Source of the DNA: Cryobacterium glaciale | Lineage (GTDB): Bacteria; Actinomycetota; Actinomycetes; Actinomycetales; Microbacteriaceae | Assembly: GCF_004402535.1 (NCBI RefSeq) | Contig: NZ_SOEY01000034.1 | Coordinates: forward strand, 1-64,000 | DNA: 64,000 bases | Reading direction: 5' to 3' | In this document: positions 1-64,000 of the stretch, piece after piece | Layout of the letters: each line of letters begins with the position of its first letter | How positions within the stretch are numbered: position 1 is the stretch's first letter | Notes under the pieces: generated by a model | Told to the model about the DNA's origin: nothing | Database searches by the model: none | The model's input: the letters and a program-made list of their open reading frames with translations, nothing else | Translations under genes and position numbers: made by a program

Positions 1-581
1 TCGTAGCGCCGCTCGAGGAGTTCCAGCAGCATGCTTCTGGTGCTCTCGTCGGGCTCGTCCAAAAGCCATTCATCGATCACCAACAGGGTGAACGCGGCGT
101 ACTTGTTCAAGAACTTCGTGGTGCCGGCGGGTTTATCGCGGGCCAGCTGCCAGGCCTCTTCAAGCTCTGGCATCCGAATGTAATGCGCTCGCACTCGGTG
201 CAGGCAGGCTGCTTTCGCCAAGGCGCACCCCAGATACGATTTCCCCGACCCGGTGAAGCCCTGAAACACGACGTTCTGCTGCCGGTCGATGAACGAGCAC
301 GTTCCAAGTCCGGCGATCATTGACCGGTCAAGGCCGCGCTCCTCGACGAGGTCCAGACGGCGCAGATCAGCGTTGGGATAGCGCAGGTTCGCCCGACGGA
401 TCAGCCCCTCGACCTTCGTTTGGGTGAAGACGGAATGGGCGTCATCGACGGCCAGCTTGATCTTCTCCTCAAACGCCAAACCCAGCGTCAAGGTATCGTC
501 CTGAGCATCGAAGGCGTCCAACAATGTGGTGACACCCATCTCGCGGAGTTTGCGTTTGGTCTCGATATCGATCCGGCTCAT
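1..581 (-). CDS. istB: IS21 helper ATPase IstB (partial, runs off left edge)
   Basis: This is the AAA+ ATP-binding helper of IS21 transposition, which acts with IstA in target selection. The start ATG at 581-579 overlaps the istA stop in ATGA, the usual translational coupling. The visible 193 codons begin MSRIDIETKRKLREMGVTT and contain a Walker A motif (GFTGSGKS) and a Walker B-like motif (LLVIDEWLLDE). About 55-60 C-terminal residues would be missing compared with a typical 250-residue IstB. No frameshift is seen in the visible part, so the element could be intact outside the window. Confidence 0.85.
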   Translation of the reverse strand, partial: MSRIDIETKRKLREMGVTTLLDAFDAQDDTLTLGLAFEEKIKLAVDDAHSVFTQTKVEGLIRRANLRYPNADLRRLDLVEERGLDRSMIAGLGTCSFIDRQQNVVFQGFTGSGKSYLGCALAKAACLHRVRAHYIRMPELEEAWQLARDKPAGTTKFLNKYAAFTLLVIDEWLLDEPDESTRSMLLELLERRY

Positions 582-2149
582 CGTGCACCGCCCCCGGCGT
601 AGTAGTCGGCGCCGCGAACATAACCGCCAGTTTCGGGTTCCGTGGGTTCGAACTGCGGCATCCTGCGGGTGCTCTTCTTGTCTTGCCCGGTCTCCAGGAT
701 CGGCTGCAGGTGCGCATATCGGGGCGAGCGGACGCGACCGTTCAGGGCGATCTGACACGCTTTTTCCACCCTGTCACTGGAGTATCGGCGGCTCAGCCGC
801 AGCACGGCGAGGGCCGCGTCAAAGCCTTGTTCCTCCACGGGGACAGAGTCGAAGATCCTGTTGACGACGGTCACCATGTGTGGGCCGACCCGGTCAGCCC
901 AGGCCCGAATTCTGACGGTGTCCCATTCCCGATACTTCTCACCCTGAGGCTGGTCGGCATCGTTCGTGCGGTATTCGTTCACAACATGCTCACCGAACAA
1001 GAGGTGGCTGGTGAGACGCTCATGATTCCGGTAAATCTCCAGCACCTGGCTGGTGATGCGCAGGTCGACGCCCTGGCCGATCTGCGCAAAGGGGACGGAG
1101 TAGAAGTTCTTCTCCCAGACCACATGCCCGTTCTTTTGCACCCGACGCCCCATAATCCACCGGCTGATCTCATACGGAGCCGACGGTAACGGCCGCAACA
1201 ACGCTTTCTCCTCGGTCTCAAACACACTGAGGCGGGAGCCGGCGCGTTTCTGAAACGGTTCCCGGTTATAGGCATCCATGCGTCCCCGGATCGCGCCCCG
1301 CAGATCGGGGAGCGTTCCGAAGCTTTGGTGACGTAACCCGGCGATCACCCACGTCGCAACATGGGAGACCGTATTTTCCACGGATGCCTTGTCTTTTGGC
1401 GCCCGAGGTCTGCCCGGCAGCACGGCGGCCGAGTAGTGCGCGGCCATCTGGCGGTAGGCGTCGTTCAACACGATCTCACCCTCGCGAGGGTGCTTGATCA
1501 CCCCGGTCTTCAGATTGTCGGGCACGATCCGGGGAACCGTTCCACCGAACCACTCGAACATCGCGACGTTGGCAAGCAGCCAGGTGTCTTGCCGCATATC
1601 GAGCGCCGGCTCGACGAACGCATACCGGGAAAACGGCAGGCACGCGACGAACAAATACACCCGCGACGTCTCTCCCGAGATCGGGTCGGTGAGCTGCATC
1701 GTCGGACCTGACCAGTCGACCTCAACCGTCCGCCCGGCCTTATGACCCACCCGAGACGCCGCACCCGTAATCAGCGTATGCGCCGCATACGCCTTGCAGA
1801 AACGGTCGTAACCCATCGCCGGCTGCTCTTTCACCGCGCACCCGTCGACGTACTCGCTATGGAGCAGTTTCAGCGTCACCCCGACCTTGGCGAGCTCCTT
1901 ATGCACCGCGTCCCAACCCGGCTGCACGAACACACTCTCGTGCTCGCCCCGCCCCGGGAACAGCAACGAATACACCTCCGCCTCGCTGCGATTCAGGTGA
2001 CCGTCACGGTCGAGGCCGACCTTGTCGGCGGCGTCGAACACTGCCAGCACACTCTTGCGCGACATGCCCTGCGCCACGGCGATCGCGCGCCCCGTCATGC
2101 CCTCAGCGCGGAGTTCGAGCACCCGCTTGGCTTGAATCCTTCGTACCAT
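578..2149 (-). CDS. istA: IS21-family transposase IstA
   Basis: A 523-residue DDE-type transposase. The N-terminus holds a helix-turn-helix (RVLELRAEGMTGRAIAVAQG). The integrase-fold core shows the catalytic acids in VEVDWSGPTMQL (first Asp), VPDNLKTGV (second Asp) and KASVENTVSH (Glu). Length and motif order are normal for the family. The start at 2149 is preceded by a strong AGAAGGAG Shine-Dalgarno that lies inside a long hairpin (2159-2196), so translation is probably restrained. istB follows with an ATGA overlap. The frame is open throughout, and I see no sign of decay. Confidence 0.9.
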   Translation of the reverse strand: MVRRIQAKRVLELRAEGMTGRAIAVAQGMSRKSVLAVFDAADKVGLDRDGHLNRSEAEVYSLLFPGRGEHESVFVQPGWDAVHKELAKVGVTLKLLHSEYVDGCAVKEQPAMGYDRFCKAYAAHTLITGAASRVGHKAGRTVEVDWSGPTMQLTDPISGETSRVYLFVACLPFSRYAFVEPALDMRQDTWLLANVAMFEWFGGTVPRIVPDNLKTGVIKHPREGEIVLNDAYRQMAAHYSAAVLPGRPRAPKDKASVENTVSHVATWVIAGLRHQSFGTLPDLRGAIRGRMDAYNREPFQKRAGSRLSVFETEEKALLRPLPSAPYEISRWIMGRRVQKNGHVVWEKNFYSVPFAQIGQGVDLRITSQVLEIYRNHERLTSHLLFGEHVVNEYRTNDADQPQGEKYREWDTVRIRAWADRVGPHMVTVVNRIFDSVPVEEQGFDAALAVLRLSRRYSSDRVEKACQIALNGRVRSPRYAHLQPILETGQDKKSTRRMPQFEPTEPETGGYVRGADYYAGGGAR

Positions 2150-2158
2150 GATTGATTA

Positions 2159-2196
2159 CTCCTTCTGCCGCGTGCCTCTACACGCGACAGAAGGAG
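2159..2196 (-). promoter_or_regulatory. Hairpin burying the istA ribosome-binding site
   Basis: Two 16-base arms (2159-2174 and 2181-2196) are complementary with one mismatch, around a 6-base loop. In the istA transcript the inner arm contains AGAAGGAG, the Shine-Dalgarno of istA, 7-9 bases before its ATG at 2149. An mRNA read in from outside the element would carry both arms and hide the site. A transcript starting inside the arm would not. Confidence 0.7.
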
Positions 2197-2297
2197 CTAA
2201 ACAGATGGCCCCCAACAGAAATATTCGGCGGCCCCGAAACGCGCTACTGACCGCATCACTCCGTGGCCCCCGAGGTCAATATCGATGGCCCCCAGCA

Positions 2298-2579
2298 GGG
2301 CTAATACTCAATCGCTCGCAGTAGCACTGCGATCGGGTCATGCAGGTGCCGAGCTATCTGATCCGGCAAGCTCTCGACCGCGCGGGACGCACCAGCCGCC
2401 TGCCTGCCCCCGACCGTGCGCGCTTGACAGGAACTCGCGGTGCGCGATGGGGGTGCATGAGTGGGCCAATCCTGCGATGCCGGGTGCCGTATGTCTCGGT
2501 TGCGCTAAAGCGATCTTGGTGTAAAAATGATTACAGATACAAGGTACATGTAAACAATTTGTCACCACGGAGGGACGGC
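2298..2579. other. Intergenic stretch between IS end and abiE operon
   Basis: No coding frame is convincing here. The last 70 bases are AT-rich compared with the surroundings and hold a candidate promoter: TTGGTG at 2516-2521 and TACAAG at 2538-2543 with 16 bp between them. Directly behind is the 8-bp palindrome TACATGTA (2545-2552), which could be part of an AbiEi operator because AbiEi antitoxins are known to bind inverted repeats at their own promoter. The promoter and operator are inferences. Confidence 0.4.
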
Positions 2580-3167
2580 ATGAAACTGCCATCGGAATTA
2601 GATGGGTCGATCTATCGCCGCAGGGATCTTGCCCGAGCAGGTATTGGCTGGCGTTCCGTCGACGCGCTCCTTGATGCGGGCGCGATCATGCGCATCGCCC
2701 CCGGTGCCTACGCCCGCACCGATCTCATCGACGATGACACGGCGGCCTTGGCGTCAATCGTGATTCGCAAGCCGCAGGCAACGATTGCCCTGGCGAGCGC
2801 GCTCGACCGGCACGACCTCACCGACGCGATCCCATCTCGCATCGACATTGCGCTCCCACGAGGCTCCCGCAGTCTAAAGACGCCCACCTCCCGTATTCGC
2901 TGGCATTCATTCGATGCGGCGACCTTCGAGATCGGCCGCGAAACTATCGAACTTATCGATGGCATCCGCATCGGTCTCTACAGTGCGGAACGAACAATCA
3001 TCGACGTCTTCAGAACAGGACACATGACTGGCCCTGAGCACGCGAACGAAGCCCTCAAGCGCTGGTTGCGGCGGCCAGGATCTCAGCCATCGGAGTTGAT
3101 CAGCATGGCGAAGAGCTTCCCGAAGGCACTCCCGGCAATTCGCTCGGCGTTGGAGATTCTGCTGTGA
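2580..3167 (+). CDS. abiEi: AbiEi-family antitoxin of a type IV toxin-antitoxin pair
   Basis: A 195-residue cytosolic protein. The N-terminus (SIYRRRDLARAGIGWRSVD) is a winged-helix DNA-binding segment, and the C-terminal part resembles the AbiEi antitoxin domain. In the characterised AbiE systems this protein represses the operon and counteracts the AbiEii nucleotidyltransferase without needing direct contact. The start at 2580 is chosen because GGAGGG (2569-2574) lies 5 bases upstream; the frame stays open further upstream but without a site. It overlaps the toxin gene by four bases (GTGA). The gene lies in the mobile region near the IS21 end and the tRNA scar, so it was probably acquired horizontally. 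Confidence 0.8.
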   Translation: MKLPSELDGSIYRRRDLARAGIGWRSVDALLDAGAIMRIAPGAYARTDLIDDDTAALASIVIRKPQATIALASALDRHDLTDAIPSRIDIALPRGSRSLKTPTSRIRWHSFDAATFEIGRETIELIDGIRIGLYSAERTIIDVFRTGHMTGPEHANEALKRWLRRPGSQPSELISMAKSFPKALPAIRSALEILL

Positions 3168-4045
3168 TCGCCGGCGTTTCCCCGACCTTCCTGAAGATCC
3201 AGAAGCTGGCACGCGCGCAGGGTCGAAACGTTGATGAACTCGCGCGCCTCTACCTGTTGGAAGGCATGCTCACTCGAATCGCTGCTTCGCCCTATGCCGG
3301 GGATTTTGTTCTCAAAGGTGGCGTCCTGCTCGCGGCATTCGCACTCCGGCGACCCACGAAGGACATTGACCTCGAAGCGACCGGCGTCAGCAATGACGTG
3401 GTCGACGTCAGCATCCACGAGATTGCGGCCATCGACTTGGACGACGGGATCATCTTTGACGCCGATTCCATTCGTGCCGAAACAATCCGAGAGGGAGATG
3501 AGTATCAAGGAATCCGGGTGCGGCTGGAGGGCAGCATCGGTCGATATCACTCCGTCGTCGGGCTCGACGTCAGCTTCGGCGATCCCATCTGGCCTGCACC
3601 ACAGCAGGTCGAGGTGCCGCGAATCCTTGAAGCCGAAGGCGTCAACCCCGTCAAGGTTCTCGGCTACCCCCTGGCAATGGTGATCGCAGAGAAGACAGTC
3701 ACGATGATGCAACGCGGAGAGGCGAACACCCGGTGGCGCGACTTCGCGGACGTCATCGCCATCAGCAGGCACCACATTTTCACCTCGGGCGAGGTGCGTG
3801 CGGCGATGGACGCTGTGGCCGACCACCGCAAAATTGAACTGTCACCGGTCGCGGCAGCGCTCGCGGGCATGCCTGTGGTGGGTCAATCGAAATGGGGGCG
3901 ATGGCACGGCGACCAAGCCAACGCCGACGATCTGCCGGCGTACTTTGCTGAAGTCGTTGCCGAGGTAGCTCATTTCATCGACCCACTCATCCAAGGAATC
4001 GAACCGGAAAGAAACTGGGAGCCGATCACGGGCACCTGGACGTGA
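3164..4045 (+). CDS. abiEii: AbiEii-family nucleotidyltransferase toxin
   Basis: A 293-residue protein of the AbiEii/AbiGii toxin family, which are DNA polymerase beta-like nucleotidyltransferases. Visible motifs are FVLKGGVLLAAFAL (the GG-containing turn) followed by RRPTKDIDLEATG, the Asp-x-Asp metal-binding pair, at about residues 46-73. Characterised relatives modify tRNA or inhibit growth in response to phage. The GTG start overlaps the antitoxin stop, so the pair is co-translated. Length fits the family and the frame is intact. Activity against phage is inferred from the family, not from this sequence. Confidence 0.82.
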   Translation: MIAGVSPTFLKIQKLARAQGRNVDELARLYLLEGMLTRIAASPYAGDFVLKGGVLLAAFALRRPTKDIDLEATGVSNDVVDVSIHEIAAIDLDDGIIFDADSIRAETIREGDEYQGIRVRLEGSIGRYHSVVGLDVSFGDPIWPAPQQVEVPRILEAEGVNPVKVLGYPLAMVIAEKTVTMMQRGEANTRWRDFADVIAISRHHIFTSGEVRAAMDAVADHRKIELSPVAAALAGMPVVGQSKWGRWHGDQANADDLPAYFAEVVAEVAHFIDPLIQGIEPERNWEPITGTWT

Positions 4046-4167
4046 GCGACAGGAAGACATCGCGGAACGGACAAATGGAGCCGCTGAGCGGGTGCCACTT
4101 TGGGTGCCGTAAAACCTCCAAATTATCCGAATCAATCCGTTACAACTCGGGGTAAAAGGTAAGCTAA

Positions 4168-4207
4168 ATCCCCCAACTTCCGCAAAATCACGCGGAACTT
4201 GGGGGAT
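4168..4207. repeat. Long palindrome, 16-bp arms
   Basis: Arms at 4168-4183 (beginning ATCCCCCAACTT) and 4192-4207 (ending AAGTTGGGGGAT-like, one mismatch) flank an 8-base loop. It lies 120 bases after the toxin gene. There is no following T-run, so it is not a standard intrinsic terminator. It may be an att-site arm or a mobile-element end. Confidence 0.6.
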
Positions 4208-4243
4208 GGTGCCACCAAAACAGGCAGCCCGGCTCGCGTCATT

Positions 4244-4274
4244 TGTTCTTGGTTCGAGTCCAGGTACCCCAGCA
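4244..4274 (+). repeat. tRNA-Gln 3'-end fragment, candidate attachment site
   Basis: The stretch contains a full T-arm: stem CTTGG (4248-4252), loop TTCGAGT, stem CCAGG (4260-4264). The acceptor strand TACCCCA (4265-4271) and G discriminator follow. The TACCCCAG acceptor end is characteristic of bacterial tRNA-Gln. The matching 5' half is not properly present: TGGGGGATGG at 4200 resembles it, but D- and anticodon arms do not fold. Such 3' fragments are commonly left by integrases that insert into tRNA genes. Confidence 0.6.
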
Positions 4275-4621
4275 CTAGCAGGCGCAGGATTCCGCGGCGA
4301 AATCACTTATCGCCCACTCTGTCCCGTGGGCCCAAACAGGGCCTGTGACCTGAAACTGCCCAAGAACCCCGTTCTGCTGCCCGGTCCCATAAGGAACCAG
4401 TGCGGCACAGACGGGCTGTTCACGGTCGGGGTTGCGCACGACCCTCGGGCATTCTTGTTGCCCACGCACGTTGGTGCCGTAGCGCCAGATCGCTCTCTGT
4501 ACAGAATTTGCACACATCGATGACGCGCACTCCCGATGTATCGATAATTGGACCTTCAAGCTATCCGCTGGGACGTCGTCCTACATCGTGGAGATAGTCG
4601 GAATTCCGCAACGAGGCGGCG

Positions 4622-4643
4622 ATCCTGCGGTCACTCGCAGGAT
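4622..4643. promoter_or_regulatory. Inverted repeat upstream of flavoenzyme gene
   Basis: ATCCTGCG (4622-4629) and CGCAGGAT (4636-4643) are perfectly complementary around six bases. The position 105 bases before the oxidoreductase start fits a repressor operator. No regulator is encoded next to it, so this is a weak call. Confidence 0.3.
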
Positions 4644-4677
4644 GCAGGCCTGTGGTTACCCTTTGGAGAGAGCATTG

Positions 4678-4761
4678 ATGGATTCCTTCGAGCCGATGTG
4701 CATCGGTGGCAGACAAGGCTTGGCCGCAGTTGGGGAGTGGTGTAGACGTGACCGCAGCTAA
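4678..4761 (+). CDS. Possible 27-residue small protein or leader ahead of the flavoenzyme
   Basis: An ATG at 4678 follows a good GGAGAG site and opens a 27-codon frame (MDSFEPMCIGGRQGLAAVGE then WCRRDRS). It ends at TAA 4759-4761, 14 bases inside the oxidoreductase gene. The arrangement would allow translational coupling. It resembles no known family and may be chance or the stub of a lost gene. Confidence 0.25.
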   Translation: MDSFEPMCIGGRQGLAAVGEWCRRDRS

Positions 4762-5905
4762 TCTGTTCAGCCCCATGAGCATCCGTTCGGTAGAGATCCG
4801 AAATCGGGTGTGGGTGCCGCCAATGTGCCAATATTCATCGTTCAACCGTGACGGAATGCCCACGAACTGGCACTTGGTGCACCTGGGATCCATGGCGGTC
4901 GGTGGCGCCGGTCTCATCATCGTCGAGGCGACCGCCGTTTCCGCCGATGGGAGAATTACCGTTCATGACAGCGGGATCTGGAATGACGAACAGCGAGACG
5001 CGTGGGCCCCCATTGTCGAGTTCATCCACGACCAGGGATCGGTGGCAGGAATTCAGCTGGCGCATGCCGGGCGCAAATCATCGGTTCGCCCTGATTGGAA
5101 TTATGCCGGAGCCGCTGGACCGATGCCTGTTTCCGAAGGCGGTTGGGTGCCAATCGCGCCGTCGAGCATTCCGTTCGATGGCGAGTCATCCACCCCGCGT
5201 GAGATGACGCGCGGCGACATCGACCGCATCATTGTCGACTTCACGACGGCCACCCAACGGGCCGTGCAGGCCGGCTTCCGAGTGCTCGAGATTCATGCCG
5301 CTCACGGCTACCTGATACACGAATTCTTGTCCCCCTTGAGCAATCGTCGCACCGACGAATACGGCGGATCGTTGGAGAACCGTGCCCGACTCCTGTTGCG
5401 AATAGTCGATGTCGTTCGGGCGGAGGCCGGTGAAGAATTGGCCGTGTTCGTGCGCTTTTCCGCGACGGACTGGGTCGAAGGGGGCTGGACTCCGCACGAG
5501 GCCTCTACCGTCGCGCGTTGGTGCGCTGACCGGGGTGTGGATTTGTTCGACATCTCCACCGGGGGCAACGTTACCGGCGTCTCCACCGGGGGCAACGTTA
5601 CCGGCGTCGCGATTCCGGCAGTTCCGAGCTACCAGGTCACCTTCAGCGAACAGGTGAAACGTACGGCTCAGGTTTCGACCGCGGCGGTCGGGTTGATCTT
5701 TGACGCTGAGGTCGCCAATGGAATTATTACGTCCGGGGAAGCGGATGCCGTTCTCCTCGGTCGGGAGCATATGCGGGACCCACATTTCACCCTGCGAGCT
5801 GCGGGTGAACTCGGCATTGAGATTGACTATTGGCCAGAGCAGTATCTTCGAGCGCGCCGGCGCACACCTGCCGTTGGCCTCGCCGCAGGAGAGGTAGCCT
5901 TTTAA
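4748..5905 (+). CDS. Old-yellow-enzyme family NADH:flavin oxidoreductase (YqjM-like)
   Basis: A 385-residue FMN-dependent ene-reductase-type TIM barrel. The N-terminus (LFSPMSIRSVEIRNRVWVPP then MCQYSS) is typical of the thermophilic-like/YqjM subgroup. Other motifs are QLAHAGRK, HAAHGYLIHEFLSPLSNRRT and a C-terminal GREHMRDPHF. GTG 4748 is chosen because it starts at the family boundary; an in-frame GTG at 4706 lacks a site. It reduces activated C=C bonds with NAD(P)H, but the natural substrate cannot be told. Odd feature: a perfect 27-bp in-frame tandem duplication (5554-5607) doubles the nine residues STGGNVTGV in the loop that normally reads SSGGN. Confidence 0.88.
   Translation: MTAANLFSPMSIRSVEIRNRVWVPPMCQYSSFNRDGMPTNWHLVHLGSMAVGGAGLIIVEATAVSADGRITVHDSGIWNDEQRDAWAPIVEFIHDQGSVAGIQLAHAGRKSSVRPDWNYAGAAGPMPVSEGGWVPIAPSSIPFDGESSTPREMTRGDIDRIIVDFTTATQRAVQAGFRVLEIHAAHGYLIHEFLSPLSNRRTDEYGGSLENRARLLLRIVDVVRAEAGEELAVFVRFSATDWVEGGWTPHEASTVARWCADRGVDLFDISTGGNVTGVSTGGNVTGVAIPAVPSYQVTFSEQVKRTAQVSTAAVGLIFDAEVANGIITSGEADAVLLGREHMRDPHFTLRAAGELGIEIDYWPEQYLRARRRTPAVGLAAGEVAF
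5554..5607 (+). repeat. Perfect 27-bp in-frame tandem duplication
   Basis: Two identical 27-base copies (5554-5580 and 5581-5607, each starting CTCCACCGGGGGCAACG) lie head to tail in the oxidoreductase gene. The unit is a multiple of three, so the frame is kept. Confidence 0.95.
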
Positions 5906-6040
5906 GGCTGGAGTGTGCGAGTGACCTGATTTCGGAGCGGACCTCGCTTCGGGGTGATGTCTCGGAATCACCCTGACTTTGACGCCATCGACTCGCTGAT
6001 CAACCGGACTGCGGCCAGAACGTGTCTCCGACGCTGACCT

Positions 6041-6667
6041 TCAGTCTTGTAACGTACGTGCGATTTGCTCGGCGACTGCTGAGGCGTCGGGGAAGGGCTC
6101 GTGGGACAGACCGTCGATCGCGCCTCGCCGGTCGGCCTCGGAATAGTTCTGGTTGAGTTTCGCCTTGCCCTCGACACGGGTGACGGCGACCTCGATGCCG
6201 ACGATGCCGCTGAGCTCGAAGTCGATGTGGTCTGGTGGCGCGTCGGGGACCGCCCAGGGGTGACTTCGTCCAGACTCGTGCACGTCGGTGAGGTCGGTGA
6301 CCGCCGTGCGCAGCCATTCGGGGTCTTCATGGGCTGTGGCGGTTCCGGTGAGATGCACGGCCGTGTAGTCCCACGTCGGCACGACCCGCCCGTCGATGCG
6401 CTTCTGCTCGTACCAGCTTGGGGAGATGTAGGCGTCGGGGCCGGTCACAATGATCAGCGCGGGGCTGTCGGGCGCCAACGCCCTCCACTGCCGATTGGCA
6501 CGCGCCATGTGCATGACGACAGTGTCGTGGCGCCAGACGATCGGCAGGAACGTCGCCTGCGGGATCCCATTCGTGTCGACGGTGACGAACCACCCGGTGC
6601 GCACGCTGGCGACCATGGTTCGGATGTCAGCCTCGTTCTTGATGAGATTATGGCGCGGAATATACAC
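6041..6667 (-). CDS. PaiB-like FMN-binding negative transcriptional regulator
   Basis: A 208-residue split-barrel flavoprotein of the FMN_bind_2/PaiB family. It starts with the family hallmark MYIPRHN, read from a GTG at 6667 behind GAGAAGGAG; the frame extends upstream but the hallmark fixes the start. Conserved segments include SPSWYEQK, VPTWDYTAVHLTG and the C-terminal KLNQN. In Bacillus PaiB represses sporulation and protease genes. Many relatives are only inferred regulators and may be flavin oxidases. It follows the EamA gene by 13 bases and is the last gene of the four-gene reverse-strand operon. Confidence 0.82.
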   Translation of the reverse strand: MYIPRHNLIKNEADIRTMVASVRTGWFVTVDTNGIPQATFLPIVWRHDTVVMHMARANRQWRALAPDSPALIIVTGPDAYISPSWYEQKRIDGRVVPTWDYTAVHLTGTATAHEDPEWLRTAVTDLTDVHESGRSHPWAVPDAPPDHIDFELSGIVGIEVAVTRVEGKAKLNQNYSEADRRGAIDGLSHEPFPDASAVAEQIARTLQD

Positions 6668-6680
6668 AGCGTTCTCCTTC

Positions 6681-7616
6681 TCAGGCCAGCCCGGTCTCGG
6701 TGACCGGGTCATGATGAATGGGGTCGTCACGGTCTCCGCCGCGTTGGGCGGCGGCGCCCGCGAGGACGACGAGCAAGATGCCGATGATTTGCACTATTGA
6801 GGGCATTTGGCCGAGAACGAGCAGACCGATTAACAGGCCAAGAGCCGGCTCGATCGCCATCAGGGTGCCGAAAGCGGATGCCGACATGCGGCGCAGCGCG
6901 AGCATCTCCAGTGCGAACGGCAAAACGGGCAGCAGCAGGGCAAGTCCCGCGGCCGCGGCGATGATGCCGAGGCTGAGGTGACCGACGGCTTGCGGGATTC
7001 CCACGACGGCAGCGGTCACGGCGGCGATGGGGATAGTGATCGACAGCGACTGGATGCCGGTAAAGCGATCACCGGCGCGCTGAGTGAGCAGAATGTAACC
7101 GCCCCAGCAGACGCTTCCCAGCGAGGCGAAACCAATTCCGACAATATCCACGGCGCCATGCCACGGCTCGGTGAGGAGCACGACCCCGAGAAGTGCCAGG
7201 GCGGGCCAGGCGGCGGCCCTCACGGTGCGGCTGCGGACTGCGGCGACGGTGAGCGGGCCGAGGAACTCGATTGCGACCGCGGTACCAAGCGGTATTCGCT
7301 CGATCGCGACGAGAAAAGAGACTGTCATCGTTCCGGTAACGATCCCCAAGCCCAGAAGCACGGGCATATCCGGCAGCCGGATGGACCGCAGCGGTGGGCG
7401 GGCGAGGATCAGGAATATGATTGCGCCCAGGCTGAGTCGGAGCCAGGCCGTCCCCGCGGGCCCAACGTTGTCGATCAGTCCGACCGACAACGCCGAGCCG
7501 AGCTGGACGGAAAACATCGCCGTCACCGCCAGCAGCCACGGTGGAACAGGCAGGGCCCGTGGTGTTAGCGCACTCATGCCCGCGCCGAGACCGCGGCGAT
7601 GATCGGGACCGTTCAC
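6681..7616 (-). CDS. EamA/RhtA-type DMT superfamily exporter
   Basis: A 311-residue inner-membrane protein with about ten hydrophobic segments in two EamA repeats, for example LLAVTAMFSVQLGSALSVGL near the start and IVQIIGILLVVLAGAAAQ at the end. The VAIEFLGPLTVAAVRSR segment is typical of RhtA-like amino-acid/threonine-homoserine exporters. The start GTG at 7616 overlaps the stop of the upstream regulator gene in GTGA; an internal ATG giving MSALTPR is possible. Being cotranscribed with an XRE-cupin regulator suggests that the regulator controls export of a small metabolite. The substrate is unknown. Confidence 0.82.
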   Translation of the reverse strand: MNGPDHRRGLGAGMSALTPRALPVPPWLLAVTAMFSVQLGSALSVGLIDNVGPAGTAWLRLSLGAIIFLILARPPLRSIRLPDMPVLLGLGIVTGTMTVSFLVAIERIPLGTAVAIEFLGPLTVAAVRSRTVRAAAWPALALLGVVLLTEPWHGAVDIVGIGFASLGSVCWGGYILLTQRAGDRFTGIQSLSITIPIAAVTAAVVGIPQAVGHLSLGIIAAAAGLALLLPVLPFALEMLALRRMSASAFGTLMAIEPALGLLIGLLVLGQMPSIVQIIGILLVVLAGAAAQRGGDRDDPIHHDPVTETGLA

Positions 7617-8233
7617 GCGCGCGCCGCGGCCGAGGTGCGAGGGCCGGTCGGGTCGTAGACGGCCAACGAGAAGTGCGCCGGCTCGGCGCCCTCGTTACCG
7701 TAGGCGTGAGCCACTTCACCGGGGAACATGATCGTGTCACCGGCGGCGAGCTCGTGACGGTCGTCGCCCACGTCGAGCGTCACGACGCCGACGTGAACAC
7801 GGAGCAGTTCTCGGGCGCCTTGATGGTGCGGTTTGCTTGCGTGGCGCTCGCCCGGGTTCAGTGTCCAGTCCCACAGTTCGACGACGTCGGGCGCCTGGGT
7901 GCTCACGAGCAGTACTCCGCGGCCTCCATTGTCGCCGGTCCACAGTTGGGCGCCCTCGCCGGCGCGAGTGATTTTCACCAGCCGGGACGAGGGGGGCTCG
8001 ATGAGTGCCGACAGGGTGATTCCGAGAGCATCGCTCAGGCTCAACAGAGTCCCGATGCTCGGGTTCGCTTCGCCCTGCTCGAGGTTGATCACCTGACGGC
8101 GGCTGATGCTCGCCGCGTCGGCGAGGTGATCAAGCGTCCACTCTCGCGCCAGCCGCTCACGACGGATGCGCGCGCCGATTGTCGAGGCGAGCGTCACGGC
8201 ATCCGCTTGTCTGGGTGCCCTTGCCGCTCTCAC
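7613..8233 (-). CDS. XRE-family regulator with C-terminal cupin domain
   Basis: A 206-residue regulator. Residues about 15-70 form a helix-turn-helix of the Cro/C1 type (IGARIRRERLAREWTLDHLA, then SISRRQVINLEQGEANPSI). Residues about 125-195 form a small cupin barrel (LRVHVGVVTLDVGDDRHELA, then GDTIMFPGEVAHAY). This architecture usually senses a small ligand in the cupin and represses or activates neighbouring genes. The start GTG at 8233 overlaps the phzF-like stop in GTGA, which outweighs the longer open frame upstream. It is probably the local regulator of the operon. Confidence 0.88.
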   Translation of the reverse strand: MRAARAPRQADAVTLASTIGARIRRERLAREWTLDHLADAASISRRQVINLEQGEANPSIGTLLSLSDALGITLSALIEPPSSRLVKITRAGEGAQLWTGDNGGRGVLLVSTQAPDVVELWDWTLNPGERHASKPHHQGARELLRVHVGVVTLDVGDDRHELAAGDTIMFPGEVAHAYGNEGAEPAHFSLAVYDPTGPRTSAAARA

Positions 8234-9072
8234 AGTGCAGCAGTCCCGGTCAGGACAACTTCGGCCCGACCGCCAACCCACAGCTGGCCGTCCTCGCTGG
8301 AGAGGTGGATGCGTCCGCGACGCCCCATGGCGGTGCCCTGGGAGGCACGGTATGGGGCGTGGGCCCGACCGGTGGCGATGAGCCATTCGGCGGCTGCGGC
8401 GTTCAGGCTTCCCGTGACGGGATCTTCACGCAGCGGCCCGTCCCCGTCGGTGAAGAACGCACGCAGTTCGAACGCCGTCTCAGAACCCGGGTCGTGGGCA
8501 CCGATCACGCCGATATCCCATCGGCCTGCATACGCTGAGGCATCTGGACGAAGTTCCAGAACGGTCCGGGCACTGTCGAGCAGCAGGCCGACCCAACCCG
8601 GGCCGTTGTCCAGCCACGCAACATCAACCACCTGCTCTGACCCGATATCGAGAATGTCGACCAACGCGGTTACCATCTCGGGATCAACCGGACCCGAGCG
8701 CAGCAGTGGCGGCGCCGCGAACGCAAGACGGTCCTCGTCGACGCGGACGGACACCAGCCCTGCCCCGCATTCCTGAACCACAACGCCCGGAATCGCCGAC
8801 ACGCCACCCGCCTCTAACCACGCTTTTGCCGTGCCCAGGGTCGGATGGCCCGCGAAAGGTAGTTCGGTACTCAGGCTAAAGATTCGGACTCGATAGTCTG
8901 CCTCCGCCACTGTGGCAGGCAGAACGAAGGTGCACTCAGAGAGATTGGACCACACGGAGAAGGCTCGTAAGACCTCATCGTCGAGGCCCTCCGCATCGAG
9001 TACGACAGCGACCGGGTTACCACTGCAAAGACCATCGCCGAACACGTCGACCTGGCTGAATTTTCGGCTCAT
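8230..9072 (-). CDS. PhzF-family isomerase/epimerase-like protein
   Basis: A 280-residue protein of the PhzF superfamily (two diaminopimelate-epimerase-like folds). The N-terminus FSQVDVFGDGLCSGNPVAVV, the active-site Glu in NLSECTFVLP and the FAGHPTLGTAKAWLE motif are all present; the family ends with a conserved DPVTGSLNAAAAEWL-type segment, also present. True phenazine PhzF acts on DHHA, but no other phenazine genes are here, so it is likely one of the many PhzF homologues of unassigned substrate. It heads the operon with the regulator, the exporter and the PaiB-like gene. Confidence 0.85.
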   Translation of the reverse strand: MSRKFSQVDVFGDGLCSGNPVAVVLDAEGLDDEVLRAFSVWSNLSECTFVLPATVAEADYRVRIFSLSTELPFAGHPTLGTAKAWLEAGGVSAIPGVVVQECGAGLVSVRVDEDRLAFAAPPLLRSGPVDPEMVTALVDILDIGSEQVVDVAWLDNGPGWVGLLLDSARTVLELRPDASAYAGRWDIGVIGAHDPGSETAFELRAFFTDGDGPLREDPVTGSLNAAAAEWLIATGRAHAPYRASQGTAMGRRGRIHLSSEDGQLWVGGRAEVVLTGTAAL

Positions 9073-9433
9073 CTTTGAATGCTATCAAATGCACGCATGG
9101 TGAACTATCCTGCACTCGCGTCAATCAATTATTCGTTCAGGAGGCAGCAGGTTTCCAACCTATTGCCGGTCTCGTCGCGCACGCTCGAGGAGTGACGCCA
9201 GACTCGCACCGGGCCACCATGTCGGCGCATGGGACGTCAGGTGAGGCACCAGCGTTGCGGAGTCACCCGCTGACGCTTGAGCGGGTCCAAACCTGGCAGC
9301 GCTGAGGATCGAAGGTGGCTGAGGATTGCCTGCAGTCCAATGTCGCGGGATACTCAAGGCATCAGTGGCGTTCCGGAGCGAACGCGACCGACATCCGCTT
9401 CGCTTCGTCGTCGCCCTCCAACGGGAGGTTGTC
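9073..9433. other. Intergenic stretch before lipoprotein gene
   Basis: About 360 bases between divergent genes. No coding frame is convincing and no tRNA or riboswitch is recognisable. It must carry promoters for the reverse-strand operon and the forward-strand lipoprotein gene, but I cannot place them with confidence. Confidence 0.5.
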
Positions 9434-10087
9434 ATGGATGCACGCGTCGTTCTCGCCGAGATCGCTCTCGTGGGGGCGGCCTTGGCGGGTTGTGCCGTCG
9501 CACAGCCCCAGCAGCCCGAGGTCACCCCGAACGCGCCCAGCTCGTCAGCGCCGAGCACGTCGTCGCTTGCTCCGCCTCCCGACACCGGTGGAGGCGAAAT
9601 TTCGGTCGAGCTCGCCCAGCTCCCGATCGGCGGCAATGTGAGTTTCGACGAAAACACCCTGGCCGACAACTGCGTGACGGTGAACTGGATCGTCGAACAG
9701 GACGACGCTAACATACCGGACAATGTGCAGATCTGGATCAGTGGCGCGACCTTCACAGACGATGTGTACGCGCTCGCCGATTCGGGGTGCAGCGGGGAGA
9801 ATCCGCCGTGCATCGGGTTCGTCTTCGACGTAGCCAACCAGACCTGCGATCTGGCGATCGCTCCGACGGGCAATCAGCCGAGTTCGCCCGATGCGCCACT
9901 TGACGTGAGCATCTCCGGTGAGGTCACCTGCAGCGACGGTGAGAGCTTTAAGTGCGCGAAATTCCTGTCTGCGTTGGTCACCGAGAACAACCTCAGCATC
10001 CCCCTCGACACGCCACCAGCGGATGCCCCCTCCGATGCGCCTCCCGCGGATGAGGGTTTGGGAGTGACTACGAGCGGACCCGCCTGA
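9434..10087 (+). CDS. Secreted lipoprotein of unknown function
   Basis: A 217-residue protein with a short signal peptide ending in the lipobox LAGC (Cys at about residue 20). A Pro/Ser/Thr-rich linker follows (about residues 22-50), then a beta-rich domain with several Cys residues (DNCVTVNW, DSGCSGENPPC, QTCDLA, VTCSDGESFKC) that probably form disulfides outside the cell. The C-terminal tail is again Pro/Ala-rich. ATG 9434 is preceded by GGGAGG. The stop shares one base with the start of the next gene (TGATG), so the two are coupled. No family recognised. Confidence 0.75.
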   Translation: MDARVVLAEIALVGAALAGCAVAQPQQPEVTPNAPSSSAPSTSSLAPPPDTGGGEISVELAQLPIGGNVSFDENTLADNCVTVNWIVEQDDANIPDNVQIWISGATFTDDVYALADSGCSGENPPCIGFVFDVANQTCDLAIAPTGNQPSSPDAPLDVSISGEVTCSDGESFKCAKFLSALVTENNLSIPLDTPPADAPSDAPPADEGLGVTTSGPA

Positions 10088-10971
10088 TGTCCGAATCGGG
10101 GGAGAAGGCGGGCGGTGCACAGTTTGAACGCGGGCTGAACGTGCTCGGCAATATCATCGCTCCGGCGACGCTCCTCGGCGCTCTGCTCTTCTATTTCGGC
10201 TACGTCTCGTCGCGGGCCCAGTACGACTACTTCGGCATTGATGTCGACGTCATCGGCCTGAGCACGCAGGACTACGTGATGCGCAGCCCACAGCCGCTCC
10301 TGGTTCCGCTCCTCGTGTTCGCGCTTGCGGGCGCCGCGCTGATCGCCTGGCATGCTCAGATTCGACGCCGCTCAAGCCGGTCCGGCTTTACGGCTGCAGT
10401 GAGGCGCGGCGTCGTCGTCGGCCTGGTCATCCTGGGAGCGGGGCTCATCTTGCTCTTCGCCTATCCGCTCCTGGCTGGATGGGGCTACTACCCGCTCGTC
10501 ACCCCGCTCGTCGTGGCATTGGGCGGCGCGATCGCCGCGTACTGCCTGGGTACCGTGCGGTTCCTGGCCCGTAAAGCCGGTGCGAGTCACCGCCCGCCGA
10601 CGGGCGTCGTAGTGCTGCTCTGGGCTGCGGTCGCCGCCTGCGTCTTCTGGGCGACGGCCACCGTTGCGCAGTGGTCGGGCCTGGGCCTCGCCCAGCAACA
10701 GGCACGGACTCCTGACAACCTTCCCAGCGTCATCGTCGATACAGAGGAGCGGCTCTTCCTCCCGAACGAGGCGCGGGTGAACGAAACCGCGCTGCCCGCG
10801 TCAGCCGACGAGACGTTTCAGTTCCGCTATTGGGGGCTGCGACTGCTCATCGTCGGTGGTGACCGCATGTTTCTCATCCCCAACGCTTGGGACAGCCACA
10901 ACACAACCCTCGTGCTGCCGCTCGACGGCTCGGTTCGTCTGCAATTCCAGTTTCGCAATCTCGAGCCCTGA
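10087..10971 (+). CDS. Membrane protein of unknown function
   Basis: A 294-residue protein with about five hydrophobic segments: roughly residues 20-37, 76-95, 108-130, 136-155 and 175-195. A ~90-residue C-terminal domain lies most likely on the outer face (PSVIVDTEERLFLPNEARVN onward, then LLIVGGDRMFLIPNAW). The motif YDYFGIDVDVIGLSTQDYVM after the first segment looks conserved-domain-like, but I cannot name the family. Translation is coupled to the upstream lipoprotein gene, so the two products probably act together at the cell surface. Confidence 0.7.
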   Translation: MSESGEKAGGAQFERGLNVLGNIIAPATLLGALLFYFGYVSSRAQYDYFGIDVDVIGLSTQDYVMRSPQPLLVPLLVFALAGAALIAWHAQIRRRSSRSGFTAAVRRGVVVGLVILGAGLILLFAYPLLAGWGYYPLVTPLVVALGGAIAAYCLGTVRFLARKAGASHRPPTGVVVLLWAAVAACVFWATATVAQWSGLGLAQQQARTPDNLPSVIVDTEERLFLPNEARVNETALPASADETFQFRYWGLRLLIVGGDRMFLIPNAWDSHNTTLVLPLDGSVRLQFQFRNLEP

Positions 10972-11130
10972 ACGAACCCGGTGATAGTTCGACCCTGGCC
11001 CTTTACCAAGGGCGAGGGAACTCGTGACGCTCAATCGCGATTTTCGTTGGGAAGCACCGTTGAGCTGAGCCGATGAAGTTATTACCGTGTCGGGACTGAT
11101 CCTCCGATGCGAGCAAATGGAGTTCACATC

Positions 11131-11706
11131 ATGGCCGTAGTCGTTTTGTTCCATCACGCCCTGGGACTCACGCCGGGTATCGTGCAATTCGCCGACGAGC
11201 TGCGCAGCGCTGGGCATATCGTGCACACGCCCGACCTCTTTGAGGGGCGAACCTTCGCGACCCTGGAGGAGGGCGTGGCCTATGCCGAGCAGATCGGATT
11301 CGGCGAAGTCCTGGACCGCGGCGTACAAGCGGTTGAGGGACTCCCCGTCCCACTGGTCTACGCGGGCTTCTCCCTGGGGGTGCTCCCCGCACAGATGCTC
11401 GCGCAGACCCGTGCGGGAGCACGGGGCGCCCTGTTGTTCTATTCGTGTATGCCAGTCTCCGAATTCGGCTCTGCCTGGCCGGAAGGTGTTCCTGTGCAGG
11501 TGCACGGCATGGACGCCGACCCGATCTTCGCCGGCGAGGGTGACATCGACGCGGCCCGCGCGCTCGTCGCCGCGACGGACGGCGCTGAGCTCTTTCTCTA
11601 TCCCGGCGACCAACACTATTTTGCCGACAGCTCGCTGCCGTCGTACGACGCCGATGCGGCCGCGCTGCTGCGGCAGCGCACGCTGGCGTTTCTTGCAATG
11701 CGCTAA
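11131..11706 (+). CDS. Dienelactone-hydrolase family alpha/beta hydrolase
   Basis: A 191-residue cytosolic hydrolase. The N-terminus VVVLFHHALGLTPGIVQFAD and the segment AGHIVHTPDLFEGRTF match the DLH family. The nucleophile elbow reads YAGFSLGVLP, with Ser in place of the Cys of classical dienelactone hydrolases. The acid is likely the Asp in GMDADPIF, and the His lies in PGDQHYFAD. ATG 11131 has GGAG ten bases upstream. The nearby genes give no pathway, so the substrate is unknown. It is shorter than the 230-250 residues of catabolic DLHs. Confidence 0.82.
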   Translation: MAVVVLFHHALGLTPGIVQFADELRSAGHIVHTPDLFEGRTFATLEEGVAYAEQIGFGEVLDRGVQAVEGLPVPLVYAGFSLGVLPAQMLAQTRAGARGALLFYSCMPVSEFGSAWPEGVPVQVHGMDADPIFAGEGDIDAARALVAATDGAELFLYPGDQHYFADSSLPSYDADAAALLRQRTLAFLAMR

Positions 11707-11828
11707 GGGCGGATAGCCCAGTCTTTTGTGTGTAATAGGCTTATTGCCGCCATGCAATGCTCATGGAACGCACAGGTAACGATCAGCCATGCCTGCGCAC
11801 ACAAACATTTGGGGAGAGTACGACATTT

Positions 11829-14417
11829 ATGTCGCTTGAAAACACGCCGCCGACCACGCCACCGAATCCGTTCCAGCCCGGTGCGATGCCGCCCGCACCG
11901 ACTCCGCCCGCGCCAGCCGAGGCCGCGCCCGCTCAGTCCAACCCCTACGCCGCGCCGGTCGCGCCGCCCCTGGCAGGGCCGCCGGCACAGGGGTCGACCG
12001 CTCCGAACGCCTTTTCCACCATCCCGGCACGCGCGTGGCGGGGAGCCGTCGCATCCGCTGGAATCGGTTACGGAGCAGCGTTCGTTGTCGCGCTCTTGAC
12101 GGTTGCCCTGACCGGGCTTCTCACCGGCTGGGAGATGTTCTCGGCTGGCTGGCTCGTCTCCGGCCCCGTGCAGCTCGTCGCGCTGGCGACCTTCGGCCAG
12201 CTTGGCGCGTCGGCAGAAGTCGACTTCTTCGTCTCCTTCACCGGCAGCGCCAGCGTCGGCGTGCTGCCGATTCTCGTGCTCGCCGTACTACTGACCGGCA
12301 CCTACCTGTCCAGTCGTTTCGTGGGGCGCGGCGTCTGGCAGGGTTCCTCGGCCCTCATCCTGTCGGCCGTGTCCGGGCTGACGCTCGCCGTCGGTGTAAC
12401 CGTGCTGGCCGCCGTGCTGCCGGTACAGTTCCCCGACCTGCAGCTGGACATCCCTGTCAGCTCCACCTCCGCGGCATCCGTCGCTTCTTTCCTCGGCGCT
12501 CTCGTAGCCGGATTCGCCGTCTCCTACCTCGCCCGACTGCAGGCCACCGACGGCTGGGCGCGTCTTGTCGCCCGCGCAACCTGGCTGCCGTGGGGCACCG
12601 TGCGCATCGCCTCCCTGCACCTCGGCGCCTTCATCACCGTGATGGCCGTGCTGCTGGCTATTCTGACCCCGTTATCCGAGGCCGACGAATATGTCGGAGT
12701 GCTTCCCGTGTTTCTGCTCACCATCGCTATCAACGTCGTCGTCATCGGCATGTTGGGCGCCTTCTCCGCCGATCTGAGTGATTTGGACCGCGTGTTGGCC
12801 AGCCTGGGCGGTGCGTCCGACGAGCAGACTCAGCAAAACGTCTCCGTATTCAGCGATGGAATCACCGGCTACGTCTGGCTCATCGTGCTGCTCGCCGTGG
12901 TTCTGGCGGTCGCTGCCTCGCTTCTGCTCGCCGTTCGTCGCAACCGAGTGCGCCCGGCGCCGTTGTCGTGGCTGGCGACCATCGCCACGTACATGACCTT
13001 CGGCTTGATTCTGCAGCTTCTCGGCAGCGCCCTCGTCACGGCGTCGATGACCGCACCCGGGAACGCCTCGGCGTCGGGAACGTTCGGGCCCGCTGCGTGG
13101 ACCTTTCTGATTTTCGCAATCTGGGGTGCCGCTATCGAGGCTCTCACCCGCTTCGTCGCACCGACCATCTTGGCCACTGCAACGCCAGGAGCGATTGGCG
13201 CTCTCGTCAAGCTATCGGGGCAGGAACGCCTACTGCCCGTGCTGCCGACGGCACCGCTGGTGCCGGCTGGAACCGTTGCAGCCGACCCGGCTCCTGCTGC
13301 GGCCGGGATGCCATCCGGCATCGCTCCCACCAGCGCCTATTCCACCAGCGACTATCCCCCCGCGGCCCAGTCCGGTGCGGCACCGCTACCGTTCGCGACC
13401 AGCACCTTGTCTCCGGCCACCGCCAAGCGAGTCAAGATCGGCGCCATTATCGTCGGTGCGGCTGCCCTGCTCATCATCGCGGGCAGTGTGGCCGGCGGAA
13501 TCGTGCGCACCTCGGTATTCGGCCCGCAGAATGTCGCGACCGCCTACCTGGATGCGTTGGAAAAGGGCAACGCCACGACGGCTCTGAAACTGCTCGGGTC
13601 GTCAGCGGATGCCGGCGACGGCCTGCTGTCGAACGACATCTTTGGTCTGGCAACCGATCGTATCGAAGACGCCGCCATTTCGGATGTCACCATCGTGGGA
13701 GATGTCGCCCAGATCGAGGTGCACTTCAAGCAGGGCGGAGTCGCCGATTCTGCCGTGCTGAAGCTCACTCGCACGAGCACCAACTGGCTGATTGCCGACA
13801 ACTGGTCCATTTTAAATGCCGAGCCCGGTCAGATCGACGTCTACACACCGTCCGGACTGGGCGATGTCGAACTTGAGGCAAACGGTACCTCGGTCGGTAC
13901 AACTACTGACGACGGACTGAGCCTGTCGGCCTTCCCCGGTACCTACGAAGTGACCATTCCAGCCACCGACTATTTCGAAGAATCGTCGGTGACCTATGTC
14001 GTGAGCGGCCTGCTCGGTGGGTTCGGAGAGTTCGAATCGAGCGACGATACGTTTACGGCCAGCGCAACGGCCGTGTATGAAGCCGCGGCTCTGGAAGCCG
14101 TCAACACGCTCATTACGACCTGCCTCGCCGCGGGCGATACCGAGTCTGACGAGTGCCCGTACATGGGGTACAGCTCTTCCTATTACTCCAACGTGACCTA
14201 CACCCTGGTCACGGCGCCCGAACTCACCGTCGATCTGGCCTACGAGCCCGGTGGTCTGTCGGTTTCCACCGACACCTACGGTGTCGTGAACATGGAGTAC
14301 GACGTCAATTATGGCTTTTCCAGCGAGACCCGCCACGAGAGTGCGGAAAACTATTTCACGATCAGCGCTGACGTCAACGTCGTCGACGGCGAGGTCGTGG
14401 TGACCTCGGTGCGCTAG
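11829..14417 (+). CDS. Large multispanning membrane protein with extracytoplasmic C-terminal domain
   Basis: An 862-residue protein. The first ~60 residues are Pro/Ala-rich and cytosolic. About residues 65-430 hold many membrane segments, a second Pro/Ala-rich linker follows (about 445-530), and a last membrane segment (IIVGAAALLIIAGSVAGGIV) leads to a ~280-residue outer domain. That domain starts with FGPQNVATAYLDALEKGNAT and continues with repeats like those in TcaA-type or zinc-ribbon-linked extracellular domains. Cysteines occur in TTCLAAGDTESDECPYMG. ATG 11829 follows GGGGAGAG. A strong terminator follows, so the gene is monocistronic. Role unknown; envelope sensing or cell-wall stress is a guess. 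Confidence 0.7.
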   Translation: MSLENTPPTTPPNPFQPGAMPPAPTPPAPAEAAPAQSNPYAAPVAPPLAGPPAQGSTAPNAFSTIPARAWRGAVASAGIGYGAAFVVALLTVALTGLLTGWEMFSAGWLVSGPVQLVALATFGQLGASAEVDFFVSFTGSASVGVLPILVLAVLLTGTYLSSRFVGRGVWQGSSALILSAVSGLTLAVGVTVLAAVLPVQFPDLQLDIPVSSTSAASVASFLGALVAGFAVSYLARLQATDGWARLVARATWLPWGTVRIASLHLGAFITVMAVLLAILTPLSEADEYVGVLPVFLLTIAINVVVIGMLGAFSADLSDLDRVLASLGGASDEQTQQNVSVFSDGITGYVWLIVLLAVVLAVAASLLLAVRRNRVRPAPLSWLATIATYMTFGLILQLLGSALVTASMTAPGNASASGTFGPAAWTFLIFAIWGAAIEALTRFVAPTILATATPGAIGALVKLSGQERLLPVLPTAPLVPAGTVAADPAPAAAGMPSGIAPTSAYSTSDYPPAAQSGAAPLPFATSTLSPATAKRVKIGAIIVGAAALLIIAGSVAGGIVRTSVFGPQNVATAYLDALEKGNATTALKLLGSSADAGDGLLSNDIFGLATDRIEDAAISDVTIVGDVAQIEVHFKQGGVADSAVLKLTRTSTNWLIADNWSILNAEPGQIDVYTPSGLGDVELEANGTSVGTTTDDGLSLSAFPGTYEVTIPATDYFEESSVTYVVSGLLGGFGEFESSDDTFTASATAVYEAAALEAVNTLITTCLAAGDTESDECPYMGYSSSYYSNVTYTLVTAPELTVDLAYEPGGLSVSTDTYGVVNMEYDVNYGFSSETRHESAENYFTISADVNVVDGEVVVTSVR

Positions 14418-14437
14418 CAGCACAAGACACGACCCGA

Positions 14438-14476
14438 GGTTCGGGTTCGGCCCCGGCCGAACCCGAACCATTTTTT
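14438..14476 (+). terminator. Intrinsic terminator
   Basis: Perfect 15-bp stem (14438-14452 with 14455-14469) around a 2-base loop, then six T residues (14471-14476). It starts 20 bases after the stop of the 862-residue membrane protein. Confidence 0.95.
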
Positions 14477-14664
14477 GTGGCGTGCGGCGCTCGATCTTGG
14501 CTACCCCCAAAGAGGGGTGATTCGCCCCTTTTCGTGATATAGATTTAAGTGAGGGAAATTCCCCCGGTCGACTCGCGGCAATCCAGCGAGGCGAAGTAGC
14601 CGACCGCGTGCCTCTTCTGCCTTATCGTGACGCGTTCTTTGTTCGATAGATCACGAAAGGCGTG

Positions 14665-17457
14665 ATGACCATGACCCACAGCCGACGAAATCATGCGCGG
14701 CCGCCCGCCACAGCTGAGGGAAGTGTGACTGTCGAGTCGAGCCCTCCCGGTGCAGACAGCGAGGTCGCGCAAGAGGCGATTCGGGCGGAGAATCTACTGC
14801 AGCAGACGGTGAGCTTGCAGGACGCGATCTTCAACAGCGCGAATTTCTCGAGCATTGCCACCGACGCGCAGGGTGTCATTCAAATCTTCAATGTGGGCGC
14901 GCAGCGGATGCTTGGCTACACGGCGGAGGAGGTGGTGAACAAGATCACTCCGGCCGAGATCCACGATCCGGAGGAGATCATTCTGCGGGCGGCCCAGCTG
15001 AGTCTGGAGTTCGGTACCACGATCAAGCCGGGCTTTGAAGCCCTCGTCTTCAAGGCCAGTCGCGGCATCGAGGATATCTACGAACTCACCAAGATTCGCA
15101 AGGATGGCAGCCGGTTTCCGGCCATCGTCTCGGTCACCGCCCTGCGTGACGAGGACGCGGCCATTATCGGTTACCTGCTGATCGGTACCGACAACACCTC
15201 GCGTAAGCAGGTGGAGGTTGCCCAATCGGTTCTGGACCAGCGGTTGCGCGACCAGCAGTTCTACACTCGGTCGCTGATCGAGTCGAATATCGATGCGCTC
15301 ATGACCACCGACACCATGGGAATCATCTCCGACGTCAACCAGCAGATGATCGAACTCACCGGTCGCACTCGAGACGAACTCATCGGCGCGCCCTGCCGCA
15401 ACTTCTTCACCGATCCAGCACGGGCCGACACGGCGATTCGGCGAGCCCTCACCGAGAGCAGGGTCAGCGACTACGAGCTCACGGTGCGGGCGCTCAACGG
15501 TGATGAAACCGATGTCTCCTACAACGCTGCAACATTTTACGATCGCGACCGGGTCGTGCAGGGCGTGTTCGCTTCGGCGCGGGACGTGACCGAACGCAAG
15601 CGATTCGAGCGGGCGCTCAAAGAAAGCAACATCGAGCTGGAACACGCCAGCCGCATGAAGACGGAGTTTCTGGCGACGATGTCCCACGAATTGCGCACGC
15701 CCCTGAACGCGATCATCGGGTTCTCTGAGGCGCTCAAGGACGGGCTCATGGGCGACATGAGTGACTCCCAGCGCGAATACATCGGCGATATCTTTACCAG
15801 CGGACACCACCTCCTTGCCCTCATCAACGACATTCTCGACCTGTCCAAGGTTGAGGCGGGAATGATGGACATCGAGCTGGAACCGGTCGATGTGCGGTCG
15901 TTGCTGGAGCAAAGCCTATCCATCGTGCGCGATGGCGCAGCCGCTCACGCGATCCAGCTTCGCTTCGAGGGGGCCGACGACCTCGGCGTACCCCTTCTCG
16001 ACCGGCGAAAAACCAAACAGATCGTCTACAACCTGCTGTCGAACGCGGTCAAGTTCACGCCCGACCAGGGGCAGGTCACCCTGAGCGCCCAACGCGTGCC
16101 GCGGAGCGCTGTCGGAAAAATCGCCGGCATGTGGCCCGTGCACGATTTTCCACTGCCAGCCAGCACCGTCGCAAACTTTCTCGAAATTCGGGTCGACGAT
16201 ACCGGAATGGGGATTTCATCCGACAACATGTCGAAACTCTTCCTCGCCTTCAGCCAGATCGACAGTACCCTGGCTCGACGGTTCGAGGGCACCGGACTCG
16301 GTCTGGCCACCGTTAGAGAGATGGTGGGTATTCAGGGCGGCACGGTGGCGGTCGCCAGCGCAGCGGGCGAGGGCGCGAGCTTTGCCGTCTGGCTGCCACT
16401 CGGCAGTACCGACCAGACCGCACCGGCCTGGTCGGCACCGGGCTCTGACAAGTCGGAGACGGATCCTGATCTGGCCGCCGCGATCGAGACGCAGGCATCC
16501 ACTGCCAACCGGCCGAAGCCGCATCCGTTTCACCCGTCCGCCACGGCATACTCGCCGGCCGCTGAGCCGAAAACGGCGACGACTACGCCCGACGTTGAAG
16601 TGTATTCGACGTCGACCGGCCAGTCGGTCGCCGAATCGCTCGCCGCAGTCGTGAAGTCCCAGTCGCAGCAGGAGTACGTGGCGCGTTCGGAGAAATACGT
16701 GGCGCTCGTCATCGAAGACGATGCCAAGAGTGCCGAAGTGCTGCGGCTGCTGCTCGAGGCCGAGGGGTTTCGCGTGATCGTCGCTCCCAGCGGCGAAGAA
16801 GGCCTCGCCCTGGCCCCGCACCAGCATCTCAGTCTGATCACCCTGGACATCCGCTTGCCGGGCATGGACGGGTGGGGATTCTTGATTCGGTTGCACGAGT
16901 TCTCGGATCTCGCGGCGGTTCCGATCGTGATCATCGCGGGGGATGCCGATGTGAGCCTGGCGCTGACCCACGGCGCAGCGGCGGTGCTGGAGAAGCCGAT
17001 CAGTCGGGCAGCGCTGCAGCAGTCGCTCAATGTGCTCGGGCTCAGCCCCGATGCTCTGCGCACCCGACGGGTGCTGGTAGCCGACGACGATCCCGAGACC
17101 GTCGATGTGATCGCGCGCTTCCTGACCCGCCCGGAATATGCCGTGGAACGGGCGTTCACCAAGAATGATGCCATCGAGATGGCGCAGCGACTGCACCCGG
17201 ACCTCGTGTTGCTCAACCTCATGATGGAGGGGTTCAGCGGATATCAAGTGGTTTTGGCACTGCAGAGCGACCCGACGACCGAACACATTCCCGTGCTCGT
17301 GGTCACCGGCAAGCAGCTCACCAAGCAGGAGCTGGCGGCCGTGGACAGCGATCCCACCCAGCCGGTACGCGTGCTCGGCACGAAGAACTTCAACCGAACG
17401 GCGTTCATCGCTGAGGTGAAGCGCGCGCTGAATTCCGGGCTGGATCTGGACGGGTGA
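14665..17457 (+). CDS. Cytosolic PAS/PAS hybrid histidine kinase with two receiver domains
   Basis: 930 residues and no membrane segment. Order: PAS/PAC 1 (about 50-175), PAS/PAC 2 (about 195-310), HisKA with MSHELRTPLNAIIGFSEAL (phospho-His at about 337), HATPase with NLLSNAVKF, DDTGMGIS and GTGLGL (about 400-570), a Pro/Thr-rich linker, receiver 1 (about 672-785; acceptor Asp in ITLDIRLPGMDG) and receiver 2 (about 795-925). In receiver 2 the expected Asp is replaced by Asn (LVLLNLMMEG), so it should not be phosphorylated. ATG 14665 follows AAAGG; GTG 14662 is possible. A small response regulator gene follows after six bases. The signal is unknown. Confidence 0.9.
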   Translation: MTMTHSRRNHARPPATAEGSVTVESSPPGADSEVAQEAIRAENLLQQTVSLQDAIFNSANFSSIATDAQGVIQIFNVGAQRMLGYTAEEVVNKITPAEIHDPEEIILRAAQLSLEFGTTIKPGFEALVFKASRGIEDIYELTKIRKDGSRFPAIVSVTALRDEDAAIIGYLLIGTDNTSRKQVEVAQSVLDQRLRDQQFYTRSLIESNIDALMTTDTMGIISDVNQQMIELTGRTRDELIGAPCRNFFTDPARADTAIRRALTESRVSDYELTVRALNGDETDVSYNAATFYDRDRVVQGVFASARDVTERKRFERALKESNIELEHASRMKTEFLATMSHELRTPLNAIIGFSEALKDGLMGDMSDSQREYIGDIFTSGHHLLALINDILDLSKVEAGMMDIELEPVDVRSLLEQSLSIVRDGAAAHAIQLRFEGADDLGVPLLDRRKTKQIVYNLLSNAVKFTPDQGQVTLSAQRVPRSAVGKIAGMWPVHDFPLPASTVANFLEIRVDDTGMGISSDNMSKLFLAFSQIDSTLARRFEGTGLGLATVREMVGIQGGTVAVASAAGEGASFAVWLPLGSTDQTAPAWSAPGSDKSETDPDLAAAIETQASTANRPKPHPFHPSATAYSPAAEPKTATTTPDVEVYSTSTGQSVAESLAAVVKSQSQQEYVARSEKYVALVIEDDAKSAEVLRLLLEAEGFRVIVAPSGEEGLALAPHQHLSLITLDIRLPGMDGWGFLIRLHEFSDLAAVPIVIIAGDADVSLALTHGAAAVLEKPISRAALQQSLNVLGLSPDALRTRRVLVADDDPETVDVIARFLTRPEYAVERAFTKNDAIEMAQRLHPDLVLLNLMMEGFSGYQVVLALQSDPTTEHIPVLVVTGKQLTKQELAAVDSDPTQPVRVLGTKNFNRTAFIAEVKRALNSGLDLDG

Positions 17458-17463
17458 TGAGTC

Positions 17464-17916
17464 GTGGCCAGAATTCTGATCATCGAAGACAACCCGATCA
17501 ACATGAAGCTTGCCACCCTGCTGGTGCGACGGGCCGGGCATTCGACGCTTGAGGCCGTCGATGCCGAGAGTGGATTGTTGCTGGCTCGGATCGAGATTCC
17601 GGACTTGATTCTGATGGACGTCCAGCTACCGGGAATGGATGGCTTCGCCGCCACCGCTGAGTTGAAGTCTGACCCGGTGACAGCAAAGATCCCGGTGATC
17701 GCACTGACCGCGATGGCCATGACTCGTGATGAGGAGCGAGCCCGCCAGGCCGGTTGCGATGCCTACATCACCAAGCCGTTGCAGTATCAGGAGGTTCAGG
17801 ACGCCATCAACTGGCTCATGCCCCGGGCCGCCAATGAAGTTGCGTCGGATGCGGTCGGCATGCTCACCCGCAGTCTTCTGGAGTCGCTCGAGCAGCGAGA
17901 GCGCGGTTCGGAATAG
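17464..17916 (+). CDS. Single-domain response regulator (DivK/CheY-like)
   Basis: A 150-residue receiver with no output domain. The acidic pair is in IIEDNPINMKLA, the phospho-accepting Asp in LILMDVQLPGMDG (about residue 54), and the Thr and Lys in VIALTAMAM and AYITKPLQ. About 25 extra C-terminal residues follow the receiver. It starts at GTG 17464, six bases after the hybrid kinase gene, so it is the obvious partner and could receive the phosphate from that kinase or relay it to another protein. Confidence 0.9.
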   Translation: MARILIIEDNPINMKLATLLVRRAGHSTLEAVDAESGLLLARIEIPDLILMDVQLPGMDGFAATAELKSDPVTAKIPVIALTAMAMTRDEERARQAGCDAYITKPLQYQEVQDAINWLMPRAANEVASDAVGMLTRSLLESLEQRERGSE

Positions 17917-18005
17917 GCAAGCGCCGAAGCTGGCACGTGGCAAAATTGCGCTCAGCCCTGCAGAAATGGTTACCGGCGGGTTCCGAGACGGAGTACGGTC
18001 ATCTC

Positions 18006-18704
18006 CTATAGCCCGGGAATGCTCAGCGTTCGGCGCAACAATTCGACCGTACGGCTCAGTGATTCGGCCAGTGTCGGTGTCGCCGCCCGGTCAGCCGCGC
18101 CATCGGCGCCGACCGGGCGCTCGAAATCGGGAATCCACTGCAGGGCCATGAAGCGCAGCACGCCCAGCATCGCGTGCGTGAGCAGTTCAGCCTGCCCGTG
18201 CCGAAAAGCCCGGTCAGCATCGTTCTCGACCTCGGTGACGGCGCCGCGGCCGAGGCGCAGGTAGACCAGTTCGGTTATCTCGGAGGTGACCCTGGTCATC
18301 CGCTCCATCTGCTCCTGCATGAGCTCGGGGTGCAACCCGAAAATGCGCAGGCGGTCGGTGAACAGCTGCTCGTCCATGCCCTCGCGGGGGCCGATCGCGC
18401 TCATCAGGGTGAGCGCATCGGGTAGCAGATCGTCACCGGGGGCGGCGATGAACGCGCGCGCACGACCCTCATCGATCGTGGGCGGCTCGGCGCCGATGAT
18501 GGCGGCCTTCTTGGTCTTGAAGTAGTTGAAGAAAGTGCGCTGGGAGATGCCGCTCTGGCCGCAGATCATATCGACGGTGACGTTGTCGAACCCGTGCTCC
18601 AGAACGAGGCTGACTGCACTTCGCTCCACGCGCAGGCTCGTCGCGTGATGCTTGTTCTCACGAGACTGCGCGCGCATGGTCGTTGATGTGGGGGTGTCGG
18701 TCAT
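18006..18704 (-). CDS. TetR-family transcriptional regulator of the ABC exporter operon
   Basis: A 232-residue regulator. The N-terminal helix-turn-helix reads DNVTVDMICGQSGISQRTFF followed by NYFKTKKAAI (about residues 40-70), the standard TetR signature. The C-terminal ligand domain is unassigned. It begins 22 bases after the permease gene, so it is the last gene of the operon it most likely controls. Two 13-bp palindromes upstream of the first gene (20808-20841) are the expected operators. The frame start at 18704 is taken as the first ATG; downstream ATG codons are possible. Confidence 0.87.
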   Translation of the reverse strand: MTDTPTSTTMRAQSRENKHHATSLRVERSAVSLVLEHGFDNVTVDMICGQSGISQRTFFNYFKTKKAAIIGAEPPTIDEGRARAFIAAPGDDLLPDALTLMSAIGPREGMDEQLFTDRLRIFGLHPELMQEQMERMTRVTSEITELVYLRLGRGAVTEVENDADRAFRHGQAELLTHAMLGVLRFMALQWIPDFERPVGADGAADRAATPTLAESLSRTVELLRRTLSIPGL

Positions 18705-18726
18705 TGCCTCGTCCTGGTCTATCGCG

Positions 18727-20019
18727 CTACTCGTACCGCAGCGACTCGATGGGGTTCTGCTTGGCCGCCCGCTGGGCCGGCAGCGTGCCGGAGAGGAACG
18801 CGATCAGCATCACCAGGCCGATGACGAAGGCCACCGACGCCGGCTCGAACACGAGGATGTTCAATCCCGGCAGCCCGGCGAGCAGACCCTGGGACAACAC
18901 AGCACTCAGTGCGGAGCCGAGCGCGATGGCCACACCGGCACCGATGGCGCTGCCGAGAAACCCGATGACGATGGCTTCGAGGCTGAACAGGGTGTACACC
19001 TTGCCGCCGCTCATGCCCATCGCCTTCATCAGGCCGATCTCGCGGGTGCGTTCCTGCACGCTCATCAGCAGGGTGTTGATGATGCCGAATGCGGCGGCGA
19101 TCAGGGCAATCACGGCGAAGGCGTTCAGCACGCCGACAATGCCGTTGATCACCGTCTGCACGGCGCCGAGCTGATCTTCGATGGTGCTCGCGGTATAGCC
19201 GGCGGTGGCGAGGTCCGCCTTAAGCGCGGTCACGGCATCCGCTGACAGCGCGGTGTCGAAGTGAGCCACGGCCACACCGTAGCTCGTGACGGCCGTGTCT
19301 ATGCCGCCGGACTGCGCGTCGGCCAGTTCGGCGATCAGCGCGTCGTTAGCCCCGGCGCCCGCAGCGAGCAGGCTCTCGAGCGAGACGCCGACGACGGTGG
19401 CGTCGACCACGTGCGTCTCGCCGAGAATGTCGGTGATGCCGATCGAAACGGATGCCCCCACCGCGTCGTCCGCGGAGGCGAACCCGAGCGGGGTCACGAA
19501 GGTGTCCGGCAGCACGAGCTGGGCTTCACTGGCGCCGCCGTCGAGCTGCGCGCCCGCCGTGAGGTCGGCCGTGGTGACGGCTGAGGTGGCGTTGATGCTG
19601 AACTCGTAGGGGATACCCGAGTCGTACTCGATGTAGTCGGGCTGCACCGATCGGATCGGATCGACCGACTCGATGCCGGCGGTGTCGCCGATCGTGGCGA
19701 GGTCGGTATCCGTCAGGGCCTTGGTCGTGGTGCCGGGAGGTCCCTGGTTGCTGGAGACCGATGCCGACGAGCTCGCGTCGTACTCGACCGGGCCGTCGCC
19801 GGCGGCGGTGGCATCGCTCGCCTGCGTGATGATGAACACGTCGGGGGAGCCGAGGGCGCCCACCTGGGCGTCGACGTACTGGCTGACGCCGGCGCCGACC
19901 GCGTTGGTCAGGGTGAGGGTGAACGCGCCGACGAAGATGGCCAGAACGGTCAGGGTCGTGCGGAGCTTGCTGCGAAAGGTGTTGGAGATCGCGGTGGTGA
20001 CGAGGTCTTTGGTTCTCAT
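18727..20019 (-). CDS. MacB/FtsX-type ABC transporter permease
   Basis: A 430-residue permease. An N-terminal membrane segment (TTLTVLAIFVGAFTLTLTNA) is followed by a ~230-residue extracytoplasmic MacB-like periplasmic core domain. Three C-terminal membrane segments follow, including FAVIALIAAAFGIINTLLMS and the conserved RTREIGLMKAMGMSGGKVY coupling loop. It ends with the family tail AAKQNPIESLRYE. Its ATG overlaps the ATPase stop in ATGA. With the ATPase it forms a type VII ABC system, which usually exports peptides or antibiotics or acts as a mechanotransmitter rather than an importer. Confidence 0.9.
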   Translation of the reverse strand: MRTKDLVTTAISNTFRSKLRTTLTVLAIFVGAFTLTLTNAVGAGVSQYVDAQVGALGSPDVFIITQASDATAAGDGPVEYDASSSASVSSNQGPPGTTTKALTDTDLATIGDTAGIESVDPIRSVQPDYIEYDSGIPYEFSINATSAVTTADLTAGAQLDGGASEAQLVLPDTFVTPLGFASADDAVGASVSIGITDILGETHVVDATVVGVSLESLLAAGAGANDALIAELADAQSGGIDTAVTSYGVAVAHFDTALSADAVTALKADLATAGYTASTIEDQLGAVQTVINGIVGVLNAFAVIALIAAAFGIINTLLMSVQERTREIGLMKAMGMSGGKVYTLFSLEAIVIGFLGSAIGAGVAIALGSALSAVLSQGLLAGLPGLNILVFEPASVAFVIGLVMLIAFLSGTLPAQRAAKQNPIESLRYE

Positions 20020-20768
20020 GCTGCGCCTCCGGCGGTCAGTGCGTCTGCAGTGCTCAGTGCGTGCGCGCCGGTGTGGGTCGACGCGGTCCGGGACACGACG
20101 AGCCCGTCGCGGATGTAGATCTGGCGATCGCAGCGGGCGGCGAGCTCTTCGTCGTGGGTGACGATGACGAGCGTGATGCCCTGGCTGCGATTGAGGTCGA
20201 ACAGGATGTCTTCGACCACGGCTCCGGTGGCGGTGTCGAGGTTACCGGTGGGTTCGTCGGCGAAGATCACTCGCGGCGCATTGACCAGGGCGCGTCCGAT
20301 CACGACACGCTGCTTCTGCCCGCCGGACAGGGTCGTGGCCTTGTTGCCGGCCTTGTCGGCCAGCTCGAGCTGTTCGAGAACTTCCATACCGCGGCGGCGC
20401 CGCTCCTTGCCGCCCGTGCCGGCGATCTTCAGCGGCAGAATGACGTTGTCGAGCACGCTCACGTTGGGGGTGAGGAAGAACTGCTGAAAGACGAAGCCGA
20501 ACTCCTTGTTGCGCAATTCGTTCACCGCGCGCTTCGACAGCGACTTGGCGTCGTTGCCGGCGACCTGCAGCGTTCCCCTATCTGGCTCATCGAGCAGGGC
20601 GAGCAGGTGCATGAGGGTCGACTTTCCCGACCCGCTCTTACCGACGATCGCCACGGTCTCGCCGGGCGCGATCTGAACGGACACGCCCTTCAGGGCGTCG
20701 AAACGGCTCGCACCCGACCCGTAGGATTTCTCCAGGCCTTGCGCATCAATTACCCACTCGGAGTCCAT
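20016..20768 (-). CDS. MacB/LolD-type ABC transporter ATP-binding protein
   Basis: A 250-residue ATPase with Walker A GKSGSGKST (about residue 43), Q-loop FVFQQFFL, signature LSGGQKQRV, Walker B RVIFADEPTGNLD and the H-loop VIVTHD. The FADEPTGNLD form is diagnostic for the MacB/LolD/FtsE group that pairs with FtsX-like permeases. ATG 20768 has GAGG nine bases upstream. It is the first gene of the ATPase-permease-TetR operon, and the two palindromes before it probably regulate all three. Confidence 0.92.
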   Translation of the reverse strand: MDSEWVIDAQGLEKSYGSGASRFDALKGVSVQIAPGETVAIVGKSGSGKSTLMHLLALLDEPDRGTLQVAGNDAKSLSKRAVNELRNKEFGFVFQQFFLTPNVSVLDNVILPLKIAGTGGKERRRRGMEVLEQLELADKAGNKATTLSGGQKQRVVIGRALVNAPRVIFADEPTGNLDTATGAVVEDILFDLNRSQGITLVIVTHDEELAARCDRQIYIRDGLVVSRTASTHTGAHALSTADALTAGGAA

Positions 20769-20807
20769 CGGTTTCCCTCGGTTCTGGCGACCCGCACGGG
20801 TCACATT

Positions 20808-20841
20808 TGCAGTAACTGCACTCTAAGTTGCAGTTGCTGCA
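20808..20841. promoter_or_regulatory. Two tandem palindromes, candidate TetR operators
   Basis: TGCAGTAACTGCA (20808-20820) is a perfect 6-bp dyad around one base. TGCAGTTGCTGCA (20829-20841) has 5-bp arms around three bases. Their centres are 21 bp apart, two helical turns, so dimers would sit on the same face. They lie 40-73 bases before the ABC ATPase start. The TetR gene at the operon's end is the likely binder. Confidence 0.65.
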
Positions 20842-20892
20842 AATTGCCTGAGGGCGGGTCGTTTCCGAGCGGATCTTATTCCGCCGGTCGGT

Positions 20893-21546
20893 CTACAGGT
20901 CGAGACTGTCACCCGGCTCGAGCGCGAAGAACTCCCCACCGCCGTGCTCGGTGACGCTCTGGAATCGTGCGTTGGACAGCTCTTTTCCCGCCCGGGAGAG
21001 CAGCATCTCGTGGGTCGGAAAGCTGCGCTTGGGTTTCACGGCCAGAACGAAATCCATCGCCTCACTGATTTTCATCCAGGGCGCTGCGGCCGGCACGGCG
21101 AGAGTTCCCACCTCCACCCCCTCGGGGATGGTGAAGGCGTCGCCGGCGTAGTACAGCTCGTCGTTGACGAGCACCCCGACGTTGTCGATGACCGGGATCG
21201 ATTCGTGGATGACGGCGTGGGTCGCCCCGAAGAAGCGCAGGGTGAACGGGTCGACGTCGAACGTGTCGCCGGCCTGCACCGTTGTGACCTCGACGCCGTC
21301 AAGGTCGGAGGCAGCGATGGCCCGAGCGACACCGGCCGGCGCGAAGATGCGCAGGTCCGAGTTCATTTCGACGATGCGACCCAGCTGTTCGGGGGTCCAG
21401 TGGTCGGCGTGCTCGTGCGTGATGACCACGGCAACGGCGCCCGCGGTGCCGGTGAGCGCGGTGGTGAACGACCCCGGGTCGATGTAGAGCTTCTTGCCCG
21501 AGAGCTCCAGGATCAGTGCGGCATGCTCCAGCTTGGTCAGTTTCAT
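20893..21546 (-). CDS. Metallo-beta-lactamase-fold hydrolase (UlaG-like)
   Basis: A 217-residue protein. It starts MKLTKLEHAALILELSGKKL, the usual start of the UlaG/YtnP-like beta-lactamase superfamily, followed by DPGSFT and the metal-binding motif ITHEHADHW. Further ligands are in YYAGDAF (Asp) and PTHEMLLS (His). The ATG at 21546 is chosen from this family boundary; the open frame continues upstream as an artefact. Function within the family varies (lactonase, phosphodiesterase, nuclease) and cannot be fixed. The gene stands alone between the ABC operon and tRNA-Glu. Confidence 0.82.
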   Translation of the reverse strand: MKLTKLEHAALILELSGKKLYIDPGSFTTALTGTAGAVAVVITHEHADHWTPEQLGRIVEMNSDLRIFAPAGVARAIAASDLDGVEVTTVQAGDTFDVDPFTLRFFGATHAVIHESIPVIDNVGVLVNDELYYAGDAFTIPEGVEVGTLAVPAAAPWMKISEAMDFVLAVKPKRSFPTHEMLLSRAGKELSNARFQSVTEHGGGEFFALEPGDSLDL

Positions 21547-21664
21547 GCCCTGAGCTAACCCCGATTCGAGTCGTGGCGCAACAGCATCCGCTCTCTTCAC
21601 GGAGGTTTCTGCACGCGCTGGCGGGGCGGCGCCCACCCGCAGCGACGCGCCGCGTACGCTCAGT

Positions 21665-21694
21665 TTGGAAGTGCGCTCCTCCGTGTGGCATACT
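21665..21694 (+). promoter_or_regulatory. Promoter of tRNA-Glu
   Basis: TTGGAA (21665-21670) and CATACT (21689-21694) are separated by 18 bp, placing the transcription start a few bases before the tRNA at 21712. Confidence 0.6.
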
Positions 21695-21711
21695 CGGTAA
21701 GTTGCAAAAAC

Positions 21712-21784
21712 GGCCCCATCGTTTAGCGGCCTAGGACATCGCCCTCTCACGGCGGTAACGCGGGTTCGAATCCCGCTGGGGTCA
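21712..21784 (+). tRNA. tRNA-Glu (anticodon CTC)
   Basis: The 73 bases fold as a tRNA. Acceptor GGCCCCA pairs with TGGGGTC plus discriminator A. The anticodon stem TCGCC/GGCGG closes the loop CTCTCAC with anticodon CTC. The T-arm is CGGG/CCCG-type around TTCGAAT. No CCA is encoded. A terminator hairpin follows directly. Confidence 0.96.
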
Positions 21785-21789
21785 CAATT

Positions 21790-21832
21790 GCCCGGTTGCC
21801 TTCCCTTGGAAGGCGCCGGGCCTTCTTGTTTA
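21790..21832 (+). terminator. Intrinsic terminator after tRNA-Glu
   Basis: GCCCGG (21790-21795) pairs with CCGGGC (21816-21821), and inside it CCTTCC pairs with GGAAGG. The stem is followed by the T-rich tract CTTCTTGTTT. Confidence 0.85.
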
Positions 21833-21861
21833 ACCGGTCGACGACGCGGGTAGTGCTGGTG

Positions 21862-22983
21862 TTAGCGAGCGCCCAGACGCCAGAGTGAGGTGACTTCGTT
21901 CTGGCGCACGGCGTGCAGAGGGTCGCTCGTGTCGGTCGCACGGGAGTGCACGGCAGGCGCCTCGAGCGCACCGATCACGCGCAGACCGGCCGCCTCGATC
22001 ACGTTCAGCAGGTCGTCGCGGGAGCGCAGCCCGACCAGTTCGGCAAAATCGGAGAGCACGAGCCAGACCTCACCAGTGGGTTGCAGGTGGCCCAGCACGC
22101 CGGCCAGGAACCCCTTGAGCATGCGGGAGCCGGGGTCGTAGACGGCCGCGTCGAGCAGGGAGTGCGCTGTCGCCGGGATCCACGGCGGGTTGCACACGAT
22201 CAGGTCGGCGCGCCCGTCGGGAAACAGGTCGGTCAGGTGCACCTCCACCCGGTCGCCGAGTTTCAGGCGCGACACAGTTTCTCGAGCGGATGCGACCGCG
22301 CGCGGCTCGATATCCGTCGCGACCACCCGCGGCACGCCCCGGGTCGCCAGCACCGCCGCGAGTACCCCCGTGCCGGTGCCGATGTCGAAGGCAACCTTCG
22401 GCGCGGCCAGGGGAGCGCCCGCCACGAGGTCGACGTATTCGCTGCGCACCGGAAAAAACGTGCCGTAGTGCGGATAGACGCTGGCGTTCAACGCGGCCAC
22501 GGGGATGCCCTTGATGCGCCACTGGTGGGCGCCGATCGTGCCGAGCACCTCGTGCAGCGAGACGACGGATGCCTCGGTGATGCTCCCATAGGCAGCGACC
22601 GTGGCAGCGACCACGTCGGGTGCGCGGCGCAGCCCGATGATATTGCCGACCTCGAGGGGAATGAGCAGCAGACCGAGGATGCGCGCGCGGTGTGAGCGGT
22701 TCTGCCGATAGCGGTAGAACAGCTCGGCGGTCGTGCGCTCGGTCCGATCGGGGCGCGGCCTCGTGCGGTGCTCCAGCGCCGTCAGAATCTGGCGGGCGTT
22801 CTGAAAGTCGCCGTTCCAGAGCATCGCGACGCCCTGCGAGGCTAGCCGGTAGGCGGCATCCGCTGTGATGGTGTCGTCAACCGGCACGACCCGCCTGGGG
22901 GCCGCCGCTCCGTTCGCGGATCGCCAGGGTGCGGTGGCTGGCTGACCCTCGTTCGACCAGTCGATGTATTCGGCGGCCGTCAT
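21862..22983 (-). CDS. SAM-dependent methyltransferase (HemK/RsmC-like)
   Basis: A 373-residue protein. The N-terminal third is a helical accessory domain. The catalytic Rossmann fold starts near residue 205 with motif I FDIGTGTGVLAAVLAT, then VVATDIEPRAV, and motif IV DLIVCNPPWIPA, the NPPW/Y signature of enzymes that methylate amide or exocyclic amino nitrogens (HemK, RsmC, TrmN6 types). The start is uncertain: ATG 22983 is the first good candidate, though it lacks a clear ribosome-binding site and the frame is open further upstream. Substrate unknown. Confidence 0.72.
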   Translation of the reverse strand: MTAAEYIDWSNEGQPATAPWRSANGAAAPRRVVPVDDTITADAAYRLASQGVAMLWNGDFQNARQILTALEHRTRPRPDRTERTTAELFYRYRQNRSHRARILGLLLIPLEVGNIIGLRRAPDVVAATVAAYGSITEASVVSLHEVLGTIGAHQWRIKGIPVAALNASVYPHYGTFFPVRSEYVDLVAGAPLAAPKVAFDIGTGTGVLAAVLATRGVPRVVATDIEPRAVASARETVSRLKLGDRVEVHLTDLFPDGRADLIVCNPPWIPATAHSLLDAAVYDPGSRMLKGFLAGVLGHLQPTGEVWLVLSDFAELVGLRSRDDLLNVIEAAGLRVIGALEAPAVHSRATDTSDPLHAVRQNEVTSLWRLGAR

Positions 22984-23082
22984 CGAAACCGGAGCGTAGT
23001 CATAGCCTCCAACTATAGGCTGCGGTCGGGCTTGGCGTCGGGGCACGCGCACGCGCGGGTCCGTCACACTGTTAGAATTCTG

Positions 23083-23232
23083 CAAGCGAAGGGGAGTATC
23101 CCTCTGGGCCCGATCGGGTTCTATATCGCGATCGTCAATACGGGCCGCACTGGCGGGGCCCCGGTCGCGGTGGTATCGATTGGTTCCGATTGGGTCCTTT
23201 TGGTGCGGGAGAGACTTTCGGGTTCTGTAACA
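23083..23232 (+). ncRNA. yybP-ykoY (Mn2+) riboswitch
   Basis: The leader of the TerC gene contains both conserved loops of the yybP-ykoY class: AAGGGGAGTATCC (from 23089) and GGGAGAGACTTTC (ending 23219), with the conserved internal ATCGTCAATACGG (from 23131) between. Flanking GCGAAG and CTTTCG can close helix P1. A -10-like TAGAAT lies at 23073-23078. In other bacteria this RNA senses Mn2+ and controls Mn exporters and TerC/Alx-type proteins. The expression platform (terminator or ribosome-site blocking) is not clear here. Confidence 0.87.
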
Positions 23233-23263
23233 CCCGACTCCCGTCATCATTTGAAAGGCCCCC

Positions 23264-24289
23264 GTGGAACTCGCTCTCCCCCTCTGGTTCGAAGTTGGAT
23301 CACTCGTCGTCCTGACCCTGGTTCTGGTCGCCGACCTGCTCATCGTCTACAAGCGCCCGCACGTTCCGAGCATGCGCGAAGCCGGCCTCTGGGTGGCCTT
23401 CTATGTCGGCCTGGCCTTGATCTTTGCCCTGCTGATGCTCGTGCTCGGCGACGCCGAACACGCCGGCCAATTCCTGGCCGGCTGGCTCACCGAATACAGC
23501 CTCTCGATCGACAACCTGTTCGTCTTCGTGATCATCATGGCCCGGTTCTCGGTACCGCGGAAATATCAGCAGGAAGTGCTGATGGTGGGCATCATCATCG
23601 CCCTTCTGCTGCGCGGGATCTTCATTCTGCTCGGCGCCCAGCTGATCGAAAGCTACAGCTGGATCTTCTACATCTTCGGCGCGTTCCTGTTCTACACCGC
23701 CGTCAAACAGGCATTGTCGTCGGAGGAGGAAACCGAAGACAAGGAAAACGCGGTCATTCGTCTGCTGCGCCGCCGTATTCGTATCTCGTCGGAATTCGAC
23801 GGCTCCAAGGTGCGCACGCAGATCGACGGCAGGAGGGTCTTCACCCCGATGCTCATCGTGTTCATCGCGATCGGCACCACCGACCTCATCTTCGCGCTCG
23901 ACTCGATCCCCGCGATCTTCGGCATCACCCAAAGCCCGTTCATCGTGTTCACCGCCAATATCTTCGCCCTTATGGGCCTGCGCCAGCTGTACTTTCTGCT
24001 CGGTGGCCTGCTGGAACGCCTCGAATACCTCAAGTACGGCATTGCGGTCATTCTCGGCTTCATCGGCGTGAAGCTCGTGCTGCACGCGATGCACGAAAAC
24101 GAATTGCCGTTCATCAACGGTGGCGAGCACATTCTGTGGGCGCCCGAGATCGGCACCTGGACCTCGCTCGGCGTGATCATCGGTAGCATGGCCGTGGCCA
24201 CCGTGGCGAGCCTGATCAAAGCCCGTCATGATGCCACGAAGCACGGGCACACGCTGGCCGAGCAGATCTCGGTTGACGCTAAGGAATGA
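23264..24289 (+). CDS. TerC/Alx-family integral membrane protein, probable metal-ion transporter
   Basis: A 341-residue protein with eight to nine membrane segments. The two conserved acidic motifs of the family are present: EYSLSIDNLFVFVIIMARF (about residue 80) and FALDSIPAIFGITQSPFIVF (about residue 210). A charged cytosolic loop (SSEEETEDKENAVIRLLRRR) separates the halves. GTG 23264 has AAAGG six bases before it. Named for tellurite resistance, TerC-like proteins in several bacteria export Mn2+, often with the same riboswitch, which makes Mn efflux the best guess here. Confidence 0.9.
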   Translation: MELALPLWFEVGSLVVLTLVLVADLLIVYKRPHVPSMREAGLWVAFYVGLALIFALLMLVLGDAEHAGQFLAGWLTEYSLSIDNLFVFVIIMARFSVPRKYQQEVLMVGIIIALLLRGIFILLGAQLIESYSWIFYIFGAFLFYTAVKQALSSEEETEDKENAVIRLLRRRIRISSEFDGSKVRTQIDGRRVFTPMLIVFIAIGTTDLIFALDSIPAIFGITQSPFIVFTANIFALMGLRQLYFLLGGLLERLEYLKYGIAVILGFIGVKLVLHAMHENELPFINGGEHILWAPEIGTWTSLGVIIGSMAVATVASLIKARHDATKHGHTLAEQISVDAKE

Positions 24290-24326
24290 TTGATCGAGGC
24301 CGGGCGCCGGCGTATGGGGGCTTCTC

Positions 24327-25118
24327 ATGACTCTGGTCCAGCAGAGCACGATGGAACTTTCCACCGCGACGGCCCGCCTCGTCTTCAGTGCCCGCAGCGA
24401 TGTCGGCAGCGTGCGCAAGGTCAACGAAGACAGCATCCTCGCGCAGTCCCCGGTCTTCCTGGTTGCCGACGGTATGGGCGGCCACGCCCAGGGTGAGGTC
24501 GCCAGCCAAACCGTGCTGCGTGTTTTCGACGAACACATCGCGCGCGACCTGCCGTCGACGCCGGAACGCATCCTCGACGCCATCCATTCCTCGAACGATG
24601 CCGTGCGGGATCTCAGCGCAGCCGATGACTACGGCACGGCCGTGTCGGGCACGACCCTCGCCGGCATCGCCTTCGTCGACGCGGGTGATGATGTCAGCTA
24701 CCACTGGATGGCCTTCAACGTCGGTGATTCTCGCGTCTACACCTGGACCGACGGCGTTCTGACCCAGCTGTCGGTCGACCATTCCGCCGTGCAGGAGATG
24801 GTGGACGCCGGGCTGATCTCGGTCGAAGACGCCGAGAAGCACCCCGAGCGCAACGTCATCACCCGGGCCATCGGCGCCGACGAGTTCGTCGATGCCGACG
24901 TCTGGCTGCTGCCCGCCCTGAATGAGCAGTCGTTTCTGATCTGCTCCGACGGGCTGACCAAGGAACTCGACGACGCGGCTATCGCGCGCGTGCTGGCCAT
25001 GGACATCCGTTTGGACGGTGACGAACGCAGTATCGCCGACGTTCTCGTCGATGAAGCCATCGAACACGGCGGGCGTGACAACGTGAGCGTCATCTATGTG
25101 GAGGCGGCGTTCGACTGA
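24327..25118 (+). CDS. PP2C-family serine/threonine protein phosphatase
   Basis: A 263-residue phosphatase of the PPM/PP2C family. Metal-binding motifs are FLVADGMGGHAQGEVAS (about residue 45), SGTTLAGIAF, NVGDSRVYTW and SDGLTKELDD, ending with GGRDNVSVIYVEA. No membrane segment, so it is cytosolic. In actinomycetes such enzymes reverse Ser/Thr kinases of the PknB type, but no kinase gene lies in this window. ATG 24327 follows GGGGG. It starts 38 bases after the TerC gene and may share its transcript. Confidence 0.9.
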   Translation: MTLVQQSTMELSTATARLVFSARSDVGSVRKVNEDSILAQSPVFLVADGMGGHAQGEVASQTVLRVFDEHIARDLPSTPERILDAIHSSNDAVRDLSAADDYGTAVSGTTLAGIAFVDAGDDVSYHWMAFNVGDSRVYTWTDGVLTQLSVDHSAVQEMVDAGLISVEDAEKHPERNVITRAIGADEFVDADVWLLPALNEQSFLICSDGLTKELDDAAIARVLAMDIRLDGDERSIADVLVDEAIEHGGRDNVSVIYVEAAFD

Positions 25119-25163
25119 AGTGTTCGCCGGACCGTGTGCGAGCCAGGGTGCGGGGCGAGGTGT

Positions 25164-25169
25164 TACCCT
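25164..25169 (+). promoter_or_regulatory. -10 box of the leuCD leader transcript
   Basis: TACCCT lies six bases before the leader-peptide GTG at 25176, so the transcript should begin at or next to that codon (leaderless). No clear -35 box is visible. Confidence 0.45.
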
Positions 25170-25175
25170 GAACCC

Positions 25176-25223
25176 GTGGTACTGAGCCGACTTCTTCTGT
25201 GCCGCGACGAGTCCCTGTCCTGA
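25176..25223 (+). CDS. leuL: Leucine-rich leader peptide of leuCD (attenuator)
   Basis: A 15-residue peptide (MVLSRLLLCRDESLS, GTG start) with five Leu codons, three of them consecutive (CTT CTT CTG, 25191-25199). It ends in TGA at 25221, 60 bases before leuC. The codons for the second half form one arm of a 10-bp hairpin (25202-25211 with 25231-25240). Leucine-rich leader peptides controlling leu genes by ribosome stalling are established in bacteria, including actinomycetes for leuA. The call rests on Leu content, position and the hairpin. Confidence 0.75.
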   Translation: MVLSRLLLCRDESLS

Positions 25224-25240
25224 GGCCTCCCTCGTCGCGG
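25202..25240 (+). promoter_or_regulatory. leuC leader hairpin
   Basis: CCGCGACGAG (25202-25211) and CTCGTCGCGG (25231-25240) form a perfect 10-bp stem overlapping the leader-peptide codons. There is no T-run after it, so it is not a classical terminator. A ribosome stalled at the Leu codons would block its 5' arm. CTTCTTC (25191-25197) can also pair with the leuC site GAGGAAG (25268-25274). Confidence 0.6.
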
Positions 25241-25283
25241 AGTTCGGCGTGGCTGCCATCGATTCGTGAGGAAGACGCTCAAA

Positions 25284-26744
25284 ATGACCAATGTAATACC
25301 CACTTCGCAAGTGAGTTCCAGCACCGGCCTGCGCACGCTCGCCGAGAAGGTGTGGGACAAGCACCTCGTCACCAAGGGTGAGGACGGCACGCCCGACCTG
25401 ATCTACATCGACCTGCACCTGCTGCACGAGGTCACCAGCCCGCAGGCCTTCGACGGGCTGCGCCTGGCCAACCGAAAGCTACGCCGGCCCGATCTGACCA
25501 TCGCGACCGAAGACCACAACACGCCGACCCTGGCCATCGACAAGCCGATCGCCGATCTGACCAGCCGCACCCAGATCGAGACCCTGCGACGCAACTGCGC
25601 CGAGTACGGCGTGCGGCTGCACTCGCTCGGTGACATCGAGCAGGGCATCGTGCACGTCGTCGGCCCGCAGCTCGGCCTGACCCAGCCCGGCATCACCGTG
25701 GTCTGCGGTGACTCGCACACCTCCACGCACGGCGCGTTCGGGGCGATGGCGCTCGGAATCGGCACGAGCGAGGTCGAGCACGTCATGGCCACCCAGACGC
25801 TGCCACTGAACCCGTTCAAGACCATGGCCATCACGGTCAACGGCACACTGCGCACCGGGGTCACCGCGAAGGACATCATCCTCGCCGTGATCGCGAAGAT
25901 CGGCACCGGTGGGGGAGCGGGCTACGTGCTCGAGTACCGTGGCGAGGCCATTCGTGCGCTCTCCATGGAAGGTCGCATGACCATCTGCAACATGTCGATC
26001 GAGGCCGGCGCCCGGGCCGGCATGGTCGCGCCCGACCAGACCACCTACGACTACCTCGAGGGACGTGCGCACGCGCCGCGCGGCGCCGACTGGGACGCCG
26101 CAGTCGCCTACTGGCAGACCCTGGCCACCGATGACGGTGCCAGCTTCGACGCCGAGGTGATCATCGACGCCAACGAGCTCGAACCGTTCGTCACCTGGGG
26201 TACCAACCCCGGTCAGGGCGTCTCCTTGAGCGGATCCGTGCCGAACCCCGCCGATATCGTCGACGCCAACGAGCGCTCGGCCGCCGAGCGGGCGCTGGAA
26301 TACATGGACCTCACGGCCGGCACACCGATGAAGGAGATTCGGGTCGACACCGTTTTTCTCGGTTCCTGCACCAACAGCCGGATCGAAGACCTGCGCGCCG
26401 CCGCCGAAATCATCAAGGGCAAGACCAAGGCCGAGGGACTGCGCATGATGGTCGTTCCCGGCTCGGCCCGCGTGCGCATCGAGGCCGAAGCCGAGGGGCT
26501 CGACCAGATTTTTCTCGACTTCGGAGCCGAATGGCGTTTCGCCGGCTGTTCCATGTGCCTCGGCATGAACCCCGACCAGCTCGAACCCGGCGAACGCTGT
26601 GCGTCTACCAGCAACCGCAACTTCGAGGGACGTCAGGGCAAGGGCGGGCGCACCCACCTGGTGTCGCCGCTCGTCGCGGCAGCCACGGCTATTCGCGGCA
26701 CACTCTCGGGCCCTTGGGACCTCGTTCAGGATGGAGACCAGTAG
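25284..26744 (+). CDS. leuC: 3-isopropylmalate dehydratase large subunit
   Basis: A 486-residue aconitase-family subunit that isomerises 2- to 3-isopropylmalate in leucine biosynthesis. The iron-sulfur cysteines are in [14 protein letters not shown] and [12 protein letters not shown], and substrate-binding motifs are in [14 protein letters not shown] and [11 protein letters not shown] 25284 is preceded by GAGGAAG, nine bases upstream. leuD follows after one base. Expression is probably controlled by leucine through the leader peptide upstream. Length and motifs are standard. Confidence 0.96.
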
Positions 26745-26745
26745 C

Positions 26746-27360
26746 ATGCAGAAATTCACGACCGTCACCGGTATCGCGGTGCCGCTCCGCCGTTCCAACG
26801 TCGACACGGACCAGATCATCCCCGCCGTGCACCTCAAGCGCGTCACGCGCACCGGCTTTGAAGACGCCCTCTTCGCGGCTTGGCGCCAGGACCCCGATTT
26901 CGTCATCAATAAGAAGGAATACCAGGGCGGGCGCGTGCTCATCGCCGGGGCCGACTTCGGCATCGGTTCCTCGCGTGAACACGCGGTCTGGGCCCTGCGC
27001 GACTACGGGTTCGACGTGGTGCTCAGCCCCCGATTCGGTGACATCTTTCGAGGCAACTCCGGCAAGCAGGGGCTGCTCGCCGGTCAGATTAGCGAAGCGG
27101 ATGCCGAAACCCTGTGGAACCTCGTCGAAGCCGCCCCCGGCATCGAGCTGACCGTGGATCTGGTGGGTAAAACCGTGCGTGTCGGCGATCTGACCGTGAA
27201 TTTCGAGATCGATGATTACACTAGATGGCGGCTGCTCGAAGGTCTTGATGACATCGGGCTGACGTTGCGTGACGAAGCGCGGATCAGTGAATTCGAAGCA
27301 ACGCGAGAGTCGTGGTTGCCCCAGACTCTTCCCGCGCGGTCCCCGGAATCAACGCACTAA
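26746..27360 (+). CDS. leuD: 3-isopropylmalate dehydratase small subunit
   Basis: A 204-residue swivel-domain partner of LeuC. Conserved segments are [15 protein letters not shown] near the start and [18 protein letters not shown] (about residue 75), which complete the active site. ATG 26746 follows GGAG and lies one base after the leuC stop, so the two subunits are made together. The C-terminus is about ten residues longer than many LeuD proteins. Confidence 0.96.
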
Positions 27361-27397
27361 TTTGTATTGCATCAATTTGCATTAGGACAGGTAATTT

Positions 27398-28837
27398 GTG
27401 AGCACTCTCAGTGAAGCCCGGCGTGATCAAGAGGCGCAGAACATGAATGACGCCAGGCTCAACGACGACGCGAACGAGCGGGGGAGTGCCCAGAATCACG
27501 GGGCATCCGTCGGCCTCACCGCCGACAAAATCACCATCCGTGGCGGCATCCCGCTGGTCGGCCGCATCGAGGTGAAGGGAGCGAAGAACCTCGTCACCAA
27601 GGCCATGGTCGCCGCTCTGCTCGGTGAAACCCCGAGCGTACTCAAGGACGTTCCGAACATCAGCGATGTTCGGATCGTTCGGGGGCTGCTCGAGGTGCAC
27701 GGCGTCAAGGTGACCGAGGGCGCCGAACCTGGCGACCTCATTCTCGACCCGGTCGACGTGGAGAGTGCACACTTCGCCGCCATCGACGCCCACGCCGGTT
27801 CCTCCCGCATCCCGATTCTGTTCTGCGGACCGCTGCTGCACCGGCTCGGCGAAGCGTTCATCCCCGACCTCGGCGGCTGCCGCATCGGCGACCGGCCGAT
27901 CGACTTTCACCTCGAGGTGCTGCGCAAGTTCGGCGCCGTCGTCGAAAAGCAGCCCAACGGCATCCGCATGTCGGCGCCGAACGGTCTCAAGGGCGCCAAG
28001 CTCGAGCTGCCCTACCCGAGCGTGGGGGCGACCGAGCAGGTGCTGCTCACCGCGGTGCGGGCCGATGGCCTCACCGAACTCAAGGGCGCGGCGATCGAGC
28101 CCGAGATCATGGACCTCATCAACATTCTGCAGAAGATGGGCGCGATCATCACGGTCGACACCGACCGGGTGATTCGCATCGAGGGCGTCGAACGCCTGCT
28201 GGGCTACAACCACCGTGCGTTGTTCGACCGCAACGAGGCCGCCAGCTGGGCTGCCGCTGCCCTCGCGACCGACGGTGACATCTTCGTCGGCGGTGCCCGC
28301 CAGCCCGAGATGATCACCTTCCTCAACGTGTTCCGCAAGGTCGGCGGCGCTTTTGACATCTGTGACGACGGCATCCGCTTCTATCACCCCGGCGGTGACC
28401 TCAAGCCGGTCATCATCGAAACGGATGTCCACCCCGGCTTCATGACGGACTGGCAGCAGCCGCTCGTGATCGCCCTCACCAAGGCGCACGGCACCTCGAT
28501 CGTGCACGAGACGGTCTACGAACAGCGGTTCGGCTTCGTCGACGCGCTCGTCGAAATGGGCGCGACCATTCAGATCCACAAGGAATGCCTCGGCGGCCAC
28601 CCGTGCCGCTTCGGCCAGCGCAACTTCAACCACTCGGCGGTCATCACCGGCCCGACCCAGCTGCACGGCGCCGACATCGTCGTGCCCGACCTGCGCGGCG
28701 GCTTCAGCCACCTGATCGCCGCGCTCTCGGCCGAGGGGACCTCGACGGTCAGCAACGTGGGAATCATCAGCCGCGGATACGAGAACTTCATCGGCAAGCT
28801 GCGGCTTTTGGGGGCGGACTTCGATCTCGAAGGATAA
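27398..28837 (+). CDS. murA: UDP-N-acetylglucosamine 1-carboxyvinyltransferase (MurA)
   Basis: A 479-residue EPSP-synthase-fold enzyme that adds enolpyruvate to UDP-GlcNAc, the first committed step of peptidoglycan synthesis. The nucleotide-sugar site is in GRIEVKGAKNLVTKA. The catalytic loop keeps the reactive Cys (DLGGCRIGDRPIDFH, about residue 160), so fosfomycin sensitivity at the target is expected. DLRGGFSHLIAALSAEGTS is the usual C-terminal signature. GTG 27398 follows ACAGG; about 40 N-terminal residues precede the fold, and ATG 27443 is an alternative start. Confidence 0.93.
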   Translation: MSTLSEARRDQEAQNMNDARLNDDANERGSAQNHGASVGLTADKITIRGGIPLVGRIEVKGAKNLVTKAMVAALLGETPSVLKDVPNISDVRIVRGLLEVHGVKVTEGAEPGDLILDPVDVESAHFAAIDAHAGSSRIPILFCGPLLHRLGEAFIPDLGGCRIGDRPIDFHLEVLRKFGAVVEKQPNGIRMSAPNGLKGAKLELPYPSVGATEQVLLTAVRADGLTELKGAAIEPEIMDLINILQKMGAIITVDTDRVIRIEGVERLLGYNHRALFDRNEAASWAAAALATDGDIFVGGARQPEMITFLNVFRKVGGAFDICDDGIRFYHPGGDLKPVIIETDVHPGFMTDWQQPLVIALTKAHGTSIVHETVYEQRFGFVDALVEMGATIQIHKECLGGHPCRFGQRNFNHSAVITGPTQLHGADIVVPDLRGGFSHLIAALSAEGTSTVSNVGIISRGYENFIGKLRLLGADFDLEG

Positions 28838-28844
28838 TAGGCGC

Positions 28845-29642
28845 GTGCCTGAAAATAATGACGTGCCAGCAGTTCCCGAGTCGTCCGAACCGTCAACCCG
28901 AATCCGTTCCGAGAAGAGCAGGCCGAGCGCGTTCTGGATTCTTGCCGGGCTGATCCTGCCGGTGATGAACCTCGCAGCCCGCTACGAGATCATCGACGCG
29001 CATAAGTTTCCGCGCAGTGGGGCTTTCGTGTTCGCGCCGAACCACTACAGCGAGATCGACCCCGTGGTCATGGGCGTCGTGGCGTGGAAGCTGGGCCGGC
29101 TGCCGCGGTTCCTGGCGAAGGCATCCGTTTTCAAGATTCCCGTCATCGGCTGGGTGCTGACTCGGTCGGGCCAGATTCCGGTGCAGCGCGGCGGCTCGGT
29201 GCGCGGCAGCGAACCGGTCAAGGCCGCGCAACGCCTGGTCCAGAAGGGCCAGATCGTGGTCGTCTACCCGGAGGGCTCGCTCACCCGCGATCCCGATCTA
29301 TGGCCGATGCGCGGAAAGACCGGCGCGGTGCGCATCGCGCTCGAACAGGGGATTCCGATCGTGCCGGCCGCGCACTGGGGTACCCAACACCTGATGGAGA
29401 GGTATTCCAAGAAGATCAGCCTGTTCCCCCGCAAGACCATCAGGGTGAAGATCGGCGACCCGCTCGACCTCGCCCAGTTTCGCGGCCGCAGCCTCGACAC
29501 GGCCACCCTCAACGAGGCGACCGCCGTCGTAATGGTGGCCATCACGGCACTGCTCGAAGACCTGCGCGGTGAGAAAGCCCCGGCCAAGCGCTGGAACCCG
29601 TCGGAGCACAACCAGAAAGAGACCGGTCGTTTTGAAGCCTAG
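28845..29642 (+). CDS. 1-acyl-sn-glycerol-3-phosphate acyltransferase family protein (PlsC-like)
   Basis: A 265-residue membrane-associated acyltransferase. The catalytic His-x4-Asp motif is NHYSEIDPVV (about residue 65), and the phosphate-binding motif reads VVYPEGSLTRD (about residue 145). One hydrophobic N-terminal helix (FWILAGLILPVMNLAARY) anchors it to the membrane. It starts at GTG 28845, seven bases after murA, and overlaps gpsA. Together with gpsA (sn-glycerol-3-phosphate) it points to phospholipid synthesis. Confidence 0.9.
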   Translation: MPENNDVPAVPESSEPSTRIRSEKSRPSAFWILAGLILPVMNLAARYEIIDAHKFPRSGAFVFAPNHYSEIDPVVMGVVAWKLGRLPRFLAKASVFKIPVIGWVLTRSGQIPVQRGGSVRGSEPVKAAQRLVQKGQIVVVYPEGSLTRDPDLWPMRGKTGAVRIALEQGIPIVPAAHWGTQHLMERYSKKISLFPRKTIRVKIGDPLDLAQFRGRSLDTATLNEATAVVMVAITALLEDLRGEKAPAKRWNPSEHNQKETGRFEA

Positions 29643-30783
29643 AAACCCGCAGCAGCCCAGGATCCAACCAGGCACTCGGGTGGCTGTTCTGGGGGCCGGA
29701 AGTTGGGGAACGACCTTCGCAAAAATTCTGACGGATGGCGGCGCCGACGTCGTACTCTGGGCTCGTCGCCCCGAACTGGCGCGTGAGATCTCCGAAGCGC
29801 GCCGCAACAGCGACTACCTGCCCGGCGTGAACCTGCCGATCGGCCTGCGCGCCACGAGCCGTCTCGACCTGGCCCTGGCCGGTGCCGAAATGGTCTTCGT
29901 CTCGGTGCCCAGCCAGTCGCTACGCGAAAACCTCAAGCAGGTCGAACCGTACCTGGCCGAGAACGCGATCATCATCTCGCTCATGAAGGGCGTCGAACGC
30001 TCGACCGGCATGCGCATGAGCAGCGTTATCGAAGAGGTGCTGCGCATCGACCCCGACCGGATCGCGGCGATCAGCGGACCCAACCTCGCCCTGGAAATCG
30101 CCAAGGAACAGCCCACCGGCGCCGTCGTTTCGTCATCGAGCCTCGAAACGGCGCAGGCCGTGGCCAAACTGGCCACCAACCGCTACTTTCGGTCGTACAT
30201 CAATACCGACGTCATCGGCACCGAGTTCGGTGGCGTGCTGAAGAACCTCATCGCGGTGGCGATCGGCATCGTCGACGGAGTCGGCTACGGCGAGAACACC
30301 AAGGCCTCGATCATCACCCGCGGCCTGGTCGAAATGACCGACTTCGCAGTCGCCTACGGAGCCCAGGCCGAGACCCTGGCCGGCCTGGCCGGTCTCGGCG
30401 ACCTCATCGCCACCTGCCAGTCGCCGCTGTCGCGGAACAACACAGCCGGGCGGCTGCTCGGCCAGGGCTACAGCATCAACGACGTCGTCAAGCAGATGCA
30501 GCAGACCACCGAAGGCCTCGCCTCGGTGAAGCCTGTTCTCGAACTGGCCCGCGCCAAGGGTGTGGAGATGCCGATCGTCGAACAGGTGCGCCAGGTACTC
30601 GACGGCACCCTCAACCCCCGCGACATTGCGCCGCACCTCACAACTGACTCCGGCGAACCGCAGGGCGAAAGGACACTTGACGATGCACAAGCTCACGGTG
30701 GTGCTTCTCTTTGGGGGGCGTTCCAGCGAACATTCGATCAGCTGCGCCACGGCCGGCGGAGTGCTGGCGGCCCTCGACCCTGA
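29632..30783 (+). CDS. gpsA: NAD(P)+-dependent glycerol-3-phosphate dehydrogenase
   Basis: A 383-residue enzyme making sn-glycerol-3-phosphate from dihydroxyacetone phosphate for phospholipids. The dinucleotide fold is VAVLGAGSWGTTFAKIL, followed by VSVPSQSLRE, the catalytic Lys region GVLKNLIAVAIGIVDG and AGLGDLIATCQSPLSRN. TTG 29632 is preferred: GAAAGAG lies just upstream and it overlaps the plsC-like stop. Odd: the frame runs 101 bases into ddl, giving an unusual ~50-residue C-terminal tail after the normal family end. Confidence 0.92.
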   Translation: MKPRNPQQPRIQPGTRVAVLGAGSWGTTFAKILTDGGADVVLWARRPELAREISEARRNSDYLPGVNLPIGLRATSRLDLALAGAEMVFVSVPSQSLRENLKQVEPYLAENAIIISLMKGVERSTGMRMSSVIEEVLRIDPDRIAAISGPNLALEIAKEQPTGAVVSSSSLETAQAVAKLATNRYFRSYINTDVIGTEFGGVLKNLIAVAIGIVDGVGYGENTKASIITRGLVEMTDFAVAYGAQAETLAGLAGLGDLIATCQSPLSRNNTAGRLLGQGYSINDVVKQMQQTTEGLASVKPVLELARAKGVEMPIVEQVRQVLDGTLNPRDIAPHLTTDSGEPQGERTLDDAQAHGGASLWGAFQRTFDQLRHGRRSAGGPRP

Positions 30784-31780
30784 GCGTTACACGATCATTC
30801 CGGTCGGAATCACCGGGGACGGCGCGTTTGTTCTCGAAGACAACGATCCGGCCAAATTCGTTCTCACCGCGCAGGCGCTGCCCGTCGTCGCCGACAACGG
30901 CACGCGGGTGCGCTGGCCGCAGAGCGCGTCGAGCCGGGAACTGACCGTCGTCGACGCGTCGGGTGAGCGATCGTTGGGCTCCGTTGATCTTATATTCCCG
31001 ATTTTGCATGGACCGTTCGGCGAGGACGGCACCATCCAGGGCATGCTCGACCTGCTGGGCCTGCCCTACGTCGGGTCGGGGGTGCTGGCATCCGCTTTGG
31101 GGATGGACAAGCACTTCGCAAAGAGTGTGTTTCAGCAGGCGGCCCTGCCTGTTGCGCCGTGGCGCACAGTCACAGCGGATGACTGGGCGCAGGCTCCCGG
31201 GATGGCCTATGCCGCCCTCGAACAGCTCGGCCTGCCCGCCTTCGTGAAGCCGGCCCGCGCCGGGTCGAGCGTGGGCGTTAGCAAGGTATCGACACCAGCC
31301 CAGCTGGCCGAGGCCATGACGGTCGGCCTGGCCGAAGACACCAAGGTGCTCATCGAATCCGGGCTCGTCGGTCGGGAGCTGGAGATTGCCGTGCTGCAGG
31401 GCCGTCCGGGGGAGCGGACGCGCGCCTCCGTGGCCGGCGAGGTCGTCGTCACCGGCCGGGACTTCTATGACTTCGCGGCGAAGTACCAGGGCGCGCCGGG
31501 GGTCGACCTGGTCTGCCCTGCGCCCCTGGCGGCGGCAGAACTGGCCGAGGTGCAGCGTCTCGCCATCGCCGCGTTCGAGGCGATTGGCGGCGCAGGACTG
31601 GCCCGGGTGGACTTCTTCCTGACGGCTGCCGGCTGGGTGATCAACGAGATCAACACCATGCCCGGCTTCACGAGCATCTCGATGTTCCCGAGCTGTTGGC
31701 TGGCGAGCGGCTACACCTACCCCGAGCTGATCGACGAACTCATCGCGGTGGCCTTAGCCCACGCCCACCACGGTTCCTGA
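30683..31780 (+). CDS. ddl: D-alanine--D-alanine ligase
   Basis: A 365-residue ATP-grasp ligase that makes the D-Ala-D-Ala dipeptide of peptidoglycan. Motifs are LLFGGRSSEHSISCATA at the N-terminus, HGPFGEDGTIQGMLDL, the ATP-grasp segment FVKPARAGSSVGVSKV and the metal site INEINTMPGFTSISMFPS. The Phe/Tyr context is typical of vancomycin-sensitive ligases that join two D-Ala. ATG 30683 has AAAGGA nine bases before it and lies inside the gpsA frame. Confidence 0.95.
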   Translation: MHKLTVVLLFGGRSSEHSISCATAGGVLAALDPERYTIIPVGITGDGAFVLEDNDPAKFVLTAQALPVVADNGTRVRWPQSASSRELTVVDASGERSLGSVDLIFPILHGPFGEDGTIQGMLDLLGLPYVGSGVLASALGMDKHFAKSVFQQAALPVAPWRTVTADDWAQAPGMAYAALEQLGLPAFVKPARAGSSVGVSKVSTPAQLAEAMTVGLAEDTKVLIESGLVGRELEIAVLQGRPGERTRASVAGEVVVTGRDFYDFAAKYQGAPGVDLVCPAPLAAAELAEVQRLAIAAFEAIGGAGLARVDFFLTAAGWVINEINTMPGFTSISMFPSCWLASGYTYPELIDELIAVALAHAHHGS

Positions 31781-31787
31781 CCCCTCG

Positions 31788-31820
31788 CTGGTCGAGGCGT
31801 GAGGGACGAGCGATCGAGAC
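31788..31820. repeat. REP-like intergenic element (degenerate)
   Basis: The sequence CTGGTCGAGGCG...CGATCGAGAC between two convergent stop codons resembles the GGTCGAG...TCGAGAC intergenic repeats common in Micrococcales. Only one copy is visible and its arms pair poorly, so it may be a decayed copy. Confidence 0.35.
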
Positions 31821-32345
31821 TTACGGGGCGGTCGTGGCCTCGTCGGTGGGCAGCTGCACGTCTTCGGCGCCGACGCAGGCACCGGTCGCCGGCACATAGC
31901 CGACCGCATTGGCGACGTCGATGAGCGCGGTCGAGCCGCTCACCGCTTCAGAGTCGACCACGATCTCGATGGCCGGGTCGCGTCCGTACGTCGTGTAGCG
32001 GTAGGTCGGGGCGTCGGAGTCGTCTTCGATCCAGTCGATGCCGTTGATGTTCAGGCAGGGCAGCGTTGTGGGCGCCGGCACCGTCACACCGCAGTGCAGC
32101 AGCACCGCGGCAGGGTCGCCCCAGGCGCCGGTGGCCTGGGCGTTCGTCTCCCGTGACGGCTGGTCGGCGACGGTGGACGGCAGGTGCACGATCACGTCGG
32201 CGCAAACCACATTGGTGGCATCGGCGGCCGGGGCCAGCGGCACGGCAGCGGCGCAGCCGGCCAGCAGCAGTGAACTCGCGAGCACGGTCACGACGGCGAC
32301 GGAGCGTAGGGGAGCGGAGCGCAGGAGCAGGAATCGGTGAGACAT
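31821..32345 (-). CDS. DUF3515-family lipoprotein
   Basis: A 174-residue secreted lipoprotein with an N-terminal signal and lipobox LLLAGCAAA (Cys at about residue 31). The outer domain carries conserved cysteines (NVVCADVIV, LLHCGV, TLPCLNING, TGACVG) and the WIEDDSDAPTYRYTTYGRDP segment typical of the actinomycete DUF3515 family. Function is unknown. ATG 32345 is preceded by TAGCCT seven bases upstream, so the mRNA is probably leaderless. It is divergent from thiL with only 24 bp between the starts; ddl and DUF3515 genes are often neighbours in actinomycetes. Confidence 0.85.
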   Translation of the reverse strand: MSHRFLLLRSAPLRSVAVVTVLASSLLLAGCAAAVPLAPAADATNVVCADVIVHLPSTVADQPSRETNAQATGAWGDPAAVLLHCGVTVPAPTTLPCLNINGIDWIEDDSDAPTYRYTTYGRDPAIEIVVDSEAVSGSTALIDVANAVGYVPATGACVGAEDVQLPTDEATTAP

Positions 32346-32369
32346 CGTATTCAGGCTACCGTTTCTTAC
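32346..32369. promoter_or_regulatory. 24-bp divergent promoter region of thiL and the DUF3515 gene
   Basis: On the reverse strand TAGCCT (32358-32353) lies seven bases before the DUF3515 ATG. On the forward strand TACCGT (32357-32362) lies seven bases before the thiL ATG. The two -10 boxes share two bases. Confidence 0.55.
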
Positions 32370-33425
32370 ATGACCACCGCAGCGGATGCCCCGCTTCCAG
32401 CCTCGCATTCCGCCGCAGCACCTCGATCCGCCGCCAGTGAAACACTCGCGGACCTGAGCGAGGGAGCCGTGCTCGGGCGGATCTTTCCCCGGCTGCCGAC
32501 GGCAACAGCGCAGCTTCTCGGCCCGGGTGATGATGCCGCGGTCATCTCCGCGCCCGACGGACGATTCGTGGTGACGACCGACATGATGATTCAGGGGCCG
32601 GACTTTCGCCTCGCCTGGTCGACGCCGCACGACCTCGGCTGGAAGGCGGCCGCCACGAACCTCTCCGACGTGGCCGCGATGGGCGCACGACCGACAGCGC
32701 TCGTCGTCGCGATCGCCGCACCGCCGTCGACTCCAGTGTCGGTGCTCGAGGGGATCGCCGACGGGCTGCGCGACTGCTGCGAGGCCCTCGCCCCCGGCTG
32801 CGGCGTGGTCGGGGGCGACCTGTCGGCCTCCGACGCCCTCACCCTCGCCGTGACGGCCTTCGGTGACCTCGAGGGTCGTGCGCCCGTGTTGCGTTCCGGC
32901 GCACGCCCCGGCGACGTCGTAGCGCTCTCCGGTCGGCTCGGTGAAGCCGGAATCGGCCTCGAACTCTTGTTTCGCCTGGGGGTTGATTCCCTCGGAACGC
33001 CAGACCGCGACCGGGCGAACGCCCTCAAGCTCACGCATCCGACCGAGGTGGCCGCCCAGCTCACCCCGGTGCCTCCGATTGCCAGCGGACCTCTCGCCGC
33101 CCTCGCCGGTGCCACCGCCATGCTCGACGTCTCCGACGGACTCGCGATCGACGCCGGGCGGATCGCCCGCGCGAGCGGTGTCGGCATCGACTTCGATTCC
33201 AGCTGCCTGGGCGATCGCATCGAGGTCGCCCTCGGCGGCGGCGAGGACCACGGACTCCTCGCCGCCTTTCCGCCCGAATCCGCCCTGCCACACGGCTTTC
33301 GCCGCCTCGGAACGGTCGTGGCGGCATCCGCTTCGATCCTGGCGGGAGCGATCACCGTCGACGGCGCCCGGCACGACCAGGGCGGCTGGGACCCCTACCG
33401 CGGCTGGGACGGTGCGGCCGGCTAG
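32370..33425 (+). CDS. thiL: Thiamine-monophosphate kinase
   Basis: A 351-residue PurM-fold kinase that phosphorylates thiamine phosphate to the active cofactor TPP. Motifs are LLGPGDDAAVI (metal-binding), VVTTDMMIQGPDF, KAAATNLSDVAAMGA, VVGGDLSAS and AMLDVSDGLAID. The end (GWDPYRGWD) matches the usual GWDHF-type tail. ATG 32370 appears leaderless. The stop shares bases with the convergent rsmD stop (CTAG), so there is no room for a terminator between them. Confidence 0.94.
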   Translation: MTTAADAPLPASHSAAAPRSAASETLADLSEGAVLGRIFPRLPTATAQLLGPGDDAAVISAPDGRFVVTTDMMIQGPDFRLAWSTPHDLGWKAAATNLSDVAAMGARPTALVVAIAAPPSTPVSVLEGIADGLRDCCEALAPGCGVVGGDLSASDALTLAVTAFGDLEGRAPVLRSGARPGDVVALSGRLGEAGIGLELLFRLGVDSLGTPDRDRANALKLTHPTEVAAQLTPVPPIASGPLAALAGATAMLDVSDGLAIDAGRIARASGVGIDFDSSCLGDRIEVALGGGEDHGLLAAFPPESALPHGFRRLGTVVAASASILAGAITVDGARHDQGGWDPYRGWDGAAG

Positions 33426-33997
33426 TTCTGCTCTGGAGGTGAGGCGTACCAGACGGTTGTGTCGCCGTAATCCTTGCGGCGTTCCAATACCAGGCCGCCG
33501 CCCCACTCCGGCTCGGGCGAGCGCGAGCTGCGCTCCAGCACCACGAGCGCGTCGTCGGCCAGCAGCGGAGCGAGCGCACGCAGATTGTGACCCAGCTCAA
33601 CCTCGCTGAGGTCGTAAGGCGGGTCGATGAAAACCACGTCGAAGCCGTCCTTGGTCGCCGCCAAAAAAGACTGCACCGCCTGTGATGACACCGCGATCTT
33701 CAACACAGTACCCTTCGGCGCTGACCGCTGCACCGCCTCGCCGTTCTTACGGCACATGGCCGCCGCTCCATAACTGTTCTCGACGAGCGTGACCACCCGC
33801 GCCCCGCGGCTGGCCGCCTCGAGCCCCAGCGCGCCCGATCCCGCATACAGGTCCAGCACGCGCATGCCGTGCAGCGCATCCCGCGAGTCGAGCGCCGAGA
33901 AGATAGCCTCCCGCACCCGATCGCTGGTCGGCCGTGTTCCCGATTTCGGTACCGCCAGGGTCAAGGAGCCGGCAAACCCGGAAATAATTCGCGTCAT
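33422..33997 (-). CDS. rsmD: 16S rRNA (guanine(966)-N2)-methyltransferase
   Basis: A 191-residue SAM-dependent methyltransferase of the RsmD family. MTRIISGFAGSLTLAVPKSG and TRPTSDRVREAIFSAL form the typical N-terminus. Motif I is VLDLYAGSGALGLEA, and the catalytic motif IV is VVFIDPPYDLS. ATG 33997 has GGGAGG upstream and TAGGCT (34013-34008) as a likely -10. The neighbours coaD and recG are the usual companions of rsmD. It is divergent from recG with 51 bp between the starts. Confidence 0.94.
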   Translation of the reverse strand: MTRIISGFAGSLTLAVPKSGTRPTSDRVREAIFSALDSRDALHGMRVLDLYAGSGALGLEAASRGARVVTLVENSYGAAAMCRKNGEAVQRSAPKGTVLKIAVSSQAVQSFLAATKDGFDVVFIDPPYDLSEVELGHNLRALAPLLADDALVVLERSSRSPEPEWGGGLVLERRKDYGDTTVWYASPPEQN

Positions 33998-34048
33998 AAC
34001 CCTCCCGAGCCTAGCTGCCCTGTCAGAGGCTCCGTTTACGATGGAACC

Positions 34049-36301
34049 ATGACCGGTTCGAGCGCTGCCCATGGCCCCGAATTCGACGGCGTCGCCCTGC
34101 CAGTGCCCCAGCTGGAACCGATCAACCTCGATACCCCCCTGAAGAAGGCGCTCGGCGCCCTCAAGGCGCGAGCGCTCGAAAAGGCTTTCGGTTTTCACAC
34201 TGTAAACGACCTGCTCAGCCACTACCCGCGCGACTACGCCGACCGCGACGTACTGCGGCCGCTCAATCAGCTCACTCCCGGCGCCAACATCACCGTCATC
34301 GCCGATATCGTGTCCGCCCGAGAAAAGCGCATGTCGTCGCGGCCTGGCACGATCGTCGAGGTGGTCATCTCCGACGGTGGCGGCGAGTTCATTCTCACGT
34401 TCTTCGGCAAGAAGAGCCAGCAGTGGCGCCTTGACCAGTTGCGTCCCGGGCTGCGCGGCAGCTTTTCCGGCAAAGTATCGACGTTTCAGAACCAGAGTCA
34501 GCTGGCGAACCCGTCGTACAAGACCTTTGAAAGCGAAGAAGAAGAGGCCCGCGACGACCCGACCGTACGCTTGCGCCACAAGCCGCTCATCCCGATTTAC
34601 GCGGCCACAGCCTCGGAGACCAGCTGGAACCTGCAGACCCTGATCGACCAGGTGCTCCGGCGGGTGGGCACGCTGCCCGACCCTGTTCCCCAGGACCTGC
34701 GGGTCGAACACGGTCTGCTCGACCACACCCAGGCCATCCGCTGGATTCACAGCCCCGACAAGAAAGCACAGTGGATGGCCGCGCAGGACACGCTGCGGTT
34801 CACCGAAGCCTGGGTACTGCAGTGCGCCCTCATGCAGCGGCACAGTATTGCGCGGGAGCGCCGCACCCGGCCGCGCGTGCCAACACCCGGCGGATATCTC
34901 GAACGCTTTGATGCCGCGCTGCCGTTCGTGCTCACGGTCGACCAGGAGATCTGTGCCGTTGAAATCGCCACCGATATGGCCAGGTCCGGCCCGATGAACC
35001 GGCTGCTGCAGGGGGAGGTCGGGTCGGGTAAAACCGTCGTGGCGCTGCGAGCCATGCTCGCCGTGGCCGACAGCGGCGGCCAGACGGCACTACTGGCCCC
35101 GACCGAGGTGCTCGCCGGGCAACACCTGCGGTCGATCACGACGCTGCTCGGCCCCGATCTCGCGACCGAACTCATGCCGACCCTGCTCACCGGCAAACTT
35201 CCCGTCGCGCAGAAGCGCAAGGCGCTGTTGCGCACCGTGTCGGGCCAGTCACGCATCGTGATCGGCACCCACGCCCTGCTCAGCGACACCGTGACCTTCT
35301 TCGACCTCGGACTGATCGTTATCGACGAGCAGCACCGATTCGGCGTCGACCAGCGCGAAACCCTGCGGCTCAAGGGAGCTGAACCACCGCACGTTCTCGT
35401 CATGACGGCCACGCCGATACCGCGCACCATCGCCATGACCGTGTTCGGTGATCTCGACGTGAGCACCATCCGCATGCTGCCGGCCGGACGCCAGGGGATT
35501 CGCAGTGTCGTGGTGCCCATGGGCGAGAACGGAGCCCTGTTCGGCCGGGTGTGGGCGAGCCTGGCGCAGGAGCTCGCGCTCGGGCGTCAGGGGTTCGTCG
35601 TCTGTCCGGCGATATCTCCGGCAGAAATCGAGGAAGCCCCCGATGACCTGGCCGGAATCGAACCGTCTGGCGGAGAGAAATCCGGCCCCTTGTTCAACGT
35701 GGAAGAGGTTCTCGAAGGCATGCGCGGCGTACCGACGCTGGCCCCCTATCGACTGGAGGCCCTGCACGGGCGCATGACGAGCGACGAGAAAGATCGCATC
35801 ATGCGGGCGTTCGCCGCCGGTGAGATCGATGTTCTCGTGGCGACGACCGTGATCGAGGTCGGTGTCGACGTGCCCAATGCCTCGGCCATGGTCGTGCTCG
35901 ACGCCGACCGATTCGGTGTCTCCCAACTCCACCAGTTGCGAGGCCGCGTCGGCCGTGGCGGCGTGCCGGGGCTGTGCCTGCTGGTGACCAATTCCCGGCC
36001 GGGGTCGCCGTCCCGCCAGCGTATCGGTGACGTCGCGGCGACGCTCGATGGCTTCGTGCTCGCTGAACTCGACCTGGCCCTGCGCCGTGAGGGCAACGTC
36101 CTCGGCGACCTGCAGTCCGGCGACGGCTCGAAACTGCGCTTTCTGCGGGTGGCGGTCGATGGAGACATGATCGCCGAGGTACGACAAGCCGCGTACCACC
36201 TCGTGACGGGCGATCCGGGCATCCGCACCAACCCGGCGCTGCGCGACGCGATAGCCCGCCGGCTGAACGAATCCGAACGCTCCTGGCTCAATAAAGGCTG
36301 A
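34049..36301 (+). CDS. recG: ATP-dependent DNA helicase RecG
   Basis: A 750-residue superfamily-2 helicase that reverses stalled replication forks and branch-migrates Holliday junctions. An N-terminal wedge (OB-fold) domain covers about residues 60-170. Walker A is LLQGEVGSGKTVVALRA, motif II is LIVIDEQHRFGVDQR (DEQH form), followed by MTATPIPRT. The C-terminal helicase signature is DVPNASAMVVLDADRFGVSQ then LHQLRGRVGRGG. TACGAT at 34037-34042 places transcription at or next to ATG 34049 (leaderless); the frame is open upstream but antisense to rsmD. Confidence 0.95.
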   Translation: MTGSSAAHGPEFDGVALPVPQLEPINLDTPLKKALGALKARALEKAFGFHTVNDLLSHYPRDYADRDVLRPLNQLTPGANITVIADIVSAREKRMSSRPGTIVEVVISDGGGEFILTFFGKKSQQWRLDQLRPGLRGSFSGKVSTFQNQSQLANPSYKTFESEEEEARDDPTVRLRHKPLIPIYAATASETSWNLQTLIDQVLRRVGTLPDPVPQDLRVEHGLLDHTQAIRWIHSPDKKAQWMAAQDTLRFTEAWVLQCALMQRHSIARERRTRPRVPTPGGYLERFDAALPFVLTVDQEICAVEIATDMARSGPMNRLLQGEVGSGKTVVALRAMLAVADSGGQTALLAPTEVLAGQHLRSITTLLGPDLATELMPTLLTGKLPVAQKRKALLRTVSGQSRIVIGTHALLSDTVTFFDLGLIVIDEQHRFGVDQRETLRLKGAEPPHVLVMTATPIPRTIAMTVFGDLDVSTIRMLPAGRQGIRSVVVPMGENGALFGRVWASLAQELALGRQGFVVCPAISPAEIEEAPDDLAGIEPSGGEKSGPLFNVEEVLEGMRGVPTLAPYRLEALHGRMTSDEKDRIMRAFAAGEIDVLVATTVIEVGVDVPNASAMVVLDADRFGVSQLHQLRGRVGRGGVPGLCLLVTNSRPGSPSRQRIGDVAATLDGFVLAELDLALRREGNVLGDLQSGDGSKLRFLRVAVDGDMIAEVRQAAYHLVTGDPGIRTNPALRDAIARRLNESERSWLNKG

Positions 36302-36365
36302 TGATGACGACGTCAAACGGATGCACCGGGCAGCGCCGGTCAGCCTGTGGCAGTAGGGTGTGATC

Positions 36366-36854
36366 ATGCGCAGGATCGCCGTTGTCCCTGGATCATTTGA
36401 CCCCGTAACCCTGGGCCACTTGGACGTGATCGATCGTGCAGCCGGCCTGTTCGACGAGCTCCATGTGCTCGTGGTGCACAACCCCGACAAATCAGCCCTG
36501 TTACCGATCAGCCAGCGCGTGTCGCTGCTGGAACAGTCCATCAAAGAGGCGGGGCTGCCGACCAACATCGTCGTCGCCAGCTGGAGCATGGGACTGCTCG
36601 TGGACTACTGCATGGACGTCGGGGCGAGCGTGCTGGTGAAAGGCATCCGCTCGCAGGTCGATGTGGCCTATGAGACGCCGATGGCAATCGTCAATCGCAA
36701 TCTTGCCGCTGTTGAAACGGTGTTCCTGCTGCCTGACCCGGCCAACGCCCATGTCTCCAGCTCGCTGGTGCGACAGGTGGCCGGCCTCGGCGGCGATGTG
36801 TCGCCCTACGTCCCCCATGCCGTTGCGGAATACCTGGAGCGGTCGCGGGTATGA
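36366..36854 (+). CDS. coaD: Phosphopantetheine adenylyltransferase
   Basis: A 162-residue nucleotidyltransferase for the fourth step of coenzyme A synthesis. The N-terminus is [20 protein letters not shown], with the T-x-G-H motif. [16 protein letters not shown] and the C-terminal [20 protein letters not shown] are also typical. TAGGGT at 36354-36359 lies six bases before ATG 36366, fitting a leaderless start; a GTG at 36360 is in frame. The stop overlaps the start of the MoxR gene (ATGA). Confidence 0.95.
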
Positions 36855-37990
36855 ACCGCAAACCGACTCGCTCCTCTGCGGAACTGGCGTCGGTTCCATC
36901 GGTCGAGGCTGCGCCGTTCAACAGCGATTCGGCCGCTGATCTCAGCGGGCTGCAAACCTCCGGGCGTGCCATCATGCGCAATGTTGAGACGGTCATCGAT
37001 GGCAAGCATGAGGCCGTCCAGATCGCCCTGACCGTGCTCCTGGCCGAGGGGCACCTGCTCATCGAGGACGTTCCCGGCGTCGGTAAGACCATGCTCGCCA
37101 AGGCCCTCGCCCGCTCCGTCGACTGCACGGTCGGTCGAATCCAATTCACCCCCGACCTGCTGCCCTCCGACGTGACCGGGGTGTCGGTGTTCAACCAGGC
37201 CGAGCGCCGGTTCGAGTTCAAACCCGGTCCGGTCTTCGCCAACATCGTCATCGGTGACGAGATCAACCGGGCAAGCCCGAAGACCCAGTCGGCCCTCTTG
37301 GAGTCGATGGAGGAACGCCAGGTCACTGTCGACGGCATCACCTACCCGCTCGCCCTGCCCTTCACCGTCATCGCCACCCAGAACCCGATCGAGATGGAGG
37401 GAACCTACGCCCTCCCGGAGGCCCAGCGCGACCGGTTCATGGCCCGCATCTCCATGGGTTATCCCGACTCCGACTCCGAGCTCGCGATGCTCGACTCGCG
37501 CGACACCAGCAGTCCGCTCGCTTTAATCTCGGCCGTCGTATCGGGGGAGACCCTGCGGGACATGATGCTCATGGCGCGAGCGGTCTTCGCCTCGGGTGCC
37601 GTCAAGGAATACGCGGTGAATCTGGTTCGAGCCACCCGCGACGATCGCGACCTGCGCCTTGGGGCCAGCCCGCGCGCGACCCTGCAGCTGATTCGTGCGG
37701 CGAAGGCGCAGGCCGCGTTGAGCGGTCGGGATTACGTGTTGCCCGACGATATCGACTCGCTCGCGGTGGCCGTCCTCGGCCATCGGCTGGTGCCCACCAG
37801 CCGCGCGTTGGGTCACCACCACCAGGACAGCGGCCCGGTGATCGACGATATCGTGCGCCGGATCCTCGCCGATACGCCCGTGCCCGTCGGGGGCGGGGCA
37901 TCCGCGCGATTTGAATCAGTGGCGTTTGAATCAGTGCCGGCGGTACGCGCCGTTCCGCCTCGGCCCGTGGGTTCCACCGGAACGACGTAG
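36851..37990 (+). CDS. MoxR-family AAA+ ATPase
   Basis: A 379-residue ATPase. Walker A lies in [17 protein letters not shown], Walker B in [20 protein letters not shown], with sensor 1 in [20 protein letters not shown]. MoxR proteins act as chaperone-like ATPases, often for proteins made by adjacent genes with von Willebrand-type or DUF58 domains. Here it begins the MoxR-DUF58-transglutaminase cassette, overlapping coaD by four bases. The last ~45 residues are Pro/Val-rich and include a short FESVAFESV repeat. Confidence 0.92.
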
Positions 37991-37992
37991 TC

Positions 37993-39378
37993 ATGGCGGC
38001 ACGCGGGGTGAGAGGGTCCGGGCCGGTGGCCAACGCCGAGTGGTATACACGGTTGGCCGCCCGATTCGCCACGCGGCTCACCCTTCGCGGCGCGGTCTTC
38101 CTGGCGGTCGGAGTCGTGCTGTTCACAAACGCGGTGCTGGTGAACAGTCGCGACATGCTGTTCGTCGCCAGCCTCCTGATCATGGCACCGCTGGTTGCGG
38201 CCGCATACGTATCGCTTCGTCCGGCACGGGTCGAGGTCAGCCGGGTCTTTCGGCCGCCGATCGTGCCGGTCGGCGGTGAGAGTATGGTGTCTCTGCAGCT
38301 GCACAATCTGTCTGCGGCGCCGCTCGGTGGTGCCTCCTGGTGCGACACCCCGTCACCCGGCATCGACACTCCTCCAGTAGCCCTACTCCCGCTCGTGAGC
38401 CGGAACGGTGTGGCGGGCGAGAGCGTGCACCTTGAGTACTCCGTCGTGCCGCGCCACCGCGGCGTCTACGACGTCGGCCCGTTGCGCGTGTTCCGGCAGG
38501 ACCCGTTCGGCTTCGCGAACAGTGACCGAAACGCTGGTTCCCCCCACGACCTGATCGTGACGCCCCGGGTGACCCGGCTGCCCGGTAGCGGTCTCGCCCA
38601 GTCCAGCAACGATGGCTCCATTCGCGAACTGGTTCGTCAGGCAACCCCCACCTCCGACGAACTCATCGCCCGCGAGTACCGCCCTGGCGATGCCCTGCGC
38701 CGGGTAAACTGGCCAGCCACGGCCCGGCACGGCGAAATCATGGTGCGGCAGGAGGAACAGCGCAGCAATCCTGAGGCCCGCATCGTGCTCGATACGACCC
38801 TGGCCGGTGCGGCCGGCCTGGGCGCCGGGCATGTTCCACCGCACCTGTTGGCCGCGTTCGAACTCGAGATCGAACTGGCGGCATCCGTTGGTGTCCACCT
38901 GCTCGACGCCGGATACCGCCTTGAGGTGATCGAACTCGGCGCCAGCCAGCTGCTGCCGGGCGACCAACAGACCCTGGGCGGGCTGCACGGCGATGTGCCG
39001 GCCACTTTTCGCGCGCCCGGCGGCGATCGCGCCCTGCTCGAGGCCCTCGCGAGCGTAATTCCGGTGCCGTGGCCCAGTCGCAGCGCTCGCCTCGCCGCCG
39101 AGCGTCGGGTGCCGGTGCGCGCCGCGCTGCGGGGAGCGCAACCCGTGCTGCCGACGTTCGCGCTGCTCGTGAGCGTGTCCGAAGCGGATGTCGACGGCCT
39201 GGTCGCCCTCGCCCGTCACTGTGAGCCCGCCGTCGCGTTTGTGCAGCGCACCGTCGGCGCTCCGGCCCGCGAACGCCTGCAGGGCGCCGGCTGGCGCTGC
39301 GTGGAGCTCGCCAGTGCCGACGACCTGGAAGAGGCGTGGAACGACGTGAGCGGGGAGCGAGGCGCCAGCCATGACTAG
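37993..39378 (+). CDS. DUF58 domain membrane protein
   Basis: A 461-residue protein. Two hydrophobic segments near the N-terminus (about residues 30-75) anchor it. The conserved DUF58 stretch is REYRPGDALRRVNWPATARH then GEIMVRQEE (about residues 225-255). This is the usual partner of MoxR, possibly its client. It starts two bases after the MoxR stop and overlaps the transglutaminase gene by eight bases. Function not established; such cassettes are linked with cell envelope assembly or stress. Confidence 0.88.
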   Translation: MAARGVRGSGPVANAEWYTRLAARFATRLTLRGAVFLAVGVVLFTNAVLVNSRDMLFVASLLIMAPLVAAAYVSLRPARVEVSRVFRPPIVPVGGESMVSLQLHNLSAAPLGGASWCDTPSPGIDTPPVALLPLVSRNGVAGESVHLEYSVVPRHRGVYDVGPLRVFRQDPFGFANSDRNAGSPHDLIVTPRVTRLPGSGLAQSSNDGSIRELVRQATPTSDELIAREYRPGDALRRVNWPATARHGEIMVRQEEQRSNPEARIVLDTTLAGAAGLGAGHVPPHLLAAFELEIELAASVGVHLLDAGYRLEVIELGASQLLPGDQQTLGGLHGDVPATFRAPGGDRALLEALASVIPVPWPSRSARLAAERRVPVRAALRGAQPVLPTFALLVSVSEADVDGLVALARHCEPAVAFVQRTVGAPARERLQGAGWRCVELASADDLEEAWNDVSGERGASHD

Positions 39379-41743
39379 CCTGGCGACGAAGCCGGCGCCG
39401 GTTTCTGTTTCGGCGGGGCGCCCGGTGCGCCCGCCCCAGGCGCCGCGCGGTCGGCGCGGCGGCCGTGATGCCGCGCTCTGGCCGCTCGCCCTCAGTCTGC
39501 TGTTGCTGCTGCTCATCTGCTGCGCGGCACTCGGCCCGCTGCTGCGGGGCAGTGCCTGGTGGTGGGTCTCTGCCACGGTCGGGGCGGCCGTGCTGCTGGG
39601 CTCCGCGCTGTTTCGGAGGCTCGGGCTGCCGCGCCCGATCATTCCGTTGGCGAACGCCGCGGTGCTCGTTGGCGCGATGACGCTGCTGTTCGGCGGCGGC
39701 ACCGGGCTGTTCTGGCTCATTCCGACACCGCAGACCATCGGCACGTTCACCGACCTGGTCGACGCCGGTGGGGCGTCGATCGCCCAACAGAGCACTCCGG
39801 CCGAAGTGACTGTCGGCATCCTCTTTCTGCTGGCCGGCGGCACGGGACTGATCGCTGTACTCATGGATCTGCTCGCCGTGAGCCTGCGCTGGCCTGCGCT
39901 CGGCGCGGCGGGCGCACTCGTGCCGCTGCTCGCGCCGGGATTCATCGTCGATGACGGTGCAGATATGGCCGCGCTGATCGTCGCCGCGATAGCTTTCCTG
40001 CTGCTCTTGCGGGTCGACGTCTATGTGCGTCGCGCGCAGGAGGAAAGGCGTCCGTCGACCGGATTGCGGGCCTCTCGAGCGCCGCGGCGGCGTGGGCCAG
40101 GGCCGATCGGCGGCGCACTCGTCGTGGGATCCCTTGCCATCGTGGGCGCCCTGATCCTGAGCACGGTCGCGCCGGCGTTCACGGCCGGAGGGCTGGTCAC
40201 GGCTCGGCCGGGCGGCTTGTTGTTTGGGAGCGGGGTCAGCCCCATGATCAATCTCGGGCAGGACCTGCGCCGTCCCAAGGCCGGACCGGCTTTTCACTAC
40301 ACCTCGATCGGCACTGAGCGGCCGTACTTCACCCTGCTCACCCTCGATGAGGTCATCGGTTTGAGCTGGACGGCTCGCATCGACGGGGCGAACACCCGCA
40401 ACACCGTCGACGATATTCAGCGGCCGTTCGGGCTGGACAGCACCGTCGAGACCGCGGAAGCGTCGACGTCGATCGTCATCGACGGCGTCAACAGCCACTG
40501 GCTGCCCGCACCGGCCCGCGCCACGAGCATCGAGGGGCTGAGCGGCCGCTGGTATTGGGACAGCCGTACCCGGGCGATTGCGAGCACGACGTCGAACACG
40601 CTCGGCCAGAAATACACGGTATCGTCCTTGGAGATCAAACCAACGGCTGACCAGCTGCGCCAGGCCAGCACCGACTACCCGGCAAGCGTTCTCGGCAATC
40701 TGCAACTCCCGACCAATCCGCCGACGATCATCGAAGAGACGGCGTTGGAGGTGACGGCCCAGGCTGCGTCGACCTACGACGCCGCCATCGCGATCCAAAC
40801 CTATCTGCGCGGCAGCGCCTTCAGCTATGACACGGACGCGCCCGTCGAAGCCGGTTACGACGGTGGCGGAATCGACGTGATCGGAGTGTTCCTCCAGGAG
40901 AAACGCGGCTACTGCGTGCACTTCGCCGCGACCATGGCGACGATGGCACGCAGCCTAGGCATTCCGTCCCGGGTCTCGCTCGGCTACCTGCCCGGCGTGA
41001 AATCGCAGGACCTCGAGCAGGGCCTCGGGCAGTACCTCGTGGATTCGCATGACCTTCATGCCTGGCCGGAGTTGTATTTCGTGGGTATCGGCTGGGTGAA
41101 ATTTGAGCCGACCCCCGGGCGCGGCACCGTTCCCAACTACGAGCAGACAGTGGATGCCGACACACCGACGACGCTGCCAGGCGGAGCGGCCGCCACGAGT
41201 GCACCCGGTCTCGGCGCCGACCGGCTCGCCGACGATTCCGCCCTCGAACGCGGCGCCACAACGCAGGACGCCGTGACCGGCAACCTGCTGGCTATCATCG
41301 GTTTCAGCGCGCTGGGACTGCTTGTGCTGGTTCTGCCGGGGGTCGCCAGGCGGATGCTGCGTCGTTCGCGGCTGCGCCGCATCCGCTCGACCGGTGCCGG
41401 CCTCGCCTGGACTGAACTGCAGCACACCAGTCTCGATCACGGTATAGCGGTGCCGGTCACCGAAACTCCGCGTGCTTTCGCGGGCCGCCTGGAGGGAACG
41501 CTCGACCCTGCGTCGATGGAAGCGCTCGAACGGGTGTTGCTGGCGTTGGAACGTTCGCGGTTCGACCGATCGCCGGCAGGGGGGGACACCCTTGCAGCCG
41601 ACCTGGCCGTGGTGCTGCGGGCGCTGCACGCCAGCGCGAGTGTCGGCATCCGTCTGCGAGCGACGTTTGCGCCGACCTCGCTGTTCGCCAGCCTGGGTGC
41701 GTTGCTGCGCGGTGAGCGCCCCGCCCGAGTGACTGCCCCCTGA
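39371..41743 (+). CDS. Transglutaminase-like membrane protein (TgpA-type)
   Basis: A 790-residue protein. About six N-terminal membrane segments occupy residues 30-270. An outer domain follows with the papain-like transglutaminase core (about 480-590): catalytic Cys in KRGYCVHFAATMATMARSLG, His in SHDLHAWPELYF, then WVKFEPTPG. One more membrane segment (LLAIIGFSALGLLVLVLPGV) and a cytosolic DUF4129-like tail close it. The tail ends about residue 785. It is the third gene of the MoxR-DUF58 cassette. The substrate is unknown. Confidence 0.9.
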   Translation: MTSLATKPAPVSVSAGRPVRPPQAPRGRRGGRDAALWPLALSLLLLLLICCAALGPLLRGSAWWWVSATVGAAVLLGSALFRRLGLPRPIIPLANAAVLVGAMTLLFGGGTGLFWLIPTPQTIGTFTDLVDAGGASIAQQSTPAEVTVGILFLLAGGTGLIAVLMDLLAVSLRWPALGAAGALVPLLAPGFIVDDGADMAALIVAAIAFLLLLRVDVYVRRAQEERRPSTGLRASRAPRRRGPGPIGGALVVGSLAIVGALILSTVAPAFTAGGLVTARPGGLLFGSGVSPMINLGQDLRRPKAGPAFHYTSIGTERPYFTLLTLDEVIGLSWTARIDGANTRNTVDDIQRPFGLDSTVETAEASTSIVIDGVNSHWLPAPARATSIEGLSGRWYWDSRTRAIASTTSNTLGQKYTVSSLEIKPTADQLRQASTDYPASVLGNLQLPTNPPTIIEETALEVTAQAASTYDAAIAIQTYLRGSAFSYDTDAPVEAGYDGGGIDVIGVFLQEKRGYCVHFAATMATMARSLGIPSRVSLGYLPGVKSQDLEQGLGQYLVDSHDLHAWPELYFVGIGWVKFEPTPGRGTVPNYEQTVDADTPTTLPGGAAATSAPGLGADRLADDSALERGATTQDAVTGNLLAIIGFSALGLLVLVLPGVARRMLRRSRLRRIRSTGAGLAWTELQHTSLDHGIAVPVTETPRAFAGRLEGTLDPASMEALERVLLALERSRFDRSPAGGDTLAADLAVVLRALHASASVGIRLRATFAPTSLFASLGALLRGERPARVTAP

Positions 41744-41780
41744 ACGGAGCACTCACCCAGAAAGCGTACAATTTACGACC

Positions 41781-42350
41781 GTGACTAAGTTCAAGAAGAC
41801 GCCGTACACGGTCGACGTGCGTGACCTCATCAACCGCCCGGGCACCATGCACGAACGCCACCTCGATATCGTGGTTCCCGACGACCTCGGGGCTGGCCTC
41901 GTGGCTGTGAAAGCCGGCTCGACCCTGTCGACCGAGCTGCGCCTCGAGGCGATGCACGAGGGGATCCTGGTGAGCATCGAGGTCTATGCGCGCGCCCTCG
42001 GGGAGTGCGGCCGGTGCCTCAAGGACATCGACCTGCCCGTCCGAGTTCAGTTTGCCGAGCTTTTCGGTTATCCTCAGGAGGAAGCCTTCGAGTTTGAGAT
42101 TTTGGACGACCATGTCGATTTGGAATCTTTGATCCGGGACGCGGTAGTGTTATCACTTCCGTTCCAGCCAGTATGTCGGCGGGATTGCCCTGGTCTTGAC
42201 AGTGAGACCGGGCAGCCGCTTGCCGAACTACCTGAACTCGTTTCCGACGATGCGCCCGACCCCCGGTGGTCAGCGCTTGCGGGGTTTACGGCTTCCACAG
42301 ACAAAGACATGGGTGCGGACATCCATGTTTCAGACAGAGAAGAGAAGTAG
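41781..42350 (+). CDS. DUF177/YceD-family protein
   Basis: A 189-residue protein of the YceD family, linked in bacteria and plants to 23S rRNA accumulation. The N-terminus contains [14 protein letters not shown]; the core holds [15 protein letters not shown]. The C-terminal motif reads [17 protein letters not shown], keeping only the first cysteine pair of the CxxDCxGLCxxCG form. GTG 41781 lies eight bases after a good -10 box, TACAAT (41767-41772). rpmF follows two bases later, the standard yceD-rpmF pairing. Confidence 0.88.
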
Positions 42351-42352
42351 TC

Positions 42353-42556
42353 ATGGCAGTACCGAAGCGCAAGATGTCGCGTTCCAACACCCACTCGCGT
42401 CGCGCGCAGTGGAAGGCCACGCCTCCCACCCTCGTGAAGACCATGGAGGGCGGCAAGGTCGTCTACAGCCTTCCGCACCGCGCCAAGGTTGTCACCGACT
42501 CCACCGGTACCCCGTTGTTCATGGAATACAAGGGCCGTAAAGTCGCCGACATCTAG
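42353..42556 (+). CDS. rpmF: 50S ribosomal protein L32
   Basis: A 67-residue ribosomal protein beginning [20 protein letters not shown], the universal L32 start. It has no cysteine, so it is a zinc-independent form. It lies two bases after the DUF177 gene. GAAGAGAAG upstream serves as the ribosome site. Confidence 0.96.
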
Positions 42557-42603
42557 GACACCTCTTTTCACCGGACCGGAACTCGGTCGATGAAGATGTG
42601 TAA

Positions 42604-43296
42604 ATGAGAGACGTGAAGACCGAGCGGTCGCCCCTGTTGGCGACCCTCGGCGTGCAGATTGAACCGGTGATTTTGGAGCTTGCTCTGACCCACCGGTCTT
42701 TTGCGTACGAAAACGGCGGTATCCCCACCAACGAGCGTCTGGAATTTCTCGGCGATTCGATTCTGGGACAGGCCGTCACGGTGATGCTTTATCGCACCTA
42801 TCCCGACCTCGACGAGGGACACCTGGCCAAGCGCCGGGCCAGCCTGGTGTCGACGGCGGCGCTCGCCCAGATCGCCCGCGGTCTGGGTCTGGGGGAGTAT
42901 ATCCGCCTCGGTCGTGGTGAGATCCTCACCGGCGGTCGCGACAAGGCGTCCATCCTGGCTGACACTGTCGAAGCGCTCATCGGTGCGACTTTCCTTGACG
43001 CCGGTGGCGACGTCGCCACTGCATTCGTGCTGCGGCTAATCGCTCCTCTGCTGGCCGAACCTGGCCACTTCGGTGTGTCGATGGACCCGAAAACAGCCCT
43101 GCAGGAGCTAGCGGCTAGTGCCGGCGTCGGCGTTCCCGTCTACACGCTCGAAGCGAGCGGGCCCGATCACTCCAAGGTGTTCGTGGCCACCGTAGCGATC
43201 GGCACTGTCGTCACCGCCGCGGGCGTTGGCCCGAGCAAGAAATTCGCCGAGATGGCTGCCGCCCGCGAAGCCATCGACCGGCTCAACGCGCTGTAG
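42604..43296 (+). CDS. rnc: Ribonuclease III
   Basis: A 230-residue double-strand-specific endonuclease for rRNA and mRNA processing. The signature ERLEFLGDSILGQAV (about residue 44) carries the acidic catalytic residues, and the second acidic set is in ADTVEALIGATFLDAGG. A C-terminal dsRNA-binding domain (about 160-228) has GPSKKFAEMAAAREAI. It starts at ATG 42604, 47 bases after rpmF. The mutM gene follows nine bases after its stop, so they are probably cotranscribed. Confidence 0.95.
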   Translation: MRDVKTERSPLLATLGVQIEPVILELALTHRSFAYENGGIPTNERLEFLGDSILGQAVTVMLYRTYPDLDEGHLAKRRASLVSTAALAQIARGLGLGEYIRLGRGEILTGGRDKASILADTVEALIGATFLDAGGDVATAFVLRLIAPLLAEPGHFGVSMDPKTALQELAASAGVGVPVYTLEASGPDHSKVFVATVAIGTVVTAAGVGPSKKFAEMAAAREAIDRLNAL

Positions 43297-43305
43297 TTCT
43301 CCGCT

Positions 43306-44217
43306 ATGCCGGAACTCCCCGAAGTCGAGGTCGTGCGGGCCGGCCTGCAACCGGCGGTCACCGATGCCATCGTCACCGGCGTCGAGATCTTCGACGAACG
43401 CTCCCTGCGCCGTCACGATCCGGCTTCCGGTTCCTTCGCCGAACAACTCACCGGGCGCCGAATTCTCGCCGCCGTACGTCGCGGCAAGTTCCTGTGGCTG
43501 CCGCTCGGCAGCGGCCGAGCCCTGGTCATCCACCTCGGTATGAGCGGACAAGTTCTGCTGCGCAGACCGGGCGCCGCCCTGGATCGGATGTTGCGCATCC
43601 GCTTGACGCTGGAACACCCGACCCACGGCGAGCTCTGGGTGAATTTCGTCGACCAGCGCATTTTCGGCAGCATGGCCGTCGACGTGATGGGCCCGACCAG
43701 GGACGCGCTCCCGGCGGGATATTCGGGGGAGCTGCAAGCGGATGCCGCCTGGCAGCACCGCATACCCTCCCAGGTCGCGCACATTGCTCGCGACCCCATC
43801 GATCCGTCGTTCTCGTCGAGCGCCTTCTTCGCAGCCCTCGCGCGCAAGAACACCGGCATCAAGCGGGCGCTGCTCGACCAGAACCTGATCAGCGGCATCG
43901 GCAATATCTACGCGGACGAAGCGTTGTTCGCCGCGCGCATCCACTTCGAGCAGCCGGCTGCGTCGCTGTCTTCGGCGAAGGCCACGGTATTGCTCGCCGC
44001 AGTGCGCACCATTCTGCACCGCGCCCTCGCCGAGGGCGGAACCAGCTTCGACGCCCAGTACGTGAACGTGAACGGGCAGTCCGGCTATTTCGCGCACAGC
44101 CTTGAGGCCTACGGGCGGCAGGGCACGCCGTGCTCCCGCTGCGGCACCCTGATCGTGCGCGAGCAGTTCATGAATCGCGGCTCGCACTTCTGCCCGCGCT
44201 GTCAGCGCCTGCGTTAG
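43306..44217 (+). CDS. mutM: Formamidopyrimidine-DNA glycosylase
   Basis: A 303-residue base-excision-repair glycosylase/AP lyase. The N-terminus PELPEVEVVRAGL carries the catalytic Pro-1 and Glu-2. The H2TH region reads LLDQNLISGIGNIYADEALF. The C-terminal zinc finger has Cys in CSRCGTLIVREQF and HFCPRCQRLR. It removes 8-oxoguanine from DNA. It follows rnc closely; the order rnc-mutM-smc is common in actinomycetes, with an extra gene here between mutM and smc. Confidence 0.95.
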   Translation: MPELPEVEVVRAGLQPAVTDAIVTGVEIFDERSLRRHDPASGSFAEQLTGRRILAAVRRGKFLWLPLGSGRALVIHLGMSGQVLLRRPGAALDRMLRIRLTLEHPTHGELWVNFVDQRIFGSMAVDVMGPTRDALPAGYSGELQADAAWQHRIPSQVAHIARDPIDPSFSSSAFFAALARKNTGIKRALLDQNLISGIGNIYADEALFAARIHFEQPAASLSSAKATVLLAAVRTILHRALAEGGTSFDAQYVNVNGQSGYFAHSLEAYGRQGTPCSRCGTLIVREQFMNRGSHFCPRCQRLR

Positions 44218-44239
44218 CCGCTGAACGGTAACGTGGGCA

Positions 44240-45157
44240 TCAGGCCAGGGCAGCCTGGAGACGCCGACGACGCAGCGCCCAGCGCACAGCCAAGCCGAGA
44301 ACCATCACGATGACCGCGGGGATCAGGAGTGAGGCCGATCCGCCCTTCACGCCCAGCGCGCTGACGAATACCTGCGCACCATAATCGAGCATCTCGGCGG
44401 GATAGGCGGCCAGCACACGCGTTCCCGCTGCGGCGCTCACGGCCGTGAACAGTGTCGGTCCGATCCAGAGGGCAAGAAAACTGACGACCGCCCCGGCCAC
44501 CCGACCAATTGTTGCCAGGCCGCCCCAGGCCACGGCGAGCCCCACGATCACGGCCGGAACCCACCGGGTTGCGTTCAGCAGAGCCCTGGCTGTCTCCGAT
44601 ACCTCGAAGCTGAGCGGATGCGCGATGAATCCGTTGAGCCAGGCGCTAGAGGCGACGGCGGCCAGGCTCACGGCCACCATCGCGCCGGCGACGGGCGCTC
44701 GGGCGATGAGCGCAAGAATGAGCAGTCCGATCAGGCTGGCGGCCAGTGTTCCGGCGGTCAGGACGAACAGGTACACCTTCGCCGCGGGGCTCTCGGTGAG
44801 TCCGACGGCGGTGGTGACGGCGGTCTGCACGATGGCAACGACCTGCACGGTCAGCACGCCGACGACGATCGCGGCGAGAGTGAATCGGGGGTGCTGCGCG
44901 CGCGTCACCCGCGCGAGGCCGCCGGCGAGCGCTGACCCGGTCACGATCACCGCCACGATGAGCGTGATCGTGTACTGGCTAAATGGCAGCAGGACGATCG
45001 GCATGTCCTCCGGCAAGGTGTTGACGGCCCACAAATTCTGTAGGGGAAGGCGCATCCCGGTGACCAGCCAAGGCAAGAGCCCGACGATCGCCGAGAGCAT
45101 CCCCATGACCAGATACACCAACGGAACGATCGCTTTCATCTGGGTAAGTGCAACCAC
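44240..45157 (-). CDS. Integral membrane protein of unknown function
   Basis: A 305-residue very hydrophobic protein with about eight membrane segments (for example VPLVYLVMGMLSAIVGLLP and LIPAVIVMVLGLAVRWAL) and a basic C-terminus (RRRRLQAALA). GTG 45157 follows GAGGGGG; ATG 45139 is an alternative. No family recognised and no charged motifs stand out inside the membrane segments. It is convergent with mutM and divergent from smc, so its insertion breaks the usual mutM-smc order. Confidence 0.6.
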   Translation of the reverse strand: MVALTQMKAIVPLVYLVMGMLSAIVGLLPWLVTGMRLPLQNLWAVNTLPEDMPIVLLPFSQYTITLIVAVIVTGSALAGGLARVTRAQHPRFTLAAIVVGVLTVQVVAIVQTAVTTAVGLTESPAAKVYLFVLTAGTLAASLIGLLILALIARAPVAGAMVAVSLAAVASSAWLNGFIAHPLSFEVSETARALLNATRWVPAVIVGLAVAWGGLATIGRVAGAVVSFLALWIGPTLFTAVSAAAGTRVLAAYPAEMLDYGAQVFVSALGVKGGSASLLIPAVIVMVLGLAVRWALRRRRLQAALA

Positions 45158-45500
45158 CAGAACCCCCTCAGCCTGAAACTGCAAGGCTAGCAGCACCTTG
45201 ACGGGGAGCTTGGGAGATTCTCGACCGCTAAACACAACAACTCAGAATTGTGACTCAGGATTGGGCATCAGGCGGTACGACTCGTTTCCAAGCCCTTTCG
45301 CAGCCCATCGGCGGTCCAGACATCTTCCGGCTCCTCAAGCCCGGCCGTCGGGGCATCGGTGCTCATCCGGGTAACCTCCGCAGTTCTGCCCGCCACACTC
45401 CCCGACAAGCGGATGTCCCGGCCAGTGTCGGTGGGGCACGGTACCGTTGAATCAGCCCCGAGACCAGGACTTGCGGCGGACCGAGCGAAAGGGTCTTACG
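45158..45500. other. Intergenic stretch before smc
   Basis: About 340 bases between divergent genes. A 66-codon frame exists but lacks a ribosome site and recognisable product. Contains one GACATCCGCTTGTC-like word (near 45410). I see no RNA gene. An acylphosphatase gene, often next to smc, is absent. Confidence 0.5.
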
Positions 45501-48500
45501 TTGTATTTGAAGAGCCTCACCCTCAAGGGGTTCAAATCGTTCGCGCAGCCGACGATGTTCGCGTTCGAGCCAGGCGTCACCTGTGTCGTCGGTCCGAACG
45601 GGTCGGGCAAGTCCAACGTCGTCGACGCCCTCGCCTGGGTGATGGGCGAGCAGGGTGTGAAAACCCTGCGCGGCGGCAAGATGGAAGACGTCATCTTCGC
45701 GGGCACGTCGACCCGCGGCCCGCTCGGCCGGGCCGAAGTCATTCTCACCATCGACAACGCCGACGGCGCCCTGCCGATCGAATACTCCGAAGTGACCATC
45801 TCGCGCACGCTCTTTCGCAACGGTGCGAGTGAATACGCCATCAACGGGCGCACCTGCCGGCTGCTCGATGTGCAGGAGTTGCTCAGCGACTCCGGCCTCG
45901 GCCGCGAGATGCACGTCATCGTGGGGCAGGGACAGCTCGACGCCGTCTTGCGCGCGAGCCCCGAAGAACGCCGCGGCTTCATCGAAGAGGCCGCCGGCAT
46001 ACTCAAACACCGCCGCCGCAAAGAGAAGACCCTGCGCAAGCTCGATGCGATGCAGACTAACCTCACCCGGCTGAGTGACCTCGCTGGGGAGATTCGCCGC
46101 CAGCTCAAGCCGCTCGGCCACCAGGCCGAAATCGCCCGCGAGGCGCAGACCATCGCCGCCGTCGTGCGAGACGCCCGTGCCCGGTTGCTCGCCGACGACG
46201 TCGTGACGCTGCGCACCGCGCTCGACGCCCACAATCGCACCGAGAGTGAACGCCACACCGAACGGGTCGTGCTGCAGGAACAGCTCGTGCAGAAACAGGG
46301 GCGGGTACAGCGGCTCGAGCGCGCCCAGGTCGGCGATGCCGTCGACCTGGCCCGCCGCACCAGCTACGAGCTCGAATCGGTACAACAGCGACTGCGCGGC
46401 CTGTTCACCCTGGCCAACCAACGACTGGCCCTGCTCGGTTCGCAGGCCGAGTCGTCAGCCCTCGTACCGAGTGTCACCCCGACCATGCTGACCGAGGCTG
46501 CGGCCGAGATGGAGCGGCTGCGCGCGGGTATCGGAGCGGCTCAGAGTGCCTGGGATGACGCCAGGCAGCAGAGCGCGGCTGCGCGGTCGCGGCTCGACGC
46601 TGTCGACGAAGATATTGCGGCGCAGGCAGCGCTCGTCTCTCGGCATGACCTGGAGATTTCCCACCTGACCGGGCAATCCGAGACGGCGGCTTCGCGACTA
46701 GCGGCCGTTCGCGGTGAACGTCTGCGGCAGCAGAATGCCCTGGACGCGGCGACGGACCGCAACCAGAAGGCGCAGCTGCAGCTCGACGAACTGGAGGCTT
46801 CAGTGCCCGCTGGCGAACCCGATTCGGGCGAGCTCTCCGAAGCCTTCGAACTGGCGCAGGCCGCGGTACAGCGCGTCGAGGTCGAGGTGGAGCGACTGCG
46901 CGATGAGCTGCACCGGCACGAACGGGAACGCGACGCCCAGGCGGCACGGCAGGGTGCGTTCTCCCTCGCGCTCGACCAAAAAGACGGCTCGTCGGCCCTG
47001 CTCGGCGCGCAGCTGACCGGCATTCGCGGGCTCGTGGCCGACCACGTGCGGGTGCAGCCGGGGTTCGAAGCGGCGATCGCCGCCGCGCTCGGCTCCCTCG
47101 CCGATGCCGTGCTCGCCGAGAACCGCGACTTTGCCCTCGACGCGATCGTGCAGGCCTCACGCGACGACTTCGGGCGGGTCGAACTGATCCTGGCCGACGG
47201 GCAGGACAGCATCGATCCAGCGATCGATTTGGGAGACAGGGCAGGCATCCGCTGGGCGACCTCGGTCATCGACGGTCCCGCAGGCGTGAGCGGCCTGCTC
47301 GCGCAGACCGTCATCGTCGACGATCTCGCGCTGGCCGGCGCAGCGGAGCTGCCCGACAGCCTCACCCGTATCACCCTCGCCGGCGAGGTACTGAGCCCGT
47401 GGGTCGTACGCGGCGGGTCGGGGGCCCGGCAGAGCAAGCTCGAACTCGTCGCCGAGCGTGATATCGCTGCCGAGAAGCTCGCGACGGTCACCGTGCTGAC
47501 CGAGCGGACGCGGTTTGATTTCGCCGAACAGCGCACACTCCTGCAGGCGTACAAGGAACAGTCGGTGAGCTCGCGAGCGACCCTGCGCGCCTTCGAGACG
47601 CAGCTCGCCACCCGCACGGAACGTCGCGGTCGACTCGTGGTGCAGGCCGATGCGGCCGCCGCCGACGTCGACCGAGTCTCCGCCGCGCTCGAGCTCGCCA
47701 GCGGAGCCGTCACCGAAGCCGAGGCCGTCGCGGAACGGGCCGCTGCCGTCCTGGTGACCGCCCGGTCTCAGCCACGACCGGTCCTCGACGCGACCCTGCG
47801 CGACGCGCTCCATACCGAACTCGAGGCCGCCCGCGAATCCGAGGTCGAGACCCGGCTGCAGGTGGAAACCGCCCGCGAACGCGTGCGCGCCGGCGAACTG
47901 CAGGTGGCGACCCTGACCCGGCAGCTGGAGACCGACCGCACGGCGGCCGCTGCGGCCGCCCGCCGCGCCGTCATCCGTCGCCGCCAAGTGGATGCCGCCT
48001 CCCGCGTCGCCGAGGCGCTTCCCGCCGTGCTCGCCGCGGCTGACCGCTCAGTCGCTGCAGCGCAACTTCAGCTGGCCAGCGCCGAAGCCGAGCGAGCGAG
48101 CCAGAACAGCGAACTGCAGCAACTGCGGCGTGACGAGAACGCCCTGCGGGAGCGGCTCGCCTCGATCACCGAGAACGTGCACGGCCTCGAACTGGAGATC
48201 TACGAGAAGAAGCTGCACCTCTCGGCCCTGCTGGAACGCGCCGGCAGCGAACTCGGCCTGACCGAAGGCGTGCTCGTCGGCGAATACGGGCCCGACCAGC
48301 TCATCCCGGCGGATGGCACCGGTCTGGATGACATCCGTGCCGATGACGCGCCCGCGGAGGGCCGCACGACCGACGGCATCCGCTTCGACCGGGCTGAGCA
48401 GCAGAAACGGTTTGCGGCTGCCGAACGCACGCTGGGCCGGCTCGGCCGGGTCAACCCGCTCGCGCTCGAGGAATTCGCCGCGCTTGAGCAGCGACATAAG

Positions 48501-49070
48501 TTTCTCACCGAGCAACTCACCGACTTGACCTCGACCCGCAGCGACCTGCTCACCATCATCGCCGACATCGACGAGAAGATGCAGACCATCTTCGGGTCGG
48601 CGTTCGACGACACCCAGGCGGCCTTCGCTGAGGTGTTCCCGGTGTTGTTTCCCGGCGGCAGCGGAAGCATCTGGCTCACCGATCCCGACGACCTGCTGAC
48701 CACCGGCATCGAGGTATCGGTCAAACCGGCCGGCAAGAAGATCGAACGCCTGTCGCTACTTTCCGGCGGCGAACGCTCGCTCGCCGCCGTCGCGCTGCTG
48801 ATCGCCATCTTCAAGGCGCGCCCGAGCCCGTTCTACATCATGGACGAGGTCGAAGCCGCCCTCGACGACGCCAACCTCGGCCGGTTGCTGACCATCTTCG
48901 AAGACTTGCGCGAGACCAGCCAGCTCATCGTGATCACCCACCAGAAACGCACCATGGAAATAGCGGATGCCCTCTACGGCGTCAGCATGCGGCAAGACGG
49001 GGTCAGCGCCGTGGTCGGCCAGCGCGTCGGCACCCGTGCAGACCAGCGGGCGGATGCTGCGGCGGGCTAG
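45501..49070 (+). CDS. smc: Chromosome segregation protein SMC
   Basis: A 1189-residue condensin ATPase. The N-terminal head reads YLKSLTLKGFKSFAQPT and holds Walker A VVGPNGSGKSNVVDAL. Two long coiled coils (about 170-500 and 670-1000) flank the hinge (about 510-660, starting GAQLTGIRGLVADHVRV). The C-terminal head has the signature LLSGGERSLAAVALL and Walker B FYIMDEVEAALDDANLGR. TTG 45501 is chosen because GAAAGGG lies eight bases before and the family starts exactly here. It compacts and segregates the chromosome with ScpA/ScpB, which are not in the window. Confidence 0.96.
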   Translation: MYLKSLTLKGFKSFAQPTMFAFEPGVTCVVGPNGSGKSNVVDALAWVMGEQGVKTLRGGKMEDVIFAGTSTRGPLGRAEVILTIDNADGALPIEYSEVTISRTLFRNGASEYAINGRTCRLLDVQELLSDSGLGREMHVIVGQGQLDAVLRASPEERRGFIEEAAGILKHRRRKEKTLRKLDAMQTNLTRLSDLAGEIRRQLKPLGHQAEIAREAQTIAAVVRDARARLLADDVVTLRTALDAHNRTESERHTERVVLQEQLVQKQGRVQRLERAQVGDAVDLARRTSYELESVQQRLRGLFTLANQRLALLGSQAESSALVPSVTPTMLTEAAAEMERLRAGIGAAQSAWDDARQQSAAARSRLDAVDEDIAAQAALVSRHDLEISHLTGQSETAASRLAAVRGERLRQQNALDAATDRNQKAQLQLDELEASVPAGEPDSGELSEAFELAQAAVQRVEVEVERLRDELHRHERERDAQAARQGAFSLALDQKDGSSALLGAQLTGIRGLVADHVRVQPGFEAAIAAALGSLADAVLAENRDFALDAIVQASRDDFGRVELILADGQDSIDPAIDLGDRAGIRWATSVIDGPAGVSGLLAQTVIVDDLALAGAAELPDSLTRITLAGEVLSPWVVRGGSGARQSKLELVAERDIAAEKLATVTVLTERTRFDFAEQRTLLQAYKEQSVSSRATLRAFETQLATRTERRGRLVVQADAAAADVDRVSAALELASGAVTEAEAVAERAAAVLVTARSQPRPVLDATLRDALHTELEAARESEVETRLQVETARERVRAGELQVATLTRQLETDRTAAAAAARRAVIRRRQVDAASRVAEALPAVLAAADRSVAAAQLQLASAEAERASQNSELQQLRRDENALRERLASITENVHGLELEIYEKKLHLSALLERAGSELGLTEGVLVGEYGPDQLIPADGTGLDDIRADDAPAEGRTTDGIRFDRAEQQKRFAAAERTLGRLGRVNPLALEEFAALEQRHKFLTEQLTDLTSTRSDLLTIIADIDEKMQTIFGSAFDDTQAAFAEVFPVLFPGGSGSIWLTDPDDLLTTGIEVSVKPAGKKIERLSLLSGGERSLAAVALLIAIFKARPSPFYIMDEVEAALDDANLGRLLTIFEDLRETSQLIVITHQKRTMEIADALYGVSMRQDGVSAVVGQRVGTRADQRADAAAG

Positions 49071-49072
49071 CC

Positions 49073-49128
49073 CTGTGGCGACCTAAACCTGTGGCGACCT
49101 AAACCTGTGGCGACCTAAACCTGTGGCG
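49073..49128. repeat. 16-bp tandem repeat carrying the ferredoxin stop codon
   Basis: Three exact copies of CTGTGGCGACCTAAAC (49073-49088, 49089-49104, 49105-49120) and half of a fourth. On the reverse strand each full copy includes a TAG in GTTTAGGTCGCCACAG. The first one read is the fdxA stop at 49117-49115. Confidence 0.95.
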
Positions 49129-49432
49129 GCAGTGCCGAGATGACGGGGTGGTCCTTGGCGATCACGCCGACCTTGGCCGCGCCGCCCGGGGAGCCGAGGT
49201 CGTCGAAGAATTCAACGTTGGCCTTGTAGTAGTCGGCCCACTGCTCGGGCAGGTCATCTTCGTAGTAGATGGCCTCGACCGGGCAGACCGGTTCGCAGGC
49301 GCCGCAGTCGACGCACTCGTCCGGATGGATATAGAGGGAACGTTCGCCCTCATAGATGCAGTCCACCGGGCATTCGTCGATGCAGGCACGATCTTTCACA
49401 TCGACGCAGGGAAGAGCGATCACATAGGTCAC
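49115..49432 (-). CDS. fdxA: 7Fe ferredoxin
   Basis: A 105-residue small electron carrier with [3Fe-4S] and [4Fe-4S] clusters. The cysteines lie in [13 protein letters not shown] (about residues 17-25) and [15 protein letters not shown] (about 40-52), the actinomycete FdxA pattern. GTG 49432 overlaps the stop of the reductase gene (GTGA). It should carry electrons from the adjacent ferredoxin-NADP reductase to sulfite reductase, first gene of the same operon. The stop codon lies in a 16-bp tandem repeat. Confidence 0.93.
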
Positions 49433-50829
49433 AGTGTCAGCAACGCTTCCGTGCGGGAGATCGCGACCTGTTCGGCGCGGGAGATGACCTTGACGCGCTC
49501 CCGGCCCGGCGTGACAGAGTCCTGCGTGCCGAGCAGTCGTTCGTGCGCGTCCAGGGTACGCCAGCCGGCCCAGGTCGTGAATTCCACCCCGCGTTCGTCG
49601 AGCAGGGACAGAATCGTATCCGCTGCGCCGAACGTCTGGTTGCCAGCGACGAGCGCTGGTACGTCTTCGACGAGCCGGGTGATGGTCTCCAAAGCGTCAC
49701 CCTTGGTGTGGCCGATGAGGCCGACCGGACCGCGCTTGATCCAGCCGGTGGCGTACAGTCCGGCGATCGGCTCGCCGGATGCATCGAGCACACGCCCGCC
49801 GTCGTTCGGAATGACACCGCGTACGGCGTCGAACGGCACCTCGGTGAGGGCGCTGCCGCGGTAGCCGACCGCTCGGTAGACGGCCTGCACCGGGTAGTCG
49901 ACGACCTCCCCGGTAGCCTTGACGTCGCCGTCCCCGGTGTGTTCGGTGCGTTCAAAACGGATGCCTTCGACCCGCCCGTCGCCGTACACCTCGAGCGGTG
50001 CGTGCAGGAAGTGCAGGTGCAGGCGACGCGAGGCGCCCTGCGGAACCTTGGTCAACCATCCGTTCAGCGTGCGGGTCATGATCTTGACCTGGTTGTTGCT
50101 GGCGACGAGTTGTTCGCTGTGCGAATCGGGCGTGAAATCCTCGGCGTAGACCACGAGGTCAACGTCGGGGATGTCGGCGAGCTCGCGCAGCTCGATCGGG
50201 GTGAACTTCACCTGCGACGGCCCGCGACGGCCGAACACGTGCACGTCGGTGACCGGGGATCCGGCGAGCCCGGCATAGACCGAGGCGGGGATGTCGGTGG
50301 TGAGCAGGTCGTCGGCGTGCTTGGCCAGGATACGGGCGACGTCGAGGGCCACGTTGCCGTTTCCGATGACGGCCACGTCGGTCGCGTCGAGTGGCCACTC
50401 CAGCGGCACGTCGGGGTGGCCGTCGTACCAGGAGACGAAGTCGGCGGCGCCGAATGAGCCGGGCAGGTCGATGCCGGGAATGACGAGCGGGGCGTCGAGA
50501 ATGGCGCCGGTCGCGAAGATGACCGCGTGGTAGTGCTCGCGCAGGTCGGCCAGGGTCAGGTCGGTGCCGTAGGTGACGTTGCCGATGAAGCGAATCGTAT
50601 CGGCGTCGAGCATTTCCTGCAACGACTTGACGATGCCCTTGATGCGGGGGTGGTCAGGGGCGACGCCGTAGCGAATGAGCCCGTACGGCGCCGGCAGCGA
50701 ATCGAACAGGTCGATGGCCACGGTGTGCCCGGCCTCCTGCACCAGCCGGTTCAAAATATTCCCGGCGTAGATGCCGGCCGGGCCGGCACCGATGATGGCA
50801 ACGCGCAGGGCAGAGGGAACGGGGGTCAT
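49429..50829 (-). CDS. fprA: Ferredoxin-NADP(+) reductase, FprA type
   Basis: A 466-residue FAD/NAD(P)-binding oxidoreductase related to adrenodoxin reductase and mycobacterial FprA. FAD motif: [17 protein letters not shown]; then [22 protein letters not shown] motif: [17 protein letters not shown]; and the C-terminal [20 protein letters not shown]. It moves electrons between NADPH and ferredoxin. It starts 62 bases after the permease gene with AAAGG upstream, and overlaps fdxA. The operon position says it feeds the sulfite reductase. Confidence 0.93.
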
Positions 50830-50891
50830 AGTGTGCCTTTCAATGGCGCAAGCTTGCAGAATGAAACAACAGAAGAATGGATGCGCGCGGG

Positions 50892-51797
50892 TCAGCGCAG
50901 GCCGGCGGCCATGAGTCCGCGGCGGCGCAGCAGACGACGCTCGATCGGAGCGAAGACGACGAGCTCAACCAGGATGCCGACGAACAGAATCACCAGAATC
51001 GTCGCAAGCACGCCGGACAGGTCGGCGAGTTCCCGGCTCTGTTGCAGCATCGAGCCGAGGCCGAAGCCCATCGTGCCGCCCATGGCGATGATTTCTGCGG
51101 CCATAAGCGAGCGCCAGGCGAAGGCCCAGCCCTGTTTCAGGCCGGAGAAGTAGCCGGGCAGGGCGGCCGGCAGCACCACGAGGGTGGCCATCTGCACGCG
51201 CGATGCGCCCAGCACGGTGCCCACGCGGCGCAGCTGCGGCGGAATCTGGTCGACACCGGAGACGAGCCCGTTGGCGATCGACGGCACCGCGCCCATGAGT
51301 ACCACGAAATAGACCGTGGCGTCGGTGAGGCCGAACCAGATGATGGCGGCGGGCACCCAGGCGACCGAGGGCAGCACCTGCAGCCCGGACAGTAACGGGC
51401 CGAGAGCCCGTCGCACCGGGCGGCATTCGGCGAGCAGCAGCCCGATCGGAGTCCCGATGGCGACGGCGATGAGGAATCCGAGCCCGCCGCGTTCGAGGCT
51501 GGTCAGCACCGCGAGTTGCAGGCGCTCGCTCGACCAGGCGCTGACCAGGGCGCCGAACACGTCGAACGGTCCGGGGATCAGGTCGGGGCGGGGCTTGGCG
51601 ATCACAATGTAGGCCTGCCAGGCCGCGACCAGGGTGATGAGCAGCAGAATCGGCGGCACCACACCGTCGAGGGTGCGGCGAAAGGCGCCGCGGGGGGGTT
51701 CGGGCACGGCCTGCAGCGAATCCAGGCCGGCTTCGAGGCGGCGGAGTTCGTCGTGGTCGGGGTCGGAGGCGGTGCCGGTGCGAGTGTCAAGCGGCAT
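50892..51797 (-). CDS. ABC transporter permease, SsuC/TauC type
   Basis: A 301-residue permease with six membrane segments. The conserved coupling loop reads GASRVQMATLVVLPAALPGYF (in part), preceded by LPSVAWVPAAIIWFGLTD, both typical of the nitrate/sulfonate/taurine importer group. The start overlaps the ATPase gene by 11 bases. With the ATPase and the lipoprotein it forms a complete importer inside the sulfate-assimilation operon. The substrate could be sulfonates or, given the context, sulfate itself. Confidence 0.9.
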   Translation of the reverse strand: MPLDTRTGTASDPDHDELRRLEAGLDSLQAVPEPPRGAFRRTLDGVVPPILLLITLVAAWQAYIVIAKPRPDLIPGPFDVFGALVSAWSSERLQLAVLTSLERGGLGFLIAVAIGTPIGLLLAECRPVRRALGPLLSGLQVLPSVAWVPAAIIWFGLTDATVYFVVLMGAVPSIANGLVSGVDQIPPQLRRVGTVLGASRVQMATLVVLPAALPGYFSGLKQGWAFAWRSLMAAEIIAMGGTMGFGLGSMLQQSRELADLSGVLATILVILFVGILVELVVFAPIERRLLRRRGLMAAGLR

Positions 51798-52569
51798 TGC
51801 GTCGAATCTCCTCTCGCAGCTGGTCGGTGATCTCGTCGCCCAGACGGGCGACTTCGGGGGATTCGATGCGGCGTGAGCCGGTGTCGGTGATGGTCCACTC
51901 GTTGACGATGCGCCCGGGGCGCGACGACATCAGGAGGATGCGTTGCCCCAACCGGGCGGCCTCCCGCACGTTGTGGGTGACGAAAACAATGGTGCGGCCG
52001 GTTTGGCGCCAGACCCGTTCCAGTTCCTCGTGCAGCAGGTCGCGGGTGATGGCGTCGAGCGCGGCGAACGGTTCGTCCATGAGCAGCACCTTGCGGTCCT
52101 GCGCGAGCGAGCGCGCGAGGGCGACGCGTTGACGCATGCCGCCGGAGAGTTCGTGGGGACGTTTGTCGGCGGCATCGGCGAGGTTGACCAGGTCGAGCAG
52201 TTCCAGGGCGGCACCGCTACGTTCCTTGCGGGGCACCCCGCCCAGCTTGAGGGCGAGCTCCACATTGCGACCGGCGGTCAGCCACGGAAACAGGGCCGCG
52301 TCCTGGAACATGACGGCGGCCTTGCCGCTCGCCACGGTGACGGAGCCCTCGGTCGGCTTCTCCAGACCGGCAATGATGTTCAGCAGCGTGGACTTGCCGC
52401 ACCCGCTCGCACCGAGCAGGCAGACGAACTGGCCGGCCTCGATCGACAGGTTGATGTCGTCGAGCACGAGCGGTCCGGTGCCGTAACGCTTGCCGAGGGC
52501 GTCGATCGTGATCGCTGCCGGCCCGACCCCAGCAGTGGTCGGGGCTGTGGCAACAGACACGTTGGTCAC
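51787..52569 (-). CDS. ABC transporter ATP-binding protein, SsuB type
   Basis: A 260-residue ATPase. Walker A: LLGASGCGKSTLLNII; Q-loop: VMFQDAALFPWLTAGRNV; signature: LSGGMRQRVALARSL; Walker B: LLMDEPFAALDAITR; H-loop: FVTHNVREA. The QDAALFPWL form is typical of SsuB/TauB/NrtD. GTG 52569 overlaps the cysN stop in GTGA, so importer and activating enzyme are made together. It energises the permease that follows. Confidence 0.92.
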   Translation of the reverse strand: MTNVSVATAPTTAGVGPAAITIDALGKRYGTGPLVLDDINLSIEAGQFVCLLGASGCGKSTLLNIIAGLEKPTEGSVTVASGKAAVMFQDAALFPWLTAGRNVELALKLGGVPRKERSGAALELLDLVNLADAADKRPHELSGGMRQRVALARSLAQDRKVLLMDEPFAALDAITRDLLHEELERVWRQTGRTIVFVTHNVREAARLGQRILLMSSRPGRIVNEWTITDTGSRRIESPEVARLGDEITDQLREEIRRNAA

Positions 52570-53978
52570 GGCGACACTTCCGACCCGGCGCCGGAGCCGT
52601 CGCCGGCGCGGGTGGGCTCGCCGGGCGCGGTCACGATGCCGGCGGCCAGGGTCGCGCCGTCCTGCGGGTGGATCACCAGGAACGCGCCCGAGCGGCGGTT
52701 CTGCGTGTAACGCTCAACGGGCAGATCGCGCGACAAGCGGATGCTCGCCTGCCCGATGTCGTTCACGGCGAGGGCCGTGGCGGGTTCCACGCCGAGCGTC
52801 GTCAGGTCGAGCCGGCCGGTGACCGCGCTGACCAGGGCCTGCACGACGGTCGTGCCGAACTTTACGAGAACGCGGGCGCCCGGTGCGAGTGGGCGCGGGT
52901 CGAGCCAGAACAGGTCGGCCTCGAGGGTGCGGGTGACCGGTGGCAGGGTGTCGGCGGCCGCGATCACGGCGCCGCGGGCAATGTCGAGGTCGTCGGCCAG
53001 GCGCAGCGCGATCGACTGAGGCGCGAAGGCCTCGTCGAGGGCGACCCCGGCGAAGTCGATGCCGGTGACGGTGCTGGTGCCGCCGCCGGGCTCGACGGTG
53101 ACGGTGTCGCCGACCTTGATGCTGCCGCTCGCGACCTGCCCGGCGTAGGCCCGGTAGTCGCGGAAGGAGTCGGCGAGCTCCGGGGCGACGACGACCGCGC
53201 CCTGCGGGCGCAGCACGAGCTGCACGGGCAGGCGGAACGCCTCGGTGGCTCGGCCCGAATCGTCGAGATCATCGATCACGGTGAGGGTTTCGAGCAGTTC
53301 GAGCAGGCTCGGCCCGTCATACCAGGGGGTGCGCTCGGAGCGGTCAACGACGTTGTCTCCGGCAAGGGCCGACACGGGAATCACCAGCACGTCGGCGATT
53401 CCGAGTTCGGCGGTGACCAGACGAACGGATGCCTCAACCGCCCGGTAGGCGGCCTCGTCGTAGTCCAGCAGGTCGATCTTGTTGACCGCGACGATCACGT
53501 GCGGCACGCGCAGCAGGGCGACGACGCTGAGGTGCCGGCGGGTCTGCTCGAGCACACCCTTGCGGGCGTCGATGAGCATGATGACGGCATCCGCTGTGGT
53601 GGCGCCGGTGACCATGTTGCGGGTGTACTGCACGTGGCCGGGGCAGTCGGCGAGGATGAAGGAGCGGACCGGTGTCGCGAAGTAGCGGTAGGCCACGTCG
53701 ATGGTGATGCCCTGTTCGCGTTCGGCGCGCAGGCCGTCGGTCAACAGCGCAAAGTCGATGCCGCCGCTTTCGCCGCCGAAGCCGCGCTCGGTCGAGGTGC
53801 GGGTGACCGCTTCCAGCTGGTCGGCGAGGATGGCCTTGGAATCGTGCAGCAGCCGGCCCACGAGGGTGGACTTGCCGTCGTCGACCGAGCCGGCCGTTGC
53901 GAAACGAAACAGGGTGCCTTCGGGAGCAGAAACGACGGCCTCCGTGGCGAGGTTCTGGGTGTCAATGGTGAGGGTCAT
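52566..53978 (-). CDS. cysN: Sulfate adenylyltransferase subunit 1 (GTPase)
   Basis: A 470-residue EF-Tu-like GTPase that drives ATP sulfurylase (CysDN) in making adenosine phosphosulfate. G1 motif: GSVDDGKSTLVGRLL; G3: DCPGHVQY; G4: NKIDLLD. It has no fused CysC (APS kinase) domain, and with the iron-sulfur type CysH no kinase is needed. Its start lies three bases after the lipoprotein gene, which separates it from cysD; the two are normally adjacent. The last ~30 residues are Gly/Ala/Pro-rich. Confidence 0.95.
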   Translation of the reverse strand: MTLTIDTQNLATEAVVSAPEGTLFRFATAGSVDDGKSTLVGRLLHDSKAILADQLEAVTRTSTERGFGGESGGIDFALLTDGLRAEREQGITIDVAYRYFATPVRSFILADCPGHVQYTRNMVTGATTADAVIMLIDARKGVLEQTRRHLSVVALLRVPHVIVAVNKIDLLDYDEAAYRAVEASVRLVTAELGIADVLVIPVSALAGDNVVDRSERTPWYDGPSLLELLETLTVIDDLDDSGRATEAFRLPVQLVLRPQGAVVVAPELADSFRDYRAYAGQVASGSIKVGDTVTVEPGGGTSTVTGIDFAGVALDEAFAPQSIALRLADDLDIARGAVIAAADTLPPVTRTLEADLFWLDPRPLAPGARVLVKFGTTVVQALVSAVTGRLDLTTLGVEPATALAVNDIGQASIRLSRDLPVERYTQNRRSGAFLVIHPQDGATLAAGIVTAPGEPTRAGDGSGAGSEVSP

Positions 53979-53981
53979 CTG

Positions 53982-55043
53982 TTATTCCGTTCCCAATCCG
54001 CCGGCCGAGACCGGTTCTTCTGTGCGTTCCGCGAGTACGGCATTGAGCAGGGCCACGTTGAACAGTCCGTCCAGGTCGCCGTCCTTGCCGATGCCGGCCT
54101 TGACCGCCTCGGCGAGCGAGACCGGAAAGGTGGCGGCCAGCGGGTCGACATTGAACTTCACTTCGGTCAGGGCGCGGGCCAGCACGTCGTCGGCGAGTGC
54201 CTTGCCGGTGTCGGCCTTGAGCTTCGCGTTGATGACCGTCGCGGCCTCGGCCGGGTTCTCGGTGAGCCAGTCGACGGCTGTGACATGGCCCTCCAAGAGC
54301 GCCTGGACTGTGTCGGGGTGCTCCTCGAGAAAAGCCTTGCGCACGAGCAGCACGGTGGTCGGAAAGTCGCCGTTCTCCCACCGGGAGGCTTCGTTCACGA
54401 GAACGTGACCGTCGGCTTCGAGCAGCAGGCGGGACACCCAGGGTTCCGGGAGCCAGGCACCGTCGATCTTGCCGCTCTGAAACAGCGTCAGTGTCTGCGC
54501 GTTGTCGGTGGGAGCCACGGTGACGTCGCCGCCGCCGGTCGTGCTGGTCTCGTAGCCTTCATCGCCGAGCCAGGAGCGCAGGGCGACATCCTGGGTGTTG
54601 CCGAGCTGCGGGGTGGCGAGGATGGTGCCGGCCAGGTCGGCCGGGCTGTCGATGCCGTCCCGCACGACGAGTGCAGCGCCGCCGCTCGCTGCTCCGGCCA
54701 CGATGACGGCGGACTGGCCGCCGCTCTGCACGAAGGTGTTTACGGCCGGGCTCGGACCGATGTAGGCGGCGTCGATGGCACCGGCGCTGAGCGCTTCAAC
54801 GGCGGCCGGGCCGGCGTTGAAGGTCTGGGTGGTCAGCGTCGTATCGCCGAGGGCGTCGTCGAAGAAACCGTTCTGTACTCCGACGAGTGCCGCGGCGTGG
54901 GTGACGTTGTCGAAGTAGCCCAGCCGCAGTTCGGCGGCGGGTCCCTGGTCGGTGGCGGGCTCGGTGCTGACCGTGGCGGCGCATCCGCTCACAAGAAGGG
55001 CGGTTCCCAGCATGAGGGCGCCCAAACGTAGCGAGGTCTTCAT
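53982..55043 (-). CDS. ABC transporter substrate-binding lipoprotein, SsuA/NMT1 type
   Basis: A 353-residue lipoprotein with signal peptide and lipobox LLVSGCAAT (Cys at about residue 21). The binding domain starts LRLGYFDNVTHAAALVG and contains AGPAAVEALSAGAIDAAYIG and GAWLPEPWVSRLL, typical of sulfonate/nitrate/taurine binders. The ATG 55043 shares a base with the cysD stop, with AGGAAGGA upstream. It is inserted between cysD and cysN, so the importer's parts are split around cysN. Ligand unproven: sulfonate by family, sulfate by context. Confidence 0.9.
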   Translation of the reverse strand: MKTSLRLGALMLGTALLVSGCAATVSTEPATDQGPAAELRLGYFDNVTHAAALVGVQNGFFDDALGDTTLTTQTFNAGPAAVEALSAGAIDAAYIGPSPAVNTFVQSGGQSAVIVAGAASGGAALVVRDGIDSPADLAGTILATPQLGNTQDVALRSWLGDEGYETSTTGGGDVTVAPTDNAQTLTLFQSGKIDGAWLPEPWVSRLLLEADGHVLVNEASRWENGDFPTTVLLVRKAFLEEHPDTVQALLEGHVTAVDWLTENPAEAATVINAKLKADTGKALADDVLARALTEVKFNVDPLAATFPVSLAEAVKAGIGKDGDLDGLFNVALLNAVLAERTEEPVSAGGLGTE

Positions 55044-55951
55044 CAGAAATATCCTTCCTTCTTGCGGTCTTCCATGGCGGCCTCGGAGATGCGGTCGTCG
55101 GCGCGGGTTGCGCCTCGTTCGGTGATGGTGCTCACGCCGACCTCGCGCACGACATCGGCAACGGATGCCGCGGCCGAGTCGACCGCGCCGGTGCAGCTCA
55201 TGTCGCCCACCGTGCGGTACCGCACGGTGCGCAGTTCGATGATTTCGTTGGCCCTCGCCGGGCTGACCGGGCTGACGGCGCGCCACATGTTGTCGCGACG
55301 GTAGACCTCACGCTCGTGGGCGTAGTAGAGCGGGGGCAGTTCGATGTTCTCGCGTTCGATGTAACGCCAGACGTTGAGTTCGGTCCAGTTGCTGATCGGG
55401 AAGGCGCGCACATGCTGGCCCACGGTGTGGCGGCCGTTGTAGAGGTTCCACAGCTCTGGGCGCTGGTTGCGCGGGTCCCACTGGCCGAATTCGTCGCGCA
55501 GCGAAAGGATGCGCTCCTTGGCCCTGGCCTTGTCTTCGTCGCGGCGGGCGCCGCCGAAGACGGCGTCGTGCCGGCCAGCCGCGATCGCGTCGAGCAGCGG
55601 CAGGGTCTGCAGCGGGTTGCGGGTGCCGTCGGCGCGCTCGGCGAGCCGGCCGTCATCGATGTAGTCCTGCACCTTGGCGACGACGAGGCGCACCCCATGG
55701 GCCGCAACGGTTTTGTCGCGAAACTCGAGCACCTCGGGAAAGTTGTGCCCGGTGTCCACGTGCAGCAGCGAGAACGGAATCTTGCCCGGCCAGAACGCCT
55801 TCGCGGCGAGGTGCAGCACCACGACCGAGTCCTTGCCGCCGGAGAACAGCAGCACGGGGCGTTCGAATTCGGCGACGACCTCGCGAATGATGTGGATCGC
55901 TTCGCTCTCGAGCACGTCGAGTTCGGAGAGGCGGTGGGTTGCAGTGGTCAT
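55043..55951 (-). CDS. cysD: Sulfate adenylyltransferase subunit 2
   Basis: A 302-residue PP-loop ATP pyrophosphatase, the catalytic subunit of ATP sulfurylase. PP motif: LLFSGGKDSVVVLHLA; then LLHVDTGHNFPEVLEFRD, FGGARRDEDKARAKERILS and SNWTELNVWRYIERENIELP. The end AAMEDRKKEGYF is the universal CysD tail. The start ATG 55951 overlaps the cysH stop (ATGA). Confidence 0.96.
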   Translation of the reverse strand: MTTATHRLSELDVLESEAIHIIREVVAEFERPVLLFSGGKDSVVVLHLAAKAFWPGKIPFSLLHVDTGHNFPEVLEFRDKTVAAHGVRLVVAKVQDYIDDGRLAERADGTRNPLQTLPLLDAIAAGRHDAVFGGARRDEDKARAKERILSLRDEFGQWDPRNQRPELWNLYNGRHTVGQHVRAFPISNWTELNVWRYIERENIELPPLYYAHEREVYRRDNMWRAVSPVSPARANEIIELRTVRYRTVGDMSCTGAVDSAAASVADVVREVGVSTITERGATRADDRISEAAMEDRKKEGYF

Positions 55952-56733
55952 AGGTGGAGCCCGCATTCTGTCTTCTCGAGGGTGGCCCAGCGGCCGGAAC
56001 GGGGATCGGCACCCGCCGCGACGGGCTGGGTGCAGGGGGCACAACCGATGGAGGGATAGCCCTGGGAGAGCAGCGCGTTCACCGGAACCTCATGTTGGGT
56101 GGCGTAGTCCATGAGCTCGTCGTAGCTCCAGGCGGCGACCGGGTTCACCTTCACCAGGCCGTTGCGTTCGTCCCAGGTCACCAACGGCGTGTTGGCGCGG
56201 GTGGGCGCTTCGTCGCGGCGCACACCGGTGAACCACAGCTCGTAGCCGCCGAGGGAGCGCTGCAACGGTTCGACCTTGCGCATCGCGCAGCAGGCGGTGG
56301 CATCGCGCGCGAACAGCTCGGCGCCATGCAGGGCGTCCTGCTCCGGGACCGTCGTGAGCGGCAGCACGTCGACGACGGTGACCGGCAGGGCGGCCGCGAC
56401 AGCGTCGCGGGTCTCATAGGTCTCATCGAAGTGATAACCGGTGTCGAGAAAGAGCACGTCGACTCCGGGCAGCTGCTGCGACACGATCTCGGGCAGCACC
56501 GCGTCGGCCATGGAGCAGGCTACGGCCACGGTGTCGGGGCTGAAGTTGCGGGCGACCCAGGCGACGACCTCGGCGGCGGTGGCCTCACGGCCGTTCGCTG
56601 CGGCGGCCGCTTCAAGTTCGGCCGACCCGGCTTCGGCGAGCGCCTGCAGCTCGGCGGCCGGTCGGCGCGGCGGCAAGACACGGGCGGGGGCAGCGGATGC
56701 TGCTGCTCGCGCGTTCAGGTTGATGGCGCTCAT
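55948..56733 (-). CDS. cysH: Adenylyl-sulfate (APS) reductase, iron-sulfur type
   Basis: A 261-residue thioredoxin-dependent reductase that turns activated sulfate into sulfite. The cluster-binding cysteines are in ATACCAMRKVEPL and GCAPCTQPV, the CC...CxxC pattern of APS-specific enzymes. The catalytic Cys is in TECGLHL at the very C-terminus. The PP-loop region is VACSMADAVLPEIV. The first ~40 residues are Ala-rich and not conserved. It overlaps both the sulfite reductase and cysD by four bases. No APS kinase is needed with this type. Confidence 0.95.
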   Translation of the reverse strand: MSAINLNARAAASAAPARVLPPRRPAAELQALAEAGSAELEAAAAANGREATAAEVVAWVARNFSPDTVAVACSMADAVLPEIVSQQLPGVDVLFLDTGYHFDETYETRDAVAAALPVTVVDVLPLTTVPEQDALHGAELFARDATACCAMRKVEPLQRSLGGYELWFTGVRRDEAPTRANTPLVTWDERNGLVKVNPVAAWSYDELMDYATQHEVPVNALLSQGYPSIGCAPCTQPVAAGADPRSGRWATLEKTECGLHL

Positions 56734-58484
56734 GTGAGGTCCTCCTCATCGGCGCGGTGCGCCCACTGGGCAAAGGTTTCGTCGGTGTCGGCGGCGCGGG
56801 CGGCCAGGAAACGGCGCACGAGACGTTCAACGTAGTCGGCGAGGTCGTCGGCGGTCACCTTGAGGCCGCGCACGGTGCGGCCGAGGCCGGCCTCGTCGCG
56901 GTCGACGGAGGCGAGGCCGCCGCCGAGGTGCACCTGGAAGCCGGGGGTGGAGCCGCCATTGCCGTCGGGCAGCAGCTGGCCCTTGAGCCCGATGTCCGCG
57001 GTCTGGATGCGGGCGCAGGAGTTGGGGCATCCGTTCACGTGCAGGGTGATCGGGTGCGGGGCGTCGATGTCGGCGAGGCGCTTCTCGAGCTCGAGGATGG
57101 CATCCGTTGCCGACTGCTTGGTCTCGACGATGGCGAGCTTGCAGAATTCGATACCGGTGCAGGCCACGGTCGAGCGGCGGAACAGGCTCGGGCGGGCCGA
57201 GAGGCCGATCTCATCGAGGGCCGTGATGAGCGGTTCCACGTGCTCTTCGGCCACGTCGAGCACCACGATCTTCTGATGCGGGGTCGTGCGCAGGCGGGTC
57301 GAGCCGTGGGCTTCGAGCAAGTCGGCGAGCCTGATCAGGGTCTGGCCGGAGACGCGGCCGACGAAGGGGGCAACGCCGATGTAGAAACGGCCGTCCTTCT
57401 GCTTGTGCACGCCGATGTGGTCGCCCTGCGTCTTCGGGCGGGGAGCGGCGGGGCCGTCGGGCAGGGTGTAACCGAGATATTCGTCTTCGAGAATACGACG
57501 GAACTTCTCCGGTCCCCACTCGGCGAGCAGAAACTTCAGGCGTGCCTTGCCGCGCAGACGGCGGTAGCCGTAGTCCCGAAAGATGGAGGCGACGCCGCGC
57601 CAGACCTCGGACACTCGGTCTTCGGCGACGAACGCGCCGAGGCGTTCGGCCAGGCGCGGGGTGGTGCTGAGCGCTCCGCCGACCCAGAGGTCGTAGCCGA
57701 TACCCAGTTCGGGGTGTTCGAGCGCGACGAGGCCGATGTCGTTGATCTCGTGCACGACGTCCTGGCTGGGGTGGCCGGTGATGGCGGTTTTGAACTTGCG
57801 GGGCAGGTTGGCGAATTCGTCGGTGCCGAGGAACTTGCGGGCGAGCTCGTTGATGGACTCGGTGGGGTCGATGAGTTCGTCGGCGGCGATGCCGGCAACG
57901 GGGGAGCCGAGGAACACGCGCGGCACGTCGCCGCAGGCCTGGGTGGTTTCGAGACCGACGGCTTCGAGGCGGCGCCAGATTTCGGGCATGTCCTCGATCT
58001 GGATCCAGTGCAGCTGAATGTTCTGGCGGTCGGTGATGTCGGCGGTGTCGCGGCCGAAGTCGCGGGACACCTCGCCGATCACCCTGGTTTGTTCGGTGCT
58101 GAGCTGGCCGCCGTCGATGCGCACGCGCAGCATGAAGTAGCGGTCTTCGAGCTCCTCGGGTTCGAGGGTGGCGGTCTTGCCGCCGTCGATGCCGGGCTTG
58201 CGCTGCGTGTAGAGGCCCCACCAGCGAAAGCGGCCGTGCAGGTCGGTGCCGTCGATCGAGTCGAAGCCCTCTTTGGAGTAGATCTGTTCGATGCGGCCGC
58301 GCACGGCGAGGCCGTTGTCGACCTGCTTCCAGACCTCGTTGCCGTTGAGCGGTTCGGTGCCGTCGATCTTCCACTGGCCGTTCGGGCGGGTCGACGGCCG
58401 CGGCGGTCGGGCGGCGGGCAGCTTGGCTGCTGCCGGTGCGTTCGCGGCCGCAGTGCTGTGCACCGTCTCGGTTTCGTTCGGCAC
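56730..58484 (-). CDS. sir: Ferredoxin-dependent sulfite/nitrite reductase (sulfite reductase by context)
   Basis: A 584-residue siroheme enzyme reducing sulfite to sulfide with six electrons. The iron-sulfur/siroheme cysteines lie in TVACTGIEFCKLA and HVNGCPNSCARIQ. Two ferredoxin-like/siroheme repeats are visible, each starting near residues 130 and 370. Sulfite rather than nitrite is assigned from the cys neighbours and the ferredoxin system at the operon end. GTG 58484 is chosen: GGGAG lies six bases upstream, and the likely -10 box (58548-58543) overlaps the longer start at 58544. The first ~60 residues are low-complexity. Confidence 0.92.
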   Translation of the reverse strand: MPNETETVHSTAAANAPAAAKLPAARPPRPSTRPNGQWKIDGTEPLNGNEVWKQVDNGLAVRGRIEQIYSKEGFDSIDGTDLHGRFRWWGLYTQRKPGIDGGKTATLEPEELEDRYFMLRVRIDGGQLSTEQTRVIGEVSRDFGRDTADITDRQNIQLHWIQIEDMPEIWRRLEAVGLETTQACGDVPRVFLGSPVAGIAADELIDPTESINELARKFLGTDEFANLPRKFKTAITGHPSQDVVHEINDIGLVALEHPELGIGYDLWVGGALSTTPRLAERLGAFVAEDRVSEVWRGVASIFRDYGYRRLRGKARLKFLLAEWGPEKFRRILEDEYLGYTLPDGPAAPRPKTQGDHIGVHKQKDGRFYIGVAPFVGRVSGQTLIRLADLLEAHGSTRLRTTPHQKIVVLDVAEEHVEPLITALDEIGLSARPSLFRRSTVACTGIEFCKLAIVETKQSATDAILELEKRLADIDAPHPITLHVNGCPNSCARIQTADIGLKGQLLPDGNGGSTPGFQVHLGGGLASVDRDEAGLGRTVRGLKVTADDLADYVERLVRRFLAARAADTDETFAQWAHRADEEDLT

Positions 58485-58786
58485 GTCGGGCTCCCTCGGT
58501 TCGCGGCGCCGCCCCGGTTTACGAACCGAAGCAACGACACTCACGCTACTGCGCCGCGCGAACAGGGGGTGCAGTGAGGGTCATGTGCTGTCACACACTG
58601 TCACGCGGCGTCACACAGGTTGCGGGGCAGGCCACGAGTGTTCGGCGATAACCGGCCGAACGGCGGCCGGCGGATGCCTGCAGGAGGGTACTGCGGGCAT
58701 CCGCTTGTCGGGCGCTCCGCCCAAGCAACGCCGGGCTCGCGCCTTTCCCCGCGCCGAACCCCGTGACACCCCCGTAGGCTAGGGAC
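58485..58786. other. Divergent control region between the sulfur operon and ftsY
   Basis: About 300 bases. For the reverse strand it holds TAGCGT (58548-58543) as a -10 box and three phased GTCAC repeats (58589-58614). For the forward strand it holds TAGGCT (58775-58780), six bases before the ftsY ATG. No gene is seen inside. Confidence 0.55.
58589..58614 (-). promoter_or_regulatory. Three 10-bp phased GTCAC repeats upstream of the sulfur operon
   Basis: TGTCAC (58589), TGTCAC (58599) and CGTCAC (58609) start exactly 10 bases apart, about 40-65 bases upstream of the operon's -10 box. This is the position for an activator or cooperative repressor on one face of the helix. The regulator is not in the window. 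Confidence 0.5.
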
Positions 58787-59662
58787 ATGGCTGAACGCAC
58801 CCCCTGGTCCCTCTCCGGCGCACTGCGCGGAATGTTCGCGAAGAAGACCATCGACGCCGACACCTGGGACGACCTCGAGGATGCCCTGCTGCAGGCCGAC
58901 TTCGGTCCCACCGTCACCGACGCGGTCATCGCCGACCTGCGCGCCAAGGTCGCCAAATACAACACGACCGACCCGACCGACCTCCAGCGGATGCTCCGCG
59001 AAGGCATCGAAGAGCGCCTCTCGGTTCTCGACTCCACCCTCACACTGTCCGAGCGCCCCGCGGTTGTACTCGTCGTCGGGGTCAACGGCGTCGGCAAGAC
59101 CACGACGATCGGCAAATTCGCGAAGTTTCTCAATACCTACGGCCGGAGCGTCGTGATCGGCGCGGCCGACACGTTTCGGGCCGGGGCCGTCGAACAACTA
59201 TCGACCTGGGCCGAACGCGCCGGCGCGCAGATCGTGAAGCCGCAGATGACCGGCCAGGATCCGGCATCCGTCGCCTTTCAAACGGTCGAGAAGGCGAAGA
59301 ACGAGGGCATCGAGATCGTGCTCATCGACACCGCCGGGCGGCTGCAGACCAAGGGCGGCCTGATGGACGAGCTCACTAAGATTCGCCGCGTCGTCGAAAA
59401 GCAGGGGCCGATCGCCGAGGTGCTGCTCGTGCTCGATGCCACGACCGGCCAGAACGGGCTCGCCCAGGCCGAGGCCTTCATCGAGCACGCCGGGGTGACC
59501 GGCCTCGTGCTGACCAAGCTCGACGGTTCAGCGCGCGGCGGCTTCGTGCTGGCGGTGCAGGAGAAGACCGGCATTCCGATCAAACTGGTCGGGCAGGGTG
59601 AGGGTATCAACGACCTTACCGGTTTCACCCCGCACGTGTTCGCGCAGAAACTCGTCGGCTGA
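58787..59662 (+). CDS. ftsY: Signal recognition particle receptor FtsY
   Basis: A 291-residue SRP GTPase receptor at the membrane. The N domain is short (about residues 10-85), with no long acidic A domain. G1: LVVGVNGVGKTTTIGKFA; then ADTFRAGAVEQL; G3: LIDTAGRLQTKGGLMDEL; G4: LTKLDGSARGGF. TAGGCT six bases before ATG 58787 indicates a leaderless mRNA. It acts with Ffh, encoded at the right edge. ftsY usually follows smc; here the sulfur operon lies between. Confidence 0.95.
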   Translation: MAERTPWSLSGALRGMFAKKTIDADTWDDLEDALLQADFGPTVTDAVIADLRAKVAKYNTTDPTDLQRMLREGIEERLSVLDSTLTLSERPAVVLVVGVNGVGKTTTIGKFAKFLNTYGRSVVIGAADTFRAGAVEQLSTWAERAGAQIVKPQMTGQDPASVAFQTVEKAKNEGIEIVLIDTAGRLQTKGGLMDELTKIRRVVEKQGPIAEVLLVLDATTGQNGLAQAEAFIEHAGVTGLVLTKLDGSARGGFVLAVQEKTGIPIKLVGQGEGINDLTGFTPHVFAQKLVG

Positions 59663-59684
59663 TGAAGAACTTTAGAGGAGCACT

Positions 59685-60188
59685 ATGAGCATCGAACACG
59701 ATTTCTTCGGAATTCTCGGCGACGAAGACGAGGGCGAGGTCTACTGGTCGGATTCGGCCGAGCTCGGCGACCAGAGCGTCGAAATCGACCTCAGCTCGCC
59801 CGATGAAGATTCGGTCACCGCCGAAGCGCTCGACATTGCCGCTGCCATGATCGGCTCGATGGAGGACCTCGACTCCCAGGTGCGGGAGTCCCTCGTCGCC
59901 GACTTGTCGGCCGAGGTCTCGGTGACGAGCCAGTACATCAGTGAGCAGCTCGAGGAGATGGACCAGGAGGCGATTGAGAACGCCATCATCTGGGATTCCG
60001 GCGACCAGCAGATTGACTTTCTGCGCTCGCTGCGCCTGCAGCGCATCGGCTTTCACCCGCACCACAACGGCAGCGAGGCGCACTTCGCCGTACTCGAATA
60101 TGCCATCAGCCCCGACGACACCGACGGCCTGCTCGTCGTGACGATCGACGTGCACGGCGACACCGTACTGGTGGCCCTAGACAGCTAA
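59685..60188 (+). CDS. DUF2004-family protein
   Basis: A 167-residue acidic protein of the DUF2004 family, unknown function. It begins MSIEHDFFGILGDEDEGEVY and contains VEIDLSSPDEDS and HPHHNGSEAHFAVLEYAIS. No signal peptide or membrane segment. It lies 22 bases after ftsY with AGAGGAG upstream, so it is probably in the same transcript; ftsY-DUF2004-ffh neighbourhoods occur in related actinomycetes. A GC-rich hairpin cluster follows. Confidence 0.82.
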   Translation: MSIEHDFFGILGDEDEGEVYWSDSAELGDQSVEIDLSSPDEDSVTAEALDIAAAMIGSMEDLDSQVRESLVADLSAEVSVTSQYISEQLEEMDQEAIENAIIWDSGDQQIDFLRSLRLQRIGFHPHHNGSEAHFAVLEYAISPDDTDGLLVVTIDVHGDTVLVALDS

Positions 60189-60200
60189 CTCTTTTCTTCC

Positions 60201-60263
60201 CGGGCCCGGGCCCGGAAACCGGGCCCATGATCTATCGTGGGCCCGCTTCCCGAAGGTGGGCCC
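60201..60263. terminator. GGGCCC hairpin cluster between convergent genes
   Basis: Five GGGCCC words lie at 60202, 60208, 60221, 60239 and 60258. GGGCCCGG (60208-60215) pairs perfectly with CCGGGCCC (60219-60226) around AAA, and the other words can form further stems. No T-run follows. It probably ends transcription from both sides, or blocks read-through between the DUF2004 gene and the MFS gene. Confidence 0.55.
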
Positions 60264-60275
60264 GGAGCCCGCCGG

Positions 60276-61838
60276 CTACCCGAGGTGCACCGCAGCCCCC
60301 GCGCCGAGCAGGTCCTCCTTGCGCGGACGCACCAGGAAGAACGCAATGGGCGCCGCCGCGAAGATAATGATGGCCGCCCACAGGAAGGCGGACTGATATC
60401 CGCTCACGAGCGCACCGAGCGCAGCCGCCTGCGACGGCACCTTACCGACCAGGTACGTACTCACGGCAGCGCTGTACAGCGCGGTGAACAGGGCTGTCCC
60501 GAGCGATCCGCCGATCTGCTGCATGGCCGTCACCGCAGCGCTCGCCGCACCGGCGTCATGCTCCGCGATCCCCGACAGCGCCACATTCTGCAGCGGCACG
60601 AAGATCATCGCGAGGCCGGCTCCGAGCAAAATCAGCCCCGGCAACACCTCGAGCGCATAGTTGCCGCCCACCGTGATCTGCGTCATCCAGAGCAGCCCGG
60701 CCGCGCCCACGATCGGTCCGACGGCCATCGGTATGCGCACGCCGGTGCGGGCCAGAAACTTCGACAGCAGGCCGGCGCCGATCATGATCGTCACGGTCAT
60801 CGGCAGTGAAGCGATACCGGACTGAATCGGGGCATACCCCAGCACTATCTGAAAGTACAGCGTGAGAAACAGCAGCCCGCCGAGCAGCGCGGCGCCCGAG
60901 AGCAGCGCCGTCAGGAAGGCCCCGCCACGCACCTTGTTCGCCATAATGCGAAGCGGCAGCAGCGGATGATTCGACCGGCTTTCCACCAGCACGAACAGAC
61001 CGAGCAGCACCAGTCCCAGCGGGAGGCAGACGAGCACGGGCCACGTGCCCCAGCCATTTTCCGCCTGCGCGAAGCCGAAGACCAGGGATCCCAGCCCGAG
61101 CGCGACGAGAATAGCCCCCGGCACGTCGTACCGGGTGTTGCCGTGCGCCTTGCTCTCTCGAATCACCGGGATAGCGGCCGCAATCGCCACGACGGCGATC
61201 GGCACATTCACGGAGAGGCACCAGCGCCAGCTCGCATACTCGGTGAGTACCCCGCCGAGAATGAGGCCGACGGCCGCGCCGCCACCGGCGATCGCGCCGT
61301 AGACGGCAAAGGCCTTGATGCGGTCCTTGCCGCCGGGAAAGTTCACGGTGAGCAGGGCAAGCGAAGCCGGTGCGAGCAGCGCGGCGAACAGTCCCTGCAG
61401 ACCGCGGGCGGCGAGTAGCTCCGAGGTGCTCTGGGCGGCACCGCCGAGGGCGGAGGCGATGGCGAACCCGGCCATGCCCACGATGAAGGAGCGCTTGCGC
61501 CCCCAGAAGTCGGCGATGCGCCCGCCGAGCAGCAGAAGGGCTCCGAACACGAGCGAGTACAGGGTGACGACCCAGGTGCGGTCGCCGTCGCTCATGCCGA
61601 GCGCTTCCTGCGCTTGGGGGAGCGCGATATTCACGATCGTGCCATCGAGCACCACGGTCAGCTGGGCGAGCGCCACGATGGCGAGCAGCCACCAGCGTCG
61701 CGGGTTGGCCTGGGTTAGCAGAGCGGATGTCGCGGCCGCGGGCGGCGTGGCCCGCGCTTCTGCGGTCTTGGCTGGAGCGGTGGGGGAGTCTGATGGTTCG
61801 GTACTGGATAAATCGGTACTCAAGGGTGGGGTCGACAT
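60276..61838 (-). CDS. MFS drug exporter, DHA2 family (14 membrane segments)
   Basis: A 520-residue transporter. After a ~45-residue Ser/Thr/Pro-rich N-terminus come 14 membrane segments. Motif A is GGRIADFWGRKRSF (between segments 2 and 3). VVLDGTIVNIALPQAQ in segment 1 is the DHA2 motif D1. Relatives such as EmrB export drugs by proton antiport. The reverse-strand TAGAGT (61851-61846) lies seven bases before ATG 61838. The TetR gene is divergent, with a shared operator between. The C-terminus is short and basic. Confidence 0.9.
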   Translation of the reverse strand: MSTPPLSTDLSSTEPSDSPTAPAKTAEARATPPAAATSALLTQANPRRWWLLAIVALAQLTVVLDGTIVNIALPQAQEALGMSDGDRTWVVTLYSLVFGALLLLGGRIADFWGRKRSFIVGMAGFAIASALGGAAQSTSELLAARGLQGLFAALLAPASLALLTVNFPGGKDRIKAFAVYGAIAGGGAAVGLILGGVLTEYASWRWCLSVNVPIAVVAIAAAIPVIRESKAHGNTRYDVPGAILVALGLGSLVFGFAQAENGWGTWPVLVCLPLGLVLLGLFVLVESRSNHPLLPLRIMANKVRGGAFLTALLSGAALLGGLLFLTLYFQIVLGYAPIQSGIASLPMTVTIMIGAGLLSKFLARTGVRIPMAVGPIVGAAGLLWMTQITVGGNYALEVLPGLILLGAGLAMIFVPLQNVALSGIAEHDAGAASAAVTAMQQIGGSLGTALFTALYSAAVSTYLVGKVPSQAAALGALVSGYQSAFLWAAIIIFAAAPIAFFLVRPRKEDLLGAGAAVHLG

Positions 61839-61863
61839 GGGACCGACTCTATCGCGCAAACCG

Positions 61864-61879
61864 AACGAACCAGTTCGTT
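61864..61879. promoter_or_regulatory. Palindromic operator between MFS and TetR genes
   Basis: AACGAACcaGTTCGTT has perfect 7-bp arms around two bases. It lies 13 bases from the reverse-strand -10 (61851) and 18 from the forward-strand TATGAT (61897-61902), so a bound TetR dimer would block both divergent promoters. Confidence 0.7.
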
Positions 61880-61908
61880 TTGTGTGAATATTTCGCTATG
61901 ATCGAGAT

Positions 61909-62508
61909 ATGGCACGCGACGGAGCAGACCCCCAGGCCCGGATTCTTGAGGCGGCACGCACGGAATTCGCCGCCTACGGCCTCGCCGGAGGGCGCATCGA
62001 TCGCATCGCGAAGCGTGCGTCGGCGAGCAAGGAGCGCTTGTACGCCTACTACTCCAACAAGGAACGGTTATTCCTCGAGGTGCTTGAACTGAACCTGCGC
62101 GAGTTCGCGAGCGACGCCGTGCTCACCGACCACGACGTGCCTGCCTTCGCCGGAGCGCTGTTCGATCACGCGGTGCTGCACGGTGACCACCTGCGCATGA
62201 TCGACTGGGCGCGGCTCGAATCCGACGGCACATGGCGGCCGGCCCTCGAAGTCATGCTCGGCTATCGCGACGAGCAGGTGCGCCGCATCCGCTTGGCGCA
62301 GGAGGCGGGACGGGTCGACGCTGCGTGGGACCCGGTTGAGCTCATGACGCTCATCTTCGGTATCGCCTCGGCCTGGGTGCACGAGCCTGGCGCTTCCCCG
62401 GCCCCCGGCGGCATTCCCGACCCGGCAGCCATGGCGGGCCGCCGCACCAACGTCATCCGCGCGGTCGAGCGCCTGATCGCACCGTGTGCAATCCGGCCGA
62501 TAAACTGA
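61909..62508 (+). CDS. TetR-family repressor of the divergent MFS exporter
   Basis: A 199-residue regulator. The helix-turn-helix is FAAYGLAGGRIDRIAKRASA then SKERLYAYYSNKERLF (about residues 20-50). The C-terminal ligand-binding domain is of the type with WARLESDG. TATGAT at 61897-61902 lies six bases before ATG 61909 (leaderless). The divergent layout with an exporter and a shared palindrome is the classic TetR arrangement; the inducer is unknown. ffh follows after seven bases. Confidence 0.9.
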   Translation: MARDGADPQARILEAARTEFAAYGLAGGRIDRIAKRASASKERLYAYYSNKERLFLEVLELNLREFASDAVLTDHDVPAFAGALFDHAVLHGDHLRMIDWARLESDGTWRPALEVMLGYRDEQVRRIRLAQEAGRVDAAWDPVELMTLIFGIASAWVHEPGASPAPGGIPDPAAMAGRRTNVIRAVERLIAPCAIRPIN

Positions 62509-62515
62509 CACCATC

Positions 62516-64000
62516 ATGGCTACTTTTGGAAACCTCTCAGATCGTCTTGCCGAGACGTTCAAAAACCTCCGCACCAAGGGCAAACTCAGTGCAGCGGATG
62601 TCGACGGCACCGTCCGCGAGATCCGTCGCGCCCTGCTCGACGCCGACGTGGCCCTCGAGGTCGTCAAGGACTTCACCGGCAAGGTTCGCGAGCGCGCCCT
62701 CGGCGACGAGGTCAGCAAGGCTCTGAACCCGGCCCAGCAGGTCGTGCAGATCGTCAACGACGAGCTCATCACGATTCTCGGTGGCCAGCAGCGTCGGCTC
62801 GAATTCGCCAAGAAGCCGCCGACCATCATCATGCTCGCGGGCCTGCAGGGTGCCGGTAAGACCACCCTCGCCGGCAAGCTCGCCAAGTGGCTCGCCAAAG
62901 ACGGCCACACCCCGCTGCTCGTCGCCGCCGACCTGCAACGCCCCAACGCCGTCACGCAGCTGGAAGTCGTCGCGAAGCAGGCCGGCGTCGCCGTGTACGC
63001 GCCCGAGCCCGGCAACGGCGTCGGTGACCCGGTCAAGGTGGCCCGCGACGGCGTGAAGTACGCCCTGCAGAAGGTGCACGACGTGGTCATCGTAGACACA
63101 GCGGGACGCCTCGGCGTCGACGCCGAGCTCATGAAGCAGGCCGCAAATATCCGCAAGGCGATCGATCCCGACGAGGTGCTCTTCGTCATCGACGCCATGA
63201 TCGGCCAGGACGCCGTCGCCACGGCCAAGGCCTTTCAGGATGGCGTCGACTTCACCGGCGTCGTGCTCACCAAGCTCGACGGCGACGCCCGCGGTGGCGC
63301 GGCGCTCTCGGTCGCCTCGCTCACCGGACGCCCGATCATGTTCGCCTCCACCGGCGAAGGCCTCGACGACTTCGAACCGTTCCACCCCGACCGCATGGCC
63401 GGCCGCATCCTCGACCTCGGTGACATCCTCACCCTGATCGAGCAGGCGCAGGGCGCGTTCGACGAGGACGAAGCCCGCAAGGTCGCCGAGAAATTCGCGA
63501 CCGACACCTTCACCCTCGACGACTTCCTCGGCCAGATGCAGCAGCTGCGCAACATGGGCTCGATCAAGAAGATGATGAGCATGCTGCCCGGCGCCGGCGC
63601 CATGAAGCAGCAGCTCGAGAACTTCGACGAGCGCGAGATCGTGCGTACGGAGGCCATCATCCAGTCGATGACCAAGCTCGAACGCACCACCCCGAAGCTG
63701 CTCAACGGATCCCGCCGCCTGCGCATCGCGCGCGGATCGGGCTCGAGCGTCACCGAGGTCAACCAGCTCGTGCAGCGCTTCGAGCAGGCCGCCAAGATGA
63801 TGAAGACCGTCGCCAAGGGCGGCATGCCCAACATCCCAGGCATGGGCCCGATCCCCGGCGCCGGCTACGGCGGCAAGCCCAAGCAGGTCGCCAAGAAGAA
63901 GGGGTCCAAGTTGGGCAACCCGGCGAAGCGTGCGGCCGAGAATGCCGCGATCGCCTCGGGCGTCAAGCCCGTCGGCGAGACTGCGTCAGCGGATGCCGCT
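62516..64000 (+). CDS. ffh: Signal recognition particle protein Ffh (partial at right edge)
   Basis: 495 codons are visible with no stop before the edge. N domain about residues 1-90 (MATFGNLSDRLAETFKNL). G domain about 95-295, with G1 LAGLQGAGKTTLAGKLA, VAADLQRPNAVTQL, G3 VDTAGRLGVDAEL and G4 LTKLDGDARGGA. Methionine-rich M domain about 325-450, with MQQLRNMGSIKKMMSMLPG and the RNA-binding SRRLRIARGSGSSV. Only a basic, low-complexity tail is cut off. ATG 62516; TAAACT at 62501-62506 is a likely -10. It works with FtsY and 4.5S RNA, the latter not in this window. Confidence 0.96.
   Translation, partial: MATFGNLSDRLAETFKNLRTKGKLSAADVDGTVREIRRALLDADVALEVVKDFTGKVRERALGDEVSKALNPAQQVVQIVNDELITILGGQQRRLEFAKKPPTIIMLAGLQGAGKTTLAGKLAKWLAKDGHTPLLVAADLQRPNAVTQLEVVAKQAGVAVYAPEPGNGVGDPVKVARDGVKYALQKVHDVVIVDTAGRLGVDAELMKQAANIRKAIDPDEVLFVIDAMIGQDAVATAKAFQDGVDFTGVVLTKLDGDARGGAALSVASLTGRPIMFASTGEGLDDFEPFHPDRMAGRILDLGDILTLIEQAQGAFDEDEARKVAEKFATDTFTLDDFLGQMQQLRNMGSIKKMMSMLPGAGAMKQQLENFDEREIVRTEAIIQSMTKLERTTPKLLNGSRRLRIARGSGSSVTEVNQLVQRFEQAAKMMKTVAKGGMPNIPGMGPIPGAGYGGKPKQVAKKKGSKLGNPAKRAAENAAIASGVKPVGETASADAA

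Follow-up and report, generated by a model that had tools for sequence, protein, structure and literature searches.

The window analysed here, a 64,000-nucleotide stretch of a Cryobacterium glaciale contig (NZ_SOEY01000034.1), contains leuC and leuD, encoding the large and small subunits of 3-isopropylmalate dehydratase, on the forward strand at 25284..26744 (start ATG 25284; NCBIfam TIGR00170, 732 bits) and 26749..27360 (NCBIfam TIGR00171, 185 bits), respectively. Upstream of the leuC leader lie a PP2C-type phosphatase gene, with a score below the model cut-off, and a gene for a TerC/Alx-family membrane protein (23264-24289; TIGR03718, named R_switched_Alx). By direct reading, a leader peptide ORF of 15 codons, VVLSRLLLCRDESLS, plus a stop codon occupies 25176..25223 on the same strand, starting with GTG (25176-25178) and ending with TGA (25221-25223); the peptide, written (M)VLSRLLLCRDESLS before the stop, is encoded with a run of leucine codons, CTT CTT CTG, at 25191-25199. 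In 59 leaders, the peptide has a Leu run and, after it, a tail of the R-(D/G/A) type.

A −10 promoter element, TACCCT, is predicted at 25164..25169 on the forward strand; with 6 nt between it and the GTG, transcription is expected to begin with the start codon itself (25176). When a promoter of the TTGACA/TATAAT type was searched for at the window leader, no match was found. Among 54 family leaders, with starts set by frame alone, a TANNNT ends 6–7 nt before the start in 46 and 3–8 nt before it in 51, compared to means of 0.6 and 1.8, respectively, over 1,000 trials in which the upstream bases were shuffled (the highest shuffled count at 6–7 nt was 4). Thus, the leaderless 15-residue peptide proposed in a sequence-only reading of the window holds up, with the promoter spacing kept in most of the family leaders.

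The first letters of the Leu run, CUUCUUC (25191-25197), are complementary over 7 bp, including one G-U pair, to GAGGAAG (25268-25274), the Shine-Dalgarno sequence of leuC; the sequence-only reading had located this match exactly, and the perfect 10-bp hairpin that it placed between the two strands was confirmed. This hairpin (P2) consists of a 5' arm, CCGCGACGAG (25202..25211), a 19-nt loop and a 3' arm, CTCGTCGCGG (25231..25240). The minimum free energy (MFE) fold of 25176-25290 (−41.9 kcal/mol) holds both P2 and the long-range helix (P1), and makes the latter longer than previously noted: past an A.A mismatch (25190, 25275), the pair G25189-C25276 is added, and 25183-25187 pair with 25277-25281, so that the P1 strands span 25183..25197 and 25268..25281. 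The energy of this fold is ordinary (z = −1.25; 23 of 200 shuffled sequences fold at least as well). A pseudoknot between GGCC in the P2 loop (25224..25227) and GGCU (25251..25254) was placed by comparison, as the MFE fold cannot hold pseudoknots; with 4 bp, including one G-U, it is weak in the C. glaciale window. All these strands are on the forward strand.

The P2 hairpin is beyond doubt: across the 54 family leaders, 99.6% of 540 cells are paired (27–51% in slid controls), and 3 of the 10 pairs show changes on both sides. This set spans 52 genera, two of which occur twice; L158 and L162 (hairpin misplaced or no start found by the script), L182 (from the genus of L167) and L224 (a congener) were omitted. 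When pairing partners were swapped among these leaders, the P1 strands paired better with their own partners than with swapped ones (−8.91 vs. a mean of −7.86 kcal/mol; 0 of 20,000 permutations as good, and 85 of 20,000 with wider zones), and a similar test on the pseudoknot gave 35 of 20,000 as good; two control region pairs without a proposed pairing were null (6,354 and 14,889 of 20,000), and kinship in these tests is uncorrected beyond the two controls. When the family leaders were aligned segment by segment with MAFFT, giving an alignment in which the register floats, column-wise counts showed 66.8% pairing for P1, below the 70.7% at slid register −1, and 39.4% for the pseudoknot as placed, with 68.5% at +1. 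Among 39 aligned leuA leaders that come from other families, P2 is 98.6% paired and the pseudoknot 91.5%, one pseudoknot pair being changed from G-C to A-U in 10 of the 39. Exchange of the Leu runs between leuA and leuC leaders within 17 congeners showed them to be interchangeable (own pairing better in 8 of 17). The conservation of the pairing in relatives, which the sequence-only reading had named as a test of its proposal, is therefore borne out by the partner swap, which is specific, but not by the column-wise count or the leuA/leuC exchange.

Of the 241 Leu codons in seven reading frames of the window, 9 are CTT; in the 54 family leaders, CTT makes up 102 of 204 Leu codons. With respect to the earlier caveat that a 7-bp match can arise by chance, the pairing stands above chance when the Leu codons alone are redrawn according to local usage (0.085% of 20,000 redraws pair as well with the ribosome site), and 3.7% of redraws reach it when all leader codons are redrawn. 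Because CTT is rare locally and redraws of the Leu codons seldom pair as well, the rare codon and the good anti-ribosome-site are the same letters, and either may have been selected. A match without function, given that ribosome sites are rich in purines and the Leu codons here in pyrimidines, would fit the good pairing of swapped partners, the P1 count that does not rise above slid registers, the unspecific run exchange and the yield of the all-codon redraws; however, own partners outperform swapped ones with the controls null, and the Leu codons that could stand in place of the locally rare CTT would pair less well, and we consider an accidental pairing very improbable.

An element of this kind, LEU, was described in 2005 before leuA in Actinobacteria; there, a Leu run forms the basal stem with the ribosome site of leuA, and a pseudoknot is present as well (Seliverstov et al., PMC1262725). 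A covariance model, R1, was built from the 39 aligned leuA leaders, all from outside Microbacteriaceae; three leaders with leuA near contig ends (L121, L125, L126) were omitted from this set, and 17 congener leuA leaders were purposely kept out of it. In the window, R1 matches the leuC leader at 25182..25272 on the forward strand (38.7 bits, E = 1.8 × 10−7), the runner-up scoring 14.9 bits. Genome-wide, with 150 of 7,412 first-look candidates scored, only the leuA leader (49.7 bits, E = 2.3 × 10−8) and the leuC leader (E = 1.0 × 10−5) were matched at E < 0.01; the third-ranked match, C17:128439 (E = 0.2), was dropped, since the surrounding ORFs include, by reading, no amino-acid biosynthesis gene. 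The two leaders of this genome, that of leuC and that of leuA (L094), have TGCCGCGACGAGTCC, CTGAGGCCTCCCTCGTCGCGGAGTTCG and TGGCTG in common. At the Rfam gathering threshold, the whole window yielded no match besides one tRNA gene (21712-21784); at low threshold, the leuC leader gave chance-level matches only, L094 had no match in Rfam 15 at E ≤ 5, and a search of phage records gave no match. Judged from these similarities, the leuC leader is almost certainly homologous to the leuA LEU element, i.e. it is, by sequence comparison, a second copy of the leader type known from leuA. The architecture outlined in the sequence-only reading is thus that of the published element, while that reading had overlooked three things: the paralogue at leuA, the pseudoknot as a third helix and the description of 2005.

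On a possible concerted evolution of the two leaders, the comparison points both ways: identity between leuA and leuC leaders is 0.779 within genomes vs. 0.759 between genomes (2/20,000), and a genome's own leuA leader is the closest leuA leader to its leuC leader in only 4 of 31 cases. In one genome (G255), the leuA and leuC leaders (L338 and L155) are both interrupted between P2 and the pseudoknot strand by unusual insertions that resemble each other, as though one leader had received its insertion from the other.

The distribution of the element was followed in three overlapping sets of loci (six loci occur in two sets, and the same genome can recur between sets). Among 100 relatives, 99 had a LeuC match, the one in G063 being only distant (28% identity); of those with a match, 30 were fetched as loci and 39 as further places, plus G050; a 40th region, L064, represents the wrong gene end rather than the region upstream of leuC. 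The loci L143 and L149 are duplicates of L056 and L057. R1 found the leuC leader at 58 of the 69 loci of this first set, namely in all 55 congeners fetched (E from 1.8 × 10−9 to 0.0045, the weakest being L003 at 22 bits) and in three other genera of Microbacteriaceae. With the window genome and G050 (L224) included, LEU precedes leuC in 56 of 57 Cryobacterium congeners; in the exception, G011, which also has a second, partial leuC, the complete leuC (L058) adjoins an LtbR-type gene, on a contig that is perhaps foreign (assembly contamination 4%). In the Microbacteriaceae sample, LEU precedes leuC at 58 of 91 loci, one per genome, so that of 90 genomes searched, 87 have leuC and 58 of these carry the leader (the 91 loci are those of 92 leuC places that remain when the second leuC of G227 is left out). 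In the named set, it does so at 18 of 80 loci, and the genera of all 18 belong to Microbacteriaceae.

Transcription of leuCD is known to be controlled by LtbR/NdgR (PMC4340878). A divergent LtbR-like gene, called by a short pattern of our own, precedes leuC at 10 of 69 loci in the first set, 0 of 91 in the family set and 53 of 80 in the named set, and one pattern-called protein that was checked is of the IclR type. Three genomes, from two other families, have a close LtbR orthologue next to leuC (78–100% identity). No close orthologue was found in the C. glaciale genome, where the best match has 30% identity; the best matches in this genome, G013 and G058 fall at 30–35% identity, and G060 has no match at E = 10−5. 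Neither LEU nor an LtbR-like neighbour is present at 1, 33 and 9 loci of the three sets. The 33 such family loci include L206, L209, L216 and L221, some of the genomes being as small as 1.1–1.5 Mb. Because an LtbR-like neighbour and a LEU leader do not occur together at any locus in the three sets, the presence of LEU before leuC goes with the absence of LtbR, about one third of the family sample having neither. LEU may have replaced LtbR at leuCD in Microbacteriaceae; a literature search found no report of such an exchange of regulators.

Sampling of 129 genomes across the order brought further copies to light: outside Microbacteriaceae, five genomes have two LEU matches. In four of these, from two families (G061, G077, G334 and G348), the second LEU (loci L306, L307, L308 and L309, respectively) precedes a small ORF (MSEEAQKARQALQESMDLREQGHSDD in L308 and similar in the other three) and then leuB, called by NCBIfam NF002898 above its cut-off in 4 of 4; ilvE comes next after leuB in both loci read that far (L306, by an NCBIfam fragment, and L307, by reading). 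The leader peptides of these loci, MRHALILRCRGGA, MARQLVILSSRGEFR, MTQRVVILIRRGEFR and MQRQVLLIASRGGVR, contain the runs ALILR, QLVILS, RVVILI and QVLLIA, i.e. Leu together with Ile and/or Val, at the site where the leuC leader of the window has a Leu-only run. Such a mixture of codons would suit the branched-chain operon that appears to lie behind these leaders. In the fifth genome (G273), both LEU matches precede leuA-type genes. Two leuA-type genes, each with a LEU of its own, are present in G273 (L310/L311), G059 (L314/L315), G205 (L316/L317) and G263 (L318/L319), and the additional leuA-type genes are matched by NF002991, a model for a 2-isopropylmalate synthase subfamily. No paper describing, for these bacteria, a LEU element or a leader peptide in front of leuC or leuB came up in the literature search, which did not use leuB as a name and covered subscription papers thinly.

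The features described above suggest the following mechanism. Transcription is predicted to start at the GTG of the leaderless 15-codon peptide. With leucine plentiful, the ribosome would pass CUU CUU CUG, stop in the P2 loop and leave; CUUCUUC could then pair with GAGGAAG, and P2 together with the loop pseudoknot would close the fold and hide the leuC ribosome site. With charged leucyl-tRNA in short supply, the ribosome would stall on the Leu run, covering CUUCUUC and keeping P1 from forming, such that leuCD would be translated. Homology, conservation, the leaderless geometry, the rare-codon run, P2 and the better-than-swapped pairing of P1 and the pseudoknot are all observed here, and the leuC leader, as a LEU element homologous to that of leuA, probably acts as a translational attenuator by ribosome stalling, with leucine as the presumed signal for a switch of this kind.

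Leader peptides with runs of amino-acid codons act as transcriptional attenuators elsewhere, and translation of the peptide could, in principle, decide on intrinsic or Rho-dependent termination before leuC instead. Dependence on Rho cannot be judged from sequence; however, no terminator-like site is present in 25080-25320, P2 is followed by AGTTCGGCG, without a U run, and under termination the P1 pairing would serve no purpose. Transcriptional attenuation is accordingly considered quite unlikely. The terminator-free translational attenuation put forward in the sequence-only reading gains from the identity of its architecture with LEU, its retention in relatives and the lack of a terminator-like site, but its leucine-dependent switch is still putative.

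The authors of the 2005 paper favour a protein ligand for LEU, partly from S. coelicolor mutants (PMC1262725). According to that paper, mutations of the S. coelicolor leuA leader peptide (Craster 1999) had some effect, inconsistent with classical attenuation, and elsewhere in it mutations of the leucine codons are said to be without influence on regulation. A regulatory protein could thus bind to LEU, with the peptide being incidental or merely modulating the folding, a view with which the reported departure of the leuA codon mutants from the attenuation prediction (PMC1262725) and the conservation of P2 far beyond the need of a simple P1 pairing are in keeping. Yet the reading frame, the leaderless start and the rare CUU codons are all kept, and the run, which before leuC in the window holds Leu alone, mixes Leu with Ile and/or Val at leuB, as codon sensing predicts. 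The codons before leuB thus speak for codon sensing and against a site that only binds a protein, and these four leaders, though few, are the best evidence for the codon run as the sensor; a protein site seems unlikely, if less so than termination. With attenuation by stalling as the preferred reading, LEU can be viewed as a reusable translational attenuator with an exchangeable run, its leuA scaffold having been carried to leuC and to leuB-ilvE and, in Microbacteriaceae, having taken over leuCD as LtbR was lost, a scenario that we hold with middling confidence, finding as much reason to doubt as to accept it.

Compared to known systems, the leuC leader is like the leuA LEU element in having a leader ORF with a Leu run, a basal stem, an inner hairpin and a pseudoknot, whereas the published element was found before leuA and inside one transposase gene (PMC1262725), and the one described here stands before leuCD, where LtbR is missing. 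Within the window genome, CTTCTTC faces GAGGAAG at leuC, whereas CTCCTCCTT faces GAGGAAA at leuA. According to PMC8079986, the S. lividans leuA leader peptide MRFGLLLLSCRGEGL (leuL1) is transcribed leaderless and without a typical terminator; leuL1 resembles the leuC leader in being a leaderless 15-residue peptide (LLLLSCRGE, against LLLCRDE here) without a typical terminator, and differs in preceding leuA, not leuC; the passages on it do not treat a pairing with the ribosome site. The choice between an attenuator and a protein site was left open for LEU in the 2005 paper (PMC1262725); the leuC copy and the leuB versions with other branched-chain codons offer a direct test of the LEU mechanism, since under the codon hypothesis the amino acid to which a copy responds can be foretold for each of them. 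LtbR/NdgR, of the IclR type, regulates leuCD, as is proposed for LEU here, and its gene adjoins leuCD in other families, but it is a transcription factor acting on DNA, as opposed to the RNA leader found here (PMC4340878). The leuCD genes present a clear case in which families differ in having a DNA-binding repressor or an RNA leader before one and the same gene pair.
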